From positions 1,726,806-1,790,805 of the forward strand of contig JAUICZ010000001.1 of the NCBI GenBank assembly GCA_030429205.1: a stretch of 64,000 nt of DNA. The letters run 5' to 3'. The DNA comes from Bacteroidia bacterium (GTDB lineage: Bacteria; Bacteroidota; Bacteroidia; Chitinophagales; Chitinophagaceae). Below, piece by piece: positions 1-64,000 of the stretch (positions are counted from its first letter, which is position 1; each line of letters starts with the position of its first letter). The notes below the pieces were generated by a model. The model had not been told where the DNA came from. It did no database searches and worked only from the letters and a program-made list of their open reading frames with translations. The position numbers and the translations under genes were made by a program.

Positions 1-9
1 TCTACGAAT

Positions 10-2685
10 ATGAAAAGACTCATTGCATTAACAAGCGCTACAATGCTTGTAGCGGCCGCGTATGCGCAATCCGGTAAGGTGAAGCTATCGGATGTTGTGC
101 AAAAACATGAGGCGGCGATGGCTGGTAAAACAGCAAACCCGCTAACAAACATCTACCAAAACAGAGAAAAAGGCGACTACCATTTTCAACGATGGTATTG
201 GTACTGGAAACAGCATACAGACCCGCAGGGGTATATAGTATCTAAAAAAGATGCTTACAGAGTATGGCAGAGTTACGAAGCATTGGCAGACAGGGCAAAT
301 GCAAAAACTACCACCACCCAAGCCGACTGGAAACCGCTGGGGCCATACAACCAATCGGGGTTGTGGTTGGATTATCAAAGAGATGGTATCGGGCGTATCA
401 ATACAATGGCTATTCACCCCTCAAATCCCGACGAGTTTATTGTTGGTACTGCAGGTGGTGGTGCATGGAGAACAAAAGACTTTGGTGCTACATGGACGGC
501 CATTACACAAAACCTGATGTCTCCTGCAGTGTCAGACATTGATTATAATCCTCTTAACCCGAACACGATATATATATGCACAGGAGATAGAGACGGTAAA
601 CACTATAACAGTATAGGGGTAATAAAAAGTACAGATGGCGGCATGACATGGGACACAACAGGTGTTATTCTGGATGTGAGTGATGGTGTGCGCGTAAACT
701 CTATGGTGATACACCCAACGGACACTAACACGCTGACCTTATCGGTAGATGGTGCTATTGTACGGTCTTTGGATGGTGGTGCTACATGGAGTCCTGCTGT
801 AGTACACTCACCGCCAACCGGCTTTAAAAGAGCAAGAGTATGGGAGCTGGTTTATCATCCGGCAAACCCGATGGTATTATTTGCACCGTCTGTAATAATA
901 CAACTGGATGCCAGCGGACAGCCTACAGGGTTTGTAGTGTTAGAGTTATTGAGGTCTACAGATGGAGGGGTGTCATGGAATGTAGAGCAATATATGCCTA
1001 ATATAGTAAGAGCTGCTATGGCTGTTAACCCTGCCAATCCTGCATCTTTAAAAATGATAACGGTGAATTTGCAGAGCGGTATGGATGGTATCTATGAGTC
1101 TACAGATACGGGTAAAAACTATATTCAAAAGTTTGACGATAATAACTGCGGTACAAACCTGTTGGCATCAGAGTCTAACGGTATTGGCTGTGGCGGACAA
1201 GGGCAATACGATCTGGCAATCGCCATCAACCCCGCAGATACTAACCACATAATAGTTGGTGGTGTTAATAGTTGGGAGTCGATGAATAATGGTACAAACT
1301 GGAGCTTGTTGACACAGGGTAGTTTAAGTGTGCCGAATGTTCCTTTAGTACATGCCGATCATCATTTTATAGGTTTTCATCCTCATCCACAGCGCGGCAT
1401 GACGATATTGGATTGTCATGATGGAGGAATTGTTTATTACGGAATAGACCCTAACCTGGGTAAAAAGTGGGTTGATATAGGAGCAGGTATGAACATTACA
1501 CAGTACTATCGTATTGCTGCCAGTGGAAATGCTAATTTCTTATTGGGTGGTGCTCAGGATAACGGGTCGAACCTGATGGATAGAAACACAAACATCAGTA
1601 CTTCTATTGGGCCGGGCGATGGTATGGATTGCGCGATAGACCCTGTTGATCCGAATATTATATACTTCGGAGTACAGAACGGACTGTTCGGTAAGTGGGA
1701 TCTAAGTAAAGCTATGTCTGCTGCCAATCTAAAAATGTTTACTGCAGATGGTGGTGGCCCAAGCGGTGCGTGGACCTCTCCGATAGTTATAGACCCCAAC
1801 GATCATAAAAGAGTAGTAACCGGGCTGAAGGCAATTTATCTGTCAACAGATCAGGGAGATAACTGGTCGCCTATATCCGGTGACTTTGCAAACAATATGT
1901 CGCGCATTGCTATGACTAAAGCATCTACAGGAACAATATATGCAACAGAAGATGCCGAATCGAAAAATATACATTATACACACGATACAGGCAGCAGCTG
2001 GACAACTATTCAACATCCGTATAACGAAACAATGATATCGGATATTAAAGTAGACCAGTTTGACAAAGATCGTTTTTGGGTTACCTTCCCGGGTTTTGGG
2101 CAAAGCAAAACAAAAGTGGCCAGGTACGAGAAAGGTACCTGGACGACTATGAACGAAAACCTGCCGGATATGCCGGTGTATTGTATCGTTCAAGATACCT
2201 CTAACAAGACGTTGTATATAGGTGCATATGCCGGTGTATATTACAGAACGCCGATAATGCCGCAGTGGGAAAAGTATACCACCAACTTGCCAATAGTGAA
2301 TGTGAACGATCTGGAGATCAACTACAAAACAGGTGAGCTGATAGCAGGCACATGGGGGCGTGGTATGTGGAGTACACAGAAGTACGAAGAACCATCTGCT
2401 GTAAAAGAGATAGCAGCAACAGCTGAAGATGCATTGAGCGTTTACCCCAATCCGAACAATGGAGACTTTGTTGTTGTTGTAAAAGATAAAAGCTGGCACA
2501 ACAAAACGACCTCTGTAACTATTGTTGATGTAACCGGTAAAACAGTGCACAACAGTGCAGGTGGTTTTGCGGGTAATAAATTGCAAGTGCAAACACAACA
2601 GTTGAGTGCAGGCAATTACATACTACAACTAACAGATGCAGCAGGCAACAGGCTGACTCAAAAAATAATTATAGCTAAGAAGTAG
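10..2685 (+). CDS. T9SS-secreted Asp-box (BNR/sortilin-like) beta-propeller protein
   Basis: Predicted secreted surface protein of 891 residues. A signal peptide covers about residues 1-19 and ends in AYAQ. The body is a VPS10/sialidase-type stack of Asp-box repeats: the turns STDGGMTW, SLDGGATW, STDGGVSW, STDQGDNW and THDTGSSW are visible. From about residue 806 there is a type A sorting domain (YPNPNNGDF, DVTGKTV, closing KIIIAKK), which in this phylum directs export by the type IX system and attachment to the cell surface. The fold is shared by sialidases, xyloglucanases and non-enzymatic adhesins; no catalytic signature allows a substrate to be named. Its promoter lies outside the window. 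Confidence 0.9.
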   Translation: MKRLIALTSATMLVAAAYAQSGKVKLSDVVQKHEAAMAGKTANPLTNIYQNREKGDYHFQRWYWYWKQHTDPQGYIVSKKDAYRVWQSYEALADRANAKTTTTQADWKPLGPYNQSGLWLDYQRDGIGRINTMAIHPSNPDEFIVGTAGGGAWRTKDFGATWTAITQNLMSPAVSDIDYNPLNPNTIYICTGDRDGKHYNSIGVIKSTDGGMTWDTTGVILDVSDGVRVNSMVIHPTDTNTLTLSVDGAIVRSLDGGATWSPAVVHSPPTGFKRARVWELVYHPANPMVLFAPSVIIQLDASGQPTGFVVLELLRSTDGGVSWNVEQYMPNIVRAAMAVNPANPASLKMITVNLQSGMDGIYESTDTGKNYIQKFDDNNCGTNLLASESNGIGCGGQGQYDLAIAINPADTNHIIVGGVNSWESMNNGTNWSLLTQGSLSVPNVPLVHADHHFIGFHPHPQRGMTILDCHDGGIVYYGIDPNLGKKWVDIGAGMNITQYYRIAASGNANFLLGGAQDNGSNLMDRNTNISTSIGPGDGMDCAIDPVDPNIIYFGVQNGLFGKWDLSKAMSAANLKMFTADGGGPSGAWTSPIVIDPNDHKRVVTGLKAIYLSTDQGDNWSPISGDFANNMSRIAMTKASTGTIYATEDAESKNIHYTHDTGSSWTTIQHPYNETMISDIKVDQFDKDRFWVTFPGFGQSKTKVARYEKGTWTTMNENLPDMPVYCIVQDTSNKTLYIGAYAGVYYRTPIMPQWEKYTTNLPIVNVNDLEINYKTGELIAGTWGRGMWSTQKYEEPSAVKEIAATAEDALSVYPNPNNGDFVVVVKDKSWHNKTTSVTIVDVTGKTVHNSAGGFAGNKLQVQTQQLSAGNYILQLTDAAGNRLTQKIIIAKK

Positions 2686-2704
2686 TTGTAAAAATATAAG
2701 ATAA

Positions 2705-2730
2705 AAAGCCGCACAATATTGTGCGGCTTT
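2705..2730. terminator. Bidirectional terminator hairpin
   Basis: A perfect 26-base palindrome whose core is GCCGCACAATATTGTGCGGC, with A and T runs on its two sides. It sits between convergent genes (stops at 2685 and 2750) and can end both transcripts. Confidence 0.85.
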
Positions 2731-2749
2731 TATTGTATCTGCCCATATG

Positions 2750-3493
2750 TTATTTCTCGGCAAAGGCTTTTTTTAATTCCTCGGTTGTAAAAACATGGTT
2801 ACTGATGAGAGTAAAGTTTGCTTGGGCAATTTCATAGCCATTCATATCCGGCAGTATAGCCGCGGCAGTAGCATCTTTTACAACAGCCACTTCAAACCCT
2901 TGTTCTACCAGCTCCCTCAGGTGAGCTTCTGTACATAAGTTTGACAGCATGCCTGCAAGTATCACTTTGTCTACTTTACGTTTGCGTAACTGTAGTATCA
3001 GGTCGTTAGATTCCGGGCCAAATACCTTATGCGGAGATGTAATGGTCACATCGCCATTGGTTACATACTTTTTATAAGTACCATAAATATCTGCTCCTTC
3101 ATTTCCTACGCCCACGTTACTATTAGTAGGGTCGCCTTTTTTTAAGAGGTTGGCACTTTTGGCAAAAGTGAGCATGGCACCTGTAAACTGCCATTTGTTA
3201 TCATGGTCGTAAAGAAGATGCGGAGAGATCATTACAGGTATGTTATACTTCGCACCCAGTTGAAATAATGTTTCAATGTTTTTGATAGTGTTGTTCTGTT
3301 CTACACTTGGGCCCACCAGCCCCCAGGCTATTCCGTTTTTGCTTAAGAAGTCGTTTTGCGGATCTGTAATTACAATGGCTGTATGATTATCAATCTTAAA
3401 CCCCGGATCTGGTAATTGTGCATAAACAGAATTTGGTAAAGCCCAGCTAAAGCAAAGAAAGGCTAGCGCGATTTTGATACTTTTTGTGTTCAT
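2750..3493 (-). CDS. Exported isochorismatase-family cysteine hydrolase
   Basis: 247 residues with a signal peptide (about 1-26, ending VYAQ), so it probably acts in the periplasm. The isochorismatase-like fold carries the expected Asp-Lys-Cys triad: D44 in TDPQND, K156 in SPHKVFGP and C187 in AGMLSNLCTEAH. The family hydrolyses amides, isochorismate or related compounds; the substrate here cannot be read from the sequence. It lies 79 bases downstream of a Crp/Fnr regulator gene on the same strand, with its own -7 element and a long inverted repeat just before the start codon, which suggests control by that regulator (inference). Confidence 0.85.
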   Translation of the reverse strand: MNTKSIKIALAFLCFSWALPNSVYAQLPDPGFKIDNHTAIVITDPQNDFLSKNGIAWGLVGPSVEQNNTIKNIETLFQLGAKYNIPVMISPHLLYDHDNKWQFTGAMLTFAKSANLLKKGDPTNSNVGVGNEGADIYGTYKKYVTNGDVTITSPHKVFGPESNDLILQLRKRKVDKVILAGMLSNLCTEAHLRELVEQGFEVAVVKDATAAAILPDMNGYEIAQANFTLISNHVFTTEELKKAFAEK

Positions 3494-3529
3494 TGTATTA
3501 ATTGATTTTTAGTTAATACAACAAAAGTA
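3493..3529 (-). promoter_or_regulatory. Inverted repeat and -7 element before the cysteine hydrolase gene
   Basis: On the minus strand TACTTTTG (3522-3529) matches the Bacteroidota -7 consensus TAnnTTTG. Directly downstream, 3493-3521 is an inverted repeat with perfect 9-base arms, TTGTATTAA and TTAATACAA, separated by 11 bases. It spans the expected transcription start and touches the start codon. A second small palindrome, GTATCAAAAGATAC, lies at 3553-3566. These are candidate operators for the adjacent Crp/Fnr protein. No good -33 element is seen. Confidence 0.5.
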
Positions 3530-3572
3530 TCCGCCGCGTATAACGGAAAACGGTATCAAAAGATACAAAGGG

Positions 3573-4205
3573 CTATTTTTTTAGTTCTATATCACCCCTG
3601 TGCAATATCACTTTTCCTTCCAGTTCGAAATTTTTGAGTATTCTGGATATGACAACTCTGGTTGTTCCCAGCTCGTGTGCTAATGCCTGATGAGAAAGGG
3701 GGACTTTGTTGGTGTTGTTTTCTTCGGTGTAATTTTTCAAATAAGCCATTGCACGTTCATCAATATTCTTAAAAACAGCATCGTTAAAGGAGTAGAGCAA
3801 CTCGTCGTAACGGTCTCTGTAAGCACTTATTATGAACCTGTTCCACGAGTCATATTTTTTTTGCCAATCGAGTATGTAGTTCGATGGAATTAGTAATACT
3901 CCTGTATCTGCTTCGCAAACGGCATTAGATAAACTCTTATTATTAAACAGACATGCAGACAGAGACATGATGCATGTTTTTAGCGGGGTTACATAGTAGA
4001 GTAGTATTTCTCGATCTTCATATGTTTGAAAAACTCTTATAGATCCATTAAGTACAATTGGCAAATACTTCAAATACTGCCCCTCGGTTATTATTTGTTC
4101 GTTTTTATTGAATACCCGAAAGTCTGCACTTTTGTTTATTTCTTCTACCAGGGCTACTTCAAAAATGCTATTTAAACGGGCATGGTATGTTTTGTCTGTA
4201 TCCAT
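3573..4205 (-). CDS. Crp/Fnr-family transcription regulator
   Basis: 210 residues. The N-terminal two thirds form a cyclic-nucleotide-binding-type beta roll (residues about 20-140, starting FRVFNKNEQIITEGQYLKYL). The C-terminus is a Crp-type winged helix with recognition helix region SHQALAHELGTTRVVISRIL (about 168-187). I see no Fe-S cysteine cluster, so this is not a classical Fnr; the effector is unknown. Length is normal for the family. The cysteine hydrolase gene follows on the same strand and is the likeliest local target; a PAS protein gene lies upstream. Confidence 0.85.
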   Translation of the reverse strand: MDTDKTYHARLNSIFEVALVEEINKSADFRVFNKNEQIITEGQYLKYLPIVLNGSIRVFQTYEDREILLYYVTPLKTCIMSLSACLFNNKSLSNAVCEADTGVLLIPSNYILDWQKKYDSWNRFIISAYRDRYDELLYSFNDAVFKNIDERAMAYLKNYTEENNTNKVPLSHQALAHELGTTRVVISRILKNFELEGKVILHRGDIELKK

Positions 4206-4249
4206 TTTTGAGAAGAATAGTTGTACGAAATATACAAACGGTTTTGCGC

Positions 4250-4612
4250 TTAATTCGATTTTGGTTTGTGGGTGATCAGCAAGTCTGTTACATCCATAGA
4301 CATGATGAGCACACCCTCCTCAACAGGTTCCATACGCAGCATGAAGTGTCCTGCAGATCCGTCGGGGTATTCAAATTTGTTGGTCAGTACATGTCGTTCT
4401 TTTTCCTCGTAGCAGATTTTAATGTACTTATATACATCAGTGCTTTCTATACCGGGAAACTCTGTTTTGATATTAGAACCCTGTAGTTCTTCTTTAGTTT
4501 TTTTACCCTGTTCAGCAACAACGTCGTTAACATACAGGTAGTCTCCATCGGGGCTTAGTACTTGCACTCCTTCAGCAAAACCGTCAAAAATACGGTAGCG
4601 TTCATCGGTCAT
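4250..4612 (-). CDS. Stand-alone PAS-domain protein
   Basis: A 120-residue cytoplasmic protein that is essentially one PAS sensor domain: the opening FDGFAEGVQVLSPDGDYLYV, the YVNDVVAEQ helix region and the C-terminal strands MEPVEEGVLIMSMDVTDL are typical. No output domain, signal peptide or membrane segment is present. It lies 44 bases upstream of the Crp/Fnr gene on the same strand, so the two may be co-transcribed and the PAS protein may be a sensory partner of another protein. Ligand unknown. Confidence 0.8.
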   Translation of the reverse strand: MTDERYRIFDGFAEGVQVLSPDGDYLYVNDVVAEQGKKTKEELQGSNIKTEFPGIESTDVYKYIKICYEEKERHVLTNKFEYPDGSAGHFMLRMEPVEEGVLIMSMDVTDLLITHKPKSN

Positions 4613-4755
4613 TTATCATAGTGTTTGTTGTCATAAAGATAGTAAAATGGCTTTTGGTGTGTTATTATTTCATTCGGTAAGCTGTAAGAGGATTTAAGGA
4701 ATACACTAATAAACTAGTGCGGCTTTCGCGTGTGTAATAGGGTGTTTTTACCCTG

Positions 4756-4784
4756 TTGTAATATCTGTCAGTCTGTTATTTTTG
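4756..4784 (+). promoter_or_regulatory. Promoter of the PhyH-family gene
   Basis: TTG at 4756-4758, an 18-base spacer, then TATTTTTG at 4777-4784, matching the Bacteroidota pattern TTG-N19-TAnnTTTG. The start codon follows 30 bases later with no Shine-Dalgarno sequence. Confidence 0.6.
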
Positions 4785-4814
4785 AGGTGACAATACCTTT
4801 AATACGCCAAGTAC

Positions 4815-5726
4815 ATGATAAATAAAGACGAACTGAGGAACACTACTGCCTTGTACGACTTTTGGTTGACAGGCAATAGTAAGCTGCATAAAAAAGCAAT
4901 GCCAACAATCAATACAGACTGGAATACGCAAATAGGCACACTATCAAAGTATGGTGTGAGTATGGAGGAGGCCCTGCAACAGGTTTTTGCGTATGGACTG
5001 GATTATGAAGCATTTATAGGTTGGGTAGCAGAAGTAGGGGAGCATAGAACAGATGCCGGCATAGATGAAGATGTATTGACAGAAGATGACCTCGCGTTTT
5101 GGGAGGAGCACGGCTATTTAGTGGTGAAAAATGTTTTTTCTAAAGAGCAGTGTGAGGCTACTACTGATGTTATTTGGGATTTTCTGGATGCCAGCCCTCT
5201 GGACTCTGAAACGTGGTACCAAAAACACCCCGGTAAAAACGGGATGATGCTGCGGTTGTTTAATCACCCGGTATTGAACGAGAATAGAAACTCTGCTATA
5301 ATAAAGAAGGTATATGCGCAGCTATATAAGAATGCTGATATGTACTTGTTTGTAGACAAGGTAAGCTTTAACCCGCCAGAACGCGAAGGGCATAAGTTTA
5401 ACGGAAGCCCTCTGCATTGGGACTTAGACTTAACCCCGCCAATACCATTAGGTATACAGGGGTTGGTATACTTAAACGATGTGCGTGCAGAAGATGGTGC
5501 TTTTCATTGTGTGCCGGGCTTTCATAAAAAAATTGATTGTTGGCTGGATGGAGTACCGGACGGGGTAGATCCGCAGGTAGCGATAAGGGAAGAGGTAACA
5601 CCCATTGCAATACCTGGTAATGCCGGCGATTTGATCGTTTGGCATCATGCATTGCCGCATTGCGCTACACCTAATAAAGGTACTGTGCCAAGGCTGGTAC
5701 AGTACATAGCTTATACATTGGTATAA
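4815..5726 (+). CDS. Phytanoyl-CoA dioxygenase (PhyH)-family protein
   Basis: 303-residue cytoplasmic Fe(II)/2-oxoglutarate-dependent dioxygenase. The double-stranded beta helix carries the metal triad H201 and D203 (LHWDLD) and H282 (LPHCATPN), with R293 (PRLVQY) as the probable 2-oxoglutarate-binding arginine. The preceding segment, residues 90-130, has the usual opening (FWEEHGYLVVKNVFS). PhyH-family enzymes hydroxylate acyl-CoAs, ectoine, mitomycin precursors and other small molecules; the substrate is not indicated. The first about 85 residues are an extension I do not recognise. Single-gene unit with its own promoter and terminator. Confidence 0.85.
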   Translation: MINKDELRNTTALYDFWLTGNSKLHKKAMPTINTDWNTQIGTLSKYGVSMEEALQQVFAYGLDYEAFIGWVAEVGEHRTDAGIDEDVLTEDDLAFWEEHGYLVVKNVFSKEQCEATTDVIWDFLDASPLDSETWYQKHPGKNGMMLRLFNHPVLNENRNSAIIKKVYAQLYKNADMYLFVDKVSFNPPEREGHKFNGSPLHWDLDLTPPIPLGIQGLVYLNDVRAEDGAFHCVPGFHKKIDCWLDGVPDGVDPQVAIREEVTPIAIPGNAGDLIVWHHALPHCATPNKGTVPRLVQYIAYTLV

Positions 5727-5740
5727 ATACGGCACAAAAA

Positions 5741-5758
5741 AGCCACCCGAAGGTGGCT
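5741..5758. terminator. Terminator hairpin between convergent genes
   Basis: AGCCACC and GGTGGCT arms with a 4-base loop, A-rich before and followed by TTGTTTT. It lies between stops at 5726 and 5800 and can serve both strands. Confidence 0.8.
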
Positions 5759-5799
5759 CTTGTTTTCATAATTCAATACCGATGAACAATAATGTTTGT

Positions 5800-6132
5800 C
5801 TAAGAATTTGATGATGAGATCTGGATGGACTGGTTAGTTATAGCAATACTAATTGTATCGTTCATATTGAACAGGTTATCCAAATCGCTGCCCCTGGTAA
5901 TAACTACTTGATCGGATAGTATCACTGCGCCATTGGCCTCTGTACTTATAGTTAGCTGGTCCATGTATGGGTTGTTCGCGTCCCCGTACTCTACAGACTG
6001 GTTGGTACCCGGCCCCTTGGCTATTTTGAAGTTTACAGTGCCCGCATTTTTGCCGGGTTCGCTACCGTTTCTTACAACGATAGTGCCATTGATCTCGTAA
6101 TTGGTGTTGTTCACCATTAGTTTTTTTGCCAT
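5800..6132 (-). CDS. Small beta-rich protein of unknown function
   Basis: 110 residues, no signal peptide, no membrane segment and no cysteine. The composition (many N, T, S, I, V in alternating pattern, such as QLTISTEANGAVILSDQVVI) suggests a small beta sandwich. I do not recognise a family. It has its own upstream gap of about 150 bases and shares the terminator at 5741-5758. The regular coding pattern and clean ends support a real gene. Confidence 0.6.
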   Translation of the reverse strand: MAKKLMVNNTNYEINGTIVVRNGSEPGKNAGTVNFKIAKGPGTNQSVEYGDANNPYMDQLTISTEANGAVILSDQVVITRGSDLDNLFNMNDTISIAITNQSIQISSSNS

Positions 6133-6285
6133 GATTTAGTTTTTATTGGTGGTTAAAAAAGGTGATGTATCCTTGTAAATATCGTTAAGTTACCTTGATA
6201 ATAAAACGGGTATTATTCACCTTGATTTTTACATGAAAATTGTTATCATGTTTAAGCAGGATAAGACGGGTGTGAAATATAACAG

Positions 6286-6762
6286 CTATTTTATGTTTGT
6301 ATAAGTCTCAATAATAGTAGCAGGCGCATTGGCAACTATTCCATCAGACCTTAGTTTTAATTGATTGTCTGTTATATCAATCAGGTCAAATATGATTGTA
6401 TTGCTGTTGGTGGATATGAACTTACCGCCATTTAGAGACATTTTCAGTTGTGCATCATTGTTTTGCAGCTCCCACGAAAACTTGTTGGTTTGATTGTCTT
6501 CAGAGCATTTGTTAATATACTCATCACTGTAGCCGGTGCCATCATCGTTATACATAATGATATCATCCTGCTCGCAAGGTCTCCAACTGTTGTAGTAGTT
6601 TATCGTAGTATCAACACCTTTGTATTTAACTATGGTAGCTGCAGATATCTGCCAGGTTCCATTTTGTAATTTCTGTGCAGCAGGTGATACTTTTTTATCT
6701 TTTTTGCAAGCGGTAATAATTACTATGCAACAAATAGATATTATAGTTAGGGTACGCATCAT
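6286..6762 (-). CDS. Lipocalin-like lipoprotein, second of a pair
   Basis: 158 residues with a lipoprotein signal ending ITAC, lipidated Cys at about residue 19, followed by a charged KKDKK stretch. The rest resembles the lipocalin-like lipoproteins common in Bacteroidota: LQNGTWQISAAT, then PCEQDDIIMYNDDG and CSEDNQTNKFSWEL. It is clearly related to the upstream gene product. Its ATG overlaps that gene's stop by one base (TAATG), so translation is probably coupled. Ligand unknown. Confidence 0.75.
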   Translation of the reverse strand: MMRTLTIISICCIVIITACKKDKKVSPAAQKLQNGTWQISAATIVKYKGVDTTINYYNSWRPCEQDDIIMYNDDGTGYSDEYINKCSEDNQTNKFSWELQNNDAQLKMSLNGGKFISTNSNTIIFDLIDITDNQLKLRSDGIVANAPATIIETYTNIK

Positions 6763-7271
6763 TACTTTACATTCGTTAATGTTTGCCTTGCAGTAACAGG
6801 TTCGTTGGGTGGGTTGGGTTTCGTAATGCTTATAACAAGCCTTTTTGTAGTAAGTTCATTAACATTTAATGTGTCCGGGTTGCTGTCTACAAGTGCAAGC
6901 TTTGTGTCGTTCTCTAAGAGTGCCCATGTAAACGTAATTGATTGCGGCTCGCCTGTACATTTGTTTGTATGTTCATCTACCGTATATGTACCGTCTGACA
7001 TAAAAGTTATTCTATTGTCTTTTTCGCAATCATCCATTTGGCCATATACATCGGCAGTGGTGTCTTTCCCGTTTTGTTTGGTTGTAATTGTAGCGCCTGT
7101 TACTTGCCAAACAGCATTTGTCAGCAACTCTTTTTTTGTTGGTTGAGGAGTTGGGTTGTTATTACCATTTCCTGTATTGTTGTCGCTTCCGTTGTTTTTA
7201 TCACTTTTTGTACAAGCGACAAACAATGCTATGATGCACAAAAGGGTTATAGTTACTTTGGCAAACTTCAT
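6762..7271 (-). CDS. Lipocalin-like lipoprotein, first of a pair
   Basis: 169 residues when started at the ATG at 7271, which gives a proper lipoprotein signal (MKFAKVTITLLCIIALFVAC); an in-frame upstream start at 7316 would only add a non-signal tail. After the Cys a low-complexity N/G/S/P linker is followed by a lipocalin-like domain (LTNAVWQVTGATI, DDCEKDNRITFMSDG, CTGEPQSITFTWAL). The same Cys-x-x-D and K/C-T landmarks occur in the next gene, so the pair arose by duplication. Outer-membrane or periplasmic location is expected. Confidence 0.75.
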   Translation of the reverse strand: MKFAKVTITLLCIIALFVACTKSDKNNGSDNNTGNGNNNPTPQPTKKELLTNAVWQVTGATITTKQNGKDTTADVYGQMDDCEKDNRITFMSDGTYTVDEHTNKCTGEPQSITFTWALLENDTKLALVDSNPDTLNVNELTTKRLVISITKPNPPNEPVTARQTLTNVK

Positions 7272-7346
7272 CTCGGTACATTTTTGAAGATATAAATATA
7301 GTAAATAAAACAACAATATGTTTGTTGGTCATTGTGCTAAAAAACA

Positions 7347-7368
7347 AAGCCCCGCATTTGCAGGGCTT
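7347..7368 (-). terminator. Terminator of the GH25 gene
   Basis: AAGCCC/GGGCTT stem with an inner GC pair stack, followed on the minus strand by TGTTTTTTAG. It lies 25 bases after the lysozyme stop at 7393. Confidence 0.75.
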
Positions 7369-7392
7369 AAGTGTTTGAAGCAGAATAATAAA

Positions 7393-8151
7393 TTATTTAG
7401 CAGATAGTGTTGAGAGTAAACCATAAAATTGATCGTAGTCAACTTCTGTTGAATTAATATCGTGATGGTCTGTTTTTTGCCATATAGTGTAGCCCTTTTC
7501 TTTCCATACATCCGGTATGGTTGGCGATTTCATGCCGTTATACTCTGCCAGCCAAAGCGGGTATTTTGCAAAAACGGGATCTGTCAGGTGCTCGTTGGCA
7601 AATACGATATTGGTATAGATCATCGGTACACGGCCTGATAATTTTTCTATATGGTTAAGGAAAGTTTGTAGGCTTTCCTGAATGTTTTCAGAGTTGGTGT
7701 TGACACCCAAGCTACCTTGTTCTATATCTACAATACAAGGCATTTGCTTGCCGTGATGATCGCCGCCTATGATTTTATAATAATGCTCCGCTTGTTTAAC
7801 TGGGTTGTCTTGTATTACAAAAAAGTGATAGCTGCCGTATATCAACCCTTTTTCTTGCAGTGCCATTCTGTTTTTATGAAAATCAGGATCTACATAGCTG
7901 TGACCTTCTGTGGCTTTGCAGATGGCAAAGCTCAATTTGTCGAGCTTATTGATGTCTTCAACAATATTTCCATCCCAATGAGAAACGTCTATACCGTAAT
8001 GATATTCGGCAACAGGCTCGTGTTTTTGTGGCGTTGTTTCAGTTTTGGGGGTGTCTGCTGTTTGTTCTGTTTTTGTGTTCTCGCTCCCGCAGCTGTTAAA
8101 TAAAAACGGAGCTAATAAGCAAAATGCTAGTGTGGCGATCTTTTCTCGCAT
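7393..8151 (-). CDS. GH25-family lysozyme-like lipoprotein
   Basis: 252 residues. Lipoprotein signal with lipobox FNSC (Cys about 21), a T/E/P-rich linker, then a glycoside hydrolase family 25 domain from about residue 50: YGIDVSHWDG, FAICKATEG, YGSYHFF and the catalytic acidic pair in CIVDIEQG. GH25 enzymes cleave the muramic acid to N-acetylglucosamine bond of peptidoglycan. Length fits a single catalytic domain. A cell-envelope location facing peptidoglycan is likely. Monocistronic, with its own terminator. Confidence 0.85.
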   Translation of the reverse strand: MREKIATLAFCLLAPFLFNSCGSENTKTEQTADTPKTETTPQKHEPVAEYHYGIDVSHWDGNIVEDINKLDKLSFAICKATEGHSYVDPDFHKNRMALQEKGLIYGSYHFFVIQDNPVKQAEHYYKIIGGDHHGKQMPCIVDIEQGSLGVNTNSENIQESLQTFLNHIEKLSGRVPMIYTNIVFANEHLTDPVFAKYPLWLAEYNGMKSPTIPDVWKEKGYTIWQKTDHHDINSTEVDYDQFYGLLSTLSAK

Positions 8152-8306
8152 GGTGTAATTTGTCTGTTATGGTGAACTGCAAAGTAATGTTTTTTTGTTA
8201 GTAAAGAATAGCAATAGCTCTTCTACCTATTATAATTCCATATTCTTTAGCTAAATGTTTTTTCTTCAATAAAATGCCTAATTGTTAAATGCATTGGATT
8301 CTTATG

Positions 8307-8314
8307 TATATTTG
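8307..8314 (+). promoter_or_regulatory. -7 promoter element
   Basis: TATATTTG matches TAnnTTTG. It overlaps an in-frame GTG at 8314, which argues that the GTG is not the start and that translation begins at the ATG at 8350. The nearest TTG upstream gives a 22-base spacer, longer than usual. Confidence 0.5.
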
Positions 8315-8349
8315 TGAAAAATCAATCTAAACTTTTACAAAGCATAATT

Positions 8350-9243
8350 ATGAAGAAGCTAGTCATCGTATTAATAATCTTATTGCCTTTCGCAGGTTTT
8401 AGCCAACAGCAAGAAGTTGATAACGACTATACACCTGTAATTGATAAGCCTCTATTTGAAAAAGAAAAAGGCCCTGTTATTTTAATTGATGGAGGTCATC
8501 ATAATTTTCATAAACCTGATGGTAGGTTTGCTCCATTTGTAAAAGTAGCAGAGGCTGATGGCTTTCGTATAAAGATCAATATGAGCCAAATTGCGCCAAA
8601 GGACTTGAAGGGCGTAGAGATACTAGTAGTTGCCAACGCATTGAATGAGAAAAATATAGACAGTTGGAGGTTGCCCGTACACCAGGCTTTTACGGCTGAG
8701 GAAGTAGAAGTGATCAAGAGTTGGGTAAATGCCGGAGGTCGTCTTTTTTTAATAGCAGACCACATGCCCTTTGCAGGTGCTGTAGAAGAACTTGCAAAAG
8801 CTCTGGGGTATACTCTTTACAATGGCTTTGCAATGTCGGGGCCGGGTAAAAAGTACGATGTCTTCAGTTTTGAAAATGATATGCTGAAGCATGATAAGAT
8901 TACAGACATGGGAAAAGGTGTAGGTAAGGTTATTACTTATACAGGACACGCGTTTAAGATGCCGGAGGGTGCAACATCTGTACTTACTTTTGATTCTAAA
9001 TACAAAGTATTGATGCCCGAAGTCGCATGGCAATTCAGCCGTGATATGGAAATGCTCCCGGCCGACGGGTTGAGCCAATTGGCTTATAGCGATTATGGTA
9101 AAGGGAAAGTAATTGTATCAGGAGAAGCGGCGATGTTTACTGCCCAAAAAGTACCAGACGTAATAAAGTTTGGGCTAAATGCAGATATGCCTAACGATAA
9201 CCTTCAACTACTCTTGAATATCCTGCAGTGGTTAAGTAATTAA
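8350..9243 (+). CDS. Exported DUF4350-type protein
   Basis: 297 residues from the ATG at 8350, chosen because it gives a signal peptide (MKKLVIVLIILLPFAGFSQ) and lies after the promoter element. The mature part resembles DUF4350/glutamine-amidotransferase-like domains: PVILIDGGHHNF, then VEILVVANALN and WVNAGGRLFLIADHMPF. DUF4350 folds resemble class I glutamine amidotransferases without amidotransferase activity; the role is unknown. A periplasmic location is expected. Confidence 0.7.
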   Translation: MKKLVIVLIILLPFAGFSQQQEVDNDYTPVIDKPLFEKEKGPVILIDGGHHNFHKPDGRFAPFVKVAEADGFRIKINMSQIAPKDLKGVEILVVANALNEKNIDSWRLPVHQAFTAEEVEVIKSWVNAGGRLFLIADHMPFAGAVEELAKALGYTLYNGFAMSGPGKKYDVFSFENDMLKHDKITDMGKGVGKVITYTGHAFKMPEGATSVLTFDSKYKVLMPEVAWQFSRDMEMLPADGLSQLAYSDYGKGKVIVSGEAAMFTAQKVPDVIKFGLNADMPNDNLQLLLNILQWLSN

Positions 9244-9336
9244 AAATAGAGAGGGTAACAGTGTTTTTGCAGTACGTTTTATGCAGCAAAAAGTGGAATC
9301 GATCTGTTTTATTTATTTTGAGGAAAATTACCCGAA

Positions 9337-10680
9337 TTGAAGTACGTTGTTAAACCCAAAAGAGCTAAAGCCTGTAATACGACCCTGAAGTATTTGTTTT
9401 TATTTACTGCATTATTTTGTGTGGAACAGCTACATGCACAACAGTATAGCCTGAGCGATACAGGTGGTGCGGCCTATGCACAGGCGCTTAATAAATCTTA
9501 CACTGCAAGTAACGAGTTGTTTTTGGATGACTTGAAAGAAAAGATTGATGAACGCAGTTTGTGGAAGTATTGCCACGCCAGGTATAAGGAGCTTTTTAAA
9601 GCATTGAACGAAGAAATTAAAGACAGAAAAGCGGCAGAGATACCCGCTATATCAAAGCTAACGGATAGTATTCTACAAGAGATAAAAAGTAATAACCCGG
9701 ATGTGCCCAAAGACCTGCGGGTGATGTATATAAGAGATAACCACCCCAACGCATATACTATAGGTGACAATACGCTGTTCGTAAATGTGGGGTTGTATTA
9801 CTACATGCAGAGCGAAGATCAGGTAGCGGGGGTGTTGGCTCATGAAATAGGGCACTTAATGCTGGAGCATTCTTTGGGGGCTATGAAGCGCGGTTATGAA
9901 GGGGACAAAAAGTCTGCCGAAAATGTAAGGCAGATAAGAGAGGTAGAAGTAAAGAGGTCTGACAAAGCATTGGCAGTACTCAAAAAGTCGATATACAAAA
10001 ACAGTGCGCTAACCAGATTGCACGAGTTAGAGGCAGACTCTATGAGCTATGAGTTGCTAAGTAATACAAACTACAACCCTGCAGATTATGTACAGGCATT
10101 GCGAGTGATGGATGATAACGATACCATCAACTATGGAAACCTGAAGAAAGAAACATACAAACAGTTTTTTGATTTGCCAGAACAGGCGTTTAATGATGAG
10201 TGGCTGGCATCAGAAGACTTTTCTTCTTATAACTACAATGCCTATAAGTCGAAGTTTAATGAAGACTCTGTTTCATCTCACCCAAAGGCAGAGGAGCGTG
10301 TGGCATATTTAACAACAGTATTTCCTGATATAGAAAAGACGCCAATTGCAACTGCTGATGAGGGATATGGACAGGTACAGCAAGTGGCAAAAATGCAGCG
10401 AGTACCCAACCTATACTACAGCGAACAATATGGTGAAGCGGTGTATCTGTTATTGATCTTTCTGCAAGAAGACCCCGAACATGAGTTGTATAAAAAGTGG
10501 CTGGGTATAAATCTGCAAAAGATATACGAGGCCCGAAAAGATTATCAGCTTAATAAGTACCTGGACCGTGTGGCCCCGCAAGAGCAAACGGAAAGTTACA
10601 TCAGGTACCTGAACTTTATGTGGAACCTGAGCCTGAAAGAGCTGGAAGCAATGGCTGTTTATTATAACCCCAAAGGGTAG
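9337..10680 (+). CDS. Exported M48-family metalloprotease
   Basis: 447 residues. Translation must start at the TTG at 9337: an in-frame stop lies just upstream (9319) and only this start retains the signal peptide (ending HAQQ, about residue 36). The peptidase M48 (Ste24/BepA-like) zinc motif is H169-E-I-G-H173, with the third ligand in LHELEADSMSY. The C-terminal 200 residues are helical and could be TPR-like. BepA/LoiP-type relatives perform quality control of outer-membrane proteins in the periplasm; that role is inferred. It converges with the next gene with only 3 bases between stops. Confidence 0.85.
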   Translation: MKYVVKPKRAKACNTTLKYLFLFTALFCVEQLHAQQYSLSDTGGAAYAQALNKSYTASNELFLDDLKEKIDERSLWKYCHARYKELFKALNEEIKDRKAAEIPAISKLTDSILQEIKSNNPDVPKDLRVMYIRDNHPNAYTIGDNTLFVNVGLYYYMQSEDQVAGVLAHEIGHLMLEHSLGAMKRGYEGDKKSAENVRQIREVEVKRSDKALAVLKKSIYKNSALTRLHELEADSMSYELLSNTNYNPADYVQALRVMDDNDTINYGNLKKETYKQFFDLPEQAFNDEWLASEDFSSYNYNAYKSKFNEDSVSSHPKAEERVAYLTTVFPDIEKTPIATADEGYGQVQQVAKMQRVPNLYYSEQYGEAVYLLLIFLQEDPEHELYKKWLGINLQKIYEARKDYQLNKYLDRVAPQEQTESYIRYLNFMWNLSLKELEAMAVYYNPKG

Positions 10681-10683
10681 TTG

Positions 10684-12246
10684 CTAATAGTTTAAACGCT
10701 CCAGCCTTACTTGGTTGTACTTGGCTTTCTTATTAAACTCATGCAATAATATGTAACCCTCTTTTGCGATGTACGGAAATATGACGTAGTCTTCTTTCGC
10801 AGAGATAGGTATCATATCCTGATTGAACTTGCCATCTATAAAGGTGTTGATGAAGAGGTTCCAGTTTTTGTCTTTGGTTTCATCGTCTTTTTGATAGTCG
10901 CGGTAGAAAAATACCAGGTCGTTACCATCGTTCAGGCTTTGAGAAAACAAATAGTCGGTATTTAAGTATTTTGATTTTTCTTTTTCCAGCACAGATACTT
11001 TTTTGATGTTGAAATCTTTATCTGTACTCACCAATACCATATCGGTGGTTTTTGATGCAGTGTATTGAGAGGCTGGTTTGTACTTCTCGTACAGCATGCT
11101 AATGCTACCGTCTTTCATGAAAAATATATCTCGAGGGTCTAAGAAGTATCCGTTTTCTACAATGCCTCTGGCTTTAATATTGGGGATGAACTGCTTAAAG
11201 TCTTTTTTGTAGGTTAAGATCTTTAGCTCTGTACTGAAGGTTTTTTTATCAATGAGCAGCCTGGTGATGCCCTTGTTGTACATGCCTAATGTTAGTCTGC
11301 CTATAAATACTATTTTATCATCAAATTCTTTACTGTTATCCAACATGCCGTAGGCGTAGGTGGCATAGTCTGTAATGAGTGGTAGCACTTCTTCGGGGTC
11401 TTCAATCTTCTTTTTGTGTACCTGCTCTCCGGTTTTCATGTCCAGCACCAGCAGGTAGTAGTTGTCTTTATTAGGTGTTGAAGTTACTGTGCCGTACTCG
11501 CCCAGTACCATTTCGTATTCATTGAACAGGCCGTAATAATGATCGTCGTCTTTACCTAAAAAGTATAGCGACTCACGATTTTTTGTACTGCTGTCTTTAT
11601 TGAATTCGAATTTCCAAACCAGCTCTTTATCTTCTGTGTAGCGCATTAAACTATTGTTGCGCATATACATACCATGATCATCGTACTCTGTTACAAAGTA
11701 GCCGCCTTGCTTTAGTTCAGACACGTGGGCAACGTAGTTAAAGCCGCTTTTCCTTTTCTCTACTCGTCTTTCTTTACGTATGGTTTTCCATAGCTCTTTA
11801 TCTGTCTCCTCTTTAAAAGTGCCATGATCGTATTCGTAAAAAACTTTCTTTTTAATGGTGTTGTCTTTCAGATTGATCTCCATTGCCGAAGGGCTGAACA
11901 TCTCTTTACCCTTCAGGTAGGTATGGTCGTAGCCGCTTGGTGCTAAAATTATTGAGCCGTCGAAACTGATGTAACCATAATAATCTGCGGCAGTGATATC
12001 CCCATCAAAAGTGTTGTTGGCAAAAGGGTTTAAGTTTTTATCCAATATTACATATTCAAACTTCTTTGTCTTCTCTCCGCTTTTGCCATAGTCGTACATA
12101 GAGATGTAGCCAAACAAATCGCCATCTTCGTTGAACAGGGCATTCATTCCCAGAAAATCTCCCTGAGCCAGGGCAATAAGGTCTCTGGTTTGTGCAGAGG
12201 CATTCAAACAAAGGGTTAGCAGTAGGGGTATGATAATCTTCTTCAT
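10684..12246 (-). CDS. Secreted protein of unknown function, possible beta-propeller
   Basis: 520 residues with a clear signal peptide (MKKIIIPLLLTLCLNASAQ). The mature protein is rich in Y, D and K and contains repeated strand-turn units (for example GYISFDGSIILAPSGYDH, GGYFVTEYDDHGMY, DHYYGLFNEYEMVLGEYG), as expected of a beta-propeller-like protein. There is no T9SS domain, lipobox or catalytic motif. I do not recognise the family. The gene stands alone and converges with the M48 gene. Confidence 0.65.
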   Translation of the reverse strand: MKKIIIPLLLTLCLNASAQTRDLIALAQGDFLGMNALFNEDGDLFGYISMYDYGKSGEKTKKFEYVILDKNLNPFANNTFDGDITAADYYGYISFDGSIILAPSGYDHTYLKGKEMFSPSAMEINLKDNTIKKKVFYEYDHGTFKEETDKELWKTIRKERRVEKRKSGFNYVAHVSELKQGGYFVTEYDDHGMYMRNNSLMRYTEDKELVWKFEFNKDSSTKNRESLYFLGKDDDHYYGLFNEYEMVLGEYGTVTSTPNKDNYYLLVLDMKTGEQVHKKKIEDPEEVLPLITDYATYAYGMLDNSKEFDDKIVFIGRLTLGMYNKGITRLLIDKKTFSTELKILTYKKDFKQFIPNIKARGIVENGYFLDPRDIFFMKDGSISMLYEKYKPASQYTASKTTDMVLVSTDKDFNIKKVSVLEKEKSKYLNTDYLFSQSLNDGNDLVFFYRDYQKDDETKDKNWNLFINTFIDGKFNQDMIPISAKEDYVIFPYIAKEGYILLHEFNKKAKYNQVRLERLNY

Positions 12247-12285
12247 ATAGAATTTATGGGCTTTATTGTTGCGCTAAAATAATAA

Positions 12286-12305
12286 AGCCCTGCAATTGCA
12301 GGGCT
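12286..12305 (-). terminator. Terminator downstream of the Crp/Fnr gene
   Basis: The perfect 20-base palindrome AGCCCTGCAATTGCAGGGCT is followed on the minus strand by TTATTATTTT. It ends transcripts from the regulator gene at 12460-13032 or from the short ORF between them. Confidence 0.75.
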
Positions 12306-12334
12306 CCGATCTCTAAAAATCAGTAATTATTCTA

Positions 12335-12415
12335 TTAATACCTTGCTCCGATAGTCGCGTCTGGTACATGTGTTTTATATAAATCCGAAATACTATGGTG
12401 GGTTATGATGTCCAT
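12335..12415 (-). CDS. Possible 26-residue small protein
   Basis: A short ORF in the 150-base gap between the regulator stop and its terminator: M-DIITHHSISDLYKTH and on to GARY, then TAA. It has a plausible mix of hydrophilic and aromatic residues but no recognised family and no Shine-Dalgarno sequence. The only support is its position inside the transcript. It could equally be chance. Confidence 0.25.
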   Translation of the reverse strand: MDIITHHSISDLYKTHVPDATIGARY

Positions 12416-12459
12416 GTGTTAACTAAGATATTTCACCTTTGGGTTGTAATAACATAATA

Positions 12460-13032
12460 CTAATGCTCATCTTTTGTCTTCAATAATTCTCCGCGTACCT
12501 TACTGAGTGCTTCGGGGGTTACGCCCAGGTAGGATGCGATCATCTTTTGTGGTACACGCTGTACTATCTCGGGGTAGGTTTCCAGAAAGTCAATATAACG
12601 ATCTTGCAGTGTGGCACTCATTAGCATGATGATCCTTTTTTGCAGTACAGCAATTCTGTTGTTCAGCTTTTGTAGTGCGAGTGGTGTCGACGCGACAAAT
12701 ACGTTGATGAGTTCACTGTCCAGTATCTCTACTTCTGAGTCTTCAATAGCATCTATGTATAGCTGTGCGGAATTTCTATTGGCAACGGTATCAATGTCTG
12801 ATATGAACCAACCTTCCGGGGCAAACATAATGATGTGCTCTTTATCTTTCTCGTCTATAGCATAGCTTCTTAAACAACCACTTTTTACAAAGTATGCCTT
12901 GCTGTTCTTATCTCCCTTTCGCAGCAGTATATGCCCTTTGGGTACTTTTCGTGTTACCATTTTGCGCTTCAGGTCGTCAATGGTTTCTTGCGGCACATCT
13001 TCTTCTGCTATAAGACTCAGGAACGAATGCAT
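12460..13032 (-). CDS. Crp/Fnr-family transcription regulator
   Basis: 190 residues. A cNMP-binding-type beta roll (about residues 20-115, KVPKGHILLRKGDKNSKAYFVKSGCLRSYAI split around the usual glycine turns) is followed by a helix (LNNRIAVLQKRIIMLMS) and a C-terminal helix-turn-helix region with MIASYLGVTPEALSKVR. This is the short Crp/Fnr type very common in Bacteroidota. It is divergent from an NmrA-like reductase gene over a 107-base gap, a layout typical of local control of the reductase. Confidence 0.85.
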   Translation of the reverse strand: MHSFLSLIAEEDVPQETIDDLKRKMVTRKVPKGHILLRKGDKNSKAYFVKSGCLRSYAIDEKDKEHIIMFAPEGWFISDIDTVANRNSAQLYIDAIEDSEVEILDSELINVFVASTPLALQKLNNRIAVLQKRIIMLMSATLQDRYIDFLETYPEIVQRVPQKMIASYLGVTPEALSKVRGELLKTKDEH

Positions 13033-13064
13033 TTAACAATTTTACAACTAAAGTTAATCTATTT

Positions 13065-13080
13065 CTTAATCTACATTAAG
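13065..13080. promoter_or_regulatory. Candidate operator in divergent region
   Basis: CTTAAT-CTAC-ATTAAG, a perfect 6-base inverted repeat, lies in the 107-base gap between the Crp/Fnr gene and the divergent reductase gene. It is a candidate binding site; no consensus -7 element is visible on either strand here. Confidence 0.35.
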
Positions 13081-13139
13081 TGGGCATAGCCAATACCTGC
13101 TGAAATTTGCATCAGATAACAATAATAAAATTATAGAAT

Positions 13140-14012
13140 ATGGAAATTTTAGTAACCGGTGCAACGGGAAACTTAGGAGGTGCAACCATCAAAGCGTTGT
13201 TAAATAAAGGCGTTGATAAAAGCAGTATTGGCGCATTGGTAAGAGACGAGTCTAAAGCACACGAGTTGAAAGAGTTAGGCGTGACTATTGTAAAAGGAGA
13301 TTATAACGATTACGATTCTCTGGTAAATGCCTTTAAAGGAGTGAACAAGCTATTCTTCATCTCTAGTAGCGAAGTAGAGACACGCCAAGAACAACACATG
13401 ACCGTAGTGAAAGCGGCTAAAGAAGCGGCAGTTAATTACATTTTGTACACCAGTATACAGCGCAAGACAGATAAGGAAGATTCTCCTTTAGACTTTGTGT
13501 TAGACTCTCACATGACTACAGAAGAGGCGATCAAAGAGACGGGCATCACATACACCTTTATGCGTAACAACCTGTACTTAGATTTCTTGCCGTGGTTCTT
13601 AGGAGACAAGGTATTGGAAACAGGTGTGTATCTACCGGCTGGCGAAGGTAAAGTAGGCTTTATGCTACGTGCAGAGATGGGCGAGATAGCAGCCAACCTG
13701 CTTACTACTGATGGGCACGATAACAAAGCATACAATATATCTGGTACAGAGGAAGTATCGTTTGGTGAAGTAGCAGCGATGTTAACTGAAATTACTGGTA
13801 AAGAAATAGCATACGTTAGCCCGACATACGATGAGTTTATGGAGACAATGGACAAAGCTGGTGTACCTAAGCTATTTGCCATCATGTTTGGTGGTTTTGC
13901 ACAAGGTGCGGCGCAAGGCGAATTGGAAAGTGGTAACACCGACGCAGAAAGACTATTGGGTAGAAAGCCAACTGCGGTAAAAGATTTTGTAAAGCAAGTA
14001 TACGCTCAGTAA
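13140..14012 (+). CDS. NmrA-like/SDR-type NAD(P)-binding oxidoreductase
   Basis: 290-residue cytoplasmic protein. The N-terminal Rossmann motif is GATGNLGGAT (residues about 7-16); LVRDESKA and KGDYNDYDSL mark the nucleotide-binding half, and ILYTSIQRK replaces the classical SDR catalytic Tyr-Lys region. This arrangement matches the atypical SDRs of the NmrA/QOR2 type, which bind NAD(P) and may reduce quinones or act as redox sensors. A Crp/Fnr regulator is transcribed divergently. The substrate is unknown. Confidence 0.8.
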   Translation: MEILVTGATGNLGGATIKALLNKGVDKSSIGALVRDESKAHELKELGVTIVKGDYNDYDSLVNAFKGVNKLFFISSSEVETRQEQHMTVVKAAKEAAVNYILYTSIQRKTDKEDSPLDFVLDSHMTTEEAIKETGITYTFMRNNLYLDFLPWFLGDKVLETGVYLPAGEGKVGFMLRAEMGEIAANLLTTDGHDNKAYNISGTEEVSFGEVAAMLTEITGKEIAYVSPTYDEFMETMDKAGVPKLFAIMFGGFAQGAAQGELESGNTDAERLLGRKPTAVKDFVKQVYAQ

Positions 14013-14064
14013 TAAATACGTTTCAGACAGATAGTACAGAGTACGCTAAACAATCAAGTAAAAG

Positions 14065-14083
14065 GCCTCACGTTTTGTGGGGC
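14065..14083 (+). terminator. Terminator of the NmrA-like gene
   Basis: GCCTCAC and GTGGGGC arms (one wobble pair) with a 5-base loop, followed by TTTTGTT, 52 bases after the stop at 14012. Confidence 0.75.
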
Positions 14084-14229
14084 TTTTGTTAAGCAATTAT
14101 ATGAGCAAAGCTTGTTGCTGAATTAACATGAAGGAAAAAAGATGAAGAGTATATTTAGGGTGTAATCTGGTGCTTTTGCAGATAAAATCGTTACTTTTTG
14201 CGTAGAAAACTTTTATCACACTTTAATAT

Positions 14230-14583
14230 ATGAACATGAGGAAGGCTGTAGTTTTTTTCCTAAGCGTGCTGCTAATAGTTGGGTGCTCTCCGAGCAAGAA
14301 GGAGTTGTTTAAAGAAACAGACTATTTTGTAGAGTCTTTAGAAACTACCTATAAAAGATATGCTATTTTAGGTGGATCTGACCATCAGAAGCTTACTGAA
14401 GATGGATTGTACCAAATAACACCAATAGGCCGCATGGTTAATGTAAAGATCATGAAAGTAGTAAGCAGGGAGGAGTATGAAGATTTGAGGGATGATCTGG
14501 AAAGCCATTATAAGAATGATAGCAGGGTTAATAGTGTGTACATTAATAATGGCGGCACTATTATGATAGATTGCAGGAACTAA
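14230..14583 (+). CDS. Small lipoprotein of unknown function
   Basis: 117 residues. Lipoprotein signal with lipobox IVGC (Cys about 19), then a charged, mixed alpha/beta domain (LFKETDYFVESLETTYKRY, MVNVKIMKVVSREEYEDL). No known family is recognised. It may start at the first ATG or two codons later. It ends 27 bases before the convergent MarR gene. Confidence 0.65.
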   Translation: MNMRKAVVFFLSVLLIVGCSPSKKELFKETDYFVESLETTYKRYAILGGSDHQKLTEDGLYQITPIGRMVNVKIMKVVSREEYEDLRDDLESHYKNDSRVNSVYINNGGTIMIDCRN

Positions 14584-14610
14584 TGAATATGTACTACTAG
14601 CTTTATTCTG

Positions 14611-15072
14611 TTACTTTTTCATGCTATCACTTAACAACCCAACCAGCTTTTTTAATGTGGTTTGAAATTGGAGTATCTCCTTTTCAGTAATGCTTTCATC
14701 ATTGAAGTTGGCTATAAGCTGTTCGGGAATGTTCACTGCGCGGCGCTTTAGTGCATTGCCCTCTTTGGTTAATGATATTAATACTTTACGCTCATCTTCT
14801 GCCGCACGTTGTCTGGTTACCAGTCCTTTTTGTTCCAACCGTTTAAGAAGTGGTGTAAGCGTATTTGATTCCAGAAAAAGCCGACTGCCGATTTCATTTA
14901 CGGTCAGCTCCTCTTCTTGCCAAAGCACCATTAGTACCAGGTATTGCGGATAAGTAATATCCAGCGCATTGAGTAATGGCTCGTAAATTTTGGTGGTTAA
15001 CCTAGATGCTGCATATAGAGGAAAGCAAAGCTGCTTTTCTAGGTATAGTGATGAATAGTCCTTTTTCGTCAT
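14611..15072 (-). CDS. OhrR-like MarR-family regulator
   Basis: 153 residues with the MarR winged helix ([20 protein letters not shown], wing [10 protein letters not shown]). Near the N-terminus [10 protein letters not shown] places a cysteine (C16) where OhrR proteins carry their peroxide-sensing Cys, so this is probably a one-Cys organic-hydroperoxide sensor; that is a family-based inference. Its ATG overlaps the stop of the upstream glutathione peroxidase fusion (ATGA), so regulator and peroxidase are translated together. This fits autoregulated peroxide defence. Confidence 0.85.
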
Positions 15073-16007
15073 AGCATATTTTTGATAAACCCTTCAATGC
15101 TTTCCGGCTTAGTGGTAGGTGAAAATCTGCGAACAGGCTTACCGTTTTTATCCACGACGAACTTAGTGAAATTCCATTTTATATTATCATTCAGCAACCC
15201 GCCCAGGTTTGCTTTCAGGTATTGGAATATCGGGTGCGCATCGGCGCCATTTACATCTATTTTGCTGAACATCGGAAAGCTTACACCATAGTTTACCTGG
15301 CAAAATTCTTGTATTTCTTCTGAGCTGCCAGCCTCTTGATTGGCAAATTGATTACAAGGGAAGCCTAGCACCACAAGCCCCATGTCTTTATATGTTTTGT
15401 ACAATTTCTCCAGCCCTTCGTATTGTGGCGTTAGCCCGCATTTGCTGGCCGTGTTTACAACAAGTATAGTTTTGCCTTTAAACTCATTCATAGATATAGT
15501 GTCTCCGGAAAGTGTCTTTGCAGACAAGTCGTAAAAGCTAGCGGCAACCTTATCTCTTTTCTTTTTGAAAAAGGCTTTGAGTGCACCAGTAGACCAGAGT
15601 GCCCACAGTATCAGTACGGGTTGAAAGAATAATCTGATCAGTCGTTTTTGGTCCGTATCTAATCCAAAGCCGTCAATGCCGTTAGTGTATTGTGATATAT
15701 TGCCGGGGAAGATGAGGACGTAGAAAATGGCTAATGCTATGCCCACTTTAGTTTTATGCTTCATCAGAAAGATCATAGACAAGCCGAATACGATTTCTAC
15801 AATACCAGATGAGAGCACAACAAAATCCATGAAGGCAGGGTTGCTTGGCAACCATCGGGGCACTTGAGCCAGAAACTCTGTACGTTGAAAAGTAAGGTGT
15901 CCGATGCCTGCAAAAGTCATCATCACACCTAGTAGCACACGCATGATATTCTGTAAACGGGATGTTTTCATTTCGCTTCTGTTTTTTGCTTGATTGATAC
16001 TGTACAT
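15069..16007 (-). CDS. DoxX-like membrane domain fused to glutathione peroxidase
   Basis: 312 residues. Residues about 15-145 hold four hydrophobic segments of DoxX/DoxD type ([18 protein letters not shown] onward). Residues about 156-312 are a complete glutathione peroxidase of the Cys, thioredoxin-dependent kind: C190 (ASKCGLT), Q220 (FPCNQF), W278-N279 (KWNFTKF) and probable resolving C236 (EFCQVNYGV). The domain would therefore be membrane-tethered. It reduces hydroperoxides in the family; the DoxX part may link it to quinones or the membrane (inference). The first ATG is used here; M13 is an alternative. It is the first gene of an operon with the OhrR-like regulator. Confidence 0.85.
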
Positions 16008-16030
16008 TATTTAAAATCACGTAAGATTAA

Positions 16031-16075
16031 ATCGTGCACGATGCAAATATAGGATTGAATATTTAGATGACCAAA
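16031..16075 (-). promoter_or_regulatory. Promoter with palindromic operator for the peroxidase operon
   Basis: Reading the minus strand: TTTG at 16072-16075, a 20-base spacer, TATATTTG at 16044-16051, then the perfect palindrome ATCGTGCACGAT at 16031-16042 where transcription should start. A second imperfect palindrome (9 of 12 positions) follows at 16009-16032. The arrangement suits repression by the co-encoded OhrR-like protein. Confidence 0.55.
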
Positions 16076-16163
16076 AAATAGAGAAGATGACTGTTGAGAG
16101 GGTAGAGTAATGTTTTTCCTTTAATTTTGGCTGCTTTGGTCATGTACAAAGCGAATAGTTAAT

Positions 16164-16973
16164 ATGTCATTATATACAGCATCCATCAACTCGGGCAGCA
16201 ACGGTAACTGTTACTACATTAGTAACGGGCAAGATGCCGTGCTGGTAGATGCAGGGCTATCGTGCAGAGAGACCGAGCTGCGAATGACTAAAATGGGGCT
16301 GAATGTTGCGAAGGTGAGAGGCATATTTATTACACACGAGCACAGAGATCATACAAAGGGGGCGCAGCTACTATCAAGAAAATATAACATACCCGTATAT
16401 CTGAATCATAAAACACACTATGCAAGCCACCTGAAGTTTAAGCCGGAGCTATACCGCCGTATTACAGACGAAGAGGTAATAGAAATAAACGGTATTACAG
16501 TAACAGGTTTCAGCAAGTTGCACGATGCAGTTGACCCTTGCAGCTTTATAGTAAGCTATGCAGGTGTTACTGTTGGCGTGTTTACAGATATTGGCGCCGT
16601 ATGCGATAATATGCGCCGCTACATGCCGCAATGCCATGCGGCCTATCTGGAGGCGAACTACGATGAAGAAATGCTGGAGAATGGCAGGTATCCGCCAATA
16701 CTTAAAAATCGCATTCGCGGTGGTTTGGGACACTTGTCTAATAAAGAGGCGCTCGATTTCTTTTTATCGCATAAGCACGAGTATATGACACATCTTTTCC
16801 TGTCTCACCTGTCTGCCGATAACAACAACCCCGATGTTGCTTTAGAGCTCTTTAAGAAACATGCTAACGGCGTGCAGGTGTATGTAGCATCTCGCCAAGA
16901 GGGTAGTGAGGTGTTCCACATTACAACAGATGATGCAGTGGATAAGCCATTGAAGCAGGCTAGTTTGTTTTGA
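16164..16973 (+). CDS. MBL-fold metallo-hydrolase (YycJ/WalJ-like)
   Basis: 269-residue cytoplasmic metallo-beta-lactamase-fold protein. The zinc motif is H58-E-H-R-D-H63 (THEHRDHTKG), and the opening ASINSGSNGNCYYI with LVDAG is the signature of the YycJ/WalJ branch. Further ligands are likely in KLHDAVDP, FTDIG and HLFLSHLS. Relatives are linked to DNA processing and cell-wall signalling, but the substrate is not settled. A -7-like TAATTTTG at 16122-16129 precedes the gene. Confidence 0.85.
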   Translation: MSLYTASINSGSNGNCYYISNGQDAVLVDAGLSCRETELRMTKMGLNVAKVRGIFITHEHRDHTKGAQLLSRKYNIPVYLNHKTHYASHLKFKPELYRRITDEEVIEINGITVTGFSKLHDAVDPCSFIVSYAGVTVGVFTDIGAVCDNMRRYMPQCHAAYLEANYDEEMLENGRYPPILKNRIRGGLGHLSNKEALDFFLSHKHEYMTHLFLSHLSADNNNPDVALELFKKHANGVQVYVASRQEGSEVFHITTDDAVDKPLKQASLF

Positions 16974-17038
16974 TTAATATTGGATAAAGACCTGTAACTA
17001 ATGTTGTAAAGTAAGCTAAGCCTTTTTAGGAAGTATTA

Positions 17039-17545
17039 TTATATAAATGGTCTAATATCAAAAGGTGTATTGTCTTCAGGAAAGTCTTTTATTGCTTGTA
17101 ATGCGTCTATTTTATATTCAGATATTTTTTGGCTGCCAAGGTCCCCTAATCTTTCTCCATTTCTTATAAGTATGGTTTTGTCATAAATTGGATTAGCAAT
17201 AAGTTGAAAGGTATAATCTTCTTTATTATCAATGTTTATTCGATCGTAAGAATAAAAGCCTCTTTTTGCCATAAGTTCAAAAAAAGCTGTGTATTCTTCA
17301 AGGGTGTTTAGGTTATCTCTTTGTATGTCATCAGAGACTTTGTATTTATATATTCTTCTAAAAGAAAGTGCAAGCCTAAAGTTTTCTTGAAGTGTTGCGG
17401 GTTGCAAGTCGCTTAATGAGTTTATTAACTCCATACCAGCAGTGGCAATATGGATGATTTTCCTACTGTCATATAGAAAGATATCTAAATCTCCATTATT
17501 GTAACTACTATTCCAGTAGTTATCATTTCCGTTCATAAAAAACAT
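17039..17545 (-). CDS. Unknown protein, candidate immunity partner of deaminase-like toxin
   Basis: 168 residues, no signal peptide, acidic, mixed alpha/beta, with many I, Y, N and D. I do not recognise the family. It starts 2 bases after the stop of the 119-residue deaminase-like gene and has the same AT-rich character as that gene. In polymorphic toxin loci the cognate immunity gene lies directly downstream of the toxin, which is the basis for the suggestion. M1 or M4 may be the start. Confidence 0.5.
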   Translation of the reverse strand: MFFMNGNDNYWNSSYNNGDLDIFLYDSRKIIHIATAGMELINSLSDLQPATLQENFRLALSFRRIYKYKVSDDIQRDNLNTLEEYTAFFELMAKRGFYSYDRINIDNKEDYTFQLIANPIYDKTILIRNGERLGDLGSQKISEYKIDALQAIKDFPEDNTPFDIRPFI

Positions 17546-17547
17546 TA

Positions 17548-17907
17548 TTAAAATAAGGAGTTACATATTTTGCACTTTTTCCCAAATTGCATAGTCCTTG
17601 GTCTTATGACTTTCCCGATACTTATGTTGTTAAATCTAGTTGGGTGGACTTGAAGAACTCTATTTGCAGATACCGTTTCCGCACAAAAACCAATAGAGCT
17701 ACCTGCATACTTATCTCCTAATTCACCAAACTTGGCTAAACTCCTTTCTAAACTCAGTACAAAATCTTCTTTTTTGATATCTCCAGATTTTGCAACTTTT
17801 CTTGTAGTTCTGTATTCAGCGCCTGAGACATAACTAGGAAACCTTTTTTTATTATGTAAGGTTTTTGCAAGATGATAGATTCTTTTATTTAAAATCGGTG
17901 ATGACAT
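17548..17907 (-). CDS. Deaminase-superfamily-like toxin module (orphan)
   Basis: 119 residues. C75-A-E77 (IGFCAETVSANRVL) followed by C112-x-x-C115 (KKCKICNSLF) matches the zinc-binding [H/C]AE...CxxC pattern of the cytidine-deaminase superfamily, including many bacterial toxin deaminases of the YwqJ/polymorphic toxin kind. The usual Pro before the CxxC is replaced by Lys. No trafficking, Rhs or T9SS region precedes it, so it may be an orphan C-terminal toxin module. The 185 bases upstream are AT-rich and empty. Deaminase activity is inferred from the motif alone. Confidence 0.5.
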   Translation of the reverse strand: MSSPILNKRIYHLAKTLHNKKRFPSYVSGAEYRTTRKVAKSGDIKKEDFVLSLERSLAKFGELGDKYAGSSIGFCAETVSANRVLQVHPTRFNNISIGKVIRPRTMQFGKKCKICNSLF

Positions 17908-18092
17908 GTTTTTTGGGTGATATTAGTCTGTTTAAAGTTAACAAATATCTATGTATAAATGCATGTATATAATTGACTGATTAGCGAGATATACTTTATC
18001 AGTTATAGAACTGATTTTTGTACTAAAAATTCTTATGCAGTAAATATAGCTACTAGTCTATTGGTTACTTAATGAGTATCGTATGCAATATG

Positions 18093-19178
18093 CTAAGATG
18101 CTTCGGAAATATCTCTGGTTACTTTGGTGAAACCGATAATGTCCCCCTCTTCATCATGTATGGCAGTGATAACAACTCTGGCTAAAAAAGTAGATCCATC
18201 TTTACGTACTCTTAGCCCTTCATCGCGGGCTGTGCCATTTTTTCTTGCTTCTTCCAGCAGCTTTTGTGGTAGTTGAGCCTTCTGCTGTTCAGAGTTGTAA
18301 AAGGTGCTAAAGCTTCTTCCTACTATTTCTTCTGCTTTATATCCTTTGATCTTTTTTGCCCCTTTATTCCAATTTTCTACTATCCCCTGGCTATCTAAAA
18401 GTAATATTGCATAGTCTTCAATCTCCTCCACCATTTTATTAAACTTCATCAATTTAATATCCTGATTACCCAAAGACTCATTGACGATTGAGTGTATTTT
18501 ACTGTCTAAAACTTTCGCAGCTTCTCTAACCATATCCAGCCACTCCTTACTTAATTCCAATATTTCATCATCAGTAAGGTTTAATAATCCCATGATTGAT
18601 GTTAATGGCTGTCTTATATCGTGAGATTGTAACTGGGCGATTGCTCTTAAAGAATCGTTTTTCTTAGTTATTTCTTCTACCTGTTCTTTCAGCTTGATTT
18701 TAGCCATTTCAGATTCCAGTATAAAGATGGCTTGTCTTGAGAGCACCTGCAGGGTTTTCTTTTGTAATTCGTTAAGGTCGTTGGGTTTTAAGTCAAAAAG
18801 ACATAATGTTCCCAGCCTGAAGCCATCACTGGTTATTAAAGGTGCACCTGCATAAAACCTAACTCCGGGCTGCTCATGCACCAAAGGGTTCGTTTTAAAC
18901 AGGTCATCCTGGCTTGCGTCATTAACTATTAATAGTTCATCATTTTGGATAGCATACTGACAAAAGGAAGTGTCTCTGGGAGAGAACTCTAAGTCTATTC
19001 CGGCAGAAGCCTTTATCCAGTTAATATTATCATCCAATAAAGTAATGAGTGATATTGGTTTCTGGCATATTTCACTCGCAATAGATGTAATGTCTTGCAG
19101 CTCTTGAGAGAAGTTAATATTTAAAGATAGGTACTCTTTTACACGCTCTACTCTCTTAATTTCTGTATCTCTATCCAT
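18093..19178 (-). CDS. GAF-PAS sensor protein with H-box but no kinase domain
   Basis: 361 residues, cytoplasmic. A GAF domain at about 20-158 (GAPLITSDGFRLGTLCLFDL), a helix, an H-box-like dimerisation segment around H186 (LQSHDIRQPLTSIMGLLNL) and a C-terminal PAS domain at about 245-358 (YAILLLDSQGIVENWNKGA). No HATPase_c domain follows, and the PAS comes after the H-box, the reverse of a normal histidine kinase. It may act as a dimerising sensor scaffold. A similar H-box ends the multi-PAS protein at 38639-40717. Confidence 0.8.
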   Translation of the reverse strand: MDRDTEIKRVERVKEYLSLNINFSQELQDITSIASEICQKPISLITLLDDNINWIKASAGIDLEFSPRDTSFCQYAIQNDELLIVNDASQDDLFKTNPLVHEQPGVRFYAGAPLITSDGFRLGTLCLFDLKPNDLNELQKKTLQVLSRQAIFILESEMAKIKLKEQVEEITKKNDSLRAIAQLQSHDIRQPLTSIMGLLNLTDDEILELSKEWLDMVREAAKVLDSKIHSIVNESLGNQDIKLMKFNKMVEEIEDYAILLLDSQGIVENWNKGAKKIKGYKAEEIVGRSFSTFYNSEQQKAQLPQKLLEEARKNGTARDEGLRVRKDGSTFLARVVITAIHDEEGDIIGFTKVTRDISEAS

Positions 19179-19318
19179 ATAATGTAATAATCAATTGTCT
19201 GCTAATATATTAAAATTAGGAGATAAGTTGTTGGTTAGCAGTGATGTAAGCGCTGTATAGGTTTCGTATTGCTTTTTTTAGTTAGGGTGAGGGGCTATAA
19301 GTCTGTAGCAATAAAAAA

Positions 19319-19337
19319 GCCCCACATGCTGTGAGGC
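19319..19337 (-). terminator. Terminator downstream of tRNA-Lys
   Basis: On the minus strand GCCTCAC-AGCAT-GTGGGGC is followed by TTTTTTATT, starting 8 bases past the tRNA 3' end. Confidence 0.8.
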
Positions 19338-19345
19338 CTTTCTTG

Positions 19346-19418
19346 TGATCCCGTTGGGGCTCGAACCCAAGACCCATACATTAAAAGTGTATTGCTCTAC
19401 CAACTGAGCTACAGGATC
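19346..19418 (-). tRNA. tRNA-Lys (anticodon UUU)
   Basis: A 73-base cloverleaf: acceptor stem GATCCTG with CGGGATC (one G-U pair) and discriminator A, D arm GCTC-AGTTGGTA-GAGC, anticodon stem ATACA/TGTAT around loop CTTTTAA (anticodon TTT), a 5-base variable region, and a T arm with TTCGAGC in the loop. CCA is not encoded. The anticodon reads AAA/AAG, lysine. Confidence 0.95.
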
Positions 19419-19767
19419 GCCGTTTTTCCGTTGAACGGGCTGCAAAGATAAGCAACACTTCATTTTTTCAAAAGCTTTTTTCACATTTTTTCAATCTATA
19501 AGTATTCAGGCCCCAAACCGAAGGTTTTTCCTCCGTTTATCGTCTAATATTATGTATTAGTAACATTTATACCCCTATTGTCAGAGATTTATCACAGTTG
19601 TGTTTCAGGTTTGTAAATATTCAATATGTCACGTATTTTCGGCAACCTTCTTGTAGTATTCTTGTTAATACATTAGTTGAGAAGAAAACGTCTTACCTAC
19701 GTTATGCTCCGTATCGCTTTTGAAAAACAAACTTTTTAGAAAAAAAATTACAGTATCAATTTTTAGA
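19419..19767. other. Intergenic region upstream of tRNA-Lys and M36 protease genes
   Basis: About 350 bases without a gene. On the minus strand TATCTTTG (19443-19450) with TTTG at 19469-19472 (18-base spacer) is a good tRNA-Lys promoter. The remainder, about 19480-19767, is AT-rich leader for the M36 gene; no further structure was found. Confidence 0.6.
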
Positions 19768-22704
19768 ATGAGAAAATTAGTATCAGTTTTATGCCTGCTT
19801 GCCATTGCAACAGGTGTACGTGCAGATGAACACGAGCATGAACATGGGCTTACGTATTCTGTTTATCAGAATACCAGAGGCATGAGTGCGGCTACAGCCG
19901 AAAAAATTGCAAAAACTCAAGAGCAGGGAAGAGCTTTTCTTACAGGGTGGAATGCTACGGTAGACAGAATCAGTGGAGAATTTAGAGATATGTATGGCCC
20001 GGCTGTACAGGTGGCAGGTAGTAATAACTTAGAGAAGGCACAATTATTAATGAGCAGCAAGCTATCTGCAATGGGTATCAACGCTGCCGATTGGTACGTT
20101 ACCCGAAACAGCCACGTAGGGCATGCTGCTTTTGTTGACTTTGCTCAAAAAATAGATGGGCATAAAGTAGCGTTTGCCAACTTGCAGTTCCGTTTTACAA
20201 AAGATGGTTTGCTACAGCGTGTTAAAACCAAAAACTATGGTCAGCCGGAACCAGGCGCTGCGCCAACTATTTCAGCAAACGATGCGTTGCAAACAAAAGC
20301 AATGACATCTGATTATTCTGCGTATACATTAACAGGTAAAGAAATTTTGCCGGAGTGGGAGTGGTTCCCCGTTCCTACACAAGCAGGTTATGAGCTTCGT
20401 CCGGCTTGGGCGTTCAGAGTAACCGGTATTGGTGCATACGAAATGCCTTTCGATGTGAAAGGATACATTGACGCACGTACAGGAGATTTGTTATACCGTA
20501 TCAATGAGGTGAATACCACTTTCGATGTGCAGGTAAAAGGTCAGGTATTTGTTACCAGCCCGCTTGCTCCATCGGGTGAAGTATTGATGAGCGATATGCG
20601 TGTTGAAATTGGTGGTAATAACTATGTTACCGATGATACAGGGTATGTAAGCGTACCTAGTGCAAATGCACCACTAACAGCTACATATGTAATGCGCGGC
20701 CCTTGGGCAACAGTAAGACGCAACACTACATCGGGTAGTATTCCTGAATTTGGTGTGAGTATGGCTAACTCGGGTACAGTATATAAGTTGCCTGCATTAG
20801 ACAGTACAACACAAAACTACAGAGCTGTAAGTGCATTTTACTTTGCTAATAAAGTACACGATTTCATGAAAGGCTATTGGCCAACCTTTACAGGTATGGA
20901 TATGCCTATAACAACAGTTGTTGACAGAAGTGGTGCTACATGTAATGCATATTATAATAATGGTGGGTTCAATATGAACTTTTACACACCGCAAACAAGT
21001 TGTCGCGCATTCTCTGTAGTGGGCGATATAGTTTACCACGAGTATGGTCATGGTATTTCATACAGGTTCTATCAGGCTCAAGGTTCTTCTTTCCAAAATG
21101 GAGCATTGGGTGAGGGTAATTCAGATGTATGGTCTATGGCAATAAACAGAGATGGTATAGTGGGTGAAGGTGCAAGGTACTCTGGTAACGGTAGCATTCG
21201 CGATTATACGGGTGCTCCGAAAGTATACCCGCAGGATATTGTGAACGAAGTACACGGCGATGGTGAGATCATTGCAGGTGCATGGTGGGATGTAGCTATC
21301 AATACTGGTAGTGTAGATACAATGACCAAGTTGTTTACATTAACATTCTATGATGTACCAAACGGCCCGACAGGATCAGAAGGTGAGATATATCACGACA
21401 TATTGATATCGGCCTTGATGAATGATGATGACGATAACAATCTGGGTAATGGTACACCGCATTTCAAAGAGATCATCGATGCTTTTGCGCGACACGGTAT
21501 ATTATTATTGGGCGATGCAACTATTAAGCATAAAGAGGTGGCACACCAGCCGGTGAATACACCAACAACTATAAACGCAGAACTTACTTTGACAAACCCT
21601 GCGTTCTTCGATAAACTACGTATGCTTTACCGTTTGCGTACATCATCAACATGGGATACTGTTGTGATGAACAACACAAGTGGTAATATGTATAGCGGAC
21701 AAATACCTGGTATGCCTGGTGGTTCAATAGTTGACTATTACTTTACAGCAGACGATGTGATCCAGGCTTCATCTTACGGTTTGCCAATGGGGTACGATCC
21801 TGCATTCTTAGTGTCAGACGAAGTAACTATTCCTTACCAATATGGTGTAGGTCTTACCAGCATAAGAGTAAAGCAAGATTTTGAAGGCAACATTGATGGT
21901 TGGCAGTTGGGTATCGCTTCTGACGATGCGACAGCAGGAACATGGGTGAACGAAGTGCCTGTAGGTACATTTGATGGCAGCTTGCCGGTACAGCCGGGTG
22001 CAGATAACACAAGTGGCAGCGGTAAATGCTTAGTAACCGGTAATGGCTCATCGTCTACTTCTCTGGCAGATGTTGATAATGGTAAAACAACGGTTGTAAC
22101 ACCTGTGTTTGATTTACCGTTCTTTGAGCCGGTGATAGAGTACTACCGTTGGTACAGTAACGATAGAGCCAGCACGCGTAACTTACGTAACGACTACTGG
22201 TCTGTTGAAATAAGAAATGCCAAGAGCCAGATATGGAGAAGGGTAGACTATACCCGCCAGTCTGACCAGAACTGGAGAAGAAGAATATTTAAAGTGAACG
22301 AATACTTAGGTACGCCTGAGCAAGTGCAAATGCGTTTCATCGCAGAAGATAAGATAGATAACGGTGCTACGCAGAACGGGCAGAATATTATTGAAGCTGC
22401 TGTGGATGATTTCATTATTTATGAAGGAGCACCACTAAGTGTAGAAGAAGCTCAAGCTGCAGTAAATGCAAATATCTATCCAAACCCTGCTGATGGTACG
22501 GTGCATATATCTTTACCGCGCGAGGGTGAGGGTACTGCTACACTTATGGATGTAACAGGCAAGGTAATAGCACAGCTACAAGTGGTAAAAGGCCAGAAAG
22601 AATATACTATTAACACAGCAAGTGTTGCTGCTGGTACTTATGTACTGCTATTGCAAACAGATTTTGCAATACAAAGCACGCGTGTAGTTGTTAACCACAA
22701 ATAG
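19768..22704 (+). CDS. T9SS-secreted M36-family (fungalysin-like) metalloprotease
   Basis: 978 residues from the ATG at 19768, which begins a proper signal peptide (MRKLVSVLCLLAIATGVRA); an in-frame TTG 16 codons earlier adds a charged stretch that would spoil it. A propeptide occupies about residues 25-240 (FTP-like). The zinc protease domain carries H424-E-Y-G-H428 and the downstream GEGNSDVW motif with the third ligand Glu. A C-terminal region holds extra beta domains and a type A sorting domain (YPNPADGTV, DVTGKVI, closing RVVVNHK). Expected to be exported by T9SS and to degrade proteins outside the cell. Confidence 0.92.
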   Translation: MRKLVSVLCLLAIATGVRADEHEHEHGLTYSVYQNTRGMSAATAEKIAKTQEQGRAFLTGWNATVDRISGEFRDMYGPAVQVAGSNNLEKAQLLMSSKLSAMGINAADWYVTRNSHVGHAAFVDFAQKIDGHKVAFANLQFRFTKDGLLQRVKTKNYGQPEPGAAPTISANDALQTKAMTSDYSAYTLTGKEILPEWEWFPVPTQAGYELRPAWAFRVTGIGAYEMPFDVKGYIDARTGDLLYRINEVNTTFDVQVKGQVFVTSPLAPSGEVLMSDMRVEIGGNNYVTDDTGYVSVPSANAPLTATYVMRGPWATVRRNTTSGSIPEFGVSMANSGTVYKLPALDSTTQNYRAVSAFYFANKVHDFMKGYWPTFTGMDMPITTVVDRSGATCNAYYNNGGFNMNFYTPQTSCRAFSVVGDIVYHEYGHGISYRFYQAQGSSFQNGALGEGNSDVWSMAINRDGIVGEGARYSGNGSIRDYTGAPKVYPQDIVNEVHGDGEIIAGAWWDVAINTGSVDTMTKLFTLTFYDVPNGPTGSEGEIYHDILISALMNDDDDNNLGNGTPHFKEIIDAFARHGILLLGDATIKHKEVAHQPVNTPTTINAELTLTNPAFFDKLRMLYRLRTSSTWDTVVMNNTSGNMYSGQIPGMPGGSIVDYYFTADDVIQASSYGLPMGYDPAFLVSDEVTIPYQYGVGLTSIRVKQDFEGNIDGWQLGIASDDATAGTWVNEVPVGTFDGSLPVQPGADNTSGSGKCLVTGNGSSSTSLADVDNGKTTVVTPVFDLPFFEPVIEYYRWYSNDRASTRNLRNDYWSVEIRNAKSQIWRRVDYTRQSDQNWRRRIFKVNEYLGTPEQVQMRFIAEDKIDNGATQNGQNIIEAAVDDFIIYEGAPLSVEEAQAAVNANIYPNPADGTVHISLPREGEGTATLMDVTGKVIAQLQVVKGQKEYTINTASVAAGTYVLLLQTDFAIQSTRVVVNHK

Positions 22705-22724
22705 AAAGTAAATGCGTCTTAATA

Positions 22725-22753
22725 AACAGCCCCGCCGTTTTGGCGGGGCTGTT
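22725..22753. terminator. Bidirectional terminator hairpin
   Basis: A 12-base stem (AACAGCCCCGCC / GGCGGGGCTGTT) with a TTTT-containing loop, A-rich before and TTATTG after, between convergent stops at 22704 and 22763. Confidence 0.85.
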
Positions 22754-22762
22754 TTATTGTTA

Positions 22763-23986
22763 TTATATGCCTCTGTACGCAAAGCCTGTAGTAACACCAA
22801 TATTGTAGAAATAAGTGTTAATGCTGCCTGTATTAGCGGGTGTAGTATTATAGAACAGGGTAGGCATAAGCTTGAACTCGACCCTGTAATTGGGTCTGAT
22901 ACTTAGCCCCATACCAAGTTTGAAGCCAAATGCATTTGTGTTAAGTTGGAGCTTTCTCATATTGCTTGGGTATATGGTTGATAGCTCATCTTTTTTATAA
23001 GCCTCTTTTTCCTGATATGTAACATCAAAAAATTGATAGTAGACTCCCATCTCAATTGCACCGTTTATCAGATGTTCGTAACCACTGTATTGGTAGCCTA
23101 TGCCAATGCCGGAGTTCCTGAAGATGTAAGAGATGTCTCTTATGTCAGCAACAGCTAGACCTCCCTGACTCCAATCTACTATACTTTGTTTTGAAACAAA
23201 ACCATATCTCATACGTAAGAGTTCTGCATATACAGTATGCCTGCGGAAATTGTAACCTATTTGAAAAGAAGCTGAATGACCATAACTGGCATGTTCGTTG
23301 GAGTCTCTATGAAATATTGCGTTTAGGTCGGTAAAGGTTGCAGAGTTTACTGCTACACCATGTAAGGATACAGATGGTGTATAAGTAACGCCCAGATAAA
23401 GATTGTACTTGCTATGGTATCCTAACAGGCGATTTCTGACATCTCTTTTTGTAATATTCGCATCTTCTGTAAAAGAATAAGTGTCAAACAAGTTGGATTT
23501 TAAGGTGTCTTGATAATATAGAGATATATACTTGTATGGTTTATACACCTCGTTGTTCATACCGACAGAATCATCCGAAAATAAAAACTTGTCTCCCCAT
23601 GGATATTGAACAGTGATGCTATGTGAATTTGTGTACTCTTTGTAGTAATACCTTAGACTATTAGTATCAATGTAAACCATCTCCTCAACTTTCCCTTCTG
23701 TATATAGTTTGTGGACAGATACTTTTAGCACACGTACAAAGGTTTGCTTCTTATCGCCATCAATGATATTAGCAGTATCAACAATTGTTTTAGGAGCATA
23801 TTTGACAATCAATGATCGTTCGCTCCTTTTTGTGCTATCAGATGTTCTGTATTTATTGAAATATGCTTTGTAGGTTTCGTTATCTGATGTGTAAGCATTT
23901 TGCCACAGCGCTTCATTAATGTCTATTTGGCCAAAGGAAGCGCTAGATATTAAAAGCAAGAGTATGGTGTAACATGTATATTTCAT
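22763..23986 (-). CDS. Predicted outer-membrane beta-barrel protein, third gene of envelope operon
   Basis: 407 residues with signal peptide (MKYTCYTILLLLISSASFGQ). The C-terminal half shows alternating amphipathic strands (YNLYLGVTYTPSVSL, ASFQIGYNFRRHTVYAELLR, FGFKLGMGLSIRPNYRVEFK) and ends with a strand, as outer-membrane barrels do. The first about 190 residues are a soluble region without a known domain. It starts 11 bases after the 989-residue gene and belongs to the same operon. Family not recognised. Confidence 0.6.
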   Translation of the reverse strand: MKYTCYTILLLLISSASFGQIDINEALWQNAYTSDNETYKAYFNKYRTSDSTKRSERSLIVKYAPKTIVDTANIIDGDKKQTFVRVLKVSVHKLYTEGKVEEMVYIDTNSLRYYYKEYTNSHSITVQYPWGDKFLFSDDSVGMNNEVYKPYKYISLYYQDTLKSNLFDTYSFTEDANITKRDVRNRLLGYHSKYNLYLGVTYTPSVSLHGVAVNSATFTDLNAIFHRDSNEHASYGHSASFQIGYNFRRHTVYAELLRMRYGFVSKQSIVDWSQGGLAVADIRDISYIFRNSGIGIGYQYSGYEHLINGAIEMGVYYQFFDVTYQEKEAYKKDELSTIYPSNMRKLQLNTNAFGFKLGMGLSIRPNYRVEFKLMPTLFYNTTPANTGSINTYFYNIGVTTGFAYRGI

Positions 23987-23997
23987 GATGAGGTGGA

Positions 23998-26967
23998 TTA
24001 TTTTTTATAGAATAAATTATACGAGTACCCAAACTGTATTTGCGAGAAAGAGGTGTTTACATCTTTTTCCTGCCAGAATAGCCTGCCACGGAGGAAAAAT
24101 TTATTATCTGCATCCATATTAGGCAGTATGTTTACATTCAATTCAAGCATATGAGATGACCTTGCATGCGGCTCCAGTATAGTAACGTCTGTAGGCGATT
24201 TTTCGTAACTGGCAACCTGTTTGAATTTGTTATTGCTAAACAGGTAAGTGTAGTTGTATTGATATTTCAATGTGAAACCTACACGTTTTTCAGAAAATAC
24301 TTCAACAATAAATTTCGGAGCAAGCCCCAATGTGTTTGCCTGGAAGTTCGGGGCCGTACCTACGCTTACAGTACCACTATTATCTACAGTATATAAAGAG
24401 TCTTGTACCTCAACCAGGCTATACCGGGCACCCATGTCTGCATATATGGTAAACTTATAATCCGGAGCATCGAATAAGAATAAGTTTAAGTCTAAGCCTG
24501 CGTATATACGTTCGTAGTTTCTAATGTCTAAGTTAGTAGCGTAAGATGGAGATATAAGTGTATTATTTTGAACTATTTTATCGTTGCGCAGTATAAGCGT
24601 TCTGTTCTGTTTTTCTATTTTGCTGACACCACCCCATAACTGTATATAGTTGAAGTAGCCGTAGTTATTTCTGTTGATGGCAGGGATTCTGCTGGTATTG
24701 ATGTTGAAACGTTTGCTTACTTCTATCTGTACCAGTCCGTTAGGTGTTTCTTCGTTTAATCCCCTGAAATCAGTAAATATTTTAGAGTCGAATAATGTAA
24801 CCAGCCTGTCGCTGAGCAGCGGAATGATCTTACTGTCTCCGGGGTTAATATTGCATACCACAGTATCTGCCGGGCTATAATCTCTGGTATAGTTATACAA
24901 CATATTGTTGTAGTTCGAGAATACGTCACTCAGGTATATGTAAGGGTATATTGTAGATGAGTTGCGGGAGTATAAGCGTGTTTTTTTTAAAGATTTGAAA
25001 TTGGCTACTGATGAAAAACCGATAGCATAATTATTTTCAAATATCTCTTGCTTACCATTGATGGTTAACCAGACCATTATACGCTCTATAAACCCTCGCT
25101 CAAACTGTATGCATATTTCGTCTATCTTAACAATATTGTTTTTGCGTAAGCTTAGTAATTTTTTGTCAAGTTCTTTTTCTTTTTTATCAATATTGTTATT
25201 TCGCCTGACGAATTCTTTTATTAGGTCATCTTTCAAGTATTTGTATACAGGATACTTGTCTCCTACTTCAACCTTATATGCCTTTGCTAACTGTAGCTTT
25301 AGTTTAAGGAAACTTGTAACAAGCATATTAGATAATGTATCACACTTTATTTCTTTAGTTATTGTGTGGGTGTCTCTGGGTTTCTTATTGTTACCCACTA
25401 ACATAGTATTGTTGGTAATTGCCGATCTAATAATTGTATCAGTTACATAAAGTAACTGGTCGTACAACCTGTATGGTATATAGATGTATTTGTTGCTTTT
25501 CAGGTACTCTAATATATCTTTTGTGATTTCGTGGATATCATGTTCTGTAAGAATATTTTTATCATTATTACGTGTTCTGAGATAGTTTTTTATTTTTTTA
25601 TAAAATTCTTGCTCATACTCTGTACATAATTGTTCGGTGTTTATAGATAAGGCTCCATTATCAGGAGTCCAGGTTGTGTCTTCTTTTAGGGTTGACCAAA
25701 AACGGCTCTCTTCTTCTAATTGAGAGATAATCCTGTCTAAAGAATCTGACCTTTTATTGGTTGTGTATTCTTTCTTTATTTTTTTAGATAGTTGTTCAAT
25801 ATCATTCTCTTTGATATTTTTCAGATAACTTGTAAGCGTGTTTTTGATGTCTTTTAATAAAGCTACTTTGTTAGTATGTACTCCCTTTTTGTATTCATCT
25901 ACTTCATTTTTTTGTTCGTTATATCGTTTTAATATTCCTTCGTAATCTTCTTCTATAATAGCGTTATTAATTTCTTTCTTTTTAGTAGTCGATAGTTTCT
26001 TCTCGGAGTCTGGTTCTTTTTCGTTATCAGTTAAAACTTTTTTCAAGCGATCTGTTTCGGCTTTAGCTTTGTTTAAGCTGTCTTCTAATAGGCTTAGTAC
26101 GCTTTCTTTTTCTCGTAAGAAATTAACAGAATCTTCTATTGCTTTTATGTCGCCTTTTAGTTCTTCTATACCGTATTTTATAGCTTCTTCAAGAGGTTTC
26201 TTTTGTAAACTGCGCTCACTAATTTTATTTGCAACTTTTGGTTTTGCAGCATCAAAATCGTGTATTTTACTTTGAACAAACGTAATACGGTTGTCATAGT
26301 CTGCATACAGTTTTTCGGTACGTTCATCCATGTATAAAATCAGGTTATTAAACACCAGCTCTCCGGTAATCGGTGCTTTGTCATCAAAATGACGAATTCT
26401 GTACAGCCATATATATATGCCGCTCATTGTACCTTCTGTAATTGCCTTTTCTGCGCTTAAATGTTCTTGTGCAAACTCGTTCATTTTTTCTTTTAAAGAT
26501 TCATATACTAGAGGGTCTTTTAATGTGATAGTAGCGAGTATTTTTTTGTCATCTGTTTTGTCGGTTTCGTCCTTTTCTTTTTTATCATTTGTTTTGTCAG
26601 TTTCGTCTTTTTCTTTTTTATCGTCTGTTTTAGTTTGTTGATCAGGTCTGTCCGGAATATCGGTAGCAACTTCTGTGTTTTCTGTTTCAGGTTTATTAAT
26701 ATCAACCTCTTTTTTTTCATCTTCAGGTTGGTCGTCAACAACTTTGTTTAGCTTTATTTCGTATGCCTTGTCTTTGCTCTTGTAGGTAACATCAAAAGTT
26801 ATCTTATCAATTTTGCCTACACCTGCATATTGAATATTAAAATCCTTTTGGGTTTCAATAGTTATATCAGCCTTGTCAATACTGAAAGTTGATTGTTGTC
26901 CATGTATATCTGAGTAGAAAAAAACAGACAAGAGTATTGCTGTTGTATATAAGTATATTTTTTTCAT
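23998..26967 (-). CDS. Large coiled-coil protein with outer-membrane barrel-like C-terminus
   Basis: 989 residues with signal peptide (to about residue 23). After a short beta region come a K/E/D-rich low-complexity stretch with a 12-residue repeat (about 113-142), long charged helices likely to be coiled coil (about 190-480), a mixed domain, and a C-terminal 250 residues with barrel-like strands ending in FGYSYNLFYKK, compatible with an outer-membrane beta signal. I do not recognise the family. It lies 2 bases after the lipoprotein gene and 11 before the barrel gene, so the three are one operon. A periplasm-spanning, outer-membrane-anchored structure is a reasonable inference. Confidence 0.6.
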   Translation of the reverse strand: MKKIYLYTTAILLSVFFYSDIHGQQSTFSIDKADITIETQKDFNIQYAGVGKIDKITFDVTYKSKDKAYEIKLNKVVDDQPEDEKKEVDINKPETENTEVATDIPDRPDQQTKTDDKKEKDETDKTNDKKEKDETDKTDDKKILATITLKDPLVYESLKEKMNEFAQEHLSAEKAITEGTMSGIYIWLYRIRHFDDKAPITGELVFNNLILYMDERTEKLYADYDNRITFVQSKIHDFDAAKPKVANKISERSLQKKPLEEAIKYGIEELKGDIKAIEDSVNFLREKESVLSLLEDSLNKAKAETDRLKKVLTDNEKEPDSEKKLSTTKKKEINNAIIEEDYEGILKRYNEQKNEVDEYKKGVHTNKVALLKDIKNTLTSYLKNIKENDIEQLSKKIKKEYTTNKRSDSLDRIISQLEEESRFWSTLKEDTTWTPDNGALSINTEQLCTEYEQEFYKKIKNYLRTRNNDKNILTEHDIHEITKDILEYLKSNKYIYIPYRLYDQLLYVTDTIIRSAITNNTMLVGNNKKPRDTHTITKEIKCDTLSNMLVTSFLKLKLQLAKAYKVEVGDKYPVYKYLKDDLIKEFVRRNNNIDKKEKELDKKLLSLRKNNIVKIDEICIQFERGFIERIMVWLTINGKQEIFENNYAIGFSSVANFKSLKKTRLYSRNSSTIYPYIYLSDVFSNYNNMLYNYTRDYSPADTVVCNINPGDSKIIPLLSDRLVTLFDSKIFTDFRGLNEETPNGLVQIEVSKRFNINTSRIPAINRNNYGYFNYIQLWGGVSKIEKQNRTLILRNDKIVQNNTLISPSYATNLDIRNYERIYAGLDLNLFLFDAPDYKFTIYADMGARYSLVEVQDSLYTVDNSGTVSVGTAPNFQANTLGLAPKFIVEVFSEKRVGFTLKYQYNYTYLFSNNKFKQVASYEKSPTDVTILEPHARSSHMLELNVNILPNMDADNKFFLRGRLFWQEKDVNTSFSQIQFGYSYNLFYKK
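26542..26631 (-). repeat. In-frame tandem repeat in the coiled-coil gene
   Basis: Encodes KTDDKKEKDETD, KTNDKKEKDETD and a partial KTDDKK (residues 113-142): a 36-base unit in about 2.5 near-identical copies, highly charged and probably a flexible or helical spacer. Confidence 0.75.
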
Positions 26968-26969
26968 GA

Positions 26970-27842
26970 TTAGTTTTTTGTAGCGGTTACAGATATGCTG
27001 TCTATAGAGCTTTGCCCGAGTGGTTTTTCTAAATACCAGCTAAACCTAATTTTGGCATTTGAATCCTCGTATATGTTATTGATGTTAGTTTGTGGTGCCA
27101 ATGTGGCTATAGACTTTGTGTTATCATCCTTTCGGATGAGCCCGTCAACAATGTTATCTGCATCTATAAATCTTCCTGTAGCATTGTATAGTGTGTCGCC
27201 TTGCCCCTTTATATGAAACACGTATCTTCCATCAATATCAATATACCCCTTCATATCACCGTAATGACGTAGTAATTTGGAGGTGTCTATTAGTTGAACT
27301 ATAGAATCTCCTCCGTTCGCGTTTTCATATGTTGTATCTCTAATACTTATGTAGCCGGTGTCAACAAATCTTAAAATACCACCTGTATATACTCCTGAGA
27401 ATTCATGAGGTTCGGATTTGGAGTTCTCATAAGTGATGTTAATAATAGAAACATTGATCAACTCTGATTTTAAGTCTATTTTTTTGTCAGCAATGGTGAA
27501 TATCACGCCACTCTCTTCATTACTTTTGATAGCCTCACTTACCGTAGTTGCCGTTTGTAAATAACAGCTATCGTAATTATAGGTGTTGCCGCTACACATT
27601 TCTAGCATGATGGTAACAGACCTGATGGCTTCACCCCTTATATTTCTTACGGATACTTCAATTGTATCGTGTTTTGCAAATACTTTTTGCCGGAATAATA
27701 CTTCAACAGCATCTGACCCCGAATGAGATGCAGTCAATACTAATAAGTACGGCTCAACATTTACGGCAGGTAGCTGACTAGTGATCTTGTTGCACGAAAA
27801 CAACAATACCAAAACCGTGGTGTAGAGGATGGTCTTTTTCAT
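26970..27842 (-). CDS. Lipoprotein of unknown function, first gene of envelope operon
   Basis: 290 residues. Lipobox LFSC (Cys about 17). The mature part is beta-rich, with a fibronectin-like segment first (YLLVLTASHSGSDAVEVLF, DTIEVSVRNIRGEAIRSVTI) and two cysteines in MCSGNTYNYDSCYLQ. No family is recognised. It opens a three-gene operon with the 989- and 407-residue envelope proteins and is divergent from a small secreted protein gene across a 322-base gap. Confidence 0.6.
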   Translation of the reverse strand: MKKTILYTTVLVLLFSCNKITSQLPAVNVEPYLLVLTASHSGSDAVEVLFRQKVFAKHDTIEVSVRNIRGEAIRSVTIMLEMCSGNTYNYDSCYLQTATTVSEAIKSNEESGVIFTIADKKIDLKSELINVSIINITYENSKSEPHEFSGVYTGGILRFVDTGYISIRDTTYENANGGDSIVQLIDTSKLLRHYGDMKGYIDIDGRYVFHIKGQGDTLYNATGRFIDADNIVDGLIRKDDNTKSIATLAPQTNINNIYEDSNAKIRFSWYLEKPLGQSSIDSISVTATKN

Positions 27843-28164
27843 GTGGGTGGTAGTTTGGCATGAATGTATATCAATAGTTGTTATTTGTCAACGGGTGTTT
27901 TTCACGTATTTCATTAAATAATCATTATCTGTAGAACTACTTCTACAGAATTGCCTTCCTTTTATAGCATATAGGCAATTCGTGTCTCAATTAATTGCCG
28001 AAAAATGGATATGCAGGGGTATTTATTTGTTAATGGCTTGTCAACCAATCGTGAATCGAGAGTTAACCGATAACATATTTTGGGTGGTGTGGCACTACTT
28101 GAGCGATATTTGTATCAACAAACAAACAACAAGCAGAACAGACAACAAACAAAACAAACAAACA
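27843..28164. promoter_or_regulatory. Divergent intergenic region with inverted repeat and A/C-rich leader
   Basis: No gene is supported here. CTGTAGAA-CTAC-TTCTACAG (27929-27948) is a perfect 8-base-arm inverted repeat. It is followed by AATTGCC...GGCAATT arms (about 27949-27981). The last about 46 bases before the plus-strand start are almost only A and C, built on AAACAAAC units, giving an unstructured leader without Shine-Dalgarno. No consensus -7 element was found on either strand. Confidence 0.4.
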
Positions 28165-28710
28165 TTGAAAAAGATCATCGTCATATCATTATTAGCTTTA
28201 TGCAGCATAGCTGCACAGGCACAGAATGATGCGGCGAGTGGATCTCAAACAGCAAACCTGAACCTGTCAGACGCTATTGATATTTCTTTTGTAAGCAGCA
28301 CTACGGTACAGAATATCGAGTTCAATTCTTTGAACGATTTGATAAACGGTGTTGAGACTGCGGAGCACGAACTAAGGGTACGCTCTAACAAGAAATTCAA
28401 AGTAACCGTTAAGCCCTCTTCCAGAAACTTTACCTATTCAGGATCGTATGTATTAAACACCTTATTGAGAGTGTCTAACGTAATGAAGATAGCGGTGACG
28501 GATAACAACACCGGTGGTACACAGCCGTTTTTTGCACAGTTAACAGGCTGGCAGTCATTCAGCTATTTTGGCTGGCCAACTACATTGCTAAACAATTGCG
28601 ATGCCGGCGGTAACCAAACGTTTAAAGTAAAGTACAAAGCTACACCGGGTGTTAATGCAGTAGCAGGAACTTACACGGTAGACATGGTATACACTGCAAC
28701 ACAACTATAA
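28165..28710 (+). CDS. Small secreted beta-rich protein
   Basis: 181 residues starting at the TTG at 28165, the only in-frame start that gives a signal peptide (LKKIIVISLLALCSIAAQAQ). The mature protein is polar and beta-rich (LRVRSNKKFKVTVKPSSRNF, GTYTVDMVYTATQL) and resembles small pilin- or DUF4402-like exported proteins in style, but I cannot assign a family. It is divergent from the three-gene envelope operon and could belong to the same surface structure. Confidence 0.6.
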   Translation: MKKIIVISLLALCSIAAQAQNDAASGSQTANLNLSDAIDISFVSSTTVQNIEFNSLNDLINGVETAEHELRVRSNKKFKVTVKPSSRNFTYSGSYVLNTLLRVSNVMKIAVTDNNTGGTQPFFAQLTGWQSFSYFGWPTTLLNNCDAGGNQTFKVKYKATPGVNAVAGTYTVDMVYTATQL

Positions 28711-28723
28711 TTTTACATCGCTA

Positions 28724-29443
28724 CTATTCTGCAGCTGCGGTGTCTTTATCAGGAATATTTATTGATGAGTTTATCAGCGATTTTTCCATGCTATTGTCTG
28801 GGTGATCTGAAAGGCTTTGCCATGAGTTTTTAGACATTGTATGGCCTGTGCCCATGAGTATTGCTGCGTTAATAAAATCGATATCGGATACGCCTTTTGC
28901 TTTATACTCTGACTCCAGAAATTCTGATATTGATTTCAGCAGGTATATCATACCAAACTTCCACTCGTCATCTTGTTTTATAAAATAGAGTTTTGCGTAA
29001 GATGTGTCCGCATTAGAGTCTACCATTGTGGCAATGGCAAGGTCTGTATCAATATTCAGGTGAGAGATGTTTAATGACATCATTTCATTATCGTTGTCTA
29101 CAAGCCCCAGGTTAACGAATGTGGCATATAGTTGCTCCCCGTTTTGTATGCTGTGTATTTTATCTTTATGCATCAAGTTGCGTGCCAGCAGTGTAGCAAA
29201 TTTGGGGTAAAACTCTTCTGAAGCTAATGCAACACTGTCGCAATATTTTATACAGTCCAGCAGCCTGCCGAAAAACTCGATGGTATAAGAGTCCAGGTAC
29301 TTGGTAGCCTCCATGCCTTGCTTGTTGGCTATAGCTTGCGCGTATCCTTTATATACCGCTTTTATTTGTTCTTCATCTGTTGTTGTGTTGCAAGATGATA
29401 AACACAGCGTTATAAGTATGGTTATGAAAAGGGTTCTACTCAT
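28724..29443 (-). CDS. Lipoprotein with SnoaL/NTF2-like N-terminal part
   Basis: 239 residues from the ATG at 29443, which gives the signal MSRTLFITILITLCLSSC (Cys about 18); the longer in-frame start would precede the signal with unrelated sequence. EEQIKAVYKGYAQAIANKQG resembles the first helix of NTF2/SnoaL-like domains. Function unknown. The gene starts inside the end of the rhomboid gene (8-base overlap), so the two are translationally linked and the lipoprotein is a candidate partner or substrate. Confidence 0.65.
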   Translation of the reverse strand: MSRTLFITILITLCLSSCNTTTDEEQIKAVYKGYAQAIANKQGMEATKYLDSYTIEFFGRLLDCIKYCDSVALASEEFYPKFATLLARNLMHKDKIHSIQNGEQLYATFVNLGLVDNDNEMMSLNISHLNIDTDLAIATMVDSNADTSYAKLYFIKQDDEWKFGMIYLLKSISEFLESEYKAKGVSDIDFINAAILMGTGHTMSKNSWQSLSDHPDNSMEKSLINSSINIPDKDTAAAE

Positions 29444-30989
29444 GCATAGACTCTTTTGAAAATAAATACATAAACAAAGCAACAACAGCCCCGGTTAGCA
29501 GCCCGCCTATATGTGCGGCGTTATCAACATTTGGTACAATAAACCCAAAGAGTATGGTAAGGCCTGCAAATCCACCGTATATCATTAACATCAGCACTCG
29601 TCCTCCTGTTTCAAAAACAGGGGTAAATGCCAGTACCATTATAGCCCCGAAACAACCCAGTATGGCTCCTGATGCACCTACGGATATAGCATCGGGATAC
29701 CACCATATACTAGCGATACTGCCGCCCAATGCTGCGAGTACGTATAGCACCACAAATCGTTTACGTCCCAGTATGGGTTCTACAGCAATGCCTGCCAGCA
29801 CTATCCCAAAAATGTTATAAATAATATGGTACAGCCCTGCATGTAAAAAAGTGTTGGTGAACAGTCGCCACCAATCACCATTCATTACAGTTGTTCTGTT
29901 TACCGCACCAAACTCCAGCAGCTTTTTTGCGCTGGGGCTCATCATGTCAACACCACCAAAGGTAACGACAAGAAATAGGATGATATTTAGGTTCAGTAAT
30001 ATAGAAGTAATGAAATGATCGTTGCGCGGTATTAAATACAACAGCATCTCTTTCCACTCCTCAGTATGTTGGCTCGGCTTGCCTTGTTGTTGCCTTTGTA
30101 GCTCTTCTTCGTCAAGTTTAGGGTAGGCGATTAGTATCAACAGCAACAATACACCTGCTGCAAAGCTTCCGGCCAGCCAGTAGGGTTTTGTACCGTTTCT
30201 ACTGGCATAGCTTTCTTTTATCGGCTCAAGTATTACTAAGCCTTTTCCGGGCGGTTCGCCTGTTCTTGCTTCTACAGCTTTTAAAAAGCCCTCTTCTTTT
30301 CTCGATTTATCAAGCCGTTCAAAATGGTCCAGATCATAAAAGTTGTAAGCGTCTATCTTACTGATGCATTCCTTATAAAATTCTATATAACGTTCTTGCT
30401 TTTCTTCATCATCCAATCGGTTGCTGATGCTCTTATAGAAGCTAACCCCATACCAGTATTTTGTTTGCAGTACTTCATTACTATCTGTGTCAATAATAGG
30501 GTGGCAGAAGTATATAGTCATATCAAAATCATCATTGTGTCGCCCGCTGACTTTGAAATCTGTATGCGCACCGCCCCAATAGGGTGCTACTTTAAAATGG
30601 TCTATTTGGTAGTACTTAGATTTTTCATTTTTTTCGATATCATAAACCGTGTTTACCTGTTGTAGTTTTCCTGTGGCTGTTGATAGGTATTCTTGTGCAA
30701 TACAAAAACTTGCAGAAGCCGTCAGCCAAAACACAACTTGTATGCCAAATATGCCGTTCTCGTTCTTCTTGTAATTGAGTATACGGGTTCTTTTAGCCAA
30801 TACGATAAAAGCCAACAGAGCAGCAGTAACAATCGGTATCCAAAAACCCCAAACCATAGCATTTAAATCCAATACATCGTACCGAATGTCCAGCAGGTAA
30901 CGTGCTATCAATAACGCTATGTTGGTAATAACCGAAATGAAGATAAAGGCAGGGAGTATATGTTTAACTTTCTGTTTGTAGGCAGACAC
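29436..30989 (-). CDS. Rhomboid-family intramembrane serine protease with N-terminal extension
   Basis: 517 residues. The C-terminal rhomboid core (about 325-512) has the loop-1 WR motif (GDWWRLFTNTFLHAGLYH), catalytic S440 in GASGAILG and H493 in NAAHIGG, so it should be active. The N-terminal 325 residues are unusual: about three membrane segments, a soluble domain at about 100-268, and another membrane segment (WLAGSFAAGVLLLLILIAYP). The extension may present substrates or sense signals. The overlapping downstream gene encodes a lipoprotein. Confidence 0.88.
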   Translation of the reverse strand: MSAYKQKVKHILPAFIFISVITNIALLIARYLLDIRYDVLDLNAMVWGFWIPIVTAALLAFIVLAKRTRILNYKKNENGIFGIQVVFWLTASASFCIAQEYLSTATGKLQQVNTVYDIEKNEKSKYYQIDHFKVAPYWGGAHTDFKVSGRHNDDFDMTIYFCHPIIDTDSNEVLQTKYWYGVSFYKSISNRLDDEEKQERYIEFYKECISKIDAYNFYDLDHFERLDKSRKEEGFLKAVEARTGEPPGKGLVILEPIKESYASRNGTKPYWLAGSFAAGVLLLLILIAYPKLDEEELQRQQQGKPSQHTEEWKEMLLYLIPRNDHFITSILLNLNIILFLVVTFGGVDMMSPSAKKLLEFGAVNRTTVMNGDWWRLFTNTFLHAGLYHIIYNIFGIVLAGIAVEPILGRKRFVVLYVLAALGGSIASIWWYPDAISVGASGAILGCFGAIMVLAFTPVFETGGRVLMLMIYGGFAGLTILFGFIVPNVDNAAHIGGLLTGAVVALFMYLFSKESMHE

Positions 30990-31085
30990 TTAAGTAGATT
31001 ATAACCGAAAGTTACAATAATTATGTTTTGGGTACATGTGCCTGTTTTGCCTTATCTTTAATGTTACACTCAAAATATTTTGTTG

Positions 31086-31769
31086 ATGAGAAAATTCGCC
31101 GGGTTTGCTTTTTTATTGGTGGTTTGTACGGGCCTTTTTGTTGCATGCGATAAAAAAGAAGGCGACGATCCTGCGCCTGTGGTAGAAGAACATGTGCCTG
31201 ATTTTAAGATAACAGGGCATCCGTATATTCAAGAAACGCTGAACTTCATCAGCAACTACTCTGCCAGTACAGAAATGACCTGGGATTTTGGTGACAACAA
31301 ACAAATAACGATAGCCGGTACAGAAACAACACACGCGTATGAGAAGCCGGGTAATTACAGCGTCACCATGTCTGTTGCCAATACCAACCAGGTAGTAACA
31401 AAAAGTATACGCATTACCAGTGGTGCAGAAAGGGTAGACGGAGATAACCGCTGGAACTTTTTTTTGAAGAGAAACAAAGACGGCTTTCCGCCCAACCTGA
31501 TACCTGCTACACAGTTCGAGGTGAATTTTCAAGTAAGCATACCCGATGATACTACTATTTTGATACCGACCATACCTAATATGCCATATGCGGGCCCATA
31601 TAAAGTAACGCTTAAAGAGGTGACCAAAGAGCACATGGTGTTTAAATCGGCCGATGAATTGTCTGAGCTGTCTTACAATTTTGGTAACCAGCGCGGTGGC
31701 ATTAAAATAGTGCAGGTGCGCAACGACACCAGCTGGCATTTAGACGGCTTTGCAGATATATATAACTAA
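31086..31769 (+). CDS. PKD-domain lipoprotein
   Basis: 227 residues from the ATG at 31086 (two TTG codons directly upstream are less likely starts). Lipobox FVAC (Cys about 21). Residues about 40-115 form a PKD/Ig-like domain: the signature TEMTWDFGDN and HAYEKPGNYSVTM is clear. The remaining C-terminal part (about 115-227) is a beta-rich region I do not recognise. PKD domains mediate protein or carbohydrate contact at the surface. Monocistronic. Confidence 0.8.
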   Translation: MRKFAGFAFLLVVCTGLFVACDKKEGDDPAPVVEEHVPDFKITGHPYIQETLNFISNYSASTEMTWDFGDNKQITIAGTETTHAYEKPGNYSVTMSVANTNQVVTKSIRITSGAERVDGDNRWNFFLKRNKDGFPPNLIPATQFEVNFQVSIPDDTTILIPTIPNMPYAGPYKVTLKEVTKEHMVFKSADELSELSYNFGNQRGGIKIVQVRNDTSWHLDGFADIYN

Positions 31770-31850
31770 TTGCCGATGTTAAAGAGTTGGAACTTATTAA
31801 CAAAAAGCAAATAAAACCTTATCTTAGCGTATTACAACAAGAGATATAAA

Positions 31851-32447
31851 ATGCGCCTAATTTCTTTTTTGATCGCAGCAGCGTTTCCTTTAGCTGTTTT
31901 CGCGAAAGAACCACCTGCAAATAATACCACAGGTACAGAGCAGTACAGACTGTTTGATGGTAGCTTGTTTATGAAGTTGCCGCAAAACCTGCAAAAGGTA
32001 GAAGAGTATCAGCATTTCTGGGATCAGTGCGATGGTGGTGGCTATACCGTATTCTTTACCGGGGCAGAGCGTGCCGATCGTGGTATGAAGCTACAGGTGA
32101 ACATACACGACAGAAGAACGCAGCCCAAGCATTTAAGCAGCTGGTACAACCCCGATGAGCACGAGCTGGAGAATGGCTATATATTACAAGACACCGTGTA
32201 CCAACACAACGGAAAACAATACCGCAGCTTTGCCACTATGTATAAAGGCAACAACCCTTTGTGCAAAAAGAATAAGAAAACATGGAACTATAACCTGAGC
32301 TACTATATTGAGGCAGACGGGCATACACTGGAGTTCCACTATTTTTACTGGGATAACAAACATGCCGATATGGAGTACTGGCAACAAACCGCCAACGATA
32401 TTGCCCGCTCTATGCAATGGCAAAGCAAAGCTTGGGTAAGGAAATAA
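31851..32447 (+). CDS. Secreted protein of unknown function
   Basis: 198 residues with signal peptide (MRLISFLIAAAFPLAVFA). The mature part is rich in aromatic residues and His (YQHFWDQCDGGGYTVFF, HTLEFHYFYWDNKHADMEYW), typical of a compact periplasmic or extracellular beta protein, with two cysteines likely to pair. No known family recognised. A terminator follows at 32481. Confidence 0.6.
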   Translation: MRLISFLIAAAFPLAVFAKEPPANNTTGTEQYRLFDGSLFMKLPQNLQKVEEYQHFWDQCDGGGYTVFFTGAERADRGMKLQVNIHDRRTQPKHLSSWYNPDEHELENGYILQDTVYQHNGKQYRSFATMYKGNNPLCKKNKKTWNYNLSYYIEADGHTLEFHYFYWDNKHADMEYWQQTANDIARSMQWQSKAWVRK

Positions 32448-32480
32448 CAACACTTACACGAACAAATACATCATAAATAG

Positions 32481-32498
32481 TCCCGCCGGTTGGCGGGA
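32481..32498 (+). terminator. Terminator hairpin
   Basis: TCCCGCC-GGTT-GGCGGGA followed by TTTTTTG, 34 bases after the stop at 32447. Confidence 0.85.
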
Positions 32499-32558
32499 TT
32501 TTTTGTGTTTAGGCAATATTTATAAGTACAAGCCTGGTTTACTAAAAGTAAAGTTTAC

Positions 32559-32588
32559 TTGTATTTTATATAATTCTGCTTATATTTG
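32559..32588 (+). promoter_or_regulatory. Consensus Bacteroidota promoter
   Basis: TTG at 32559-32561, exactly 19 bases, then TATATTTG at 32581-32588: a full match to TTG-N19-TAnnTTTG. It supports translation of the downstream gene from the ATG at 32614, not from the far upstream in-frame start. Confidence 0.75.
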
Positions 32589-32613
32589 TGTGGTCAAAAT
32601 AAATACTACAGTT

Positions 32614-33153
32614 ATGATCGGTTTTGGTAAAATGCACGGGTATAAAACAAAAGTAGCGGGCTTAGTAATAGCAGGGGCAGGTATTGCCTTTTGGGCTATC
32701 AATAGTTTTGCAGAGTTAAAGCTGATGCCGAAGATGACAGCCGAGCAGCAAGGTTATATGATCTGGTGGATCGTTTTGTTTGGGTTGTACATGGCAGCAT
32801 TCAGCAAAGAAAAAAATGACGATGAGCGTGTAAAAGCGATCAGGGCAAAATCTATGCTGGTGTGTTTCAATTTATCTATGGCTGTGTTAATGAGTATGTC
32901 CATCGTATTATTTATTGAAGATAATATGGTGTTTAGGGCATCGGATATTATTATTGTACCCACATTTTGTATCGTGTTTTACCTGCTGATGTTTCATGTA
33001 GGTTTGTATTTTGACAACGCGTGGGACTATAAGGAAGACACAAACCATGTTAGCCTGGGTAAAGGAAAAACGGGTAGGTTGTACCTGGTAATTGTACTAT
33101 TGGCTGCGCTTGTATTGGGCTATGCATTGTACCAGATACAAATAAGAAGATAG
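32614..33153 (+). CDS. Integral membrane protein paired with XRE regulator
   Basis: 179 residues with five hydrophobic segments (VAGLVIAGAGIAFWAIN; MIWWIVLFGLYMAAF; LVCFNLSMAVLMSMSIVLF; DIIIVPTFCIVFYLLMF; LYLVIVLLAALVLGYAL) and a conserved-looking loop KEKNDDERVKAIRAKS. The layout matches DUF2178-like membrane proteins that accompany small YozG-type XRE regulators. The XRE gene starts 4 bases after this stop. M1 at 32614 is preferred because of the promoter; M7 is possible. Confidence 0.75.
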   Translation: MIGFGKMHGYKTKVAGLVIAGAGIAFWAINSFAELKLMPKMTAEQQGYMIWWIVLFGLYMAAFSKEKNDDERVKAIRAKSMLVCFNLSMAVLMSMSIVLFIEDNMVFRASDIIIVPTFCIVFYLLMFHVGLYFDNAWDYKEDTNHVSLGKGKTGRLYLVIVLLAALVLGYALYQIQIRR

Positions 33154-33157
33154 GTTC

Positions 33158-33358
33158 ATGAAGAATACTATTAAAGTAGAAAGAGCAAAACTGAGCATCA
33201 CACAGACAGACCTTGCCAAAGCAGTAGGGGTGTCTAAGCAAACCATCCATTCGGTTGAAACGGGTAGGTTCATACCGTCGTCTGTATTGGCCATGAAGAT
33301 CGCCCGGTATTTTAAGCTGCCTGTAGAAGAAGTTTTTCAGCTGGAGGAAGGAGATTAA
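33158..33358 (+). CDS. Small XRE-family helix-turn-helix regulator
   Basis: 66 residues, essentially one helix-turn-helix: LSITQTDLAKAVGVSKQTIH is the core and FIPSSVLAMKIARYFKLPVEEVFQ the C-terminal helices. It is the YozG/Xre type typically found beside a small membrane protein, as here. It probably controls its own operon. A secreted barrel gene follows 18 bases later and may be in the same transcript. Confidence 0.9.
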   Translation: MKNTIKVERAKLSITQTDLAKAVGVSKQTIHSVETGRFIPSSVLAMKIARYFKLPVEEVFQLEEGD

Positions 33359-33376
33359 ATTAGGTATATTAGTAGT

Positions 33377-33988
33377 ATGAAACCTATACTGCTGCTCTTG
33401 TTCGTAACGTTACCATTATTCACATACAGTCAGGATGCTGACAGCACAACTGCCAGAAAGAATTACAATAACGTAACCGTTACAGCAGGTTTAGGCGCTC
33501 AATGGTCGGCAGGTAAAAGTTTACTTAGAACATACACACCTTATAGAGGTAATGCACATACTATACAGGTAGAAGTGGGGTTTAGAAAACTACCAAAGGG
33601 CATTTACTTTTCAACCGGTATAAAATATGCGGCAATGCTCACGAACTTTAAGTATACCCCTTTAATAGGTCAGGCGAGTTACGTGAGGCCAAGAGTCAGC
33701 TTTTTTGGTGTGCCCCTGACACTCAATTTACCCGTCAGGTTATCAGACGATGTTACGCTGTGCAATAAACTCAGTGCTGTGCCAACATACGTTTTTTGCG
33801 ACTATGCAAACAACCAGGTAGCTCCTTTCGATTTGGCTTTTCAATATACCCTTGCGTTGAATGTAGGTAGGGTGTTATTTGGAGCGCAAGTATTCAGGCC
33901 ACTAAAAAGCTATAATGTAGGCTTAGCTTCAAGCGGTCCGTATACTTTAACGGGGGTGATGGTTGTAGGGGCTGTTCAATTGCTTTGA
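33377..33988 (+). CDS. Small outer-membrane beta-barrel-like protein
   Basis: 203 residues with signal peptide (MKPILLLLFVTLPLFTYSQ). The mature part alternates short amphipathic strands (NVTVTAGLGAQWSAG, TIQVEVGFRKLPKGIYFSTGIKY, TLALNVGRVLFGAQVF) and ends in a strand, suggesting an 8- to 10-stranded barrel. Specific family not recognised. Its 3' end overlaps the convergent HNH-like gene by 13 bases. Confidence 0.65.
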   Translation: MKPILLLLFVTLPLFTYSQDADSTTARKNYNNVTVTAGLGAQWSAGKSLLRTYTPYRGNAHTIQVEVGFRKLPKGIYFSTGIKYAAMLTNFKYTPLIGQASYVRPRVSFFGVPLTLNLPVRLSDDVTLCNKLSAVPTYVFCDYANNQVAPFDLAFQYTLALNVGRVLFGAQVFRPLKSYNVGLASSGPYTLTGVMVVGAVQLL

Positions 33989-34239
33989 TGGTGCAGATTT
34001 ACTGCACGTAAATTACTAATATCATCAGTGCCGCCTTCTTCGAGCGGTTTTATATAAGTAATTTTCCAACCGTTATTACATTTCGGGTTCAGGTACTCAT
34101 CCCAGTTCATGGGTTTGCTGTTTTCATCTTTCCTCCATATCTCCGGGGGGTGTCCTATTAGTTCCGGAGCTTTCTGCCACACCATTTTTTTTACTTTGTT
34201 TGAGAATACCTGCTCTTTACGAGTAGAATTTTCAGTCAT
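33976..34239 (-). CDS. Degenerate HNH-type protein
   Basis: 87 residues, cytoplasmic, basic N-terminus. The C-terminal half follows the HNH frame (NGWKITYIKPLEEGGTDDIS, then NLRAVNLHHQ), but the catalytic Asp-His pair expected at WxIDHI is Thr-Tyr here, so nuclease activity is doubtful. It resembles the small stand-alone HNH proteins found near toxin loci in Bacteroidota. It overlaps the end of the barrel gene. Confidence 0.55.
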   Translation of the reverse strand: MTENSTRKEQVFSNKVKKMVWQKAPELIGHPPEIWRKDENSKPMNWDEYLNPKCNNGWKITYIKPLEEGGTDDISNLRAVNLHHQSN

Positions 34240-34314
34240 TCGTTTACCTTTCTTTAATAATAGAATTAATCTGTCATTAAATATAGTAAATAAATGGCAT
34301 AGAATGATAGTTCT

Positions 34315-34431
34315 ATGACAAATAGAGGAGCATTATATATGGTAAGCAACTTAGATATAGAACAAGCCTTTTTCGGTGGGCTGGTTTCCTGCTTCGTCGG
34401 GTTGGGGTTGCAAATGGGGGGTAGCGTATAG
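34315..34431 (+). CDS. Possible small hydrophobic peptide with double-glycine motif
   Basis: A 38-residue ORF (30 from the inner ATG at 34339, which has GAGGAG a few bases upstream). The sequence IEQAFFGG then LVSCFVGLGLQMGG contains a double-Gly followed by a short hydrophobic tail, as in leader-type bacteriocin precursors or small membrane peptides. A strong plus-strand hairpin follows at 34484. No consensus promoter is visible. It could be chance. Confidence 0.3.
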   Translation: MTNRGALYMVSNLDIEQAFFGGLVSCFVGLGLQMGGSV

Positions 34432-34483
34432 TATCTTCAATAGTGTATTTACAGACAGATCACTCGGGGTGTTTATATATATT

Positions 34484-34513
34484 ACGACCCGCTACCTTGA
34501 CGTAGCGGGTCGT
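34484..34513 (+). terminator. Strong hairpin terminator
   Basis: 12-base perfect stem ACGACCCGCTAC / GTAGCGGGTCGT followed by TTGTTTT on the plus strand. On the minus strand, where the lipase-free gene at 34535-35323 ends, the tail is AATATATATA, weaker. It therefore implies a plus-strand transcript from 34240-34480. Confidence 0.7.
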
Positions 34514-34534
34514 TTGTTTTAGATATAACTATAA

Positions 34535-35323
34535 TTATTTTAATGTAGATACAGCTTGCTTAAAAGCATCCAGCATTTCTTTTCGGCTTTCTTCGTCTTG
34601 GTATATGATGCCCGTGCTCCAAAAAATGAAATCATCTCCCCAGAAAAATAAATATGCTTGCATGGTAACACCATTCAATGCATTCAGTTCAAGATTATAC
34701 TTGATGAACTCCTTACCTTGTATCATTTCGTTCGACATGGTTTCATGTACGGTCACGCCCATGTCTTTAAAACTCTTCAGCATTTTATCTTTGATCAATT
34801 CTGCATCTTCCTGTATTGTACGTTGGCTGTAGATACGCATGGGAGAGGTAATCATATTTATTGAATTGGCACCCTTTCTGAATATGATATTTTCTCTGTC
34901 GCCCATCACTTTTGATAATTGAGTCGTCGGGCTTAAATCATCCAACTCTACCTGTTCAGGTGGGTGTTCATCAGTCAAGCCTTCCATTTCTGGCGGTGCC
35001 TCATCAGACAAGTTTTCTACCGGTGGTGGTGGCGGAGTGGTTAGTTCTACTTCGGGTGGTAAATTATTGGGGTCTTGCTTTGCAGGTTCGTAAAGCCCCT
35101 TTTTTACCAATGCTGCAACACTGTCTTTACGTCTTTGTATGTCTTTGCCTTCTTGCCTGTATTCGTCAAGCAGGTCAAGGTATTTAGGCTGTTCTGATTC
35201 AAGAAATATCCAGCCTTCAGGCATTGTCATAGTCCAGCCCAACATTTTGTTGGTATAGCTTTTTTGTGCCTGTGCAGATATGCTGATGAGCAGTACAAAA
35301 CACAATAGCTTATACGTTTTCAT
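34535..35323 (-). CDS. Secreted protein with proline-rich central segment
   Basis: 262 residues from the ATG at 35323 (signal MKTYKLLCFVLLISISAQAQ; a longer start at 35350 is unlikely). A short N-terminal motif (MLGWTMTMPEGWIFLES) recalls periplasmic PsbP/Mog1-like folds, and the C-terminal about 110 residues (FIKYNLELNALNGVTMQAYLFFW) fit the same type of mixed alpha/beta domain. Between them is a P/E-rich stretch (TTPPPPPVENLSDEAPPEME). Function unknown. Confidence 0.6.
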   Translation of the reverse strand: MKTYKLLCFVLLISISAQAQKSYTNKMLGWTMTMPEGWIFLESEQPKYLDLLDEYRQEGKDIQRRKDSVAALVKKGLYEPAKQDPNNLPPEVELTTPPPPPVENLSDEAPPEMEGLTDEHPPEQVELDDLSPTTQLSKVMGDRENIIFRKGANSINMITSPMRIYSQRTIQEDAELIKDKMLKSFKDMGVTVHETMSNEMIQGKEFIKYNLELNALNGVTMQAYLFFWGDDFIFWSTGIIYQDEESRKEMLDAFKQAVSTLK

Positions 35324-35367
35324 TAAAACACATTTTTTCAAAGCTCGCAATTAGGTTGCCTGTTCTA

Positions 35368-35922
35368 TTATTTATAAAGTGTAGTACTGGCATAGTAGCC
35401 AAAATTCACCTTTTTAAAGTTGGTCCAGTCGTTTACTATGATAGATTGTCTGGTGTAAGACCAGTTGCCTTGCAAGTCTTTATGTTTATGTGGTACAGCT
35501 ATATTTAGCCAGCTTTCAGATATAGCATCCTTTATGTCAGTTGTTGGGCTAATGACGCAATTGCCGTATTGGTCTGCATCGGGCTCAAAAGTGTCTATAG
35601 CTGCAATAGGTTCTGTCCATATGTAGTATCGCTTGCCTTTGTATACAACGAAGCTGGTATCTTTTATGGTCAATGTAAAAATAGTATCTACATATCCTGT
35701 AGATTGGTTGGTACTATCCAGCTCATAACCCAGTAGAGTATCACCACTATACCAGTTGGGTATAAAATAGGCCTTACTTTGTTGAGATGGATTGTTGGGG
35801 TTGTTGGGGTTGCCGGGGTTTGTAGGGTTGTTGTTGGATGATGGTGGTGTTTGCGGGGGCGAGGTTGTTTTTTTACATGCTACGGCAAACAATACCATCA
35901 AGATCAATAGGGCTTTTCTCAT
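35368..35922 (-). CDS. Lipoprotein with Pro/Asn-rich linker
   Basis: 184 residues. Lipobox AVAC (Cys about 16), then a low-complexity tether of P, N, S with NPNNP repeats (residues 20-48), then a small beta domain (SKAYFIPNWYSGDTLLGYEL, KGKRYYIWTEPI). Function unknown. The tether is typical of surface-exposed Bacteroidota lipoproteins. Confidence 0.65.
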   Translation of the reverse strand: MRKALLILMVLFAVACKKTTSPPQTPPSSNNNPTNPGNPNNPNNPSQQSKAYFIPNWYSGDTLLGYELDSTNQSTGYVDTIFTLTIKDTSFVVYKGKRYYIWTEPIAAIDTFEPDADQYGNCVISPTTDIKDAISESWLNIAVPHKHKDLQGNWSYTRQSIIVNDWTNFKKVNFGYYASTTLYK

Positions 35923-35994
35923 TATAAATAATTTGCTGCAAGATAGTGCAGCACCGATAAATTATCAAAGCCGTAGCGCGGTATAAAAGAAAAA

Positions 35995-36020
35995 TCCCTC
36001 ATCTGATATCAGATGAGGGA
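35995..36020 (-). terminator. Terminator of the duplicated gene pair
   Basis: A perfect 26-base palindrome (arms TCCCTCATCTGAT and complement) followed on the minus strand by TTTTTC, 24 bases past the stop at 36044. Confidence 0.85.
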
Positions 36021-36043
36021 TAATGTTATTTAAAGTAACAAAC

Positions 36044-36478
36044 CTATTGTATGTGTACGTTACCACCGCTCACATGTATGTTGACGGTTATTATACCGCA
36101 GGTAGCGTCATACGCACTGATGTTAGTAGTTGTTGTACCGCAATCACCAACAATAGTGCTTGGTAAAGGCGTAGAACAAGTACCCTGATCAGGTGTTATT
36201 TGTACATATGTAAAATTGCCGGTAGGCGAAATTGGTGTACCACCGCCATCTACTAGTCCTGCCGCCGATACATCAATGTAGTGCACATTGTTCGGTCCCG
36301 GTGCCAAAGGTACAGGCATAGGCGATTTGTAAGTAAAGCCACAGCCTGTGTTTTCTCCATGTGCTACAAACGTAAACGATGCGCTTGATTGGTTGTGGAC
36401 GTTAAGGTCTGGCGTTTGTGCATTTGCAGTAATAGCCGTTGCAGCAAAGATGCTGCAGATCATTAGGATTTTTTTCAT
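36044..36478 (-). CDS. Small secreted Cys-containing protein, copy 2
   Basis: 144 residues from the ATG at 36478 (signal MKKILMICSIFAATAITANA). Mature part about 124 residues, beta-rich with four cysteines (NTGCGFTY, GTCSTP, GDCGTT, ATCGI) likely to form two disulfides. It is close to identical to the neighbouring copy upstream, differing mainly near the C-terminus and in scattered residues. I do not recognise the family. Confidence 0.7.
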   Translation of the reverse strand: MKKILMICSIFAATAITANAQTPDLNVHNQSSASFTFVAHGENTGCGFTYKSPMPVPLAPGPNNVHYIDVSAAGLVDGGGTPISPTGNFTYVQITPDQGTCSTPLPSTIVGDCGTTTTNISAYDATCGIITVNIHVSGGNVHIQ

Positions 36479-36543
36479 GTTTGAAAAATTAAAGGTGAAT
36501 AAAAAAATTACAAAATATGTGTTGCCTGTTAAAGGTGGCAATC

Positions 36544-36978
36544 CTATTGTATGTGTACGTTGCTGGCTGTAACATGTATAGTAACAGTTACAATAGCACA
36601 GCTTGCATCATACGCACTCATAGTAGTGAGCGTTGTACCGCAATCACCAACAATAGTGCTTGGCAAAGGTGTAGAACAAGTACCTTGGTCAGGAGTTATT
36701 TGTACATACGTAAAATTGCCGGTAGGCGAAATTGGGAAACCACCACCATCTACCAGCCCGGCTGATGATACATCCGCGTAATGCACATTGGTTGGGCCGG
36801 GTGCTAAAGGCACCGGCATAGGAGATTTGTACGTGAAGCCGCAGCCTGTGTTTTCTCCATGTGCTACAAATGTAAACGATGAGCTAGATTGATTGTGGAC
36901 ATTAAGATCGGGGGTTTGTGCTTTCGCAGTGATAGCCGTTGCAGCAAAGATGCCGCAAACCATTAGGAGCTTTTTCAT
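36544..36978 (-). CDS. Small secreted Cys-containing protein, copy 1
   Basis: 144 residues, signal peptide MKKLLMVCGIFAATAITAKA, same four cysteines as the downstream copy (NTGCGFTY, GTCSTP, GDCGTT, ASCAI). The similarity extends to the leader (GTTTAAAAATTTAAGGTGAA versus a near match before copy 2) and to the 3' end, so this is a recent tandem duplication of about 500 bases. Only copy 2 is followed by a terminator, so both may share one transcript. Confidence 0.7.
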   Translation of the reverse strand: MKKLLMVCGIFAATAITAKAQTPDLNVHNQSSSSFTFVAHGENTGCGFTYKSPMPVPLAPGPTNVHYADVSSAGLVDGGGFPISPTGNFTYVQITPDQGTCSTPLPSTIVGDCGTTLTTMSAYDASCAIVTVTIHVTASNVHIQ

Positions 36979-37054
36979 GTTTAAAAATTTAAGGTGAATT
37001 AGTAAAATACAATATATGTGTTATTTATTCAAACTATTCACCCAAAACTTATTA

Positions 37055-38548
37055 TTAACTATGTGTTACAGGTTTTTTGCTGGTGTAATGTTGCAAAGCA
37101 ATAAAAACAGTGCCCAGCATCATCATACGTATGGGTAGTAAAAACCTAAGGTTTACCGGTGCTGCATAAATACTTGCAGCAGAGTACAGCAATACAAAGC
37201 CTACCATTAGTACAGTTAATACCACTTGCGGTTGTGCCATTTTCTTTTTGCCTATTGCTAAGCCCAGGTATACGGCTGCAGCTGCAAATATTATCCAGTA
37301 AAAAGTATATACAAAAGGTGTTATGAGTAGTGCAGGCCTTAAAATATCTTTGCGGGGTTGTATATCCATATCGCCCTTCCAGCCAAACCATAGCCTGTTT
37401 ACAAAATAGGTAGAGTCTGAGAAGGATTTGAAGAAGCCGATATTGGGGCGCACCATGTTTTTAGCATTGTTCAGCAGGTAATACCTGAAGAATTTACCGG
37501 GGTAGGTTTTTACCAACTCGCTGCCATAGTCTGCATAAAGAGCACCCACCTCGTTCCACATTTTATAATATTTTTTGCTGCGGTTATGTAGTGCGTAATA
37601 CTCCAGATACATATTAAGGGGCGATGTTTTGTCCCATATAAAAAGGTAGGTTACGGTGTCTTTATGCGGATACAGGTTGGGGTTTCTATCATAGGTAAGG
37701 CGTATCATGGTGTCTATCCCCAGTAGGTTATAGTCGTTTGTTTCTATCAGTGGGTTATCAATATCCAGGTGGGGTACAACATGTAGTGCGTTGTTGGCCA
37801 GTTGCCAGCCGCCAAATGCAGAAAACTGCCTTACACCCTGATCTTTTTCGGTACCGCTTTTTACCTTCTCTACATATCCGTAAATAGTAAGCAGCAAAAT
37901 GCCTGACAGTATAACGCCCGTAAACTTTTTTCTAAAGAAGAATAAACAAACAGGTATTACAAATGCAGGGTACACTAAACCAATGTAACGGATGGAAATA
38001 ATGAAAAACATTAAAGCCACTATGGGTATGATGAGGTAAATATTTTTTTTGTAATATAACCATACAGAGAGCGTAAACAGCAATATGGTTAAAGAGGTGA
38101 ACAAACTGTCTGACATGATCATGTTCGTCATATATATAGCAGGCAGGTAAGCAACACTCATCAGTAAAAAACTGTAGCGTATGTAGCGGTTGGTTATATT
38201 ACCTATATGCAGTATGGTATAGGTGAAGAACAAAACGGCAATACAATGCAGCAGGTATTGCACTATAAATATGATAGTAGTATTGTTGGCAAACTGTTGC
38301 AGAAAGTACAGTACATAAGAGTAGCCTAATGGCCTGGGACCGCCATGCTTGAAACCGCCGGATGCCCAGTTAATGTATCCGCCTGTGTCAGAAGTAAGGT
38401 CTGTATAAGGGTAAAAGTATTTGAGTAGGATAGCAATAAGCAGATATATACCAGAAAGTATAAGCAACTCTTTTTTATTGTTGTTGAAGAAAGCAAGCAA
38501 CTCTGCCTTTATGTTTTGCTGAATGCGTACAGGCTTGTTGGGTTTCAT
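37055..38548 (-). CDS. Multi-pass membrane protein, GT-C-like
   Basis: 497 residues with roughly 11-12 membrane segments. The first long loop after segment 1 has DLTSDTGGYINW, an acidic loop where GT-C glycosyltransferases keep catalytic Asp residues, and a long non-membrane region sits at about 240-370. This matches ArnT/PMT-like enzymes that use lipid-linked sugars; assignment is by layout only. It is clearly paralogous to 40861-42366 (same FGGWQ.ANNALH.VPHLD and YSAASIYAAPVNLRFL segments). The two flank a multi-PAS gene, all on one strand. Confidence 0.65.
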   Translation of the reverse strand: MKPNKPVRIQQNIKAELLAFFNNNKKELLILSGIYLLIAILLKYFYPYTDLTSDTGGYINWASGGFKHGGPRPLGYSYVLYFLQQFANNTTIIFIVQYLLHCIAVLFFTYTILHIGNITNRYIRYSFLLMSVAYLPAIYMTNMIMSDSLFTSLTILLFTLSVWLYYKKNIYLIIPIVALMFFIISIRYIGLVYPAFVIPVCLFFFRKKFTGVILSGILLLTIYGYVEKVKSGTEKDQGVRQFSAFGGWQLANNALHVVPHLDIDNPLIETNDYNLLGIDTMIRLTYDRNPNLYPHKDTVTYLFIWDKTSPLNMYLEYYALHNRSKKYYKMWNEVGALYADYGSELVKTYPGKFFRYYLLNNAKNMVRPNIGFFKSFSDSTYFVNRLWFGWKGDMDIQPRKDILRPALLITPFVYTFYWIIFAAAAVYLGLAIGKKKMAQPQVVLTVLMVGFVLLYSAASIYAAPVNLRFLLPIRMMMLGTVFIALQHYTSKKPVTHS

Positions 38549-38638
38549 GATAGCACCGGTAATTAATGGTTGTCTGTATAATAGACGAATATAAGGCTTT
38601 AATTGTTGGAGCTTGCGCCAATATATATATGTGCCTGC

Positions 38639-40717
38639 TCAGAGGTTTGCCTTTTGTGCTTCGGCATTAATTTCTCTGATAACCAGATCTAGTTTTGCCG
38701 CTTCTGCTTTTATGCCTAACAGAATTTTATTCAGCTCAACATCGTTATGCTTATTATCCAGTAGCGATGTTAACCCCAATATAGTAGCTACCCTGTTGCG
38801 CACCTTATGAGATTGCAGCCAGGCAATATTACGGAGGCTTTTGTTTTGTTTCTCAATAGTATCTGTGTAGGTGCTGCGTTCTGTAACATCATTCATAAAA
38901 CAACTCACGCCTGTAATGTCTCCATTTATATCGGTAATGGGCTCGAAGGTTACATCGAAGTAGTGTGTTTTATTCTTAATAGTTGTTTTTTCTACCCTGT
39001 AAAAAGTTTCTCCTGACAGTGCTTGCAGGTATGCCGCGTTGTATATAGCCTTTATATCATCGCCAAACTCATCGTACAGCATATAATCACCGGGCTGTGG
39101 GGTGATGTTTATAAGGTCATGTATCAACTCTGTAAATTTGTTATTTGCTATCAGCAGTTTTATGTCTTTGTCTACAGACCATATTGCTTCATCGGTATTG
39201 TTAATGATGGTCTTTAAGTTTATTTCACTCTGTTTGATTTTGTCTTGCAGCTCGTGTTGCTCTGTGATGTCTGTAAAGTAAACACTAATGCCTTTTTTAG
39301 CCGGGTATACATTTACACTTACCCACTTTTGTAAAGTTTGAGAGTACTCCTCAAAATGTGCAGATGTGTGGTTGTTGAGTACGTTGCTGTATTCTGCAAA
39401 GAATTTCTGTTCTGCGTTTTTAGGGAAGTAGTCCCAATAGTTCTTCCCGATGACATCTTTTTTGTTTACACCATATAGGTCTTCAAACACTTTATTTATA
39501 AAAGTAAAGTTCCAGTGCTCATCCAGCATTAAAAAACCATCGGTGATACTGTTCATCATATCTTCCAGCTCATTGGTAGTTTCAATGAGTTTTTCTCTGG
39601 TAAGTTGTAATTCAGATATGTCTACCGTTGTACCTGTTATGTAATCGGGGCGTCCGTCTTTATACACTTTTAAAACAGCTCTGGTCATCAGGTGTTTTTG
39701 CTTGCCGTTTACATCAAATATTCTGTATTCTACCTCTACATGTTTGTCGGTATGAAGCTTTACCAGCGCATCTTCTACTATTTGCAGATCGTCCGGGTGT
39801 ATGTGGTCTTTCTCAAAGAGTTTTTTTATACCGATCACCTCATCCATTCTATATCCGTAAATGTTTTCAACGGCATTGTTTACGTATATGATGATGAGAT
39901 CATCTGCCCTGCAAGACCACAGCATTTCATTTACAGAAGTGAGTATGTCATCTACCAGTTTTTTATGTTGCTGCAACATGGTATTCAGCAAAGCGGCTTC
40001 GTTTTCCTGCTCTACCTGCTTTTGCACATCTATAGCCATCACAATCCTTATTTTTTGATTGTTGAACAAACTGGTATAGGCTATTATTTGTGCATGAAAC
40101 TCTTCGCCACTCTTTTTCTTATGCTTCCAGACTCCGTAGTCGTAGTAGCCATCGTATGTTTCGTGTTTTAAAACATTGCTTAGCTTTTCATGTTCGCCTT
40201 CGGGCCGTATGTCCAACACGCTCATTTTCATGAACTCGTCTTTGTTGTAGCCGTATTTTTTTAGTGCGGCTTCGTTCACGTCCAAAAAGCTGTAGTCTTC
40301 TATATTGAAGATGAATATAGGTATGGGGTTTTCGTTAAACAGGTTTTTTACATCAACCTGTTCTATCAGGCTGCTTGTTTTTTTATCAGCATGTTCTATG
40401 GCTATTTGCAAAATGCTTTCAGATAGGTTTTGCATGGCTACACACACACCATTGTAATTATAATATTTTTGCAGCTCTTTGTTTTGTTTGTTATGGGTAG
40501 ATATGATCATCAGCCTTTTACCCGGGTAGGTGTTTGTACAGGCTTCTATCAATGCGTTGTCCGGTTCGTCTAATACCAGCAGTATCGTGCCTATACGCGA
40601 CTGCTCCTGCCAATTGTCTTTAGCGGTAATTGAGATGACATTTATATACCCGGCACTCTTCAGCAAGAGTTCAACCGAGTTGATGTCCGCAGTTGTGTTG
40701 TTCAGCAGCAGTATCAT
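38639..40717 (-). CDS. Multi-PAS sensor protein without kinase domain
   Basis: 692 residues, cytoplasmic. An N-terminal receiver-like segment (1-115) is followed by four PAS domains (about 125-240, 250-375, 385-490, 500-620; for example IPIFIFNIEDYSFLDVNEAA, GFLMLDEHWNFTFINKVFED). The C-terminal 70 residues contain a degenerate H-box (LQSHKVRNRVATILGLTSLL), but there is no HATPase_c domain. It may signal through another kinase or by dimerisation. The related short sensor at 18093-19178 shares the H-box style. Confidence 0.8.
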   Translation of the reverse strand: MILLLNNTTADINSVELLLKSAGYINVISITAKDNWQEQSRIGTILLVLDEPDNALIEACTNTYPGKRLMIISTHNKQNKELQKYYNYNGVCVAMQNLSESILQIAIEHADKKTSSLIEQVDVKNLFNENPIPIFIFNIEDYSFLDVNEAALKKYGYNKDEFMKMSVLDIRPEGEHEKLSNVLKHETYDGYYDYGVWKHKKKSGEEFHAQIIAYTSLFNNQKIRIVMAIDVQKQVEQENEAALLNTMLQQHKKLVDDILTSVNEMLWSCRADDLIIIYVNNAVENIYGYRMDEVIGIKKLFEKDHIHPDDLQIVEDALVKLHTDKHVEVEYRIFDVNGKQKHLMTRAVLKVYKDGRPDYITGTTVDISELQLTREKLIETTNELEDMMNSITDGFLMLDEHWNFTFINKVFEDLYGVNKKDVIGKNYWDYFPKNAEQKFFAEYSNVLNNHTSAHFEEYSQTLQKWVSVNVYPAKKGISVYFTDITEQHELQDKIKQSEINLKTIINNTDEAIWSVDKDIKLLIANNKFTELIHDLINITPQPGDYMLYDEFGDDIKAIYNAAYLQALSGETFYRVEKTTIKNKTHYFDVTFEPITDINGDITGVSCFMNDVTERSTYTDTIEKQNKSLRNIAWLQSHKVRNRVATILGLTSLLDNKHNDVELNKILLGIKAEAAKLDLVIREINAEAQKANL

Positions 40718-40805
40718 AACTTTGGTGTGTTTGGGGGATAGCGGTTGTACTAAATGTACAACACTTTGTGCTGCTTTTTTAATTTGGGTTGGTTACGTAT
40801 AAAAA

Positions 40806-40824
40806 CAGCGGGCAAAGCCCGCTG
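40806..40824 (-). terminator. Terminator of the second GT-C-like gene
   Basis: CAGCGGGC-AAA-GCCCGCTG, followed on the minus strand by TTTTTATACG, 37 bases after the stop at 40861. The same 19-base sequence occurs at 43340-43358. Confidence 0.85.
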
Positions 40825-40860
40825 CGGTAGTATTTTAATTTATATAGTGAGTATCAGCAT

Positions 40861-42366
40861 TTACGCTTTAATATGCCTGTTACTGAATATTTGATTTATT
40901 GCAATAAAAATAACACCGATCATCATCATGCGAATGGGAAATAAGAACCTGAGGTTGACGGGGGCGGCATAAATACTGGCTGCAGAGTAAAGTAATATAA
41001 ACCCTACCATGAGTGATACCAGTTGTATTGCCGGTTTCGTTAAACGGTTTTTAAAGATCATGATACCGATGTATACAGTAGCTGCGGCAAATAGTATCCA
41101 GTAGAAACTATATACTTTGGGCGACATGATTAGCAGTGGCCTTAGCACATCTTTACGCGGTTGAATGTTGATGTCTTCGTCCCAACCAAACCAGTACCGT
41201 ATTACATAATACGATGAATCTGCAAATGAGTTCAGAAACCCGCCATTGGGGTAGATCATATTCTTTGTATTGTTGCTCAGATAATAATTGAAAAATTTGC
41301 CGGGATTTTTTTTAATCAATTCATTTCCATAGTTGGCATAGATCTCGCCCACCTCGTTCCATGCTTCATAATAGTCGTTAGGTTTTTGTGTTGCACGATA
41401 ATAGTTGAGAAAAGTACGCAGAGGGGATTCGTTTTGCCATATGAACATATAAGTAACGGTGTCTTTCCCGGGATAGCACTCTTTATTTATGCTGTAGGTA
41501 GTTCTTATTACCGAATCGAGCATTTGTATTTGAGGATCCTGGTTTTCCACCATGGGTTTCGACTTGTCTAAATGCGGCACAATATGTAGCGCATTGTTTG
41601 CTATCTGCCAGCCGCCAAAAGCAGAAAATAGTCTAATACCCTGATCCTCTTCAGTTTTACTTTTTACTTTTTCTGTATAGCCATATATTATCAACAGCAG
41701 TAATGCTGAGAGCGTAATGCCTACCACTCTTTTTCTGAAAAAGAACAAACAAACCGGAATAACAAATGCAGGATATATCAACCCGATGTAACGGATGGTG
41801 ATGATACAAAATAGAATAATTGAAATGGGGATAATGAATTGCCAGCTTTTGCTGTGTAACATCCACGCAGATAAAGTGAAGATGATAACGGTTAAGGATG
41901 TAAATATACTATCCGACATGATCATGTTCGTCATGTATATAGCAGGAATGTATATGATGCTTATCAGCAGAAAACCATATCTGGCCACTTTATTTTTGAT
42001 GTTGCAGATATGTATTACGGTATAGCAAAAGGAAAGAATTGATATACAATGCAGCAAGTATTGGGCAATAAATATGATGGTAGTGCTGCCGGATATTTGC
42101 CTCAAATAATATAAGAAATAAGAATAACCTAATGGTCTGGGTCCGCCATACTCAAAGTCGCGTAGTGCCCAGTTGATGTATCCTCCGGTATCTGATGCAA
42201 GGTCTGTATACGGGTAAAAATACCTTAGTAGTATAGCGATTAAAAAATAGGTGCCCGAAATGACAAGTAATTCTTTTTTGTTTTCATGAAAGAATGATGA
42301 AAACCGGACAATAAGGTTAGGGCGTGTTTTTTCAACACGCGTACGTTTCGGTTTACGGGAGGTCAT
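40861..42366 (-). CDS. Multi-pass membrane protein, GT-C-like (paralogue)
   Basis: 501 residues with the same membrane layout and motifs as 37055-38548, including the acidic loop DLASDTGGYINW and the segment AASIYAAPVNLRFLFPIRMM. The N-terminus is basic (MTSRKPKRTRVEK). Divergence between the copies is spread along the length, so the duplication is old. A lipid-linked sugar transferase role is possible but unproven. Its terminator is at 40806. Confidence 0.65.
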   Translation of the reverse strand: MTSRKPKRTRVEKTRPNLIVRFSSFFHENKKELLVISGTYFLIAILLRYFYPYTDLASDTGGYINWALRDFEYGGPRPLGYSYFLYYLRQISGSTTIIFIAQYLLHCISILSFCYTVIHICNIKNKVARYGFLLISIIYIPAIYMTNMIMSDSIFTSLTVIIFTLSAWMLHSKSWQFIIPISIILFCIITIRYIGLIYPAFVIPVCLFFFRKRVVGITLSALLLLIIYGYTEKVKSKTEEDQGIRLFSAFGGWQIANNALHIVPHLDKSKPMVENQDPQIQMLDSVIRTTYSINKECYPGKDTVTYMFIWQNESPLRTFLNYYRATQKPNDYYEAWNEVGEIYANYGNELIKKNPGKFFNYYLSNNTKNMIYPNGGFLNSFADSSYYVIRYWFGWDEDINIQPRKDVLRPLLIMSPKVYSFYWILFAAATVYIGIMIFKNRLTKPAIQLVSLMVGFILLYSAASIYAAPVNLRFLFPIRMMMIGVIFIAINQIFSNRHIKA

Positions 42367-42537
42367 GTTTAGGTTGTTTTTCTATTCAGGATAGACGATA
42401 AGAAATAGGGTTTTGTTAGTTTGTTTTATAGATTACGGTTTATGGTACTAAAATAGTGCTAGCAAAAATACATAGTTTTATCAAAAAAATCTACATTGAG
42501 TTAATCATTTAAGTATCTATAGTTTTTATTAGTATAA

Positions 42538-43266
42538 TTATTGTTTAATGAGTTTGCCACTCCAGAGCTGTGCTCCTTGCCGGTCTTTTAAGTTTACTAT
42601 GTAAGTGCCTGCAGGTAGGTTGCTTGTTTGTAACTGAATACGGTTTTTGCCTTTGGTGTATAAGGTAGGTGTGGTTTGGAGTACAGTTTTTCCTGTTATA
42701 TCGGTTACAATAGCGTTTAGTGTTGTTGCTTGTTCTAAATCTATGCTTATGGTTGCATTGTTATTGGTGGGGTTGGGGTAGAGGGTGATTTGTATGTTGG
42801 TGTTTAGTTTACTTACCGATGTTGGCACTACCTGTAGTTGGGTACAGGTGGTATTGTTTAACTGTAATGTATCGTTAACCGTATCGCCGGCATTTGTTAC
42901 ATCTATTTTGAAACAGAAGTTGTACCACCCAATAGGGAACCTTATAATTACGGGAGGAAAGTTCACCTGTAAGGTATCTCCTTTCACCATTGTTTTTTGA
43001 GTGTAATACAAAAACGAATCAATAGTTGTTCCATTATCAAACGGAAAGATAAAGCCGTTGGCATGCATAGACAATTTTAGTGTATCTGTTGCTTTAAGTG
43101 TATCGCCACCCATATGAGTAATAACATTGTGCACCTTAATTGCACCATTGTTTTGTACCATACTGGTATCGGCTAGAGAAACCAGGTCTATTTTAAAGTC
43201 TATATTGCGTTGAGCGAATACTGCATTTGTAGCCAGCAGTAGAAATACGGTGCATAGGTTTTTCAT
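42538..43266 (-). CDS. Small T9SS-secreted protein
   Basis: 242 residues: signal peptide (MKNLCTVFLLLATNAVFAQ), a beta-rich domain (about 20-150) with C-x(n)-C near TTCTQLQV, and a type A sorting domain from about 165 (LYPNPTNNNATISIDL, DITGKTVL, closing KLIKQ). Export by the type IX system is expected. The body domain is not recognised. Confidence 0.85.
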   Translation of the reverse strand: MKNLCTVFLLLATNAVFAQRNIDFKIDLVSLADTSMVQNNGAIKVHNVITHMGGDTLKATDTLKLSMHANGFIFPFDNGTTIDSFLYYTQKTMVKGDTLQVNFPPVIIRFPIGWYNFCFKIDVTNAGDTVNDTLQLNNTTCTQLQVVPTSVSKLNTNIQITLYPNPTNNNATISIDLEQATTLNAIVTDITGKTVLQTTPTLYTKGKNRIQLQTSNLPAGTYIVNLKDRQGAQLWSGKLIKQ

Positions 43267-43339
43267 TGTATAAGTGTTTAGGTAAATATAGGTTTACCTG
43301 CAATGTGTTTTGTAACGCAATTGTAACTTCTAAAAAAAA

Positions 43340-43358
43340 CAGCGGGCAAAGCCCGCTG
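43340..43358 (-). terminator. Terminator of repressor/lipoprotein operon
   Basis: CAGCGGGC-AAA-GCCCGCTG followed on the minus strand by TTTTTTTTAG. Identical over 19 bases to the terminator at 40806. Confidence 0.85.
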
Positions 43359-43392
43359 CGTGTGTGTATGATACATACTAACCCAATATCGT

Positions 43393-43629
43393 TTAATTTG
43401 GCACTGTGCAATAGAGTGTGCCCAGTCCGTTGGTATTGCTGAGTTTCAGCTCACGGTCGCGGCATTTGCGTTTTGCCTGCTCGTAGTTACGGGCACGTAC
43501 CGGCGTTTTAAAACTATCTACTGTGTAATAGATGGTCAGCTCTGCACAATTGCAATCGTAATAACGTTTGCGGCAAGATGCGGTAAGCAGCACGGCGATC
43601 GTCAGGATGTATAAGGTGTATTTGTGCAT
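43393..43629 (-). CDS. Small Cys-rich lipoprotein, coupled to phage repressor
   Basis: 78 residues. Lipoprotein signal with TASC (Cys about 19) followed by RKRYYDCNCAE and R-x-Y-x-x-A-x-x-x-C (RNYEQAKRKCRD), ending LYCTVPN. The same cysteine layout appears in the proteins at 58612 and 58909, so it belongs to a local lipoprotein family of unknown function. Its ATG overlaps the stop of the CI-like repressor gene (TAATG), so it is co-expressed with the repressor, as expected of a lysogenic-conversion gene (inference). Confidence 0.6.
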   Translation of the reverse strand: MHKYTLYILTIAVLLTASCRKRYYDCNCAELTIYYTVDSFKTPVRARNYEQAKRKCRDRELKLSNTNGLGTLYCTVPN

Positions 43630-44354
43630 TATACCATTATCTCAAAACGTTTTGGTGGTGGCATCTCCCAGTCTATCTTACGCTTCACCAACCATAATTC
43701 TTTTATCTCGCTTTTGGGTAGTACAAACTGCGGGTAAAACTCTTCGTTATCGCTGATGCACACAAAGCTGTCATCGTCTTTGCGGTACAGGCGTTTTACC
43801 ATAATGCGGTCTTCTGTTACTACTACATGTATATAAAATTGTGCGGTGCTGTTCCAGTATTCAGGTGCTACTGCCTCGCTCACTACATGAAAGCCTTCTT
43901 TCAAAGTCGGCTCCATGCTGTCGCCGCTCACCTCAAACACGCGATACTTTTCACCGCGGTAGGGCATGTTGGGGATGTTCATCACCTCCAGCTCGTTGGT
44001 GAATGCGGGGTCTAAATAATGTTTACTGTAGCCGGCCTGTGCCATAATAGGTACTACATGTAAGCCTTGTTCTACGTTTGTTCCCATAGTTTTTGCTGCT
44101 CTTAATTCGTCGCCTGTGGTGCGGTCATTGTCAAAATGCTCGGCAGGGTTATTATAGGCACCGCCAAACAGCTGGTCGGTAGTTATACCCAAAGCTTTGG
44201 CAGAACGCAGGCGCATGGTCTCGTCCAGTTTCTTTTTTCTGAAGTTGTAGTATAGGGTGCTGCGGGGCACATTCAAAGCTATTGCCAGGCCGTGTACCCC
44301 CATCTTGCTCATACGTGCGGCGTTTTGCAACGCTTCGCCTTCATGGATACTCAT
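43629..44354 (-). CDS. CI/LexA-type phage repressor with S24 peptidase domain
   Basis: 241 residues. The N-terminal DNA-binding domain includes MGVHGLAIALNVPRSTLYYN. The C-terminal S24 domain has cleavage site A107-G108 (MAQAGYS), nucleophile S146 (VSGDSMEP) and K187 (IMVKRLYR), so it should self-cleave on RecA activation like LexA and lambdoid CI proteins. It is transcribed divergently from phage-type early genes over a 187-base switch region, which makes it the lysogeny repressor of a (remnant) prophage. Confidence 0.88.
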   Translation of the reverse strand: MSIHEGEALQNAARMSKMGVHGLAIALNVPRSTLYYNFRKKKLDETMRLRSAKALGITTDQLFGGAYNNPAEHFDNDRTTGDELRAAKTMGTNVEQGLHVVPIMAQAGYSKHYLDPAFTNELEVMNIPNMPYRGEKYRVFEVSGDSMEPTLKEGFHVVSEAVAPEYWNSTAQFYIHVVVTEDRIMVKRLYRKDDDSFVCISDNEEFYPQFVLPKSEIKELWLVKRKIDWEMPPPKRFEIMV

Positions 44355-44392
44355 AGACTAATACATTAAGTTTAAAAATATTTCAAATTAAT

Positions 44393-44423
44393 TTTGGACG
44401 TTTGTACAGAATATGTACATTTG
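44393..44423 (+). promoter_or_regulatory. Early promoter of phage-type genes with operator
   Basis: TTTG (44393-44396), exactly 19 bases, TACATTTG (44416-44423). Overlapping it, 44403-44419 is TGTACA-N5-TGTACA, a candidate repressor site. It would drive the gene cluster starting at 44542. Confidence 0.65.
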
Positions 44424-44449
44424 TCTAACAAAGCAACCTTAATGCAACA

Positions 44450-44490
44450 TTGTTTGAACAAATGTATAAATAAATTTGGAAAACAACAAA
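44450..44490 (-). promoter_or_regulatory. Repressor promoter with operator
   Basis: On the minus strand TTTG (44487-44490), 20 bases, TACATTTG (44459-44466), the same octamer as the early promoter. TTGTT-TG-AACAA (44450-44461) overlaps it; TTTGAACA here and TTTGTACA at 44401 look like one half-site. The promoter faces the early promoter, so the first bases of both transcripts overlap. Confidence 0.55.
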
Positions 44491-44541
44491 CCTGAGTAAA
44501 AAACAAAACGCCCGGGCGAGTATCAAAAAAACTATAAAGCT

Positions 44542-44982
44542 ATGACGGTAAATATGACAACAACAGCGGCAGAGAATACCCGCCTGAACGGCGGAAACCT
44601 TTATGGAGTAGGTGTTTTAGACGAGGCAAAAAAAATGCCCACTGTAGACACAAGCGGGCGTTTCAAAACAAAAAATAAAAAACACAGCTCAAAGTTAATA
44701 AAAAATTGGCATATACAAGATTTTGCTATTACGAGTTTGTACATACAAATAACATGGCACTACCTGCCTATGAGCCAGTCGCGCAGGTTAAATATCAGCC
44801 GCCTGGTGTATGAGCGTTGGTTGAGCATGACGGGGCGTTTGAATTGTTATGTCATCGGTCAGTATGGTTTTCAGCAATCCAGAGGTAAAATGCATGTGGC
44901 CGATTACTGGGAGCATGAGTATAAAGATGTACATATGGAAGACCTGAACGAATATGTTGAACACATGAGACTGTTTGCCTGA
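44542..44982 (+). CDS. Phage-type early protein of unknown function
   Basis: 146 residues, basic N-terminal half (KTKNKKHSSKLIKNW) and a folded C-terminal half rich in Y, W and H. No domain is recognised. It is the first gene under the early promoter opposite the CI-like repressor, the place of phage excision or antirepressor-type genes, but the sequence does not show which. Confidence 0.5.
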   Translation: MTVNMTTTAAENTRLNGGNLYGVGVLDEAKKMPTVDTSGRFKTKNKKHSSKLIKNWHIQDFAITSLYIQITWHYLPMSQSRRLNISRLVYERWLSMTGRLNCYVIGQYGFQQSRGKMHVADYWEHEYKDVHMEDLNEYVEHMRLFA

Positions 44983-45018
44983 TCTACCATTTTTAATCTA
45001 ACAACAAAAACTACAGAT

Positions 45019-45453
45019 ATGATAAACAACATGTTTTACAACCACGTGAGCAGCTGGATAGCCAGCTATTACAATGCAGACTCTCTGGAGTGGATGCGCC
45101 GCTTTATTGCCAACAGCAACGAAGAGGATAAAATAAAAGAAAGGTTGCTGCGCGAGGTAGACCGTAAAATGGCATCGCTGCTGAACATGCCTTTCTTTAC
45201 CCACCACGATGGTATGCAATTGTTGATGAATGAGAACTGCCACCCCAAAGTATTCACTACCCGCTATGCCGCAATGTGCGAGGTTACACAACTGCGTGTA
45301 ATGGGTTACGATGTTCGCCTGCTGGAAGGTGGAGTGTTCTTTAGAATTCAATTAGTACGTGCCGCCCCTATAAACTTTGTTGAGCCTGCAGATAAAGTGG
45401 CTCGCGCAGAAGATGTATATGTGCAGAAACACAACATGAGGTTGAGTGCATAA
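45019..45453 (+). CDS. Phage-type early protein of unknown function
   Basis: 144 residues, mainly helical (SLEWMRRFIANSNEEDKIKE, LLREVDRKMASLLNM). Family not recognised. It follows the previous early gene by 36 bases and is followed by an A/C-rich leader before the next gene; the spacing suggests one transcript. Confidence 0.5.
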   Translation: MINNMFYNHVSSWIASYYNADSLEWMRRFIANSNEEDKIKERLLREVDRKMASLLNMPFFTHHDGMQLLMNENCHPKVFTTRYAAMCEVTQLRVMGYDVRLLEGGVFFRIQLVRAAPINFVEPADKVARAEDVYVQKHNMRLSA

Positions 45454-45524
45454 TACTTCTGAAACCTACATCACCATCAATAGAACTATAACCTATCAAC
45501 ACAATACAAACCATGTAAACACAC

Positions 45525-45540
45525 ACTGCTGCAAAGCAGT
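45525..45540 (+). promoter_or_regulatory. Hairpin with GCAA tetraloop at a start codon
   Basis: ACTGCT-GCAA-AGCAGT, a perfect 6-base stem with a GNRA loop, directly before the ATG at 45541. Either a translational control element or a sign that the real start is the ATG at 45559. Confidence 0.35.
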
Positions 45541-45828
45541 ATGCAATACAGAACGATAATGACAGGATTAATTATTGACGCCGTGCCATCGCCCAACGAA
45601 ACCTATTTTGAGGCTCTGGGCATTAGCATGGAAAGGAATGAGCAATTATGCGACATAATAGACGAATGCTATGAGCAGACTACAACCTATCCTGAAGCGA
45701 TAGCCTGTATCTCTCGTAAGGTAGACAATGTACAAGAGCTGGCTTATGCTATTTTTCACTTAGGTGCCTTTGCCGGTGAAAAACGTGCCCGGCTGGAGAT
45801 CATGAACCATATAGAAAAAGCTGCATGA
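45541..45828 (+). CDS. Small phage-type protein
   Basis: 95 residues (89 from the ATG at 45559), acidic and helical (NEQLCDIIDECYEQTTTYPE, ELAYAIFHLGAFAGEK). No family is recognised. Its stop overlaps the ATG of the RecT-like gene (ATGA), which implies translational coupling and a role in the same DNA-processing step (inference). Confidence 0.55.
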   Translation: MQYRTIMTGLIIDAVPSPNETYFEALGISMERNEQLCDIIDECYEQTTTYPEAIACISRKVDNVQELAYAIFHLGAFAGEKRARLEIMNHIEKAA

Positions 45829-46586
45829 CACAACTTATAAACACAAAACAAATTGTATTGAAAATGAAAACACAGGAATTATTACAAGAAGAACAATACT
45901 CGTTGCAACAAACGAACGACATACTATCGTCGCTGGTAATGAATGGCGACATCAGCAGGCTAACGCCCGCGCAAAAGGTAAACTACTATCAGCAGGTATG
46001 CGATAAGCTGGGGCTGGATCCGTTATCGCAACCTTTCAGGATACTAAAACTGCATGGAAAAGAGATTTTATACTGCCACCGCGGAGGTGCACAACAGCTG
46101 AACAAGTTGCACAAAGTAAGCCACGAGATAAAAGCACGAGAGGCGGTAAATGGTTGTTATGTGGTAACGGCACAAGCGTCAACTGCTGACGGTCGGAAGA
46201 CGGAAAGCATTGGCGCCGTGCCTATCCATAATCTTAAAGGAGAGCAACTGTGCAATGCCATGATGAAGGCAGAAACAAAAGCAAAACGTCGTGCTACGCT
46301 AGACTTGTTGGGTCTGGGTATTTTAGACGAAACAGAGATACCGCAAACAGGGGTGCAAATACCACTGAATAATCATACGCAGGTAAAAGAACCGGAGCAT
46401 AAGCCATACCCGTACTCATTATTTGTGAGTGACGAGAGTTTACTAAAAATGGTGCAGGAGTGTAACGATGAGGATGGGTTATTGGTATTGTATAACGATA
46501 ACAGAGAGCGTATAGAAGAGCATCCGGAGTTGAAGCAGATGTTCACAGAACGGAAGCTGCAACTACGCAACAAAACCGCAGCATAG
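45825..46586 (+). CDS. Putative phage single-strand annealing (RecT-like) protein
   Basis: 253 residues. The part LTPAQKVNYYQQVCDKLGLD and PLSQPFRILKLHGKEILYC resembles the core of Bet/RecT-type annealing proteins, and the C-terminal NAMMKAETKAKRRATLDLLG with ILDETE is typical of a phage protein family predicted to work in recombination. Assignment rests on this similarity by eye. ATG at 45825 overlaps the previous stop; M14 is an alternative. Located in the early region beside a repressor, as recombination genes often are. Confidence 0.55.
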   Translation: MTQLINTKQIVLKMKTQELLQEEQYSLQQTNDILSSLVMNGDISRLTPAQKVNYYQQVCDKLGLDPLSQPFRILKLHGKEILYCHRGGAQQLNKLHKVSHEIKAREAVNGCYVVTAQASTADGRKTESIGAVPIHNLKGEQLCNAMMKAETKAKRRATLDLLGLGILDETEIPQTGVQIPLNNHTQVKEPEHKPYPYSLFVSDESLLKMVQECNDEDGLLVLYNDNRERIEEHPELKQMFTERKLQLRNKTAA

Positions 46587-46877
46587 AATGGCAAGTATAC
46601 ACTGAACCCGCACCATGAAAAACTAATTGAAAAGTAAATAAGTATTCCCCTCCTGTTTTTAGGAGGGGTGCCCGTAGGGCGGGGTGGTATTAATACCCTT
46701 CCGTCTCTTCGTGCCACCTTCCCTAAAAGCAGGGAAGGTGTTGTAGAAGTTCTTTGAGAGATTGTTATGAGCTACAAGGATACACCCCTAACCCCTCTCA
46801 AGAGGGGAGTGTTTAGTAAGTTGTTATGAATGATGAATACACACCCTAAACCTCTTATTGAGAGAGTTTACCCTTTG
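46587..46877. repeat. Cluster of palindromic repeat units upstream of the DUF559 element
   Basis: No gene. Units: CCCCTCCTGTTTTTAGGAGG hairpin at 46647-46668 followed by GTGCCCGTAGGGCGGGGTGG to 46688; palindrome GGTATTAATACC at 46686-46697; CACCTTCCCT...AGGGAAGGTG hairpin at 46715-46740; ACACCCCTAACCCCTCTC...GTGTT unit at 46782-46812; and a degraded unit at 46841-46871. They are related to the two units that bracket the nuclease gene. Confidence 0.75.
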
Positions 46878-47341
46878 CTTCCCCTCCCTGGAGGGGAGTA
46901 AGGGGTGGGTTGTCGAGTAAAATGTATTTTTAGTGATATGCGTAAGATCATACCATATAATCCTAGGTTGAAACAATTGGCTCGTCAATTAAGGAATAAT
47001 AGTACTAAAGCAGAAATAAAGCTTTGGGGGCATTTACGTAATAAGGAAATGTTAGGTTACGACTTCGACAGACAGAAGCCTATAGACAATTATATTGTTG
47101 ATTTCTTTTGCTATGATTTGATGTTAGCCATAGAGCTGGATGGTTTTACACATCAGTTTGAAGAAGTATATCAAAAAGATGTAGTTAAAGATCAGCGTTT
47201 AAATGAGCTGGGCGTTCATGTGTTGCGTTTTGACGATAAGGATGTAGTGAATGGTATTGAAAAAGTGGTCGGGGTGATTGAACTCAAGATAGAGGAGTTA
47301 AAAGGGACACACGCCTAACCCCTCTCGAGAGGGGAAGTGTT
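46878..47341. mobile_element. Putative mobile unit: DUF559 nuclease between inverted palindromic repeats
   Basis: Left unit 46878-46910 (CTTCCCCTC...GGAGGGGAGTAAGGGGTG) and right unit 47308-47341 (CCTAACCCCTCTCGAGAGGG, GAAGTG) are reverse complements with a few changes; each holds a hairpin (CCCCTCC-CT-GGAGGGG; CCCCTCTCGAGAGGGG). The nuclease gene fills the space between. Its stop TAA lies inside the right unit. No target-site duplication was identified. Confidence 0.5.
46938..47318 (+). CDS. DUF559 (Vsr-like) endonuclease-domain protein
   Basis: 126 residues from the ATG at 46938 (an earlier in-frame start would lie in repeat-derived sequence). The fold is the Vsr/PD-(D/E)xK-like DUF559 domain: NSTKAEIKLWGHLRNKEMLG, D55 (YIVDFFC), E66 and D68 (AIELDG), H72, then LGVHVLRFDDKDV. 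Such proteins are common in Bacteroidota but have no agreed function. It stands alone between inverted palindromic repeats, the right one supplying its stop codon, a layout that recalls REP-associated enzymes. Confidence 0.8.
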   Translation: MRKIIPYNPRLKQLARQLRNNSTKAEIKLWGHLRNKEMLGYDFDRQKPIDNYIVDFFCYDLMLAIELDGFTHQFEEVYQKDVVKDQRLNELGVHVLRFDDKDVVNGIEKVVGVIELKIEELKGTHA

Positions 47342-47354
47342 GGTAATACTCGGT

Positions 47355-47762
47355 CTAAGCAAACCAATCAGCCATACCTAAAAGTATCAGTCCGCTCATA
47401 AAGTAAAAGATGGCCGACATGGTATTGAGCAGAAATACACCCATATACAGTTTGTTGGTACGGCGGTAGAGCATACTCACAGCCATGCCAAAGCAGGCGA
47501 GTATACCATGCAGTAATGTAAAGTTGATAGCCTCTACCGGATGTTCTTGTGTGCTGCCTATGGGAAAATGATGACCTGATGATATCAATATCAGCAACTG
47601 TACGGGTGTGTAAAACATCATAAAAAAGTATACCACCCTTAGCCATGTATTAGGTGCGGGTTGCTTACCAATGGGTAACAACTTATTGATGAGTGTATGC
47701 AATACACCTGTGAGTATGGTAGCAAAAACTATAATAATGATGAGTGGAAATAACTCGCCCAT
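47355..47762 (-). CDS. Small membrane protein, four segments
   Basis: 135 residues from the ATG at 47762; a TTG six codons earlier is less likely. Four hydrophobic segments (FPLIIIIVFATILTGVL, WLRVVYFFMMFYTPVQLLIL, FTLLHGILACFGMAVSMLY, LNTMSAIFYFMSGLILLG). Family not recognised. Not phage-like; lies just downstream of the DUF559 unit on the opposite strand. Confidence 0.6.
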   Translation of the reverse strand: MGELFPLIIIIVFATILTGVLHTLINKLLPIGKQPAPNTWLRVVYFFMMFYTPVQLLILISSGHHFPIGSTQEHPVEAINFTLLHGILACFGMAVSMLYRRTNKLYMGVFLLNTMSAIFYFMSGLILLGMADWFA

Positions 47763-47812
47763 AGCAAAACTTTGTGCCAAAGTACGGTTTTATGGTTGTG
47801 TATACTTATATA

Positions 47813-48169
47813 CTAGTCTAATGACAGTAAGAAAAGTGCTATAAATATAAAGCAGAGAAGTGTATTTACTGCTTGTAATATTACATAGAGTCTTTTCTTT
47901 TCGACAAGTAATGTAGCTGCAACAGAGCCACCTATTATTACTAACATGATTATAATGCCGATTAGCCAGTTTAACCAATTGTAGATTGTAATTTCTTTTG
48001 ATAAGAAGGATGATAGTACTATCAATGGCAACGGCGTAAAGGCTAATAATGAAAGAGCTTTTCTGTTGTTTTCAACATCTATTTTCTTATTTGCATACAT
48101 GCCAACCATTATTAACAATGCGATTGTTGTAATTGCAGCTAGAATGCCGCCTATTAGTGTTGAGGACAT
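47813..48169 (-). CDS. Small membrane protein, four segments
   Basis: 118 residues, hydrophobic, four segments (LIGGILAAITTIALLIMVGMY; LSLLAFTPLPLIVLSSFL; WLIGIIIMLVIIGGSVAATLL; VNTLLCFIFIALFLLSL, each trimmed). No family recognised. Same strand as its neighbours at 47355 and 48188, perhaps one transcript. Confidence 0.6.
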   Translation of the reverse strand: MSSTLIGGILAAITTIALLIMVGMYANKKIDVENNRKALSLLAFTPLPLIVLSSFLSKEITIYNWLNWLIGIIIMLVIIGGSVAATLLVEKKRLYVILQAVNTLLCFIFIALFLLSLD

Positions 48170-48187
48170 TTTGAGGTAGTTTAATTT

Positions 48188-48610
48188 CTACCCAAGATAA
48201 AAATGTAACCCGATAAATGCACAGGCATAAATGCAACCTGCGGCAATATCCGTAAAGTAATAAAAGCTATTGCGTGTGTTGCGCTTGCGTAAGTATCGCG
48301 CGCTTACAATACCGGCTACGGTAATAAATACATGCCCTGCACAAAACCACAACAACAGGCGCAAGCCTGGCAGGTTGCCTACAGCCCAATGGGGTACAAC
48401 AAGTGCCAGTATGATGAGTAGTAGTAAAGATACAGGCGGATAGCCGGCAAGGGTATAAAGGGTTTTGCGCTCCCACTCGGGCAGTGTTGCATTTCCACGC
48501 AAACGACTGTAGGGCGAGAGCTGATAACAGATGGAGGTAAGGCTGACAATAAACACTAATGACAACACTACATATAAAACAACACCAATAGCCATACCCA
48601 TCATGCTCAT
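48188..48610 (-). CDS. Small membrane protein
   Basis: 140 residues from the ATG at 48610; the longer in-frame start adds a Cys/Lys-rich stretch with no sense as a membrane protein start. About four hydrophobic segments (GVVLYVVLSLVFIVSL; PVSLLLLIILALVV; LLLWFCAGHVFITVAGIV; IAAGCIYACAFIGLHF). Function unknown. Divergent from the DUF4373 gene. Confidence 0.6.
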   Translation of the reverse strand: MSMMGMAIGVVLYVVLSLVFIVSLTSICYQLSPYSRLRGNATLPEWERKTLYTLAGYPPVSLLLLIILALVVPHWAVGNLPGLRLLLWFCAGHVFITVAGIVSARYLRKRNTRNSFYYFTDIAAGCIYACAFIGLHFYLG

Positions 48611-48744
48611 AACAAAACCTCTTTTAATAACTGTAAAACAAAAGCAATGCCAAACTGTTTTCGGCTTGTTTTTTGATGTAATTTTTAATGTATAATGACA
48701 ATTATTTGACATAAATATTATCACCAGTTAAAAACATATTAACC

Positions 48745-49692
48745 ATGAGTAAAAAAGAAAGTTATTGGTTCAGTCACGATAGTAATGCAGCAAGCAACCC
48801 CAAGTTGGTGGCGCTTATCAGCAAGTACGGGTTTGAAGGGTATGGACGTTGGTGGCGGCTGCTGGAAAGGCTGCGCGACTGCGATGAATATAAGTATAAC
48901 ATAGGCACTGCATTTGCTTACGATGTGTTGGCAAAAGATCTGTTGATGACCACAGAAGAGGCGATAGCCTTTGTGCAGGATTGTGTAGAATACTTTCAGT
49001 TGTTGCAATGCGACGATGAATATATCTGGTCGGATAGTTTGATAGCCCGTATGGACTATTGGGAGAAGCGCAGAGAAGTATTACGCGAGCGTGGCAGAAA
49101 AGGAGCTGCTGTTACAAATGCTAAAAAGAAAAAACAAAAAGAAGAACGCTTAAGCGACGACGCAAGCGACGCTAAGCCTCAGCATAAAACGGCAAACGAA
49201 ACGAAACAAAACCAAACGAAACAAAACGAAACAACGTCTGATATAGTAGACGACGAAGAAGATTTTAAGGGAGGTATAGAAATGAGTAGAGAACAAAACA
49301 GTTTTGATGTGTTACGTAAACAGGCTCTCGCCGACGGACAACGCTTTGTGTATCCTTTTGTAAGCTCCGGCAGGGTAAATAAAGAACAACTGGCTAAGTG
49401 GCTCACTGCTTTTAATAAGTGGTTGGATTTTACAGGAGAGGCTGTGAAAACAGAGCGCGACTATCGCAGGCATTTTGCTGCATGGTTCAGGTATAGAGAC
49501 TTGAGTAAAGAAACCCCCGAGACCTACAATCCCGCCACGCCAAACGTGCAGGAAGCCCCCGCCTCCAGTACCGTTCCGCTACCGGTCATCATCCCGAAAG
49601 ATATGCCTAAAACCAAGTTTAAAAAAGGTGAGAACAGCTACGATATGCACTGGCTGAAAGGCTTGAAAGACGAGATCACCAAAATGGGGTAG
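48745..49692 (+). CDS. Phage-type replication protein with DUF4373 (Lin1244/Lin1753) N-terminus
   Basis: 315 residues. Residues 1-120 match the DUF4373/Lin1244-type N-terminal domain found in phage replication-initiation proteins (YWFSHDSNAASNPKLVALIS, YGFEGYGRWWRLLE). A K/N/T-rich linker (about 125-175) precedes a C-terminal region (LAKWLTAFNKWLDF, RDYRRHFAAWFRYRD) of the DnaD/helicase-loader accessory kind. It probably helps load replication proteins for the phage. It stands apart from the other phage genes. Confidence 0.75.
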   Translation: MSKKESYWFSHDSNAASNPKLVALISKYGFEGYGRWWRLLERLRDCDEYKYNIGTAFAYDVLAKDLLMTTEEAIAFVQDCVEYFQLLQCDDEYIWSDSLIARMDYWEKRREVLRERGRKGAAVTNAKKKKQKEERLSDDASDAKPQHKTANETKQNQTKQNETTSDIVDDEEDFKGGIEMSREQNSFDVLRKQALADGQRFVYPFVSSGRVNKEQLAKWLTAFNKWLDFTGEAVKTERDYRRHFAAWFRYRDLSKETPETYNPATPNVQEAPASSTVPLPVIIPKDMPKTKFKKGENSYDMHWLKGLKDEITKMG

Positions 49693-49749
49693 TGGCCATT
49701 GATGTTAATTAGTGTGAAATTTTGTAAATTGTAGTATAAACAGTTTGCT

Positions 49750-51498
49750 ATGAGGTACCTATTAACCATTTCAGCACTAGTATGCACATTGGCAGCATCT
49801 GCCGTTAACTACAACGCGGTAAACTCCGGAAATTATAACGATCCCAATACATGGTATAATGGCATTGTGCCGCCGGTAACCATTTCGAGTGGCGATTTGA
49901 TAGCGATCTACAATAACGTAACCGTTTCGCTTAATCAAGATATTATACTGTCTAATGGCGGAGTATTAGAAGTAAGGCCATCGGGCAGGATACTGAGTAA
50001 TACCGCTAACTACATAGAGATCAGCAATGGTACGCTGGACGGTACAGGTACTATTGAGGTGAGTACTGTTAAGCTGGGTAAACAATGTGTGGTGAAGTTT
50101 ACGGGAACAGTAACAGCAGACGAACTGTCGTTAGACGGGGTGAACATCAGCACAAATACTACCTGGAATGTAAACCAGCGATTAAGGCTAAAGGGTGGCA
50201 CCTCTTCTTTCACCAATGGTACTATTAACCTGACCAACTTTACACCTGCATTGATACACAGAGAAAGTGGCGGCATATCCATAAGCGGTTTTGCCAGTAT
50301 GCCTTTAAATATGGGGTACAATGTGAAATACTCTTACCCATGCAACGCCGGTATAGAGCTGACGGGTACAGGGTTAACGAATGTTGAGGTGACAGCGCGA
50401 CAAAAAGAAAGAGTGTTGCTGCAACAAGATGTGGTGATACGAGGAACACTAACAACAGATAGCAGTTATCTGGATCTGAACCGTTATAACCTGACGTTGA
50501 TAGACAATGGATATTTAGTGAGCAAGAATAAAGGAGGCATCTCCAGTGTAACGCCATCCAGTATGTACATACGCTCTAACTTGCCCAATGCAGGAGAACT
50601 CATGGTGTACAACACCGTTCATACCCTGCCGATATTTAGAAACTTTGTGATGGACATGCAAGGTAATGGCGGACAGTTAGACTTGATCAGTGCGTTAATT
50701 GTTGGCGATACTTTGTTGATGAATAACGGCCATATTTTGGGTGGTGGTTTTATTATTTCGCCGGGTGGAATTATACATAAAGGTGGCCCCAATAGTTATT
50801 TGATAACGCCGGATCAGTTTGGTCTGTACTTCTCTTTAATGAAAGGTACTTCGCAAATGGTGCCATTAGGCACAGGTAAGCATTATGCACCAATAAAGCT
50901 TACAGACAGAAGCAGTGTAGGAGATATCAGGATATATATATCATTGAAAGACGAAATACTGGCAGATGGTAGCTCCGGCTCTGTAATATCTAATAACCTG
51001 CCTTGTGTGCAAGCGGCCTGGTATATTTCAGGTGGGCAACTTTCTGAAAAGTATGTGGTAGATGCAGAAGTGTTTTGGGAGACTGGTATGGAGGTGAACA
51101 GGTTCGACGATAAATCTTGCTACCTGAGCGAGTATGACAATAACGGATGGCCATGGAGCCCTCCGATAGCTGCCAACCAAACCTCAGGCATGAAAAGCTT
51201 AATAAAAACAGATATAAAGAAAGCAACAAGACTAGCGGTGTTTGGTACCGACCCGACATCTGTCCATCAGATATCTGACAATGCAGAACTATCTATTGCG
51301 CCTAACCCTGCTGCAAACTACATTGTCATCAGCAATGCAAAAACCAGCAGCGCCAACATTTACGATGTTACCGGACGTGCTGTGCGGCAACTGCATTTGC
51401 AACAGGGCAACAACAGGGTAGATGTATCTGCCTTGCAAAGTGGTATGTACTACCTTATGGTAGAAGGTGGTAAAGCATTGAAGTTTGTGAAGCAGTAG
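49750..51498 (+). CDS. T9SS-secreted beta-helix protein
   Basis: 582 residues: signal peptide (to about residue 18), an opening NYNAVNSGNYNDPNTWYNGI and beta-helix-like strands (DLIAIYNNVTVSLNQDIILS, GGVLEVRPSGRI), a globular part, and a type A sorting domain from about 515 (IAPNPAANYIVI, DVTGRAVRQ, closing ALKFVKQ). Clearly paralogous to 59786-61573. Similar proteins are surface adhesins or scaffold proteins; no catalytic motif is seen. Confidence 0.85.
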   Translation: MRYLLTISALVCTLAASAVNYNAVNSGNYNDPNTWYNGIVPPVTISSGDLIAIYNNVTVSLNQDIILSNGGVLEVRPSGRILSNTANYIEISNGTLDGTGTIEVSTVKLGKQCVVKFTGTVTADELSLDGVNISTNTTWNVNQRLRLKGGTSSFTNGTINLTNFTPALIHRESGGISISGFASMPLNMGYNVKYSYPCNAGIELTGTGLTNVEVTARQKERVLLQQDVVIRGTLTTDSSYLDLNRYNLTLIDNGYLVSKNKGGISSVTPSSMYIRSNLPNAGELMVYNTVHTLPIFRNFVMDMQGNGGQLDLISALIVGDTLLMNNGHILGGGFIISPGGIIHKGGPNSYLITPDQFGLYFSLMKGTSQMVPLGTGKHYAPIKLTDRSSVGDIRIYISLKDEILADGSSGSVISNNLPCVQAAWYISGGQLSEKYVVDAEVFWETGMEVNRFDDKSCYLSEYDNNGWPWSPPIAANQTSGMKSLIKTDIKKATRLAVFGTDPTSVHQISDNAELSIAPNPAANYIVISNAKTSSANIYDVTGRAVRQLHLQQGNNRVDVSALQSGMYYLMVEGGKALKFVKQ

Positions 51499-51501
51499 CA
51501 T

Positions 51502-52262
51502 TTAAGTACTACTGCTGTTCTTCACCTGATCGTTATGCCACTGCACCCAGGCAGCCTTCTGCTTGATGCGGTAGTAAAACATAAACACACTGGTATCCAT
51601 AAAATGTTCTGCGGCGCGTATATCTCCGTCACAATATTTCATAGAGATGTTCCAAAAGCCATCGTACCATTTATCTACTTCTGTAGCTACGGATGTTATC
51701 TCTGTGGTGTTATCGCGTTTAGGTTCTGTTGCCTTGTTTTGAAATAGTTCGTATCGGTCAAAGTATCCGATAGCTCTTTCCATGCCGGTGTGGATGCGAT
51801 TCCTGTGGTCAAAAAAAAACGGTACAGCTCGGGGTCGGGTGCAATGTTTTGTGTGGCATCTCCTTTTGCCCAGGCTAGTTTTTTGTTGGTCCAGAAGTCG
51901 TCGGTCTGGTCGGGATCTTCCCCATCGGTAAAAGTATATATAGCACCCATGCGCAAAGCACAATCTTCATCAACCGGGTATTTTAACCGGTACTTGATGT
52001 TGTTGGCCAGTGTAGCAATATCTGTACGCAGGTGTTGTACATTCTTTTCGTCGTTGCACAGCTCCAGCATTTTATCCATCATGGTTTCCAGCAGTTGTTT
52101 GGTAGCGCCGCCTGCCGCATAAATGTTTTGCGCCCCCGCCGCTACATACCTGCTCATGTGGTAGCCATTGGCTACGTCTTTGGGCATGTACAAACTAATG
52201 TTGTGCACCTTGCTGGTAAAAACTTCTGTGTACTCGGGATTGTTGTTGTAGGTGTGTTTCAT
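51502..52262 (-). pseudogene. Phage-type gene broken (or recoded) at a T9 run
   Basis: The first frame runs from 52262 (MKHTYNNNPEYTEVFTSKVH) to the T9 run at 51811-51819 and then becomes nonsense, stopping at 51696. The sensible continuation is in the next frame: FFFDHRNRIHTGMERAIGYF to the stop at 51502 (ends WVQWHNDQVKNSS). The total, 761 bases, is one base short of a multiple of three. Adding one T (T10) restores one 253-residue protein. So this is a single-base deletion, a sequencing slip, or a -1 frameshift site. Family not recognised; it follows a terminase-small-subunit-like gene. Confidence 0.6.
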
Positions 52263-52297
52263 AGCGATATGTTTTTAAGGTTTGTTTTCAACATAGT

Positions 52298-52708
52298 TTA
52301 GAACCATTGCCTTTGCTGATTGTCGCGCAGCGTTTGCAGTGTTTGCAAAGCATACTGCCGTGTATCATCATCGGGTGGTACAAATTTTATACGCAGCCCT
52401 TCTTGTGTAACTACGTATTTTGCTTCGCTGCGTTCGCCGTTAATAGTCAGCCTCAGCAGCTCGCACTGTTCGTCGAAGCTCAGGGGCTCCGGCTCTTTTA
52501 CGATGGCGTGTGTAACAATGTCTTTAAACATGTACAGCACACCTGCATCAATGTGTCTTTGTACTTCGGGGTTTTGCATAATATGGCGGATGGCTTCCTG
52601 CTCGTCCCCCTCCTCTAATTTGGGATAAGCCTCTTTTATTGCCTTTAATTTATCGCCCTGCAAAACTACCCACTTTACAAAAGTTGCCTCTTGTTTAGTA
52701 AGTGCCAT
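52298..52708 (-). CDS. Terminase small subunit-like protein
   Basis: 136 residues from the ATG at 52708, preceded by AGGAGGAG, a strong Shine-Dalgarno sequence rare in this genome; the longer frame to 52852 overlaps the J-domain gene and is rejected. LTKQEATFVKWVVLQGDKLK with AIKEAYPK resembles the N-terminal helix-turn-helix of phage terminase small subunits, which bind packaging sites. The C-terminal part is unrecognised. No large terminase gene was found nearby. Confidence 0.5.
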   Translation of the reverse strand: MALTKQEATFVKWVVLQGDKLKAIKEAYPKLEEGDEQEAIRHIMQNPEVQRHIDAGVLYMFKDIVTHAIVKEPEPLSFDEQCELLRLTINGERSEAKYVVTQEGLRIKFVPPDDDTRQYALQTLQTLRDNQQRQWF

Positions 52709-52776
52709 ATCTCTCCTCCTATATGTTAATATCAAAAGTACAATAATGTATATTACAAAACAAGATTTTTTTGTCA

Positions 52777-53439
52777 TTAATGTAGCCTGCCCCAAAGGTA
52801 CATGCAGCCTACCAATAGCAGGGATATGAGTATGAGAATAAGCGGTTGCCATTTGGCCCAGAAGGCCTGGCGTTTTCGTCTGGCAATGGTTACCCTTATC
52901 AGGCGTATGATAACATGTTCATTATCAGTAAGCTCCATTAGTTTTTCACCAATGGGTACCATGTATTTTATCTTCAGTCCGTCGGTTGCTTTTAGTAATA
53001 GTTTAATGATACTCTCGTTGACAGACGGCTCACTATCGGCTTTTAAAACAGCCATATTACTATCGCTGAGTAGCTGCATTAAATAACTATTAAGAGACCG
53101 GTGGCTCATCCTATAGGTATCTATAGTGCCCATATAGATGTTCAGTTTTACAGACTCGTTCAGTATCCATTGCGGGGTAATGACTTCTTGTTCTGCGGCG
53201 CGGGTGTTCATACCTGCCAGCCACCTGTCGTAATCATATTTCTTGCGCGAGAAAGAGTTGCCCAGTATATGATAAGCCTCTTGTATTTCCCGAAAATGTT
53301 GTGCGGCAAATTTATTGTCTCTGTTAGTATCTGGGTGATACTTAAAAGCCTGTTTGCGGTAAGCACGCTTAATGGCAGTGGCATCTACATCTGCAGATAC
53401 CTCCAGTATTTTATAATAATCTTTAAGCTGCCCGGGCAT
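52777..53439 (-). CDS. Membrane-anchored J-domain protein
   Basis: 220 residues from the ATG at 53439. The J domain (residues 1-70) keeps H35-P36-D37 (FKYHPDTNRD), needed to stimulate an Hsp70. The middle is a helical region without known domain and the C-terminus a membrane segment (LILILISLLLVGCMYLWGR), so the J domain probably faces the cytoplasm and recruits DnaK to the membrane. The longer start at 53583 would overlap the divergent T9SS gene and is rejected. Confidence 0.85.
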   Translation of the reverse strand: MPGQLKDYYKILEVSADVDATAIKRAYRKQAFKYHPDTNRDNKFAAQHFREIQEAYHILGNSFSRKKYDYDRWLAGMNTRAAEQEVITPQWILNESVKLNIYMGTIDTYRMSHRSLNSYLMQLLSDSNMAVLKADSEPSVNESIIKLLLKATDGLKIKYMVPIGEKLMELTDNEHVIIRLIRVTIARRKRQAFWAKWQPLILILISLLLVGCMYLWGRLH

Positions 53440-53494
53440 AAATACAAAGGTAGGGGTTTGTAAGAGTTTCCGTAACTTCAAAGAATAGAAACGT

Positions 53495-55006
53495 ATGAAA
53501 CACCTACACCTGATAATCATCTTTTGGCTATTGCCAGCCTTGTCTTTTGCGCAACCGGGCATTACTAAATATGATATCAACAAAAAGCATTCTTCTTACT
53601 TCGGTTCGCCCTTAGTGCACAAAGGGGTATTGTACTTTCAGGCAGCGGTAGATAGTTTATATGGAGTAGAGGCTTGCATGTATGATGACATAAACCCGCC
53701 AAAGATGATAAAAGACTTGAATAAAGGAATTATATCAGGTCATTTCTTTCCTATACTGGGTTACCAGGATTCTGTCTACTTTCTGGCTTACGATAATATC
53801 CACTATGAACTTAGCATTTTTAGGTATGATATTGTAAATGATACAATTGATATAATATGGGGTGAAGATATCGAGGTTGTATACAATGCATATGCCGCAT
53901 TGAATAGCAAATTGTACTATGCAGGCTACCATAAAACTGATAAGCTAAAACGGTATGTGTTTGAGTATGACGTAGCAACAGGGGTAGAAGATACAATACT
54001 TACTTTGCCTGCTGTTAATACAACCAGCCCTCATATGGTGTATAACCTCACAGTCCTAAATAATCAGTTATATATAAACGAAGGTGGTTCGTTTTTTGAG
54101 AATAATTTATTTGCCTTCGATATCATTAGCAGAACTATGGATACGGTTGTACATAATGCGCAGTACAGAGTGTCAAAAAATATAGCGCATTTAAACGGCA
54201 AACTTTATTTTGTTTTGCCAGAACCATCTACAGGCAGTGAGTTATATGAATATGATGGCATTAACTCTCCCAATATGGTCGTGGATTATCATGCAGGAGC
54301 TGATAATTCTATAATAGCATACGAACACAATAACATGATTGTGTATAATAATGAGTTGTACTTTACGGGTTTTATATTGCCGGGGCTTACACCCAAATTA
54401 GGGTTGTTGAAATATTCACCTTCAACTAATGCTATTACACCTGTTTGTAGCATGAATAAAGAATTGCAAATAGATAGGAAATTTGTTTACAATGGCAAGC
54501 TGTACATGAGCGCCGCAGATTCTTTAACAGGTTGGGAGTTGTATGTTTATGATGGATCTAATAACCCTTATATGGTTGTAGAAATTGCTACTCAACAAAA
54601 CGGTGCACCAAAGTCGGCATACATAAGTGATTTTATAGCGTATAAAGGAGATTTGTTTTTTGGTGCTCAGGATGCATCTGTAGATAGGGAAATGTACCGT
54701 TATAACGACTCGTTATTGAGTATTGCTAAAGTGAAAGGTAACAGTATAAGGTCCATTACCGCATACCCCAACCCTACAACCGGTAATGCACAGTTGAACG
54801 TAACCCTCTCGCAGGCACAAACACTGGCAGTGCAGTTAACTGATATTAATGGCAGGGTAGTGTATATTGGTGATAGCAAACTCTACTCAAAAGGGGCGCA
54901 CCTTATTAGTTTGCCTATGCAGCAACTAAGCGCAGGTACATACATCTATACTATGACAGATAATACAGGCAGCATGCTCAACAGCGGGCGGGTGATGAAG
55001 CGATAG
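53495..55006 (+). CDS. T9SS-secreted ELW-x-x-DGT-like repeat protein
   Basis: 503 residues: signal peptide (to about 19, ending SFAQ), repeated units of the ELWxxDGT kind (GSELYEYDGINSPNMVVDY, GWELYVYDGSNNPYMVVEI), and a type A sorting domain from about 420 (AYPNPTTGNAQLNVTL, DINGRVVY, closing VMKR). The repeats predict a beta-propeller for surface binding. Paralogous to 61651-63150. Its stop abuts the stop of the convergent lipoprotein gene with no gap. Confidence 0.85.
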   Translation: MKHLHLIIIFWLLPALSFAQPGITKYDINKKHSSYFGSPLVHKGVLYFQAAVDSLYGVEACMYDDINPPKMIKDLNKGIISGHFFPILGYQDSVYFLAYDNIHYELSIFRYDIVNDTIDIIWGEDIEVVYNAYAALNSKLYYAGYHKTDKLKRYVFEYDVATGVEDTILTLPAVNTTSPHMVYNLTVLNNQLYINEGGSFFENNLFAFDIISRTMDTVVHNAQYRVSKNIAHLNGKLYFVLPEPSTGSELYEYDGINSPNMVVDYHAGADNSIIAYEHNNMIVYNNELYFTGFILPGLTPKLGLLKYSPSTNAITPVCSMNKELQIDRKFVYNGKLYMSAADSLTGWELYVYDGSNNPYMVVEIATQQNGAPKSAYISDFIAYKGDLFFGAQDASVDREMYRYNDSLLSIAKVKGNSIRSITAYPNPTTGNAQLNVTLSQAQTLAVQLTDINGRVVYIGDSKLYSKGAHLISLPMQQLSAGTYIYTMTDNTGSMLNSGRVMKR

Positions 55007-55408
55007 TTATTGAAGGTCTGTCGGGTTAATTACAAACGTGTAAGTATGTTTATAATCTGCGGGCACCCTGCTACGTCTTTGCACATTACTTTGCCAGTTG
55101 CTATTATTCTTTATGTCTTTTTTTAGGGCAGCGCCATCTATTTTTGTGTTAACAGAGTCGAGTGTGGCTACCGGGTTGTGCGCGTCTTTTACTCCTCCTC
55201 TTTGGTTATATACATATATGGTTTGTGTTGCTCCTGCATTTACAGTTACAGCATCTGACGGTAAGAGAAACTGAGCCCCATCGTAAAACCTGATAGTTAT
55301 GTTTTTGCTAGTGTTATTGGTAACTATAGTTTCGTAGTCGGTATTACCTTCACAAGAGGCAAGTAGTATTACTATAGGCAGTAACAAAGCTGTGTGCAGT
55401 TTTTTCAT
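55007..55408 (-). CDS. Lipoprotein of unknown function
   Basis: 133 residues. Lipobox LASC (Cys about 19) and a small beta-rich domain (YETIVTNNTSKNITIRFYDG, AVTVNAGATQTIYVYNQRGG). No family is recognised. Convergent with the T9SS gene with zero spacing. Confidence 0.65.
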   Translation of the reverse strand: MKKLHTALLLPIVILLASCEGNTDYETIVTNNTSKNITIRFYDGAQFLLPSDAVTVNAGATQTIYVYNQRGGVKDAHNPVATLDSVNTKIDGAALKKDIKNNSNWQSNVQRRSRVPADYKHTYTFVINPTDLQ

Positions 55409-55514
55409 TCTGTTTATTTTTTACAACCTAAGTCAAAGTTGATGCCAGAATATTGCATAGGCTTTATGATTGAATTATTTCTACATTAATATGACAGTTG
55501 CTCTATAAAAGCAA

Positions 55515-55539
55515 GGGCAGCCTGTATTACAAGCTGCCC
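55515..55539 (-). terminator. Terminator hairpin
   Basis: GGGCAGC and GCTGCCC arms with an 11-base loop; on the minus strand followed by TTGCTTTT. It ends the gene at 55569-55910. Confidence 0.75.
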
Positions 55540-55568
55540 TGCCGAACCCACAAACACTACTTGATCTG

Positions 55569-55910
55569 TTATGCAACACCGGGTTTCTGTTTCTTAATAT
55601 CTTCTACGTTTTTTATAAAGTTATTTACCTGTTCGTTTGCATATGGTCCATATGCATTTACAATCATACCGTGTACACCATCGTTGGTACTGATGGCATA
55701 TAGTACAGAGTTATCATCGGGGTTTGAGCTGCCTTCAAACCTGTAGAAATTATCTATCTCTACTTCTGTAGAATCATATAACCTTCCGTTAGATGGTGCA
55801 TACAGTTGTGCGTCTTTTATTTTAAAGTTGTCTATGTAACCATCTTTTACCAACTCGTTAATACAACCACTTAAAGTCGCCATACTCTTCTGTTCTGTTT
55901 GGGTATCCAT
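55569..55910 (-). CDS. Small conserved protein of the 'phosphoribosylpyrophosphate synthetase'-labelled family
   Basis: 113 residues, cytoplasmic. EIDNFYRFEGSSNPDDNSVL and YAISTNDGVHGMIVNAYGPY are the hallmark of a small Bacteroidota family that databases often call phosphoribosylpyrophosphate synthetase. The protein is far too short for that enzyme and lacks its PRPP motifs, so the name is a misannotation and the real function is unknown. Confidence 0.75.
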   Translation of the reverse strand: MDTQTEQKSMATLSGCINELVKDGYIDNFKIKDAQLYAPSNGRLYDSTEVEIDNFYRFEGSSNPDDNSVLYAISTNDGVHGMIVNAYGPYANEQVNNFIKNVEDIKKQKPGVA

Positions 55911-56217
55911 ATTCTGTTCTTTTTCTAATAGTAATTAAAAGTTACGCATAAAACAGGCTTAAAACTGTTAAAGGCTTGTATAAAAAATGTTATTGCCCTA
56001 TAGGTGGTTTTGATATACAGAAAAAAGATAAATACATAAAAAGAAGGAAGGGCGGCCCGCATGAACGGCCGCCCTTAATACACCCACTAAACACTACACT
56101 ACTATTATTATCTTACAATCTGCTTTCTATTTATATAAACGCATATTGCACCATTTTCGTTTGCTGATTTTCAAAAAATATTGTTAATGTGACAGTGCGC
56201 TTACGTAACTAAGGGTT
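55911..56217. other. Intergenic region with one terminator
   Basis: No gene is supported. A hairpin at 56048-56076 (AAGGGCGGCC/GGCCGCCCTT) has T-rich sequence on the minus strand and fits a minus-strand terminator, possibly of the response regulator transcript further upstream. The 63-residue ORF across it is not credible. Confidence 0.55.
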
Positions 56218-56349
56218 ATGATGTTGCACATAGCCATGCAGCCGAGATTAAACAAACCTATACGTTTAATAGATATGGTATTGTTCTTTGCAGAACACAA
56301 TGATCACTATTTAGCCACTATGAGTTATATAGAAAAGATGCTGAACTAG
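56218..56349 (+). pseudogene. Remnant of a DinB-family gene (C-terminal end)
   Basis: A 43-residue ORF: NKPIRLIDMVLFFAEHNDHY then LATMSYIEKMLN. This looks like the last helices of DinB-like/DUF664 proteins, which carry a metal-binding His near the C-terminus. The rest of the gene is absent upstream. It overlaps the response regulator 3' end by 4 bases. Confidence 0.4.
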
Positions 56350-56726
56350 TCTGTTTTGTAAACAATAAATTCTTTTACAATATCCAGCACATTGCGGGCA
56401 GTGAAAGGTTTTTTGATGTATCGGTCGGCTTGTTGACTCGGGTCGTCTACTTTTGGTACGTCTTTGGTGGTGAGTAAGATGAAAGGTATTTGTCGAGTAT
56501 TTTCATTTCCACGCACTACTTCCAGCATATCGCCGCCGGTCATCCCCGGTAGTTCTTCATCGCAGATAATAAGGCCGGTGGTTTTCTCTTTGAGAATATT
56601 CACTGCCTCGCTACCGGATGAGACATGTACCAGCTCCAGCTGCACAATACCCAGTATCGCCCTGATCATATTTGCCAATCCTACATCTTTGGCGATCATT
56701 AATACTATTTTACCGTGTGTGTCCAT
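56346..56726 (-). CDS. Single-domain response regulator
   Basis: 126 residues, only a receiver domain. Phospho-acceptor D56 (GLIICDEELPG), T86/T87 (LLTTKD) and K105/K106 (YIKKPF) are present. The N-terminal acidic pair is reduced to one (AKD, D14), so phosphorylation may be weaker than usual. No output domain: it probably acts by protein contact, as CheY-like proteins do. No kinase gene adjoins it. Confidence 0.85.
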   Translation of the reverse strand: MDTHGKIVLMIAKDVGLANMIRAILGIVQLELVHVSSGSEAVNILKEKTTGLIICDEELPGMTGGDMLEVVRGNENTRQIPFILLTTKDVPKVDDPSQQADRYIKKPFTARNVLDIVKEFIVYKTD

Positions 56727-56986
56727 CGGTTGTGTTTAGATAAAAACAGATTAAATAACAATGTCGAGGCTCGGCCTCCAACAAATCAGGGGTCTATAAC
56801 ATCTGTATAACTTCGTAATAACAAGTTGATAACAAAAATGTTTGCATAGTGGTGAACAATAGGAATAAAAAAAACACCACGTAATCTAGCTCTCTCTATA
56901 AACGGAACATACAATTTAATAAAAACGACCTGAAATGTCACACATTTCACATTAATAAGTAGTGATGATTTTTGTGGGTAGTGCTG

Positions 56987-57604
56987 TTAGTTTTGCTTTA
57001 CTCTTTTTAGCCGGATGCCTATGTTGGTAGTGAATATGTAAGTGTAGATAGTACTATTGATCTCGGGTTGTGTATTAGGTATGGCTGTATGCCCATTGGG
57101 ATCCTTGCCCACAAAGGTTCGCCAACTTTCTGATACCTCCAAGTCTAACCTTTTAGATAGATTGATGACAAAACCCAGGTCTGCCCCGGTTAGCCCGTTT
57201 ATTGGCCCTGCCCAATCTCTTTGTGTGGTAATACCTGCGCCTACTGCTACACCCGTATAGAAGTAGTTGTGATTTTTCTTGAAAGGAAATTTGCAGGCTA
57301 AATTAAATTGAGGACAGATAAACGAATACCCACCGTTGATGGGGTCGTAAGTAAGGTCGCTAACACGATCGATATCTATTCTGAATGTATGTACATCAAT
57401 ACCGCCACCAAACTGTATGCGGTGGTAATCGCCTATTAAACGCAGGCGCCCGCCCATGTTGAACATCACATCGGACATTGTGTGCCCATTGCCCTCGTAC
57501 ATGCCGGCACCTATATTAAGGGCAGGGGCAAACTGTAGGTTTACCTGTGCATTTGCTGTAAGTGAAAATAGCAATGGTAACAAAAGGACATACAGGCGAT
57601 GCAT
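56987..57604 (-). CDS. Outer-membrane beta-barrel protein
   Basis: 205 residues from the ATG at 57604 (signal MHRLYVLLLPLLFSLTANAQ). Alternating strands (MFNMGGRLRLIGDYHRIQFG, NYFYTGVAVGAGITTQ, IYTYIFTTNIGIRLKRVKQN) and Gly-rich turns match small Omp28/OmpW-like barrels common in this phylum. Function unknown. Confidence 0.75.
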   Translation of the reverse strand: MHRLYVLLLPLLFSLTANAQVNLQFAPALNIGAGMYEGNGHTMSDVMFNMGGRLRLIGDYHRIQFGGGIDVHTFRIDIDRVSDLTYDPINGGYSFICPQFNLACKFPFKKNHNYFYTGVAVGAGITTQRDWAGPINGLTGADLGFVINLSKRLDLEVSESWRTFVGKDPNGHTAIPNTQPEINSTIYTYIFTTNIGIRLKRVKQN

Positions 57605-57711
57605 ATAAGATGTTTTGCAAACCAGTCCCAAATACTATGCCAAGGCCCTTTTGTACGATGGCATTACTCCACTTTTACAAAATGTGTGGTTTTTATGCCT
57701 GTAGCTTTTAG

Positions 57712-58032
57712 CTAGTTCTCTATGGTATGCCTGCGGCGCTCTGTATACATTTTTAAATACTGCATAGTTTTTGCAGCACCTGCCTGTACCATTACATCAG
57801 TCGGCTCATAGCCCTCTGCCTCAAGGTGTACTTTCACCGGGTGGTGAATGTATATAATGAACACCCCATTGCGGCCTGTAGTATCGTTCAATCCTTCTAT
57901 AGTAGCTACTGCATTTTTTATGGGCTTAAATGTTTTAGCATCTACTACTTTACATTTTACTTTATCGCCCTGCTGTGCCATAGCCAATACAGGTAACAAC
58001 GCGAAGATTAAAACAGAGAGAAACTTGTGCAT
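57712..58032 (-). CDS. Secreted carboxypeptidase-like regulatory domain protein
   Basis: 106 residues with signal peptide (MHKFLSVLIFALLPVLAMA). The mature part is one CarboxypepD_reg-like beta sandwich (VKCKVVDAKTFKPIKNAVAT, HLEAEGYEPTDVMV). In larger proteins this domain sits at the N-terminus of TonB-dependent receptors; here it is alone. Partner unknown. Confidence 0.75.
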   Translation of the reverse strand: MHKFLSVLIFALLPVLAMAQQGDKVKCKVVDAKTFKPIKNAVATIEGLNDTTGRNGVFIIYIHHPVKVHLEAEGYEPTDVMVQAGAAKTMQYLKMYTERRRHTIEN

Positions 58033-58063
58033 GATTTAAATATTATACAGCTAAAATACGGCT

Positions 58064-58348
58064 TTATACAGTAGCAGAAAATATACCGTATACAATTGCT
58101 ACAATGGCCGCAAATACCAGATATACTTTGTTGATGTTATTGCTGCGCTTAAAAAAACGTTTATGCTTTTCGTTGAAAGTATTGCGTAGCATTTGCGCGT
58201 TGTGTATCCTAAAGGAGTTGGCCATCAGGTACTTAAACTCTGAGGTGAGCTGGCGCGAGAAAATGAGGTACACCTTAAACAGTAGAAACAGTACCGTTCC
58301 CACAATGAAAATATATGGTGAGTAGGTAATGATATGATCTCTTATCAT
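58064..58348 (-). CDS. Small two-segment membrane protein
   Basis: 94 residues with membrane segments near each end (PYIFIVGTVLFLLFKVYL and VYLVFAAIVAIVYGIFSA) and a basic middle (NEKHKRFFKRSNN). No family recognised. Confidence 0.6.
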   Translation of the reverse strand: MIRDHIITYSPYIFIVGTVLFLLFKVYLIFSRQLTSEFKYLMANSFRIHNAQMLRNTFNEKHKRFFKRSNNINKVYLVFAAIVAIVYGIFSATV

Positions 58349-58542
58349 TTAAATGTATCGTTTATTCAGAAAGCAGGTGGTAAAAATAAGATATTGCAGG
58401 CTTTAAGCTTGTAGAATTAGTTTTTTGTAGCGTTAAAGTAATCAGAAAATTACGCATGTGTATTTGTATTAAGTGTTATCGGTTAACAGCAGAATAACAA
58501 CACTTAAACCTCTTATTAACACACAAACGTATGTTGGTGCAG

Positions 58543-58550
58543 TACATTTG
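58543..58550 (+). promoter_or_regulatory. -7 promoter element
   Basis: TACATTTG matches TAnnTTTG, 61 bases before the start at 58612. No TTG at the expected distance. Confidence 0.4.
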
Positions 58551-58611
58551 TTGCGGGTGGTAATAGAGGCGTGAGAGAAAAACCATATGATCGCCCCGAA
58601 AAAATAAAAAC

Positions 58612-58830
58612 ATGAAAAAGGGTACATTCATCATCGTTACACTAGCTATAATTATTGCAATGGGTTCTTGCAAGCGCAGGCACTTATGCTACTGTGTCAC
58701 TGCGGGCGAGCGTGATACTGTTGTTGTAAGAGAGTACCGTGGCTACAAGAAAGAAGAGGCGCAAAGGGTTTGCTCTGCCGATAACTATGCTTCTTCCAGC
58801 GCGCTTGAGATAGAGTGCAACATCCGCTAG
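58612..58830 (+). CDS. Small Cys-rich lipoprotein, copy 1
   Basis: 72 residues. Signal with MGSC (Cys about 20), then KRRHLCYCVTAGERDTVVVR, EYRGYKKEEAQRVC and ending EIECNIR. Shares its layout with the next gene and with the lipoprotein at 43393. Function unknown; the conserved C-x-C and the final C suggest disulfides. Confidence 0.65.
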   Translation: MKKGTFIIVTLAIIIAMGSCKRRHLCYCVTAGERDTVVVREYRGYKKEEAQRVCSADNYASSSALEIECNIR

Positions 58831-58908
58831 TAGCGTTTTCCGTTTATTATTATACATGCTGCATTTTAGGCATGCAATTTGTTATATCGTTTGTATAACA
58901 ACGGCGAT

Positions 58909-59133
58909 ATGAAGAGAGGTTTTTTTACAATGGCATTTGCCATAGTAGCAGTCGTGCTATTGTTCACATCCTGCAAACGCAAGCACATGTGCTATTGCGT
59001 TACCAAAGGCACTTACGATACTGTTGTGTTAAGAGAGTATCGCGGATATAGCAGAGATGAAGCTCAAATAGTATGTATGAGCGACAATTATGCATCTACT
59101 TCTGCATTAGAAATAGAGTGTAACATCCGCTAA
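58909..59133 (+). CDS. Small Cys-rich lipoprotein, copy 2
   Basis: 74 residues from the ATG at 58909 (the ORF extends further upstream but without signal). FTSC lipobox (Cys about 22), then KRKHMCYCVTKGTYDTVVLR, EYRGYSRDEAQIVC and SALEIECNIR. About three quarters of the mature residues match copy 1, 78 bases upstream: a tandem duplication. Confidence 0.65.
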   Translation: MKRGFFTMAFAIVAVVLLFTSCKRKHMCYCVTKGTYDTVVLREYRGYSRDEAQIVCMSDNYASTSALEIECNIR

Positions 59134-59785
59134 AGCGTGTTCATTATCAATAGTTTCTATTAGCTGCAGGCACAAAGAAAGGTTAAGCCCTGCCGTGTGC
59201 AGAAGGTATTTAGCTATGTGTCGTACAGCAAGCGGCATAGCTGAATTATTGATACTGTTTATACCCTGTAAGCATGGTCTATTTTATAAGATCTGCCTAT
59301 AATCTGCACGATACAAAAAATCTGTTTTAAACAATCAAGCGTCACTCATGTTGTAATAATAGAGCCGTTATTTTACAGCATTGCAGTATCAAAGCTCAAC
59401 GCTCATTACAAGTTAGTATAGACGACACTAAGTACACAAAACGGTTTGTAAAGAAATAGTACTATTTACAACAAGACTGTTTAAAATCGTCGTCATCTGG
59501 GTGCCTCGCAATAATTTGGTTTGTGGGGCGCCCTTTTTTTATACTTTTTATCTATAAAGTTTTTGTGCCAAGTTTTCGTTTTCAAGGTTTTGGTATGGTT
59601 TTTCTTTTCTGCTAATGTTTGTAGCAGTTATCATTCAATCAGTTAGTAAATTATAATAATTTCTTATATCGAATAGTTGTTAGTTATAATATAACTACGG
59701 CTGATAATGACAAAATGCATTACCATTTTTTGCGATAACTTTTACATAGTCGCAATCTTATTCAATCACAATTAAATGGTATGCT
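59134..59785. ncRNA. Long intergenic region with strong terminator; possible small RNA
   Basis: 652 bases with no credible gene. At 59499-59533 the arms GGGTGCCTCGCA and TGTGGGGCGCCC form a 12-pair stem (with three G-T or wobble pairs) followed by T7 (59534-59540), a strong plus-strand terminator. The preceding 360 bases contain no ORF of size, so a small RNA could end here; alternatively it ends the lipoprotein transcript from a distance. 59541-59785 is a T-rich leader before the beta-helix gene. Confidence 0.35.
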
Positions 59786-61573
59786 ATGAAAAAAAATTAC
59801 TCTTTCCTCAAGCCTTTTTTATTGACCATTTTAGCTGCAATATTTTACAGTACCGTTTACGCTGTTAATTACACGGCTGTTGCGTCGGGTAACTTCAGCA
59901 GTAAACTCACATGGATGAATGGTAATGTACCTCCTGCATCACTGAAAGCAGGCGATAAAGTTTCAATCGCAAATGGAATAAATGTAACCCTGGACCAAAA
60001 TGTATTATTAACCCTGGCGGCAAATTTAGAAGTTGATGGAACATTGATGGGCGGGGCAGGTTATGTGTTGCAGGTTAACAACGGAACTTTAACCGGATCG
60101 GGAGATATTGATATAGATAGTATGTCTTGCGGTACGTTATCCGGTTTGGCATTTACGGGAAACTATTCGGTAAATAGTTTTTATACAACCAATGCCATGA
60201 TGGCGGCGGGTGCTAAAATAACGGTTAACAAAACACTGTATTTATCGGGCGGTGCTATGACTATTGCCAGTGGTACGCTCAACCTGAGCAATGGTGCTAC
60301 TATTGTGGTGAGCACAGGTAGCTTAAAAGTAACGGGTGGCTCTGCTGATCTTACATCTAACTACAACCTTATTTATAAAGGTGTGAGCGTACTGGCAGGT
60401 ATGGAGCTGAACGGTGCAGGTTTGCAGGCTGTAGAAGTGGATATGACGGGCGCAAATGAGGTTTCGCTATCTGCAGATGTTATGTTGATGGGGATGCTCA
60501 CATTGACTTCCGGCTACATGAACCTGAACGGACATACACTAACTTTTGCTACAGGGGCAGATCTTTCAGCAAGTGGTACAGGCGCATTTAAAGGCAGCGG
60601 TAGTTCTGATATTGAGGTGACGACGGCAACAGGGTTAACAGGTGCTTTGCGTTTTAGCCTGACGGGTGATAATGTACTAGGCGATCTAACCATTAATTGT
60701 TCCGGTAGTAGTGCTGTGGTGAAACTGGGGACTGAGTTGCGCATTAACGGTCAGCTGGAGTTGCTAAAAGGGCATTTGCATTTGCAAGCTCATAAACTGA
60801 TTTTACTAACGGGTGCTTCAGTTAACGGTGGGTCGAAAGATAGCTATGCCATCACATCGGGCGGTGGCAGGTTGGGTATAGATGTAAACGGTGGTACTAC
60901 ACAAATGTTTCACGTAGGTACAGAAAACAATTATGCCCCTTGTAAAATGACATCAAGCGCAGGCTCTATCAATACAAGATTAGATGTAGGTGTACAGGCA
61001 GATGTATTGTCTGACGGAACGACAGGATATTCTGTAGATGCAACACAACCACTGGTAGACGCTACCTGGTTTGTAGATAATACAAACTCGGGCAATTTAG
61101 ATTTTGAAATGGAATTGTATTGGGATGCTTCTATGGAGGTGAACAGCTTTAACAGAGCAAAGGCATACATCTCTCATTATACTGCTGCAGGTTGGGATGC
61201 CGATGCTGCTGTCGCGGCTACAATGGATGCTAATGGTATGTACAAATTGAGCCGTAAAGGAATAAAAACATTCAGCCCGTTTGCCGTGTTCGATGAGAAT
61301 ACCGCAGCGAGTGTAAACCAAATAGAAACCGGTGCACAAGCAATGACGTTGTACCCCAACCCCGCACAGAATACATTATATGTAAACTACCGGGGATACC
61401 GCTATCAGCAGGCAACACTGCAGATATATAATACAGTAGGGCAGCGCGTTGCAAGTATGCAGGTAAAAAATACCTTGACGTCTGTAGACCTTACAGACAT
61501 GAAAGCAGGCTTATATTTTCTGTATCTGGAAATTGATAACGCTGTGTATACCCTACAGTTTGTAAAACAGTAG
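59786..61573 (+). CDS. T9SS-secreted beta-helix protein (paralogue)
   Basis: 595 residues: signal peptide (to about 26), opening NYTAVASGNFSSKLTWMNGN and beta-helix strands (KVSIANGINVTLDQNVLLTL), long Ser/Gly/Thr-rich body, and a type A sorting domain from about 515 (LYPNPAQNTLYVNY, NTVGQRVASM, closing TLQFVKQ). Same architecture as 49750-51498. Export by T9SS and surface attachment are expected; ligand unknown. Confidence 0.85.
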   Translation: MKKNYSFLKPFLLTILAAIFYSTVYAVNYTAVASGNFSSKLTWMNGNVPPASLKAGDKVSIANGINVTLDQNVLLTLAANLEVDGTLMGGAGYVLQVNNGTLTGSGDIDIDSMSCGTLSGLAFTGNYSVNSFYTTNAMMAAGAKITVNKTLYLSGGAMTIASGTLNLSNGATIVVSTGSLKVTGGSADLTSNYNLIYKGVSVLAGMELNGAGLQAVEVDMTGANEVSLSADVMLMGMLTLTSGYMNLNGHTLTFATGADLSASGTGAFKGSGSSDIEVTTATGLTGALRFSLTGDNVLGDLTINCSGSSAVVKLGTELRINGQLELLKGHLHLQAHKLILLTGASVNGGSKDSYAITSGGGRLGIDVNGGTTQMFHVGTENNYAPCKMTSSAGSINTRLDVGVQADVLSDGTTGYSVDATQPLVDATWFVDNTNSGNLDFEMELYWDASMEVNSFNRAKAYISHYTAAGWDADAAVAATMDANGMYKLSRKGIKTFSPFAVFDENTAASVNQIETGAQAMTLYPNPAQNTLYVNYRGYRYQQATLQIYNTVGQRVASMQVKNTLTSVDLTDMKAGLYFLYLEIDNAVYTLQFVKQ

Positions 61574-61612
61574 GTACTTTTTGAGCATAACGGTTTAATA
61601 GTTGGCGTTATC

Positions 61613-61646
61613 ATACACCCTGTGATTCTTTTATCGCGGGGTGTAT
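61613..61646. terminator. Terminator between convergent T9SS genes
   Basis: ATACACCC and GGGTGTAT arms with a T-rich loop, followed by TTTATTATTG on the plus strand, between stops at 61573 and 61651. Confidence 0.7.
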
Positions 61647-61650
61647 TTTA

Positions 61651-63150
61651 TTATTGTTTCACTACCTTGCCCGTTATATATGCGGTGCCTTTGGCATTGC
61701 GGATATAGTATATATAGTTGCCCGGCGGCATATTCTTCATTGGTATATCAGTATTGTTTTTACCTGCACGGTATGGTAAAGTATCTCCGTCGTACACTAC
61801 ACGGCCTGTTGCATCGGCAAGGGTAATACGCAGTTGCTCATCGTTCTTCAGCTTCATATCTATATGCAGATCTTTACGAACGGGGTTGGGGTAGATGTCT
61901 ACCTCCGCATCGAACAACACTTTTTGTACGCCCAGGCGTTTGTGATTGTATGACATGAGTTCTGTACCATTCTTACAGTCGTTTGCGGCAAAATAAAGTT
62001 CATCGCCAATAACTGTTAACTCAGACGGTAAACTGCTACCTGCGCCTGCACAAAGATCGGCTACTAATACAGGAGGGTTGGTGCCATCGTAGGCAAACAG
62101 TTCGTAACCATTAGCACCATCGTCGGCAGTAAAAAACAATTGGTTGTTATATACAGTGAACTCTCTGGGCTCGCTGCTACCGTTGGGGTTTACTTTTGCT
62201 TCCAGCGTTACGTTGCTGTTCGACGGGTCGTAAGACCACAAATGACGATCGCCACTGGTGTCTCTACCCGCAAAATATATCTTGCCTTTATACTCTGCAA
62301 AAGCATTACTGAAAACAGGAGACAATCCGCTTAATGCAGATGCGCTGATGTCTGTCAGTCGTTGTGGCGGGTTGCTGTTATCGTATACATATAGCTCGCG
62401 CCCGTTTAAGAAAGTGGTAGCGCTGAAGTATAGTTTGTTGCCTATCACGGTCAGGTTAGCAGGGTTTGATGAGTTTGCCCCTGTGTCAATATCTGCTTCT
62501 ATGGCTGCCGTATTGGTTAGCGGGTTGTAGCTCCACAATTCAGACCCGTTTGCAGTGGTATTACACACAAAGAATATTTTAGAACCAAACTCAACCATCG
62601 GGCCGAAAACACTATTGTCTGCACCTGCATTAATATCTGTCAAACGTTTGGGGGCATTTACTGTATCATATTCATACAGCTCCAGTCCGTTAGTTGGTGT
62701 CCATGCGCTGAAGTATAGTTTGCTGTTCAGTACCACAAAATTGTCCGGTGCAGAACTGTCTGTATTAAAAGTAAGGTCGGCTACCAGTTTGGGCGCGTTT
62801 ACACCATCGTAACTAAACAGCTCCTCTCCCGATGCGCCGTTGGTAGCAGTAAAATATACCTTGCCACCCAAGCCTGCAATAGGGCGCTTAAAACCACTAC
62901 GTATAGCATTGGCAGAAGATGGGTTGATATTTTTGATGAGCTGTGCATTGTTTGCACCCGATACAGAATGCAGCTCTCTGCCGCTAGACCCGTTATTACC
63001 GTAGAAGTACAACAAACCTTTGTATGGTACCAGATATACAGGTGATGAACTGGCAAAGCCGTTAGCAACATCAAAGTTTTTAATGCCCGGTTGTGCTATT
63101 GCTGTAACAGATAGAGTTAAACCCAATATTATGGTAGATAAACGCCTCAT
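61651..63150 (-). CDS. T9SS-secreted ELW-x-x-DGT-like repeat protein (paralogue)
   Basis: 499 residues from the ATG at 63150 (signal MRRLSTIILGLTLSVTAIAQ; the longer frame is rejected). At least seven ELWxxDGT-like units are visible (GEELFSYDGVNAPK, GLELYEYDTVNAPK, GSELWSYNPL, GRELYVYDNSNPPQ, RHLWSYDPSN, GYELFAYDGTNPPV), predicting a propeller. Type A sorting domain from about 415 (DIYPNPVRKDLHIDMKL, ATGRVVYDG, closing VVKQ). Paralogue of 53495-55006. Confidence 0.85.
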   Translation of the reverse strand: MRRLSTIILGLTLSVTAIAQPGIKNFDVANGFASSSPVYLVPYKGLLYFYGNNGSSGRELHSVSGANNAQLIKNINPSSANAIRSGFKRPIAGLGGKVYFTATNGASGEELFSYDGVNAPKLVADLTFNTDSSAPDNFVVLNSKLYFSAWTPTNGLELYEYDTVNAPKRLTDINAGADNSVFGPMVEFGSKIFFVCNTTANGSELWSYNPLTNTAAIEADIDTGANSSNPANLTVIGNKLYFSATTFLNGRELYVYDNSNPPQRLTDISASALSGLSPVFSNAFAEYKGKIYFAGRDTSGDRHLWSYDPSNSNVTLEAKVNPNGSSEPREFTVYNNQLFFTADDGANGYELFAYDGTNPPVLVADLCAGAGSSLPSELTVIGDELYFAANDCKNGTELMSYNHKRLGVQKVLFDAEVDIYPNPVRKDLHIDMKLKNDEQLRITLADATGRVVYDGDTLPYRAGKNNTDIPMKNMPPGNYIYYIRNAKGTAYITGKVVKQ

Positions 63151-63327
63151 CTCAAATTCTTTGTGAACTGATAAAGTTATATAAATATGTGTAACCAATG
63201 GGTGTGAAACCGTTAAAAGCTTGTTGAAACACGACACAGATCTATAACTGATACTTAATGTCGTTAACAACTCATTAACAACCTGTAGCCGTCATGCTTC
63301 GTAATTTTTTAATTCAAACAAACAACT

Positions 63328-63594
63328 ATGCTTAATTACAAGGACTTTGAGACATTGGTCGTTGGTTATGAGCCTATGGAGAATGAGAAGTGGAAGCATA
63401 TTCTGCCTGCTGTCCCTTTGGCTCACCGCCACCGATTTGTAAAAACCTATGAGAAAGGGTTTGACATCCCTACAAGTTTCGACATGGTGATGACCAGCCA
63501 AACGATCAACGAAAAAGAGTATGATATCTTTTTAGATAAAATGGTTGAGGAAAGGGATGCGGAAAAGGAAGTTAAGTCCGAGTCGCCTGCATGA
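63328..63594 (+). CDS. Small acidic protein of unknown function
   Basis: 88 residues, no signal or membrane segment. Mixed with a charged tail (DKMVEERDAEKEVKSESPA). The opening MLNYKDFETLVVGYEPMENE is well formed, but I do not recognise the family. Confidence 0.55.
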   Translation: MLNYKDFETLVVGYEPMENEKWKHILPAVPLAHRHRFVKTYEKGFDIPTSFDMVMTSQTINEKEYDIFLDKMVEERDAEKEVKSESPA

Positions 63595-63650
63595 CATTTC
63601 TATTACAATTGATTGGCTGTATTTAGGTAAATTACATCTAAACTTATCTA

Positions 63651-64000
63651 ATGAAAGCATTTCTATACCTGACCTTTTTCATGCTTGCATGTAGCAGTAC
63701 ATATGCTCAAAAGTGGCGCTTGGTAGAATACCTTGTACAAGATTATGACCTGAACGATAGTACTAAGTTTGTAACAGTTGACTCTACGCGATACATATAC
63801 GATTATATAAATGGCAGAGGGGGCTTGCCGGGTGAACGTATACAGTATAATGTAAAAAGGAATTATGAGCGAGCAAATGCAAGTAGCCCGCTTAAGTTGA
63901 TGGAAGAGTCTGAAATGTTCTACCATTCCAATGATGACTTTCATTATAATATCAGATATGAGAAAATAGGTGCTGTTACACAAATATCAAGTATTGATAC
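63651..64000 (+). CDS. Secreted protein, cut by the window end
   Basis: Starts at the ATG at 63651 and continues past the window end. Signal MKAFLYLTFFMLACSSTYAQ; it could be cut at the AQ site or be a lipoprotein at LAC. The visible mature part (WRLVEYLVQDYDLNDSTKFV, YNVKRNYERANASS) resembles secreted domains of unknown function. 116 residues are visible. Confidence 0.65.
   Translation, partial: MKAFLYLTFFMLACSSTYAQKWRLVEYLVQDYDLNDSTKFVTVDSTRYIYDYINGRGGLPGERIQYNVKRNYERANASSPLKLMEESEMFYHSNDDFHYNIRYEKIGAVTQISSID

Follow-up and report, generated by a model that had tools for sequence, protein, structure and literature searches.

A DUF559 nuclease gene among triplex-type repeat units, a probable copy of a widespread two-part mobile system

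A gene for a DUF559 nuclease was found between inverted repeat units of a three-arm, triplex-type design in the window, that is, the whole stretch of 64,000 nucleotides of DNA that was analyzed. We consider it probable that this locus is one copy of a widespread two-part mobile system made up of a DUF559 nuclease and triplex-type units, in which the nuclease would cut folded strands and pairs of units without a gene would move in trans. The enzyme of this system is most probably DUF559 itself. Among relatives of the window gene, units accompany the nuclease and follow a third-arm code, two layouts recur, inverted pairs with sharp ends are dispersed, sites occur both filled and empty, and insertions lie in frame within genes whose host domains remain intact.

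The open reading frame in the window matches DUF559 (PF04480) with 105.7 bits against a cut-off of 20.6 in a profile search, and starts either at ATG 46938 or at GTG 46905. The gene, the four units around it and two more distant genes are listed below.

43629–44354: S24/CI-like repressor, prophage-like surroundings
46647–46687, plus strand: farther upstream unit, hairpin CCCCTCCTG..TAGGAGGGG, third arm GGGGTGG (arm match by eye)
46782–46807, minus strand: upstream unit, closely resembling the right unit (81% identity over 42 nt), third arm 7/7
46881–46908, plus strand: left unit, hairpin CCCCTCC/GGAGGGG, spacer AGTAA, third arm GGGGTGG facing the gene, mirror code 7/7
46881–46896: left hairpin, CCCCTCC-CT-GGAGGGG
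46938–47318, plus strand: DUF559 (Vsr-like PD-(D/E)XK) nuclease gene, 126 aa from ATG, assigned by reading frame and family profile
47309–47334, minus strand: right unit, third arm ACACGCC (6/7, by eye) facing the gene, spacer TAA (the stop codon), hairpin CCCCTCTC/GAGAGGGG
47319–47334: right hairpin, CCCCTCTC-GAGAGGGG
48745–49692: Lin1244/replication-initiation-like protein, prophage-like surroundings

The gene lies between inverted palindromic units, as an initial annotation of this DNA had described. The left and right hairpins are inverted relative to each other and 84% complementary across 19 nt, and the two bracketing units belong to different types, the left one with GGAGGGG as its purine arm and the right one with AGAGGGG. 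The stop codon (TAA, 47316–47318) falls within ACACGCC-TAA-CCCCTCTC, where it separates the right unit's third arm from its hairpin. The fusion of gene and repeat that had been proposed from this arrangement stands for the window but is not general: of 48 loci with a recognized downstream unit, 10 have the DUF559 stop inside that unit or no more than 5 nt ahead of it. Upstream of the gene, the units at 46782 and 46881 form an inverted pair with outward third arms, and the spacer of the unit at 46647–46687 contains a second small hairpin (TGCCCGTAGGGC). Folding energies relative to shuffled sequences give z values of -0.13 for the left unit, -2.2 for the right unit and -3.7 for the unit at 46647–46687; the window hairpins on their own are not unusual. 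Folding energy alone is weak evidence for the window units, and it is the relatives that raise the pattern above chance.

The window genome (3.64 Mb) has a single DUF559 gene. The right-type unit occurs in it at three places with 0–1 mismatch, two of them in the window locus, and at three further places with 3 mismatches. The only near-exact copy outside the window locus (C4:2100050 in genome G000; L005:1494-1566) is part of a minimal gene-less inverted pair, in frame inside a 330-aa open reading frame with a PG0870-related N-terminus (NCBIfam). No precise empty site was obtained for the window locus in three other genomes of the genus, in which the upstream gene has no full orthologue. The region from 43629 to 49692 appears prophage-like, with the DUF559 cassette inside it.

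In each unit, a pyrimidine arm, a loop and a purine arm are followed by a short spacer, often TTA, and by a third arm, usually on one side only. The third arm mirrors the purine arm, G being answered by G and A by T or A, as in the purine arm/third arm combinations AGAGGGG/GGGGTGT, GGAGGGG/GGGGTGG, AGGAGGG/GGGAGGT, GGGAGGG/GGGAGGG and AAGGGGG/GGGGGAT. This is the code of an antiparallel purine-motif triplex, as known from established chemistry. Among hairpins near DUF559 whose arms reach at least 7, 121 of 167 are accompanied by a third arm that fits throughout (7/7), one-sided in 120 of the 121; when arms were permuted among hairpins in 1000 trials, the count averaged 43 and never exceeded 60. 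The other 46 hairpins, with no full third arm by the 7/7 test, are counted against the reading as a two-part mobile system. The initial description of a palindromic unit therefore holds for the hairpins, which are present, but not for a plain hairpin, as the third arm makes the unit a three-arm triplex-type motif.

Units near DUF559 combine three arms with the G.G-C and A/T.A-T correspondence that defines the intrastrand triplex motif, and, judged by sequence, the unit is the published G/C-rich bacterial motif of this kind (TM/PIT). Holder et al. (2015, PMC4666352) reported the motif in more than 260 genomes, with TTA or CCG as second loops and in inverted pairs, and the E. coli motif forms a triplex in vitro by CD and NMR. 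The same authors observed no triplex in vivo by DMS footprinting and stated that genetic-mobility activities were never found around the motif; their text contains no mention of DUF or endonuclease. The repeat is already known, and in the portions of the freely accessible journal literature covered, we found neither a report of DUF559 as its partner nor, in papers naming DUF559, a link to palindromic or triplex repeats.

To assess the association, we compared the best 80 named loci carrying relatives of the window protein among the matches listed. Flanks were usable in 75 of these, five loci being dropped because one flank was shorter than 150 nt. The upstream flank aligned with the reverse-complemented downstream flank of the same locus better than all 506 shifted controls in 53 of 75 loci, and above their 99th percentile in 59. 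A strict three-arm finder applied to 70 loci recognized units on both sides in 28, on one side in 31 and on neither in 11, compared with 0 on both sides and 17 on one side among 1035 shifted windows. At least one flank thus has a unit in 59 of 70 DUF559 loci, and the 11 without a recognized unit are counted against the two-part reading. In 832 kb of sequence, 167 of 228 units lie within 350 nt of a DUF559 gene, a density 25 times that elsewhere. These counts leave aside the loci of 16 genomes reached via named loci and the flanks of 20 loci, several of them one-sided by eye. The bracketing of DUF559 genes by units beyond chance, which the initial annotation had proposed to score, is borne out, and neither outcome it had named as refuting (homologues without repeats, or repeats evenly spread with no link to DUF559) was found. 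By record titles, unit-bearing loci belong to Bacteroidota, Nitrospirota, Nitrospinota, Pseudomonadota, Bacillota, Planctomycetota, Thermotogota, Neomarinimicrobiota and Cyanobacteria, and also to Deinococcota; single phylum assignments may be wrong because many of the loci are metagenome bins.

The AlphaFold2 model of the window protein (pLDDT 89) and profile comparison place it closest to PDB 3hrl (NGO0050 of Neisseria gonorrhoeae; profile 1e-28, Foldseek 5e-8). The nearest solved relative outside DUF559 is the homing endonuclease I-Bth0305I (PDB 3r3p; profile 6e-6, Foldseek 3e-4), and Vsr (1vsr) comes at Foldseek rank 9 with E 0.06; a profile of YcjD, the E. coli DUF559 protein, finds Vsr as well (PMC1189080). 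Residues R19, E26, W30, Q46, D55, E66, D68 and H72 are invariant in 59 sequences, and the active-site pattern is retained in 149 of 153 DUF559 domains. The window protein has both the family profile and the active-site residues of a DUF559/Vsr-like nuclease. A role in defence was considered for it and rejected, no PADLOC family matching at E 0.01.

Downstream of a gonococcal DUF559 gene, triplex-type units begin after 189 nt. In E. coli, 3365 of 5426 genomes have ycjD, the DUF559 gene of the species; TMECO no. 9 of Holder et al. (1351204-1351239, MG1655) lies 167 nt from ycjD, a proximity with a chance of about 0.003 for any of 18 sites, and the ycjD stop codon falls within a degenerate unit (by eye), like that of the window gene. 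The sapF–fabI interval of E. coli (L308, L381) is the region of ycjD presence and absence. As an empty-site test it was rejected: two strains without ycjD hold a different (efflux) operon after sapF, an arrangement also described in PMC12817139, so that the interval is not a clean empty site. Units were absent from 79 of 80 viral loci with DUF559 relatives; in the remaining contig (L196:2145-3507) they flank the DUF559 relative. On a Synechocystis plasmid (L307:1890-2336), a DUF559 gene has a triplex-type unit on its upstream side and, by eye, a unit-like palindrome on its downstream side; this gene precedes one annotated as BREX pglX, and the adjacent reading frames resemble pieces of one gene (by eye). 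Two other cyanobacterial plasmid genes (L302, L303) are flanked by another type of palindrome (for example CCCCCAGAATTGGGGGATTTAGGGGGC), whose G-rich third stretch falls outside the strict finder's count.

When 153 distinct DUF559 domains were scored for the direction of the nearest third arms, two layouts emerged. In stand-alone genes with an FDRQ motif (n=60), both third arms face the gene in 20 and point away in 3, while in 37 no unit is recognized on at least one side or the arrangement is mixed. In domains with a KFRRQ motif inside frames of at least 300 aa (n=50), both third arms point away in 27 and face the gene in 2, with 21 incomplete. The KFRRQ layout is a complete element, with ends as in the gene-less pairs and the nuclease inside. 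The window gene belongs to the FDRQ clade, with inward-facing units and the gene between neighboring repeats, and in genome G134 a gene of this clade sits within a row of gene-less pairs. The minimal element suggested by the initial annotation has a clear autonomous counterpart in another DUF559 clade, outward-bounded and in frame, but in the window clade the two brackets do not clearly mark where a single element ends. The opposite preferred polarity of the two clades is counted against the two-part reading.

In-frame elements of the KFRRQ clade, consisting of the nuclease and outward units, were found in leuS, metH, ileS, recG, recJ and other genes. Open frames of at least 300 aa hold 67 of the 150 DUF559 matches listed for 246 genomes of the class, and 40 loci were selected for long open frames. 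Eight host proteins with DUF559 inside still exceed the NCBIfam curated full-length cut-offs: two LeuS (927 and 879 against 548), MetH (2071 against 1497), IleS (932 against 621), RecJ (538 against 397), RecG (888 against 711), AcsA (947 against 725) and IcmF (1804 against 1500). UvrD-like and SpoIIE-like hosts were identified by Pfam, and the aroC (L009), hemE (L027) and M23 peptidase (L015) hosts were named from reading translations. Within the inserts of nine Pfam-scanned host proteins, no domain besides DUF559 was detected; a search of these nine, at the level of protein domains only, returned no intein at E 1e-5, and inteins containing DUF559 are in print (PMC9403480). A published fusion of DUF559 to a SPOUT methyltransferase in Alphaproteobacteria (PMC1829167) fits in-frame fusion of this kind. 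In-frame insertion would explain odd peptides in translated bacterial genes, such as NPSPKERG or LPLGEDLGG.

One metH loop could be followed through 30 loci of 35 matching genomes of a single genus: nine have the nuclease, one has lost the core and kept both ends, five (L169, L172, L181, L184 and L185, by eye) have a short repeat-like remnant, and 15 are empty. The metH loop of L172 contains an in-frame short repeat of the CACCCTGAGCGGAGTCGAAGG type, possibly a different repeat (by eye). Filled and empty sites are found for the window clade, too. At the intergenic site near the G134 gene, five of 29 other loci of the genus align on both sides; the site is filled in G134 and G409 and empty in G328 (118 nt), G393 (55 nt) and G341 (94 nt), against 1178 nt in G134. 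Genome G355 has an unrelated gene at the site corresponding to the G134 insertion. The comparison of filled and empty orthologous sites that the initial annotation had called for is available at both the metH loop and the G134 site.

Gene-less pairs were collected from the pattern-match list as 20 copies in four genomes, 19 of them 92–153 nt long and one 319 nt. Their ends fall sharply at the third arms, and their flanks look unrelated by eye in all 20. No consistent target-site duplication was seen by eye in these copies, which is counted against the two-part reading. Dispersed gene-less inverted pairs, as they define REPINs, are thus present, one of them in the window genome itself, and the likeness to REP-associated tyrosine transposases (RAYTs) that had first been remarked on is real at the level of architecture, with a nuclease gene among palindromes, and dispersed inverted pairs that lack the gene.

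The main rival is homing, which we regard as unlikely. DUF559 would cut the uninserted allele as double-stranded DNA, the element would be copied by recombination using the shared flanks, and the units would only make the insertion tolerable. The nearest fold outside the family, I-Bth0305I, is a homing endonuclease, DUF559 has been named an EDxHD homing endonuclease in Thermosynechococcus inteins (PMC9403480), and the same leuS and metH loops are filled in many genomes, as homing would have it. In a tree of 50 in-frame nucleases, however, host site changes eight times among the three commonest sites (30 rows), with sister nucleases in different genes and distant ones in one loop, which argues that loops were entered more than once; the tree was made by a quick method with 24 of 47 forks weak, five labels assigned by hand and no shuffled-label control, and vertical descent of the nucleases within genera is also visible. 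Homing likewise leaves the third-arm code unexplained and does not account for gene-less pairs at unrelated sites. If the mechanism were homing after all, the system would instead be classed as a novel form of homing element.

A second rival, in our judgment quite improbable, is that other machinery spreads the units and DUF559 is a repair nuclease, VSP-like, that is a frequent passenger. A mismatch-repair role has been proposed for VsrA, the Caulobacter DUF559 protein (PMC12907096), and in Legionella three copies of a segment that holds a transposase together with DUF559 are recombination hotspots (PMC12308824). In a survey of 246 genomes of the class, one unit pattern was matched once or more in 54 genomes; DUF559 was detected in 40 of these, compared with 76 of the 192 others. 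Where it was matched twice or more the figures are 24 of 26 and 92 of 220 (Fisher 4e-7, kinship uncorrected), which favors the two-part reading. The 14 genomes with matches and no detected DUF559 speak for a passenger and against strict dependence, unless the enzyme was lost; one of the genomes without detected DUF559, G054, has five matches and may be a relic or have another driver. A reversed control pattern gave 1 or 2 matches in 15 of the 246 genomes, so that single matches are partly chance, and genomes without a match say little because the pattern covers window-type units only.

Shared DNA around the gene argues against a passenger role. Among the best 80 loci, 278 pairs share DNA similarity over the gene. 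No flank aligns in 265 of them, and in 259 of these the similarity also ends no more than 150 nt from the gene, which indicates that no second gene travels along there; remaining similar pairs, such as L108/L117, are shared sites. Between L067 (a Thermodesulfovibrionia bin) and L075 (Planctomycetota), identity is 79% across the gene and its downstream unit, and the flanks show no similarity. That each of the two clades has its own preferred unit polarity, and that the scanned inserts hold no further domain, also stand against hitch-hiking. Should the enzymatic role of DUF559 fail, a strong unexplained association remains.

It is scarcely credible that the units are terminators or regulatory palindromes of the usual kind at the ends of genes, beside DUF559 by chance: the left window hairpin is no stabler than its shuffles, but the shifted-window controls, with not one window bracketed on both sides, rule out terminators and chance hairpins, the third-arm code exceeds permutation, and units lie within open frames of enzymes.

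Under the favored two-part mobile system, the following course may be envisaged. A unit present as single-stranded DNA would fold into an intrastrand triplex; the nuclease would recognize folded units on single-stranded DNA, as at the replication fork, and cut at the third-arm side. The segment between two inverted units would be released or copied, host repair would then join it to DNA elsewhere, and gene-less pairs would move in trans. We infer each of these activities of the enzyme, namely cutting of units and action on folded single strands, as well as the joining step. In the KFRRQ clade, the gene lies inside an outward pair, and the whole element is in frame within host genes; in the FDRQ clade, it resides between inward units, often near gene-less pairs, as a RAYT does among REPINs.

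We lean towards the view that these loci represent a type of transposable element not described before. One Vsr-like nuclease would move DNA whose ends fold as triplexes, and the elements would span about ten bacterial phyla, sit in frame in essential enzymes without destroying them, and be the source of the intrastrand triplex repeats that abound in many bacterial genomes, including E. coli K-12 (with YcjD as partner). We know of no element class that combines this nuclease fold with triplex-type ends. The role of the common DUF559 family is not agreed on, and the abundant bacterial intrastrand triplex repeats are of obscure origin; a link between the two gives both a testable function. If the proposal is true, mobile elements include a further kind that differs both in the fold of its enzyme and in the nature of its ends, and mobile DNA can live in leuS or metH as a tolerated extra domain. 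E. coli K-12, having both ycjD and the published triplex motifs, would allow the link to be tested directly.

Among known systems, REP/REPIN sequences with RAYTs (TnpA-REP) follow a single-strand hairpin logic, with the gene of an HUH Y1 transposase among palindromes and dispersed inverted pairs of about 100 nt. The DUF559 loci work like these in having a nuclease gene among palindromes and dispersed inverted pairs. They differ in the enzyme, a Vsr-like PD-(D/E)XK protein (PF04480; nearest folds 3hrl and 3r3p) rather than an HUH Y1 transposase, and in the repeat, where the units read have a TTA/CTA-type spacer and a G-rich third arm in place of a GTAG-type tetranucleotide at the hairpin foot; in addition, in one DUF559 clade the pair encloses the gene and the element sits in frame within host genes. 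Rickettsia palindromic elements are likewise palindromes in frame within protein genes, although to our knowledge they have no associated nuclease and no triplex arm. The mismatch endonuclease Vsr and Caulobacter VsrA (PMC12907096) belong to the same superfamily, whereas the DUF559 genes described here are repeat-bounded and dispersed. EDxHD/Vsr-like homing endonucleases, comprising I-Bth0305I and the DUF559-containing Thermosynechococcus intein assigned to that family (PMC9403480), share the nearest solved fold outside DUF559 and the habit of a nuclease traveling with the DNA it cuts, but the present elements are bounded by triplex-type units and occupy many host genes. Finally, the triplex motifs of Holder et al. 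(TM/TMECO, PIT; 2015, PMC4666352) have the same three arms, purine-type code, TTA second loop and inverted pairs; those authors describe no mobility gene beside the motifs and, in E. coli MG1655, intergenic copies only, whereas here they come with a nuclease partner, an autonomous element and in-frame copies inside genes.
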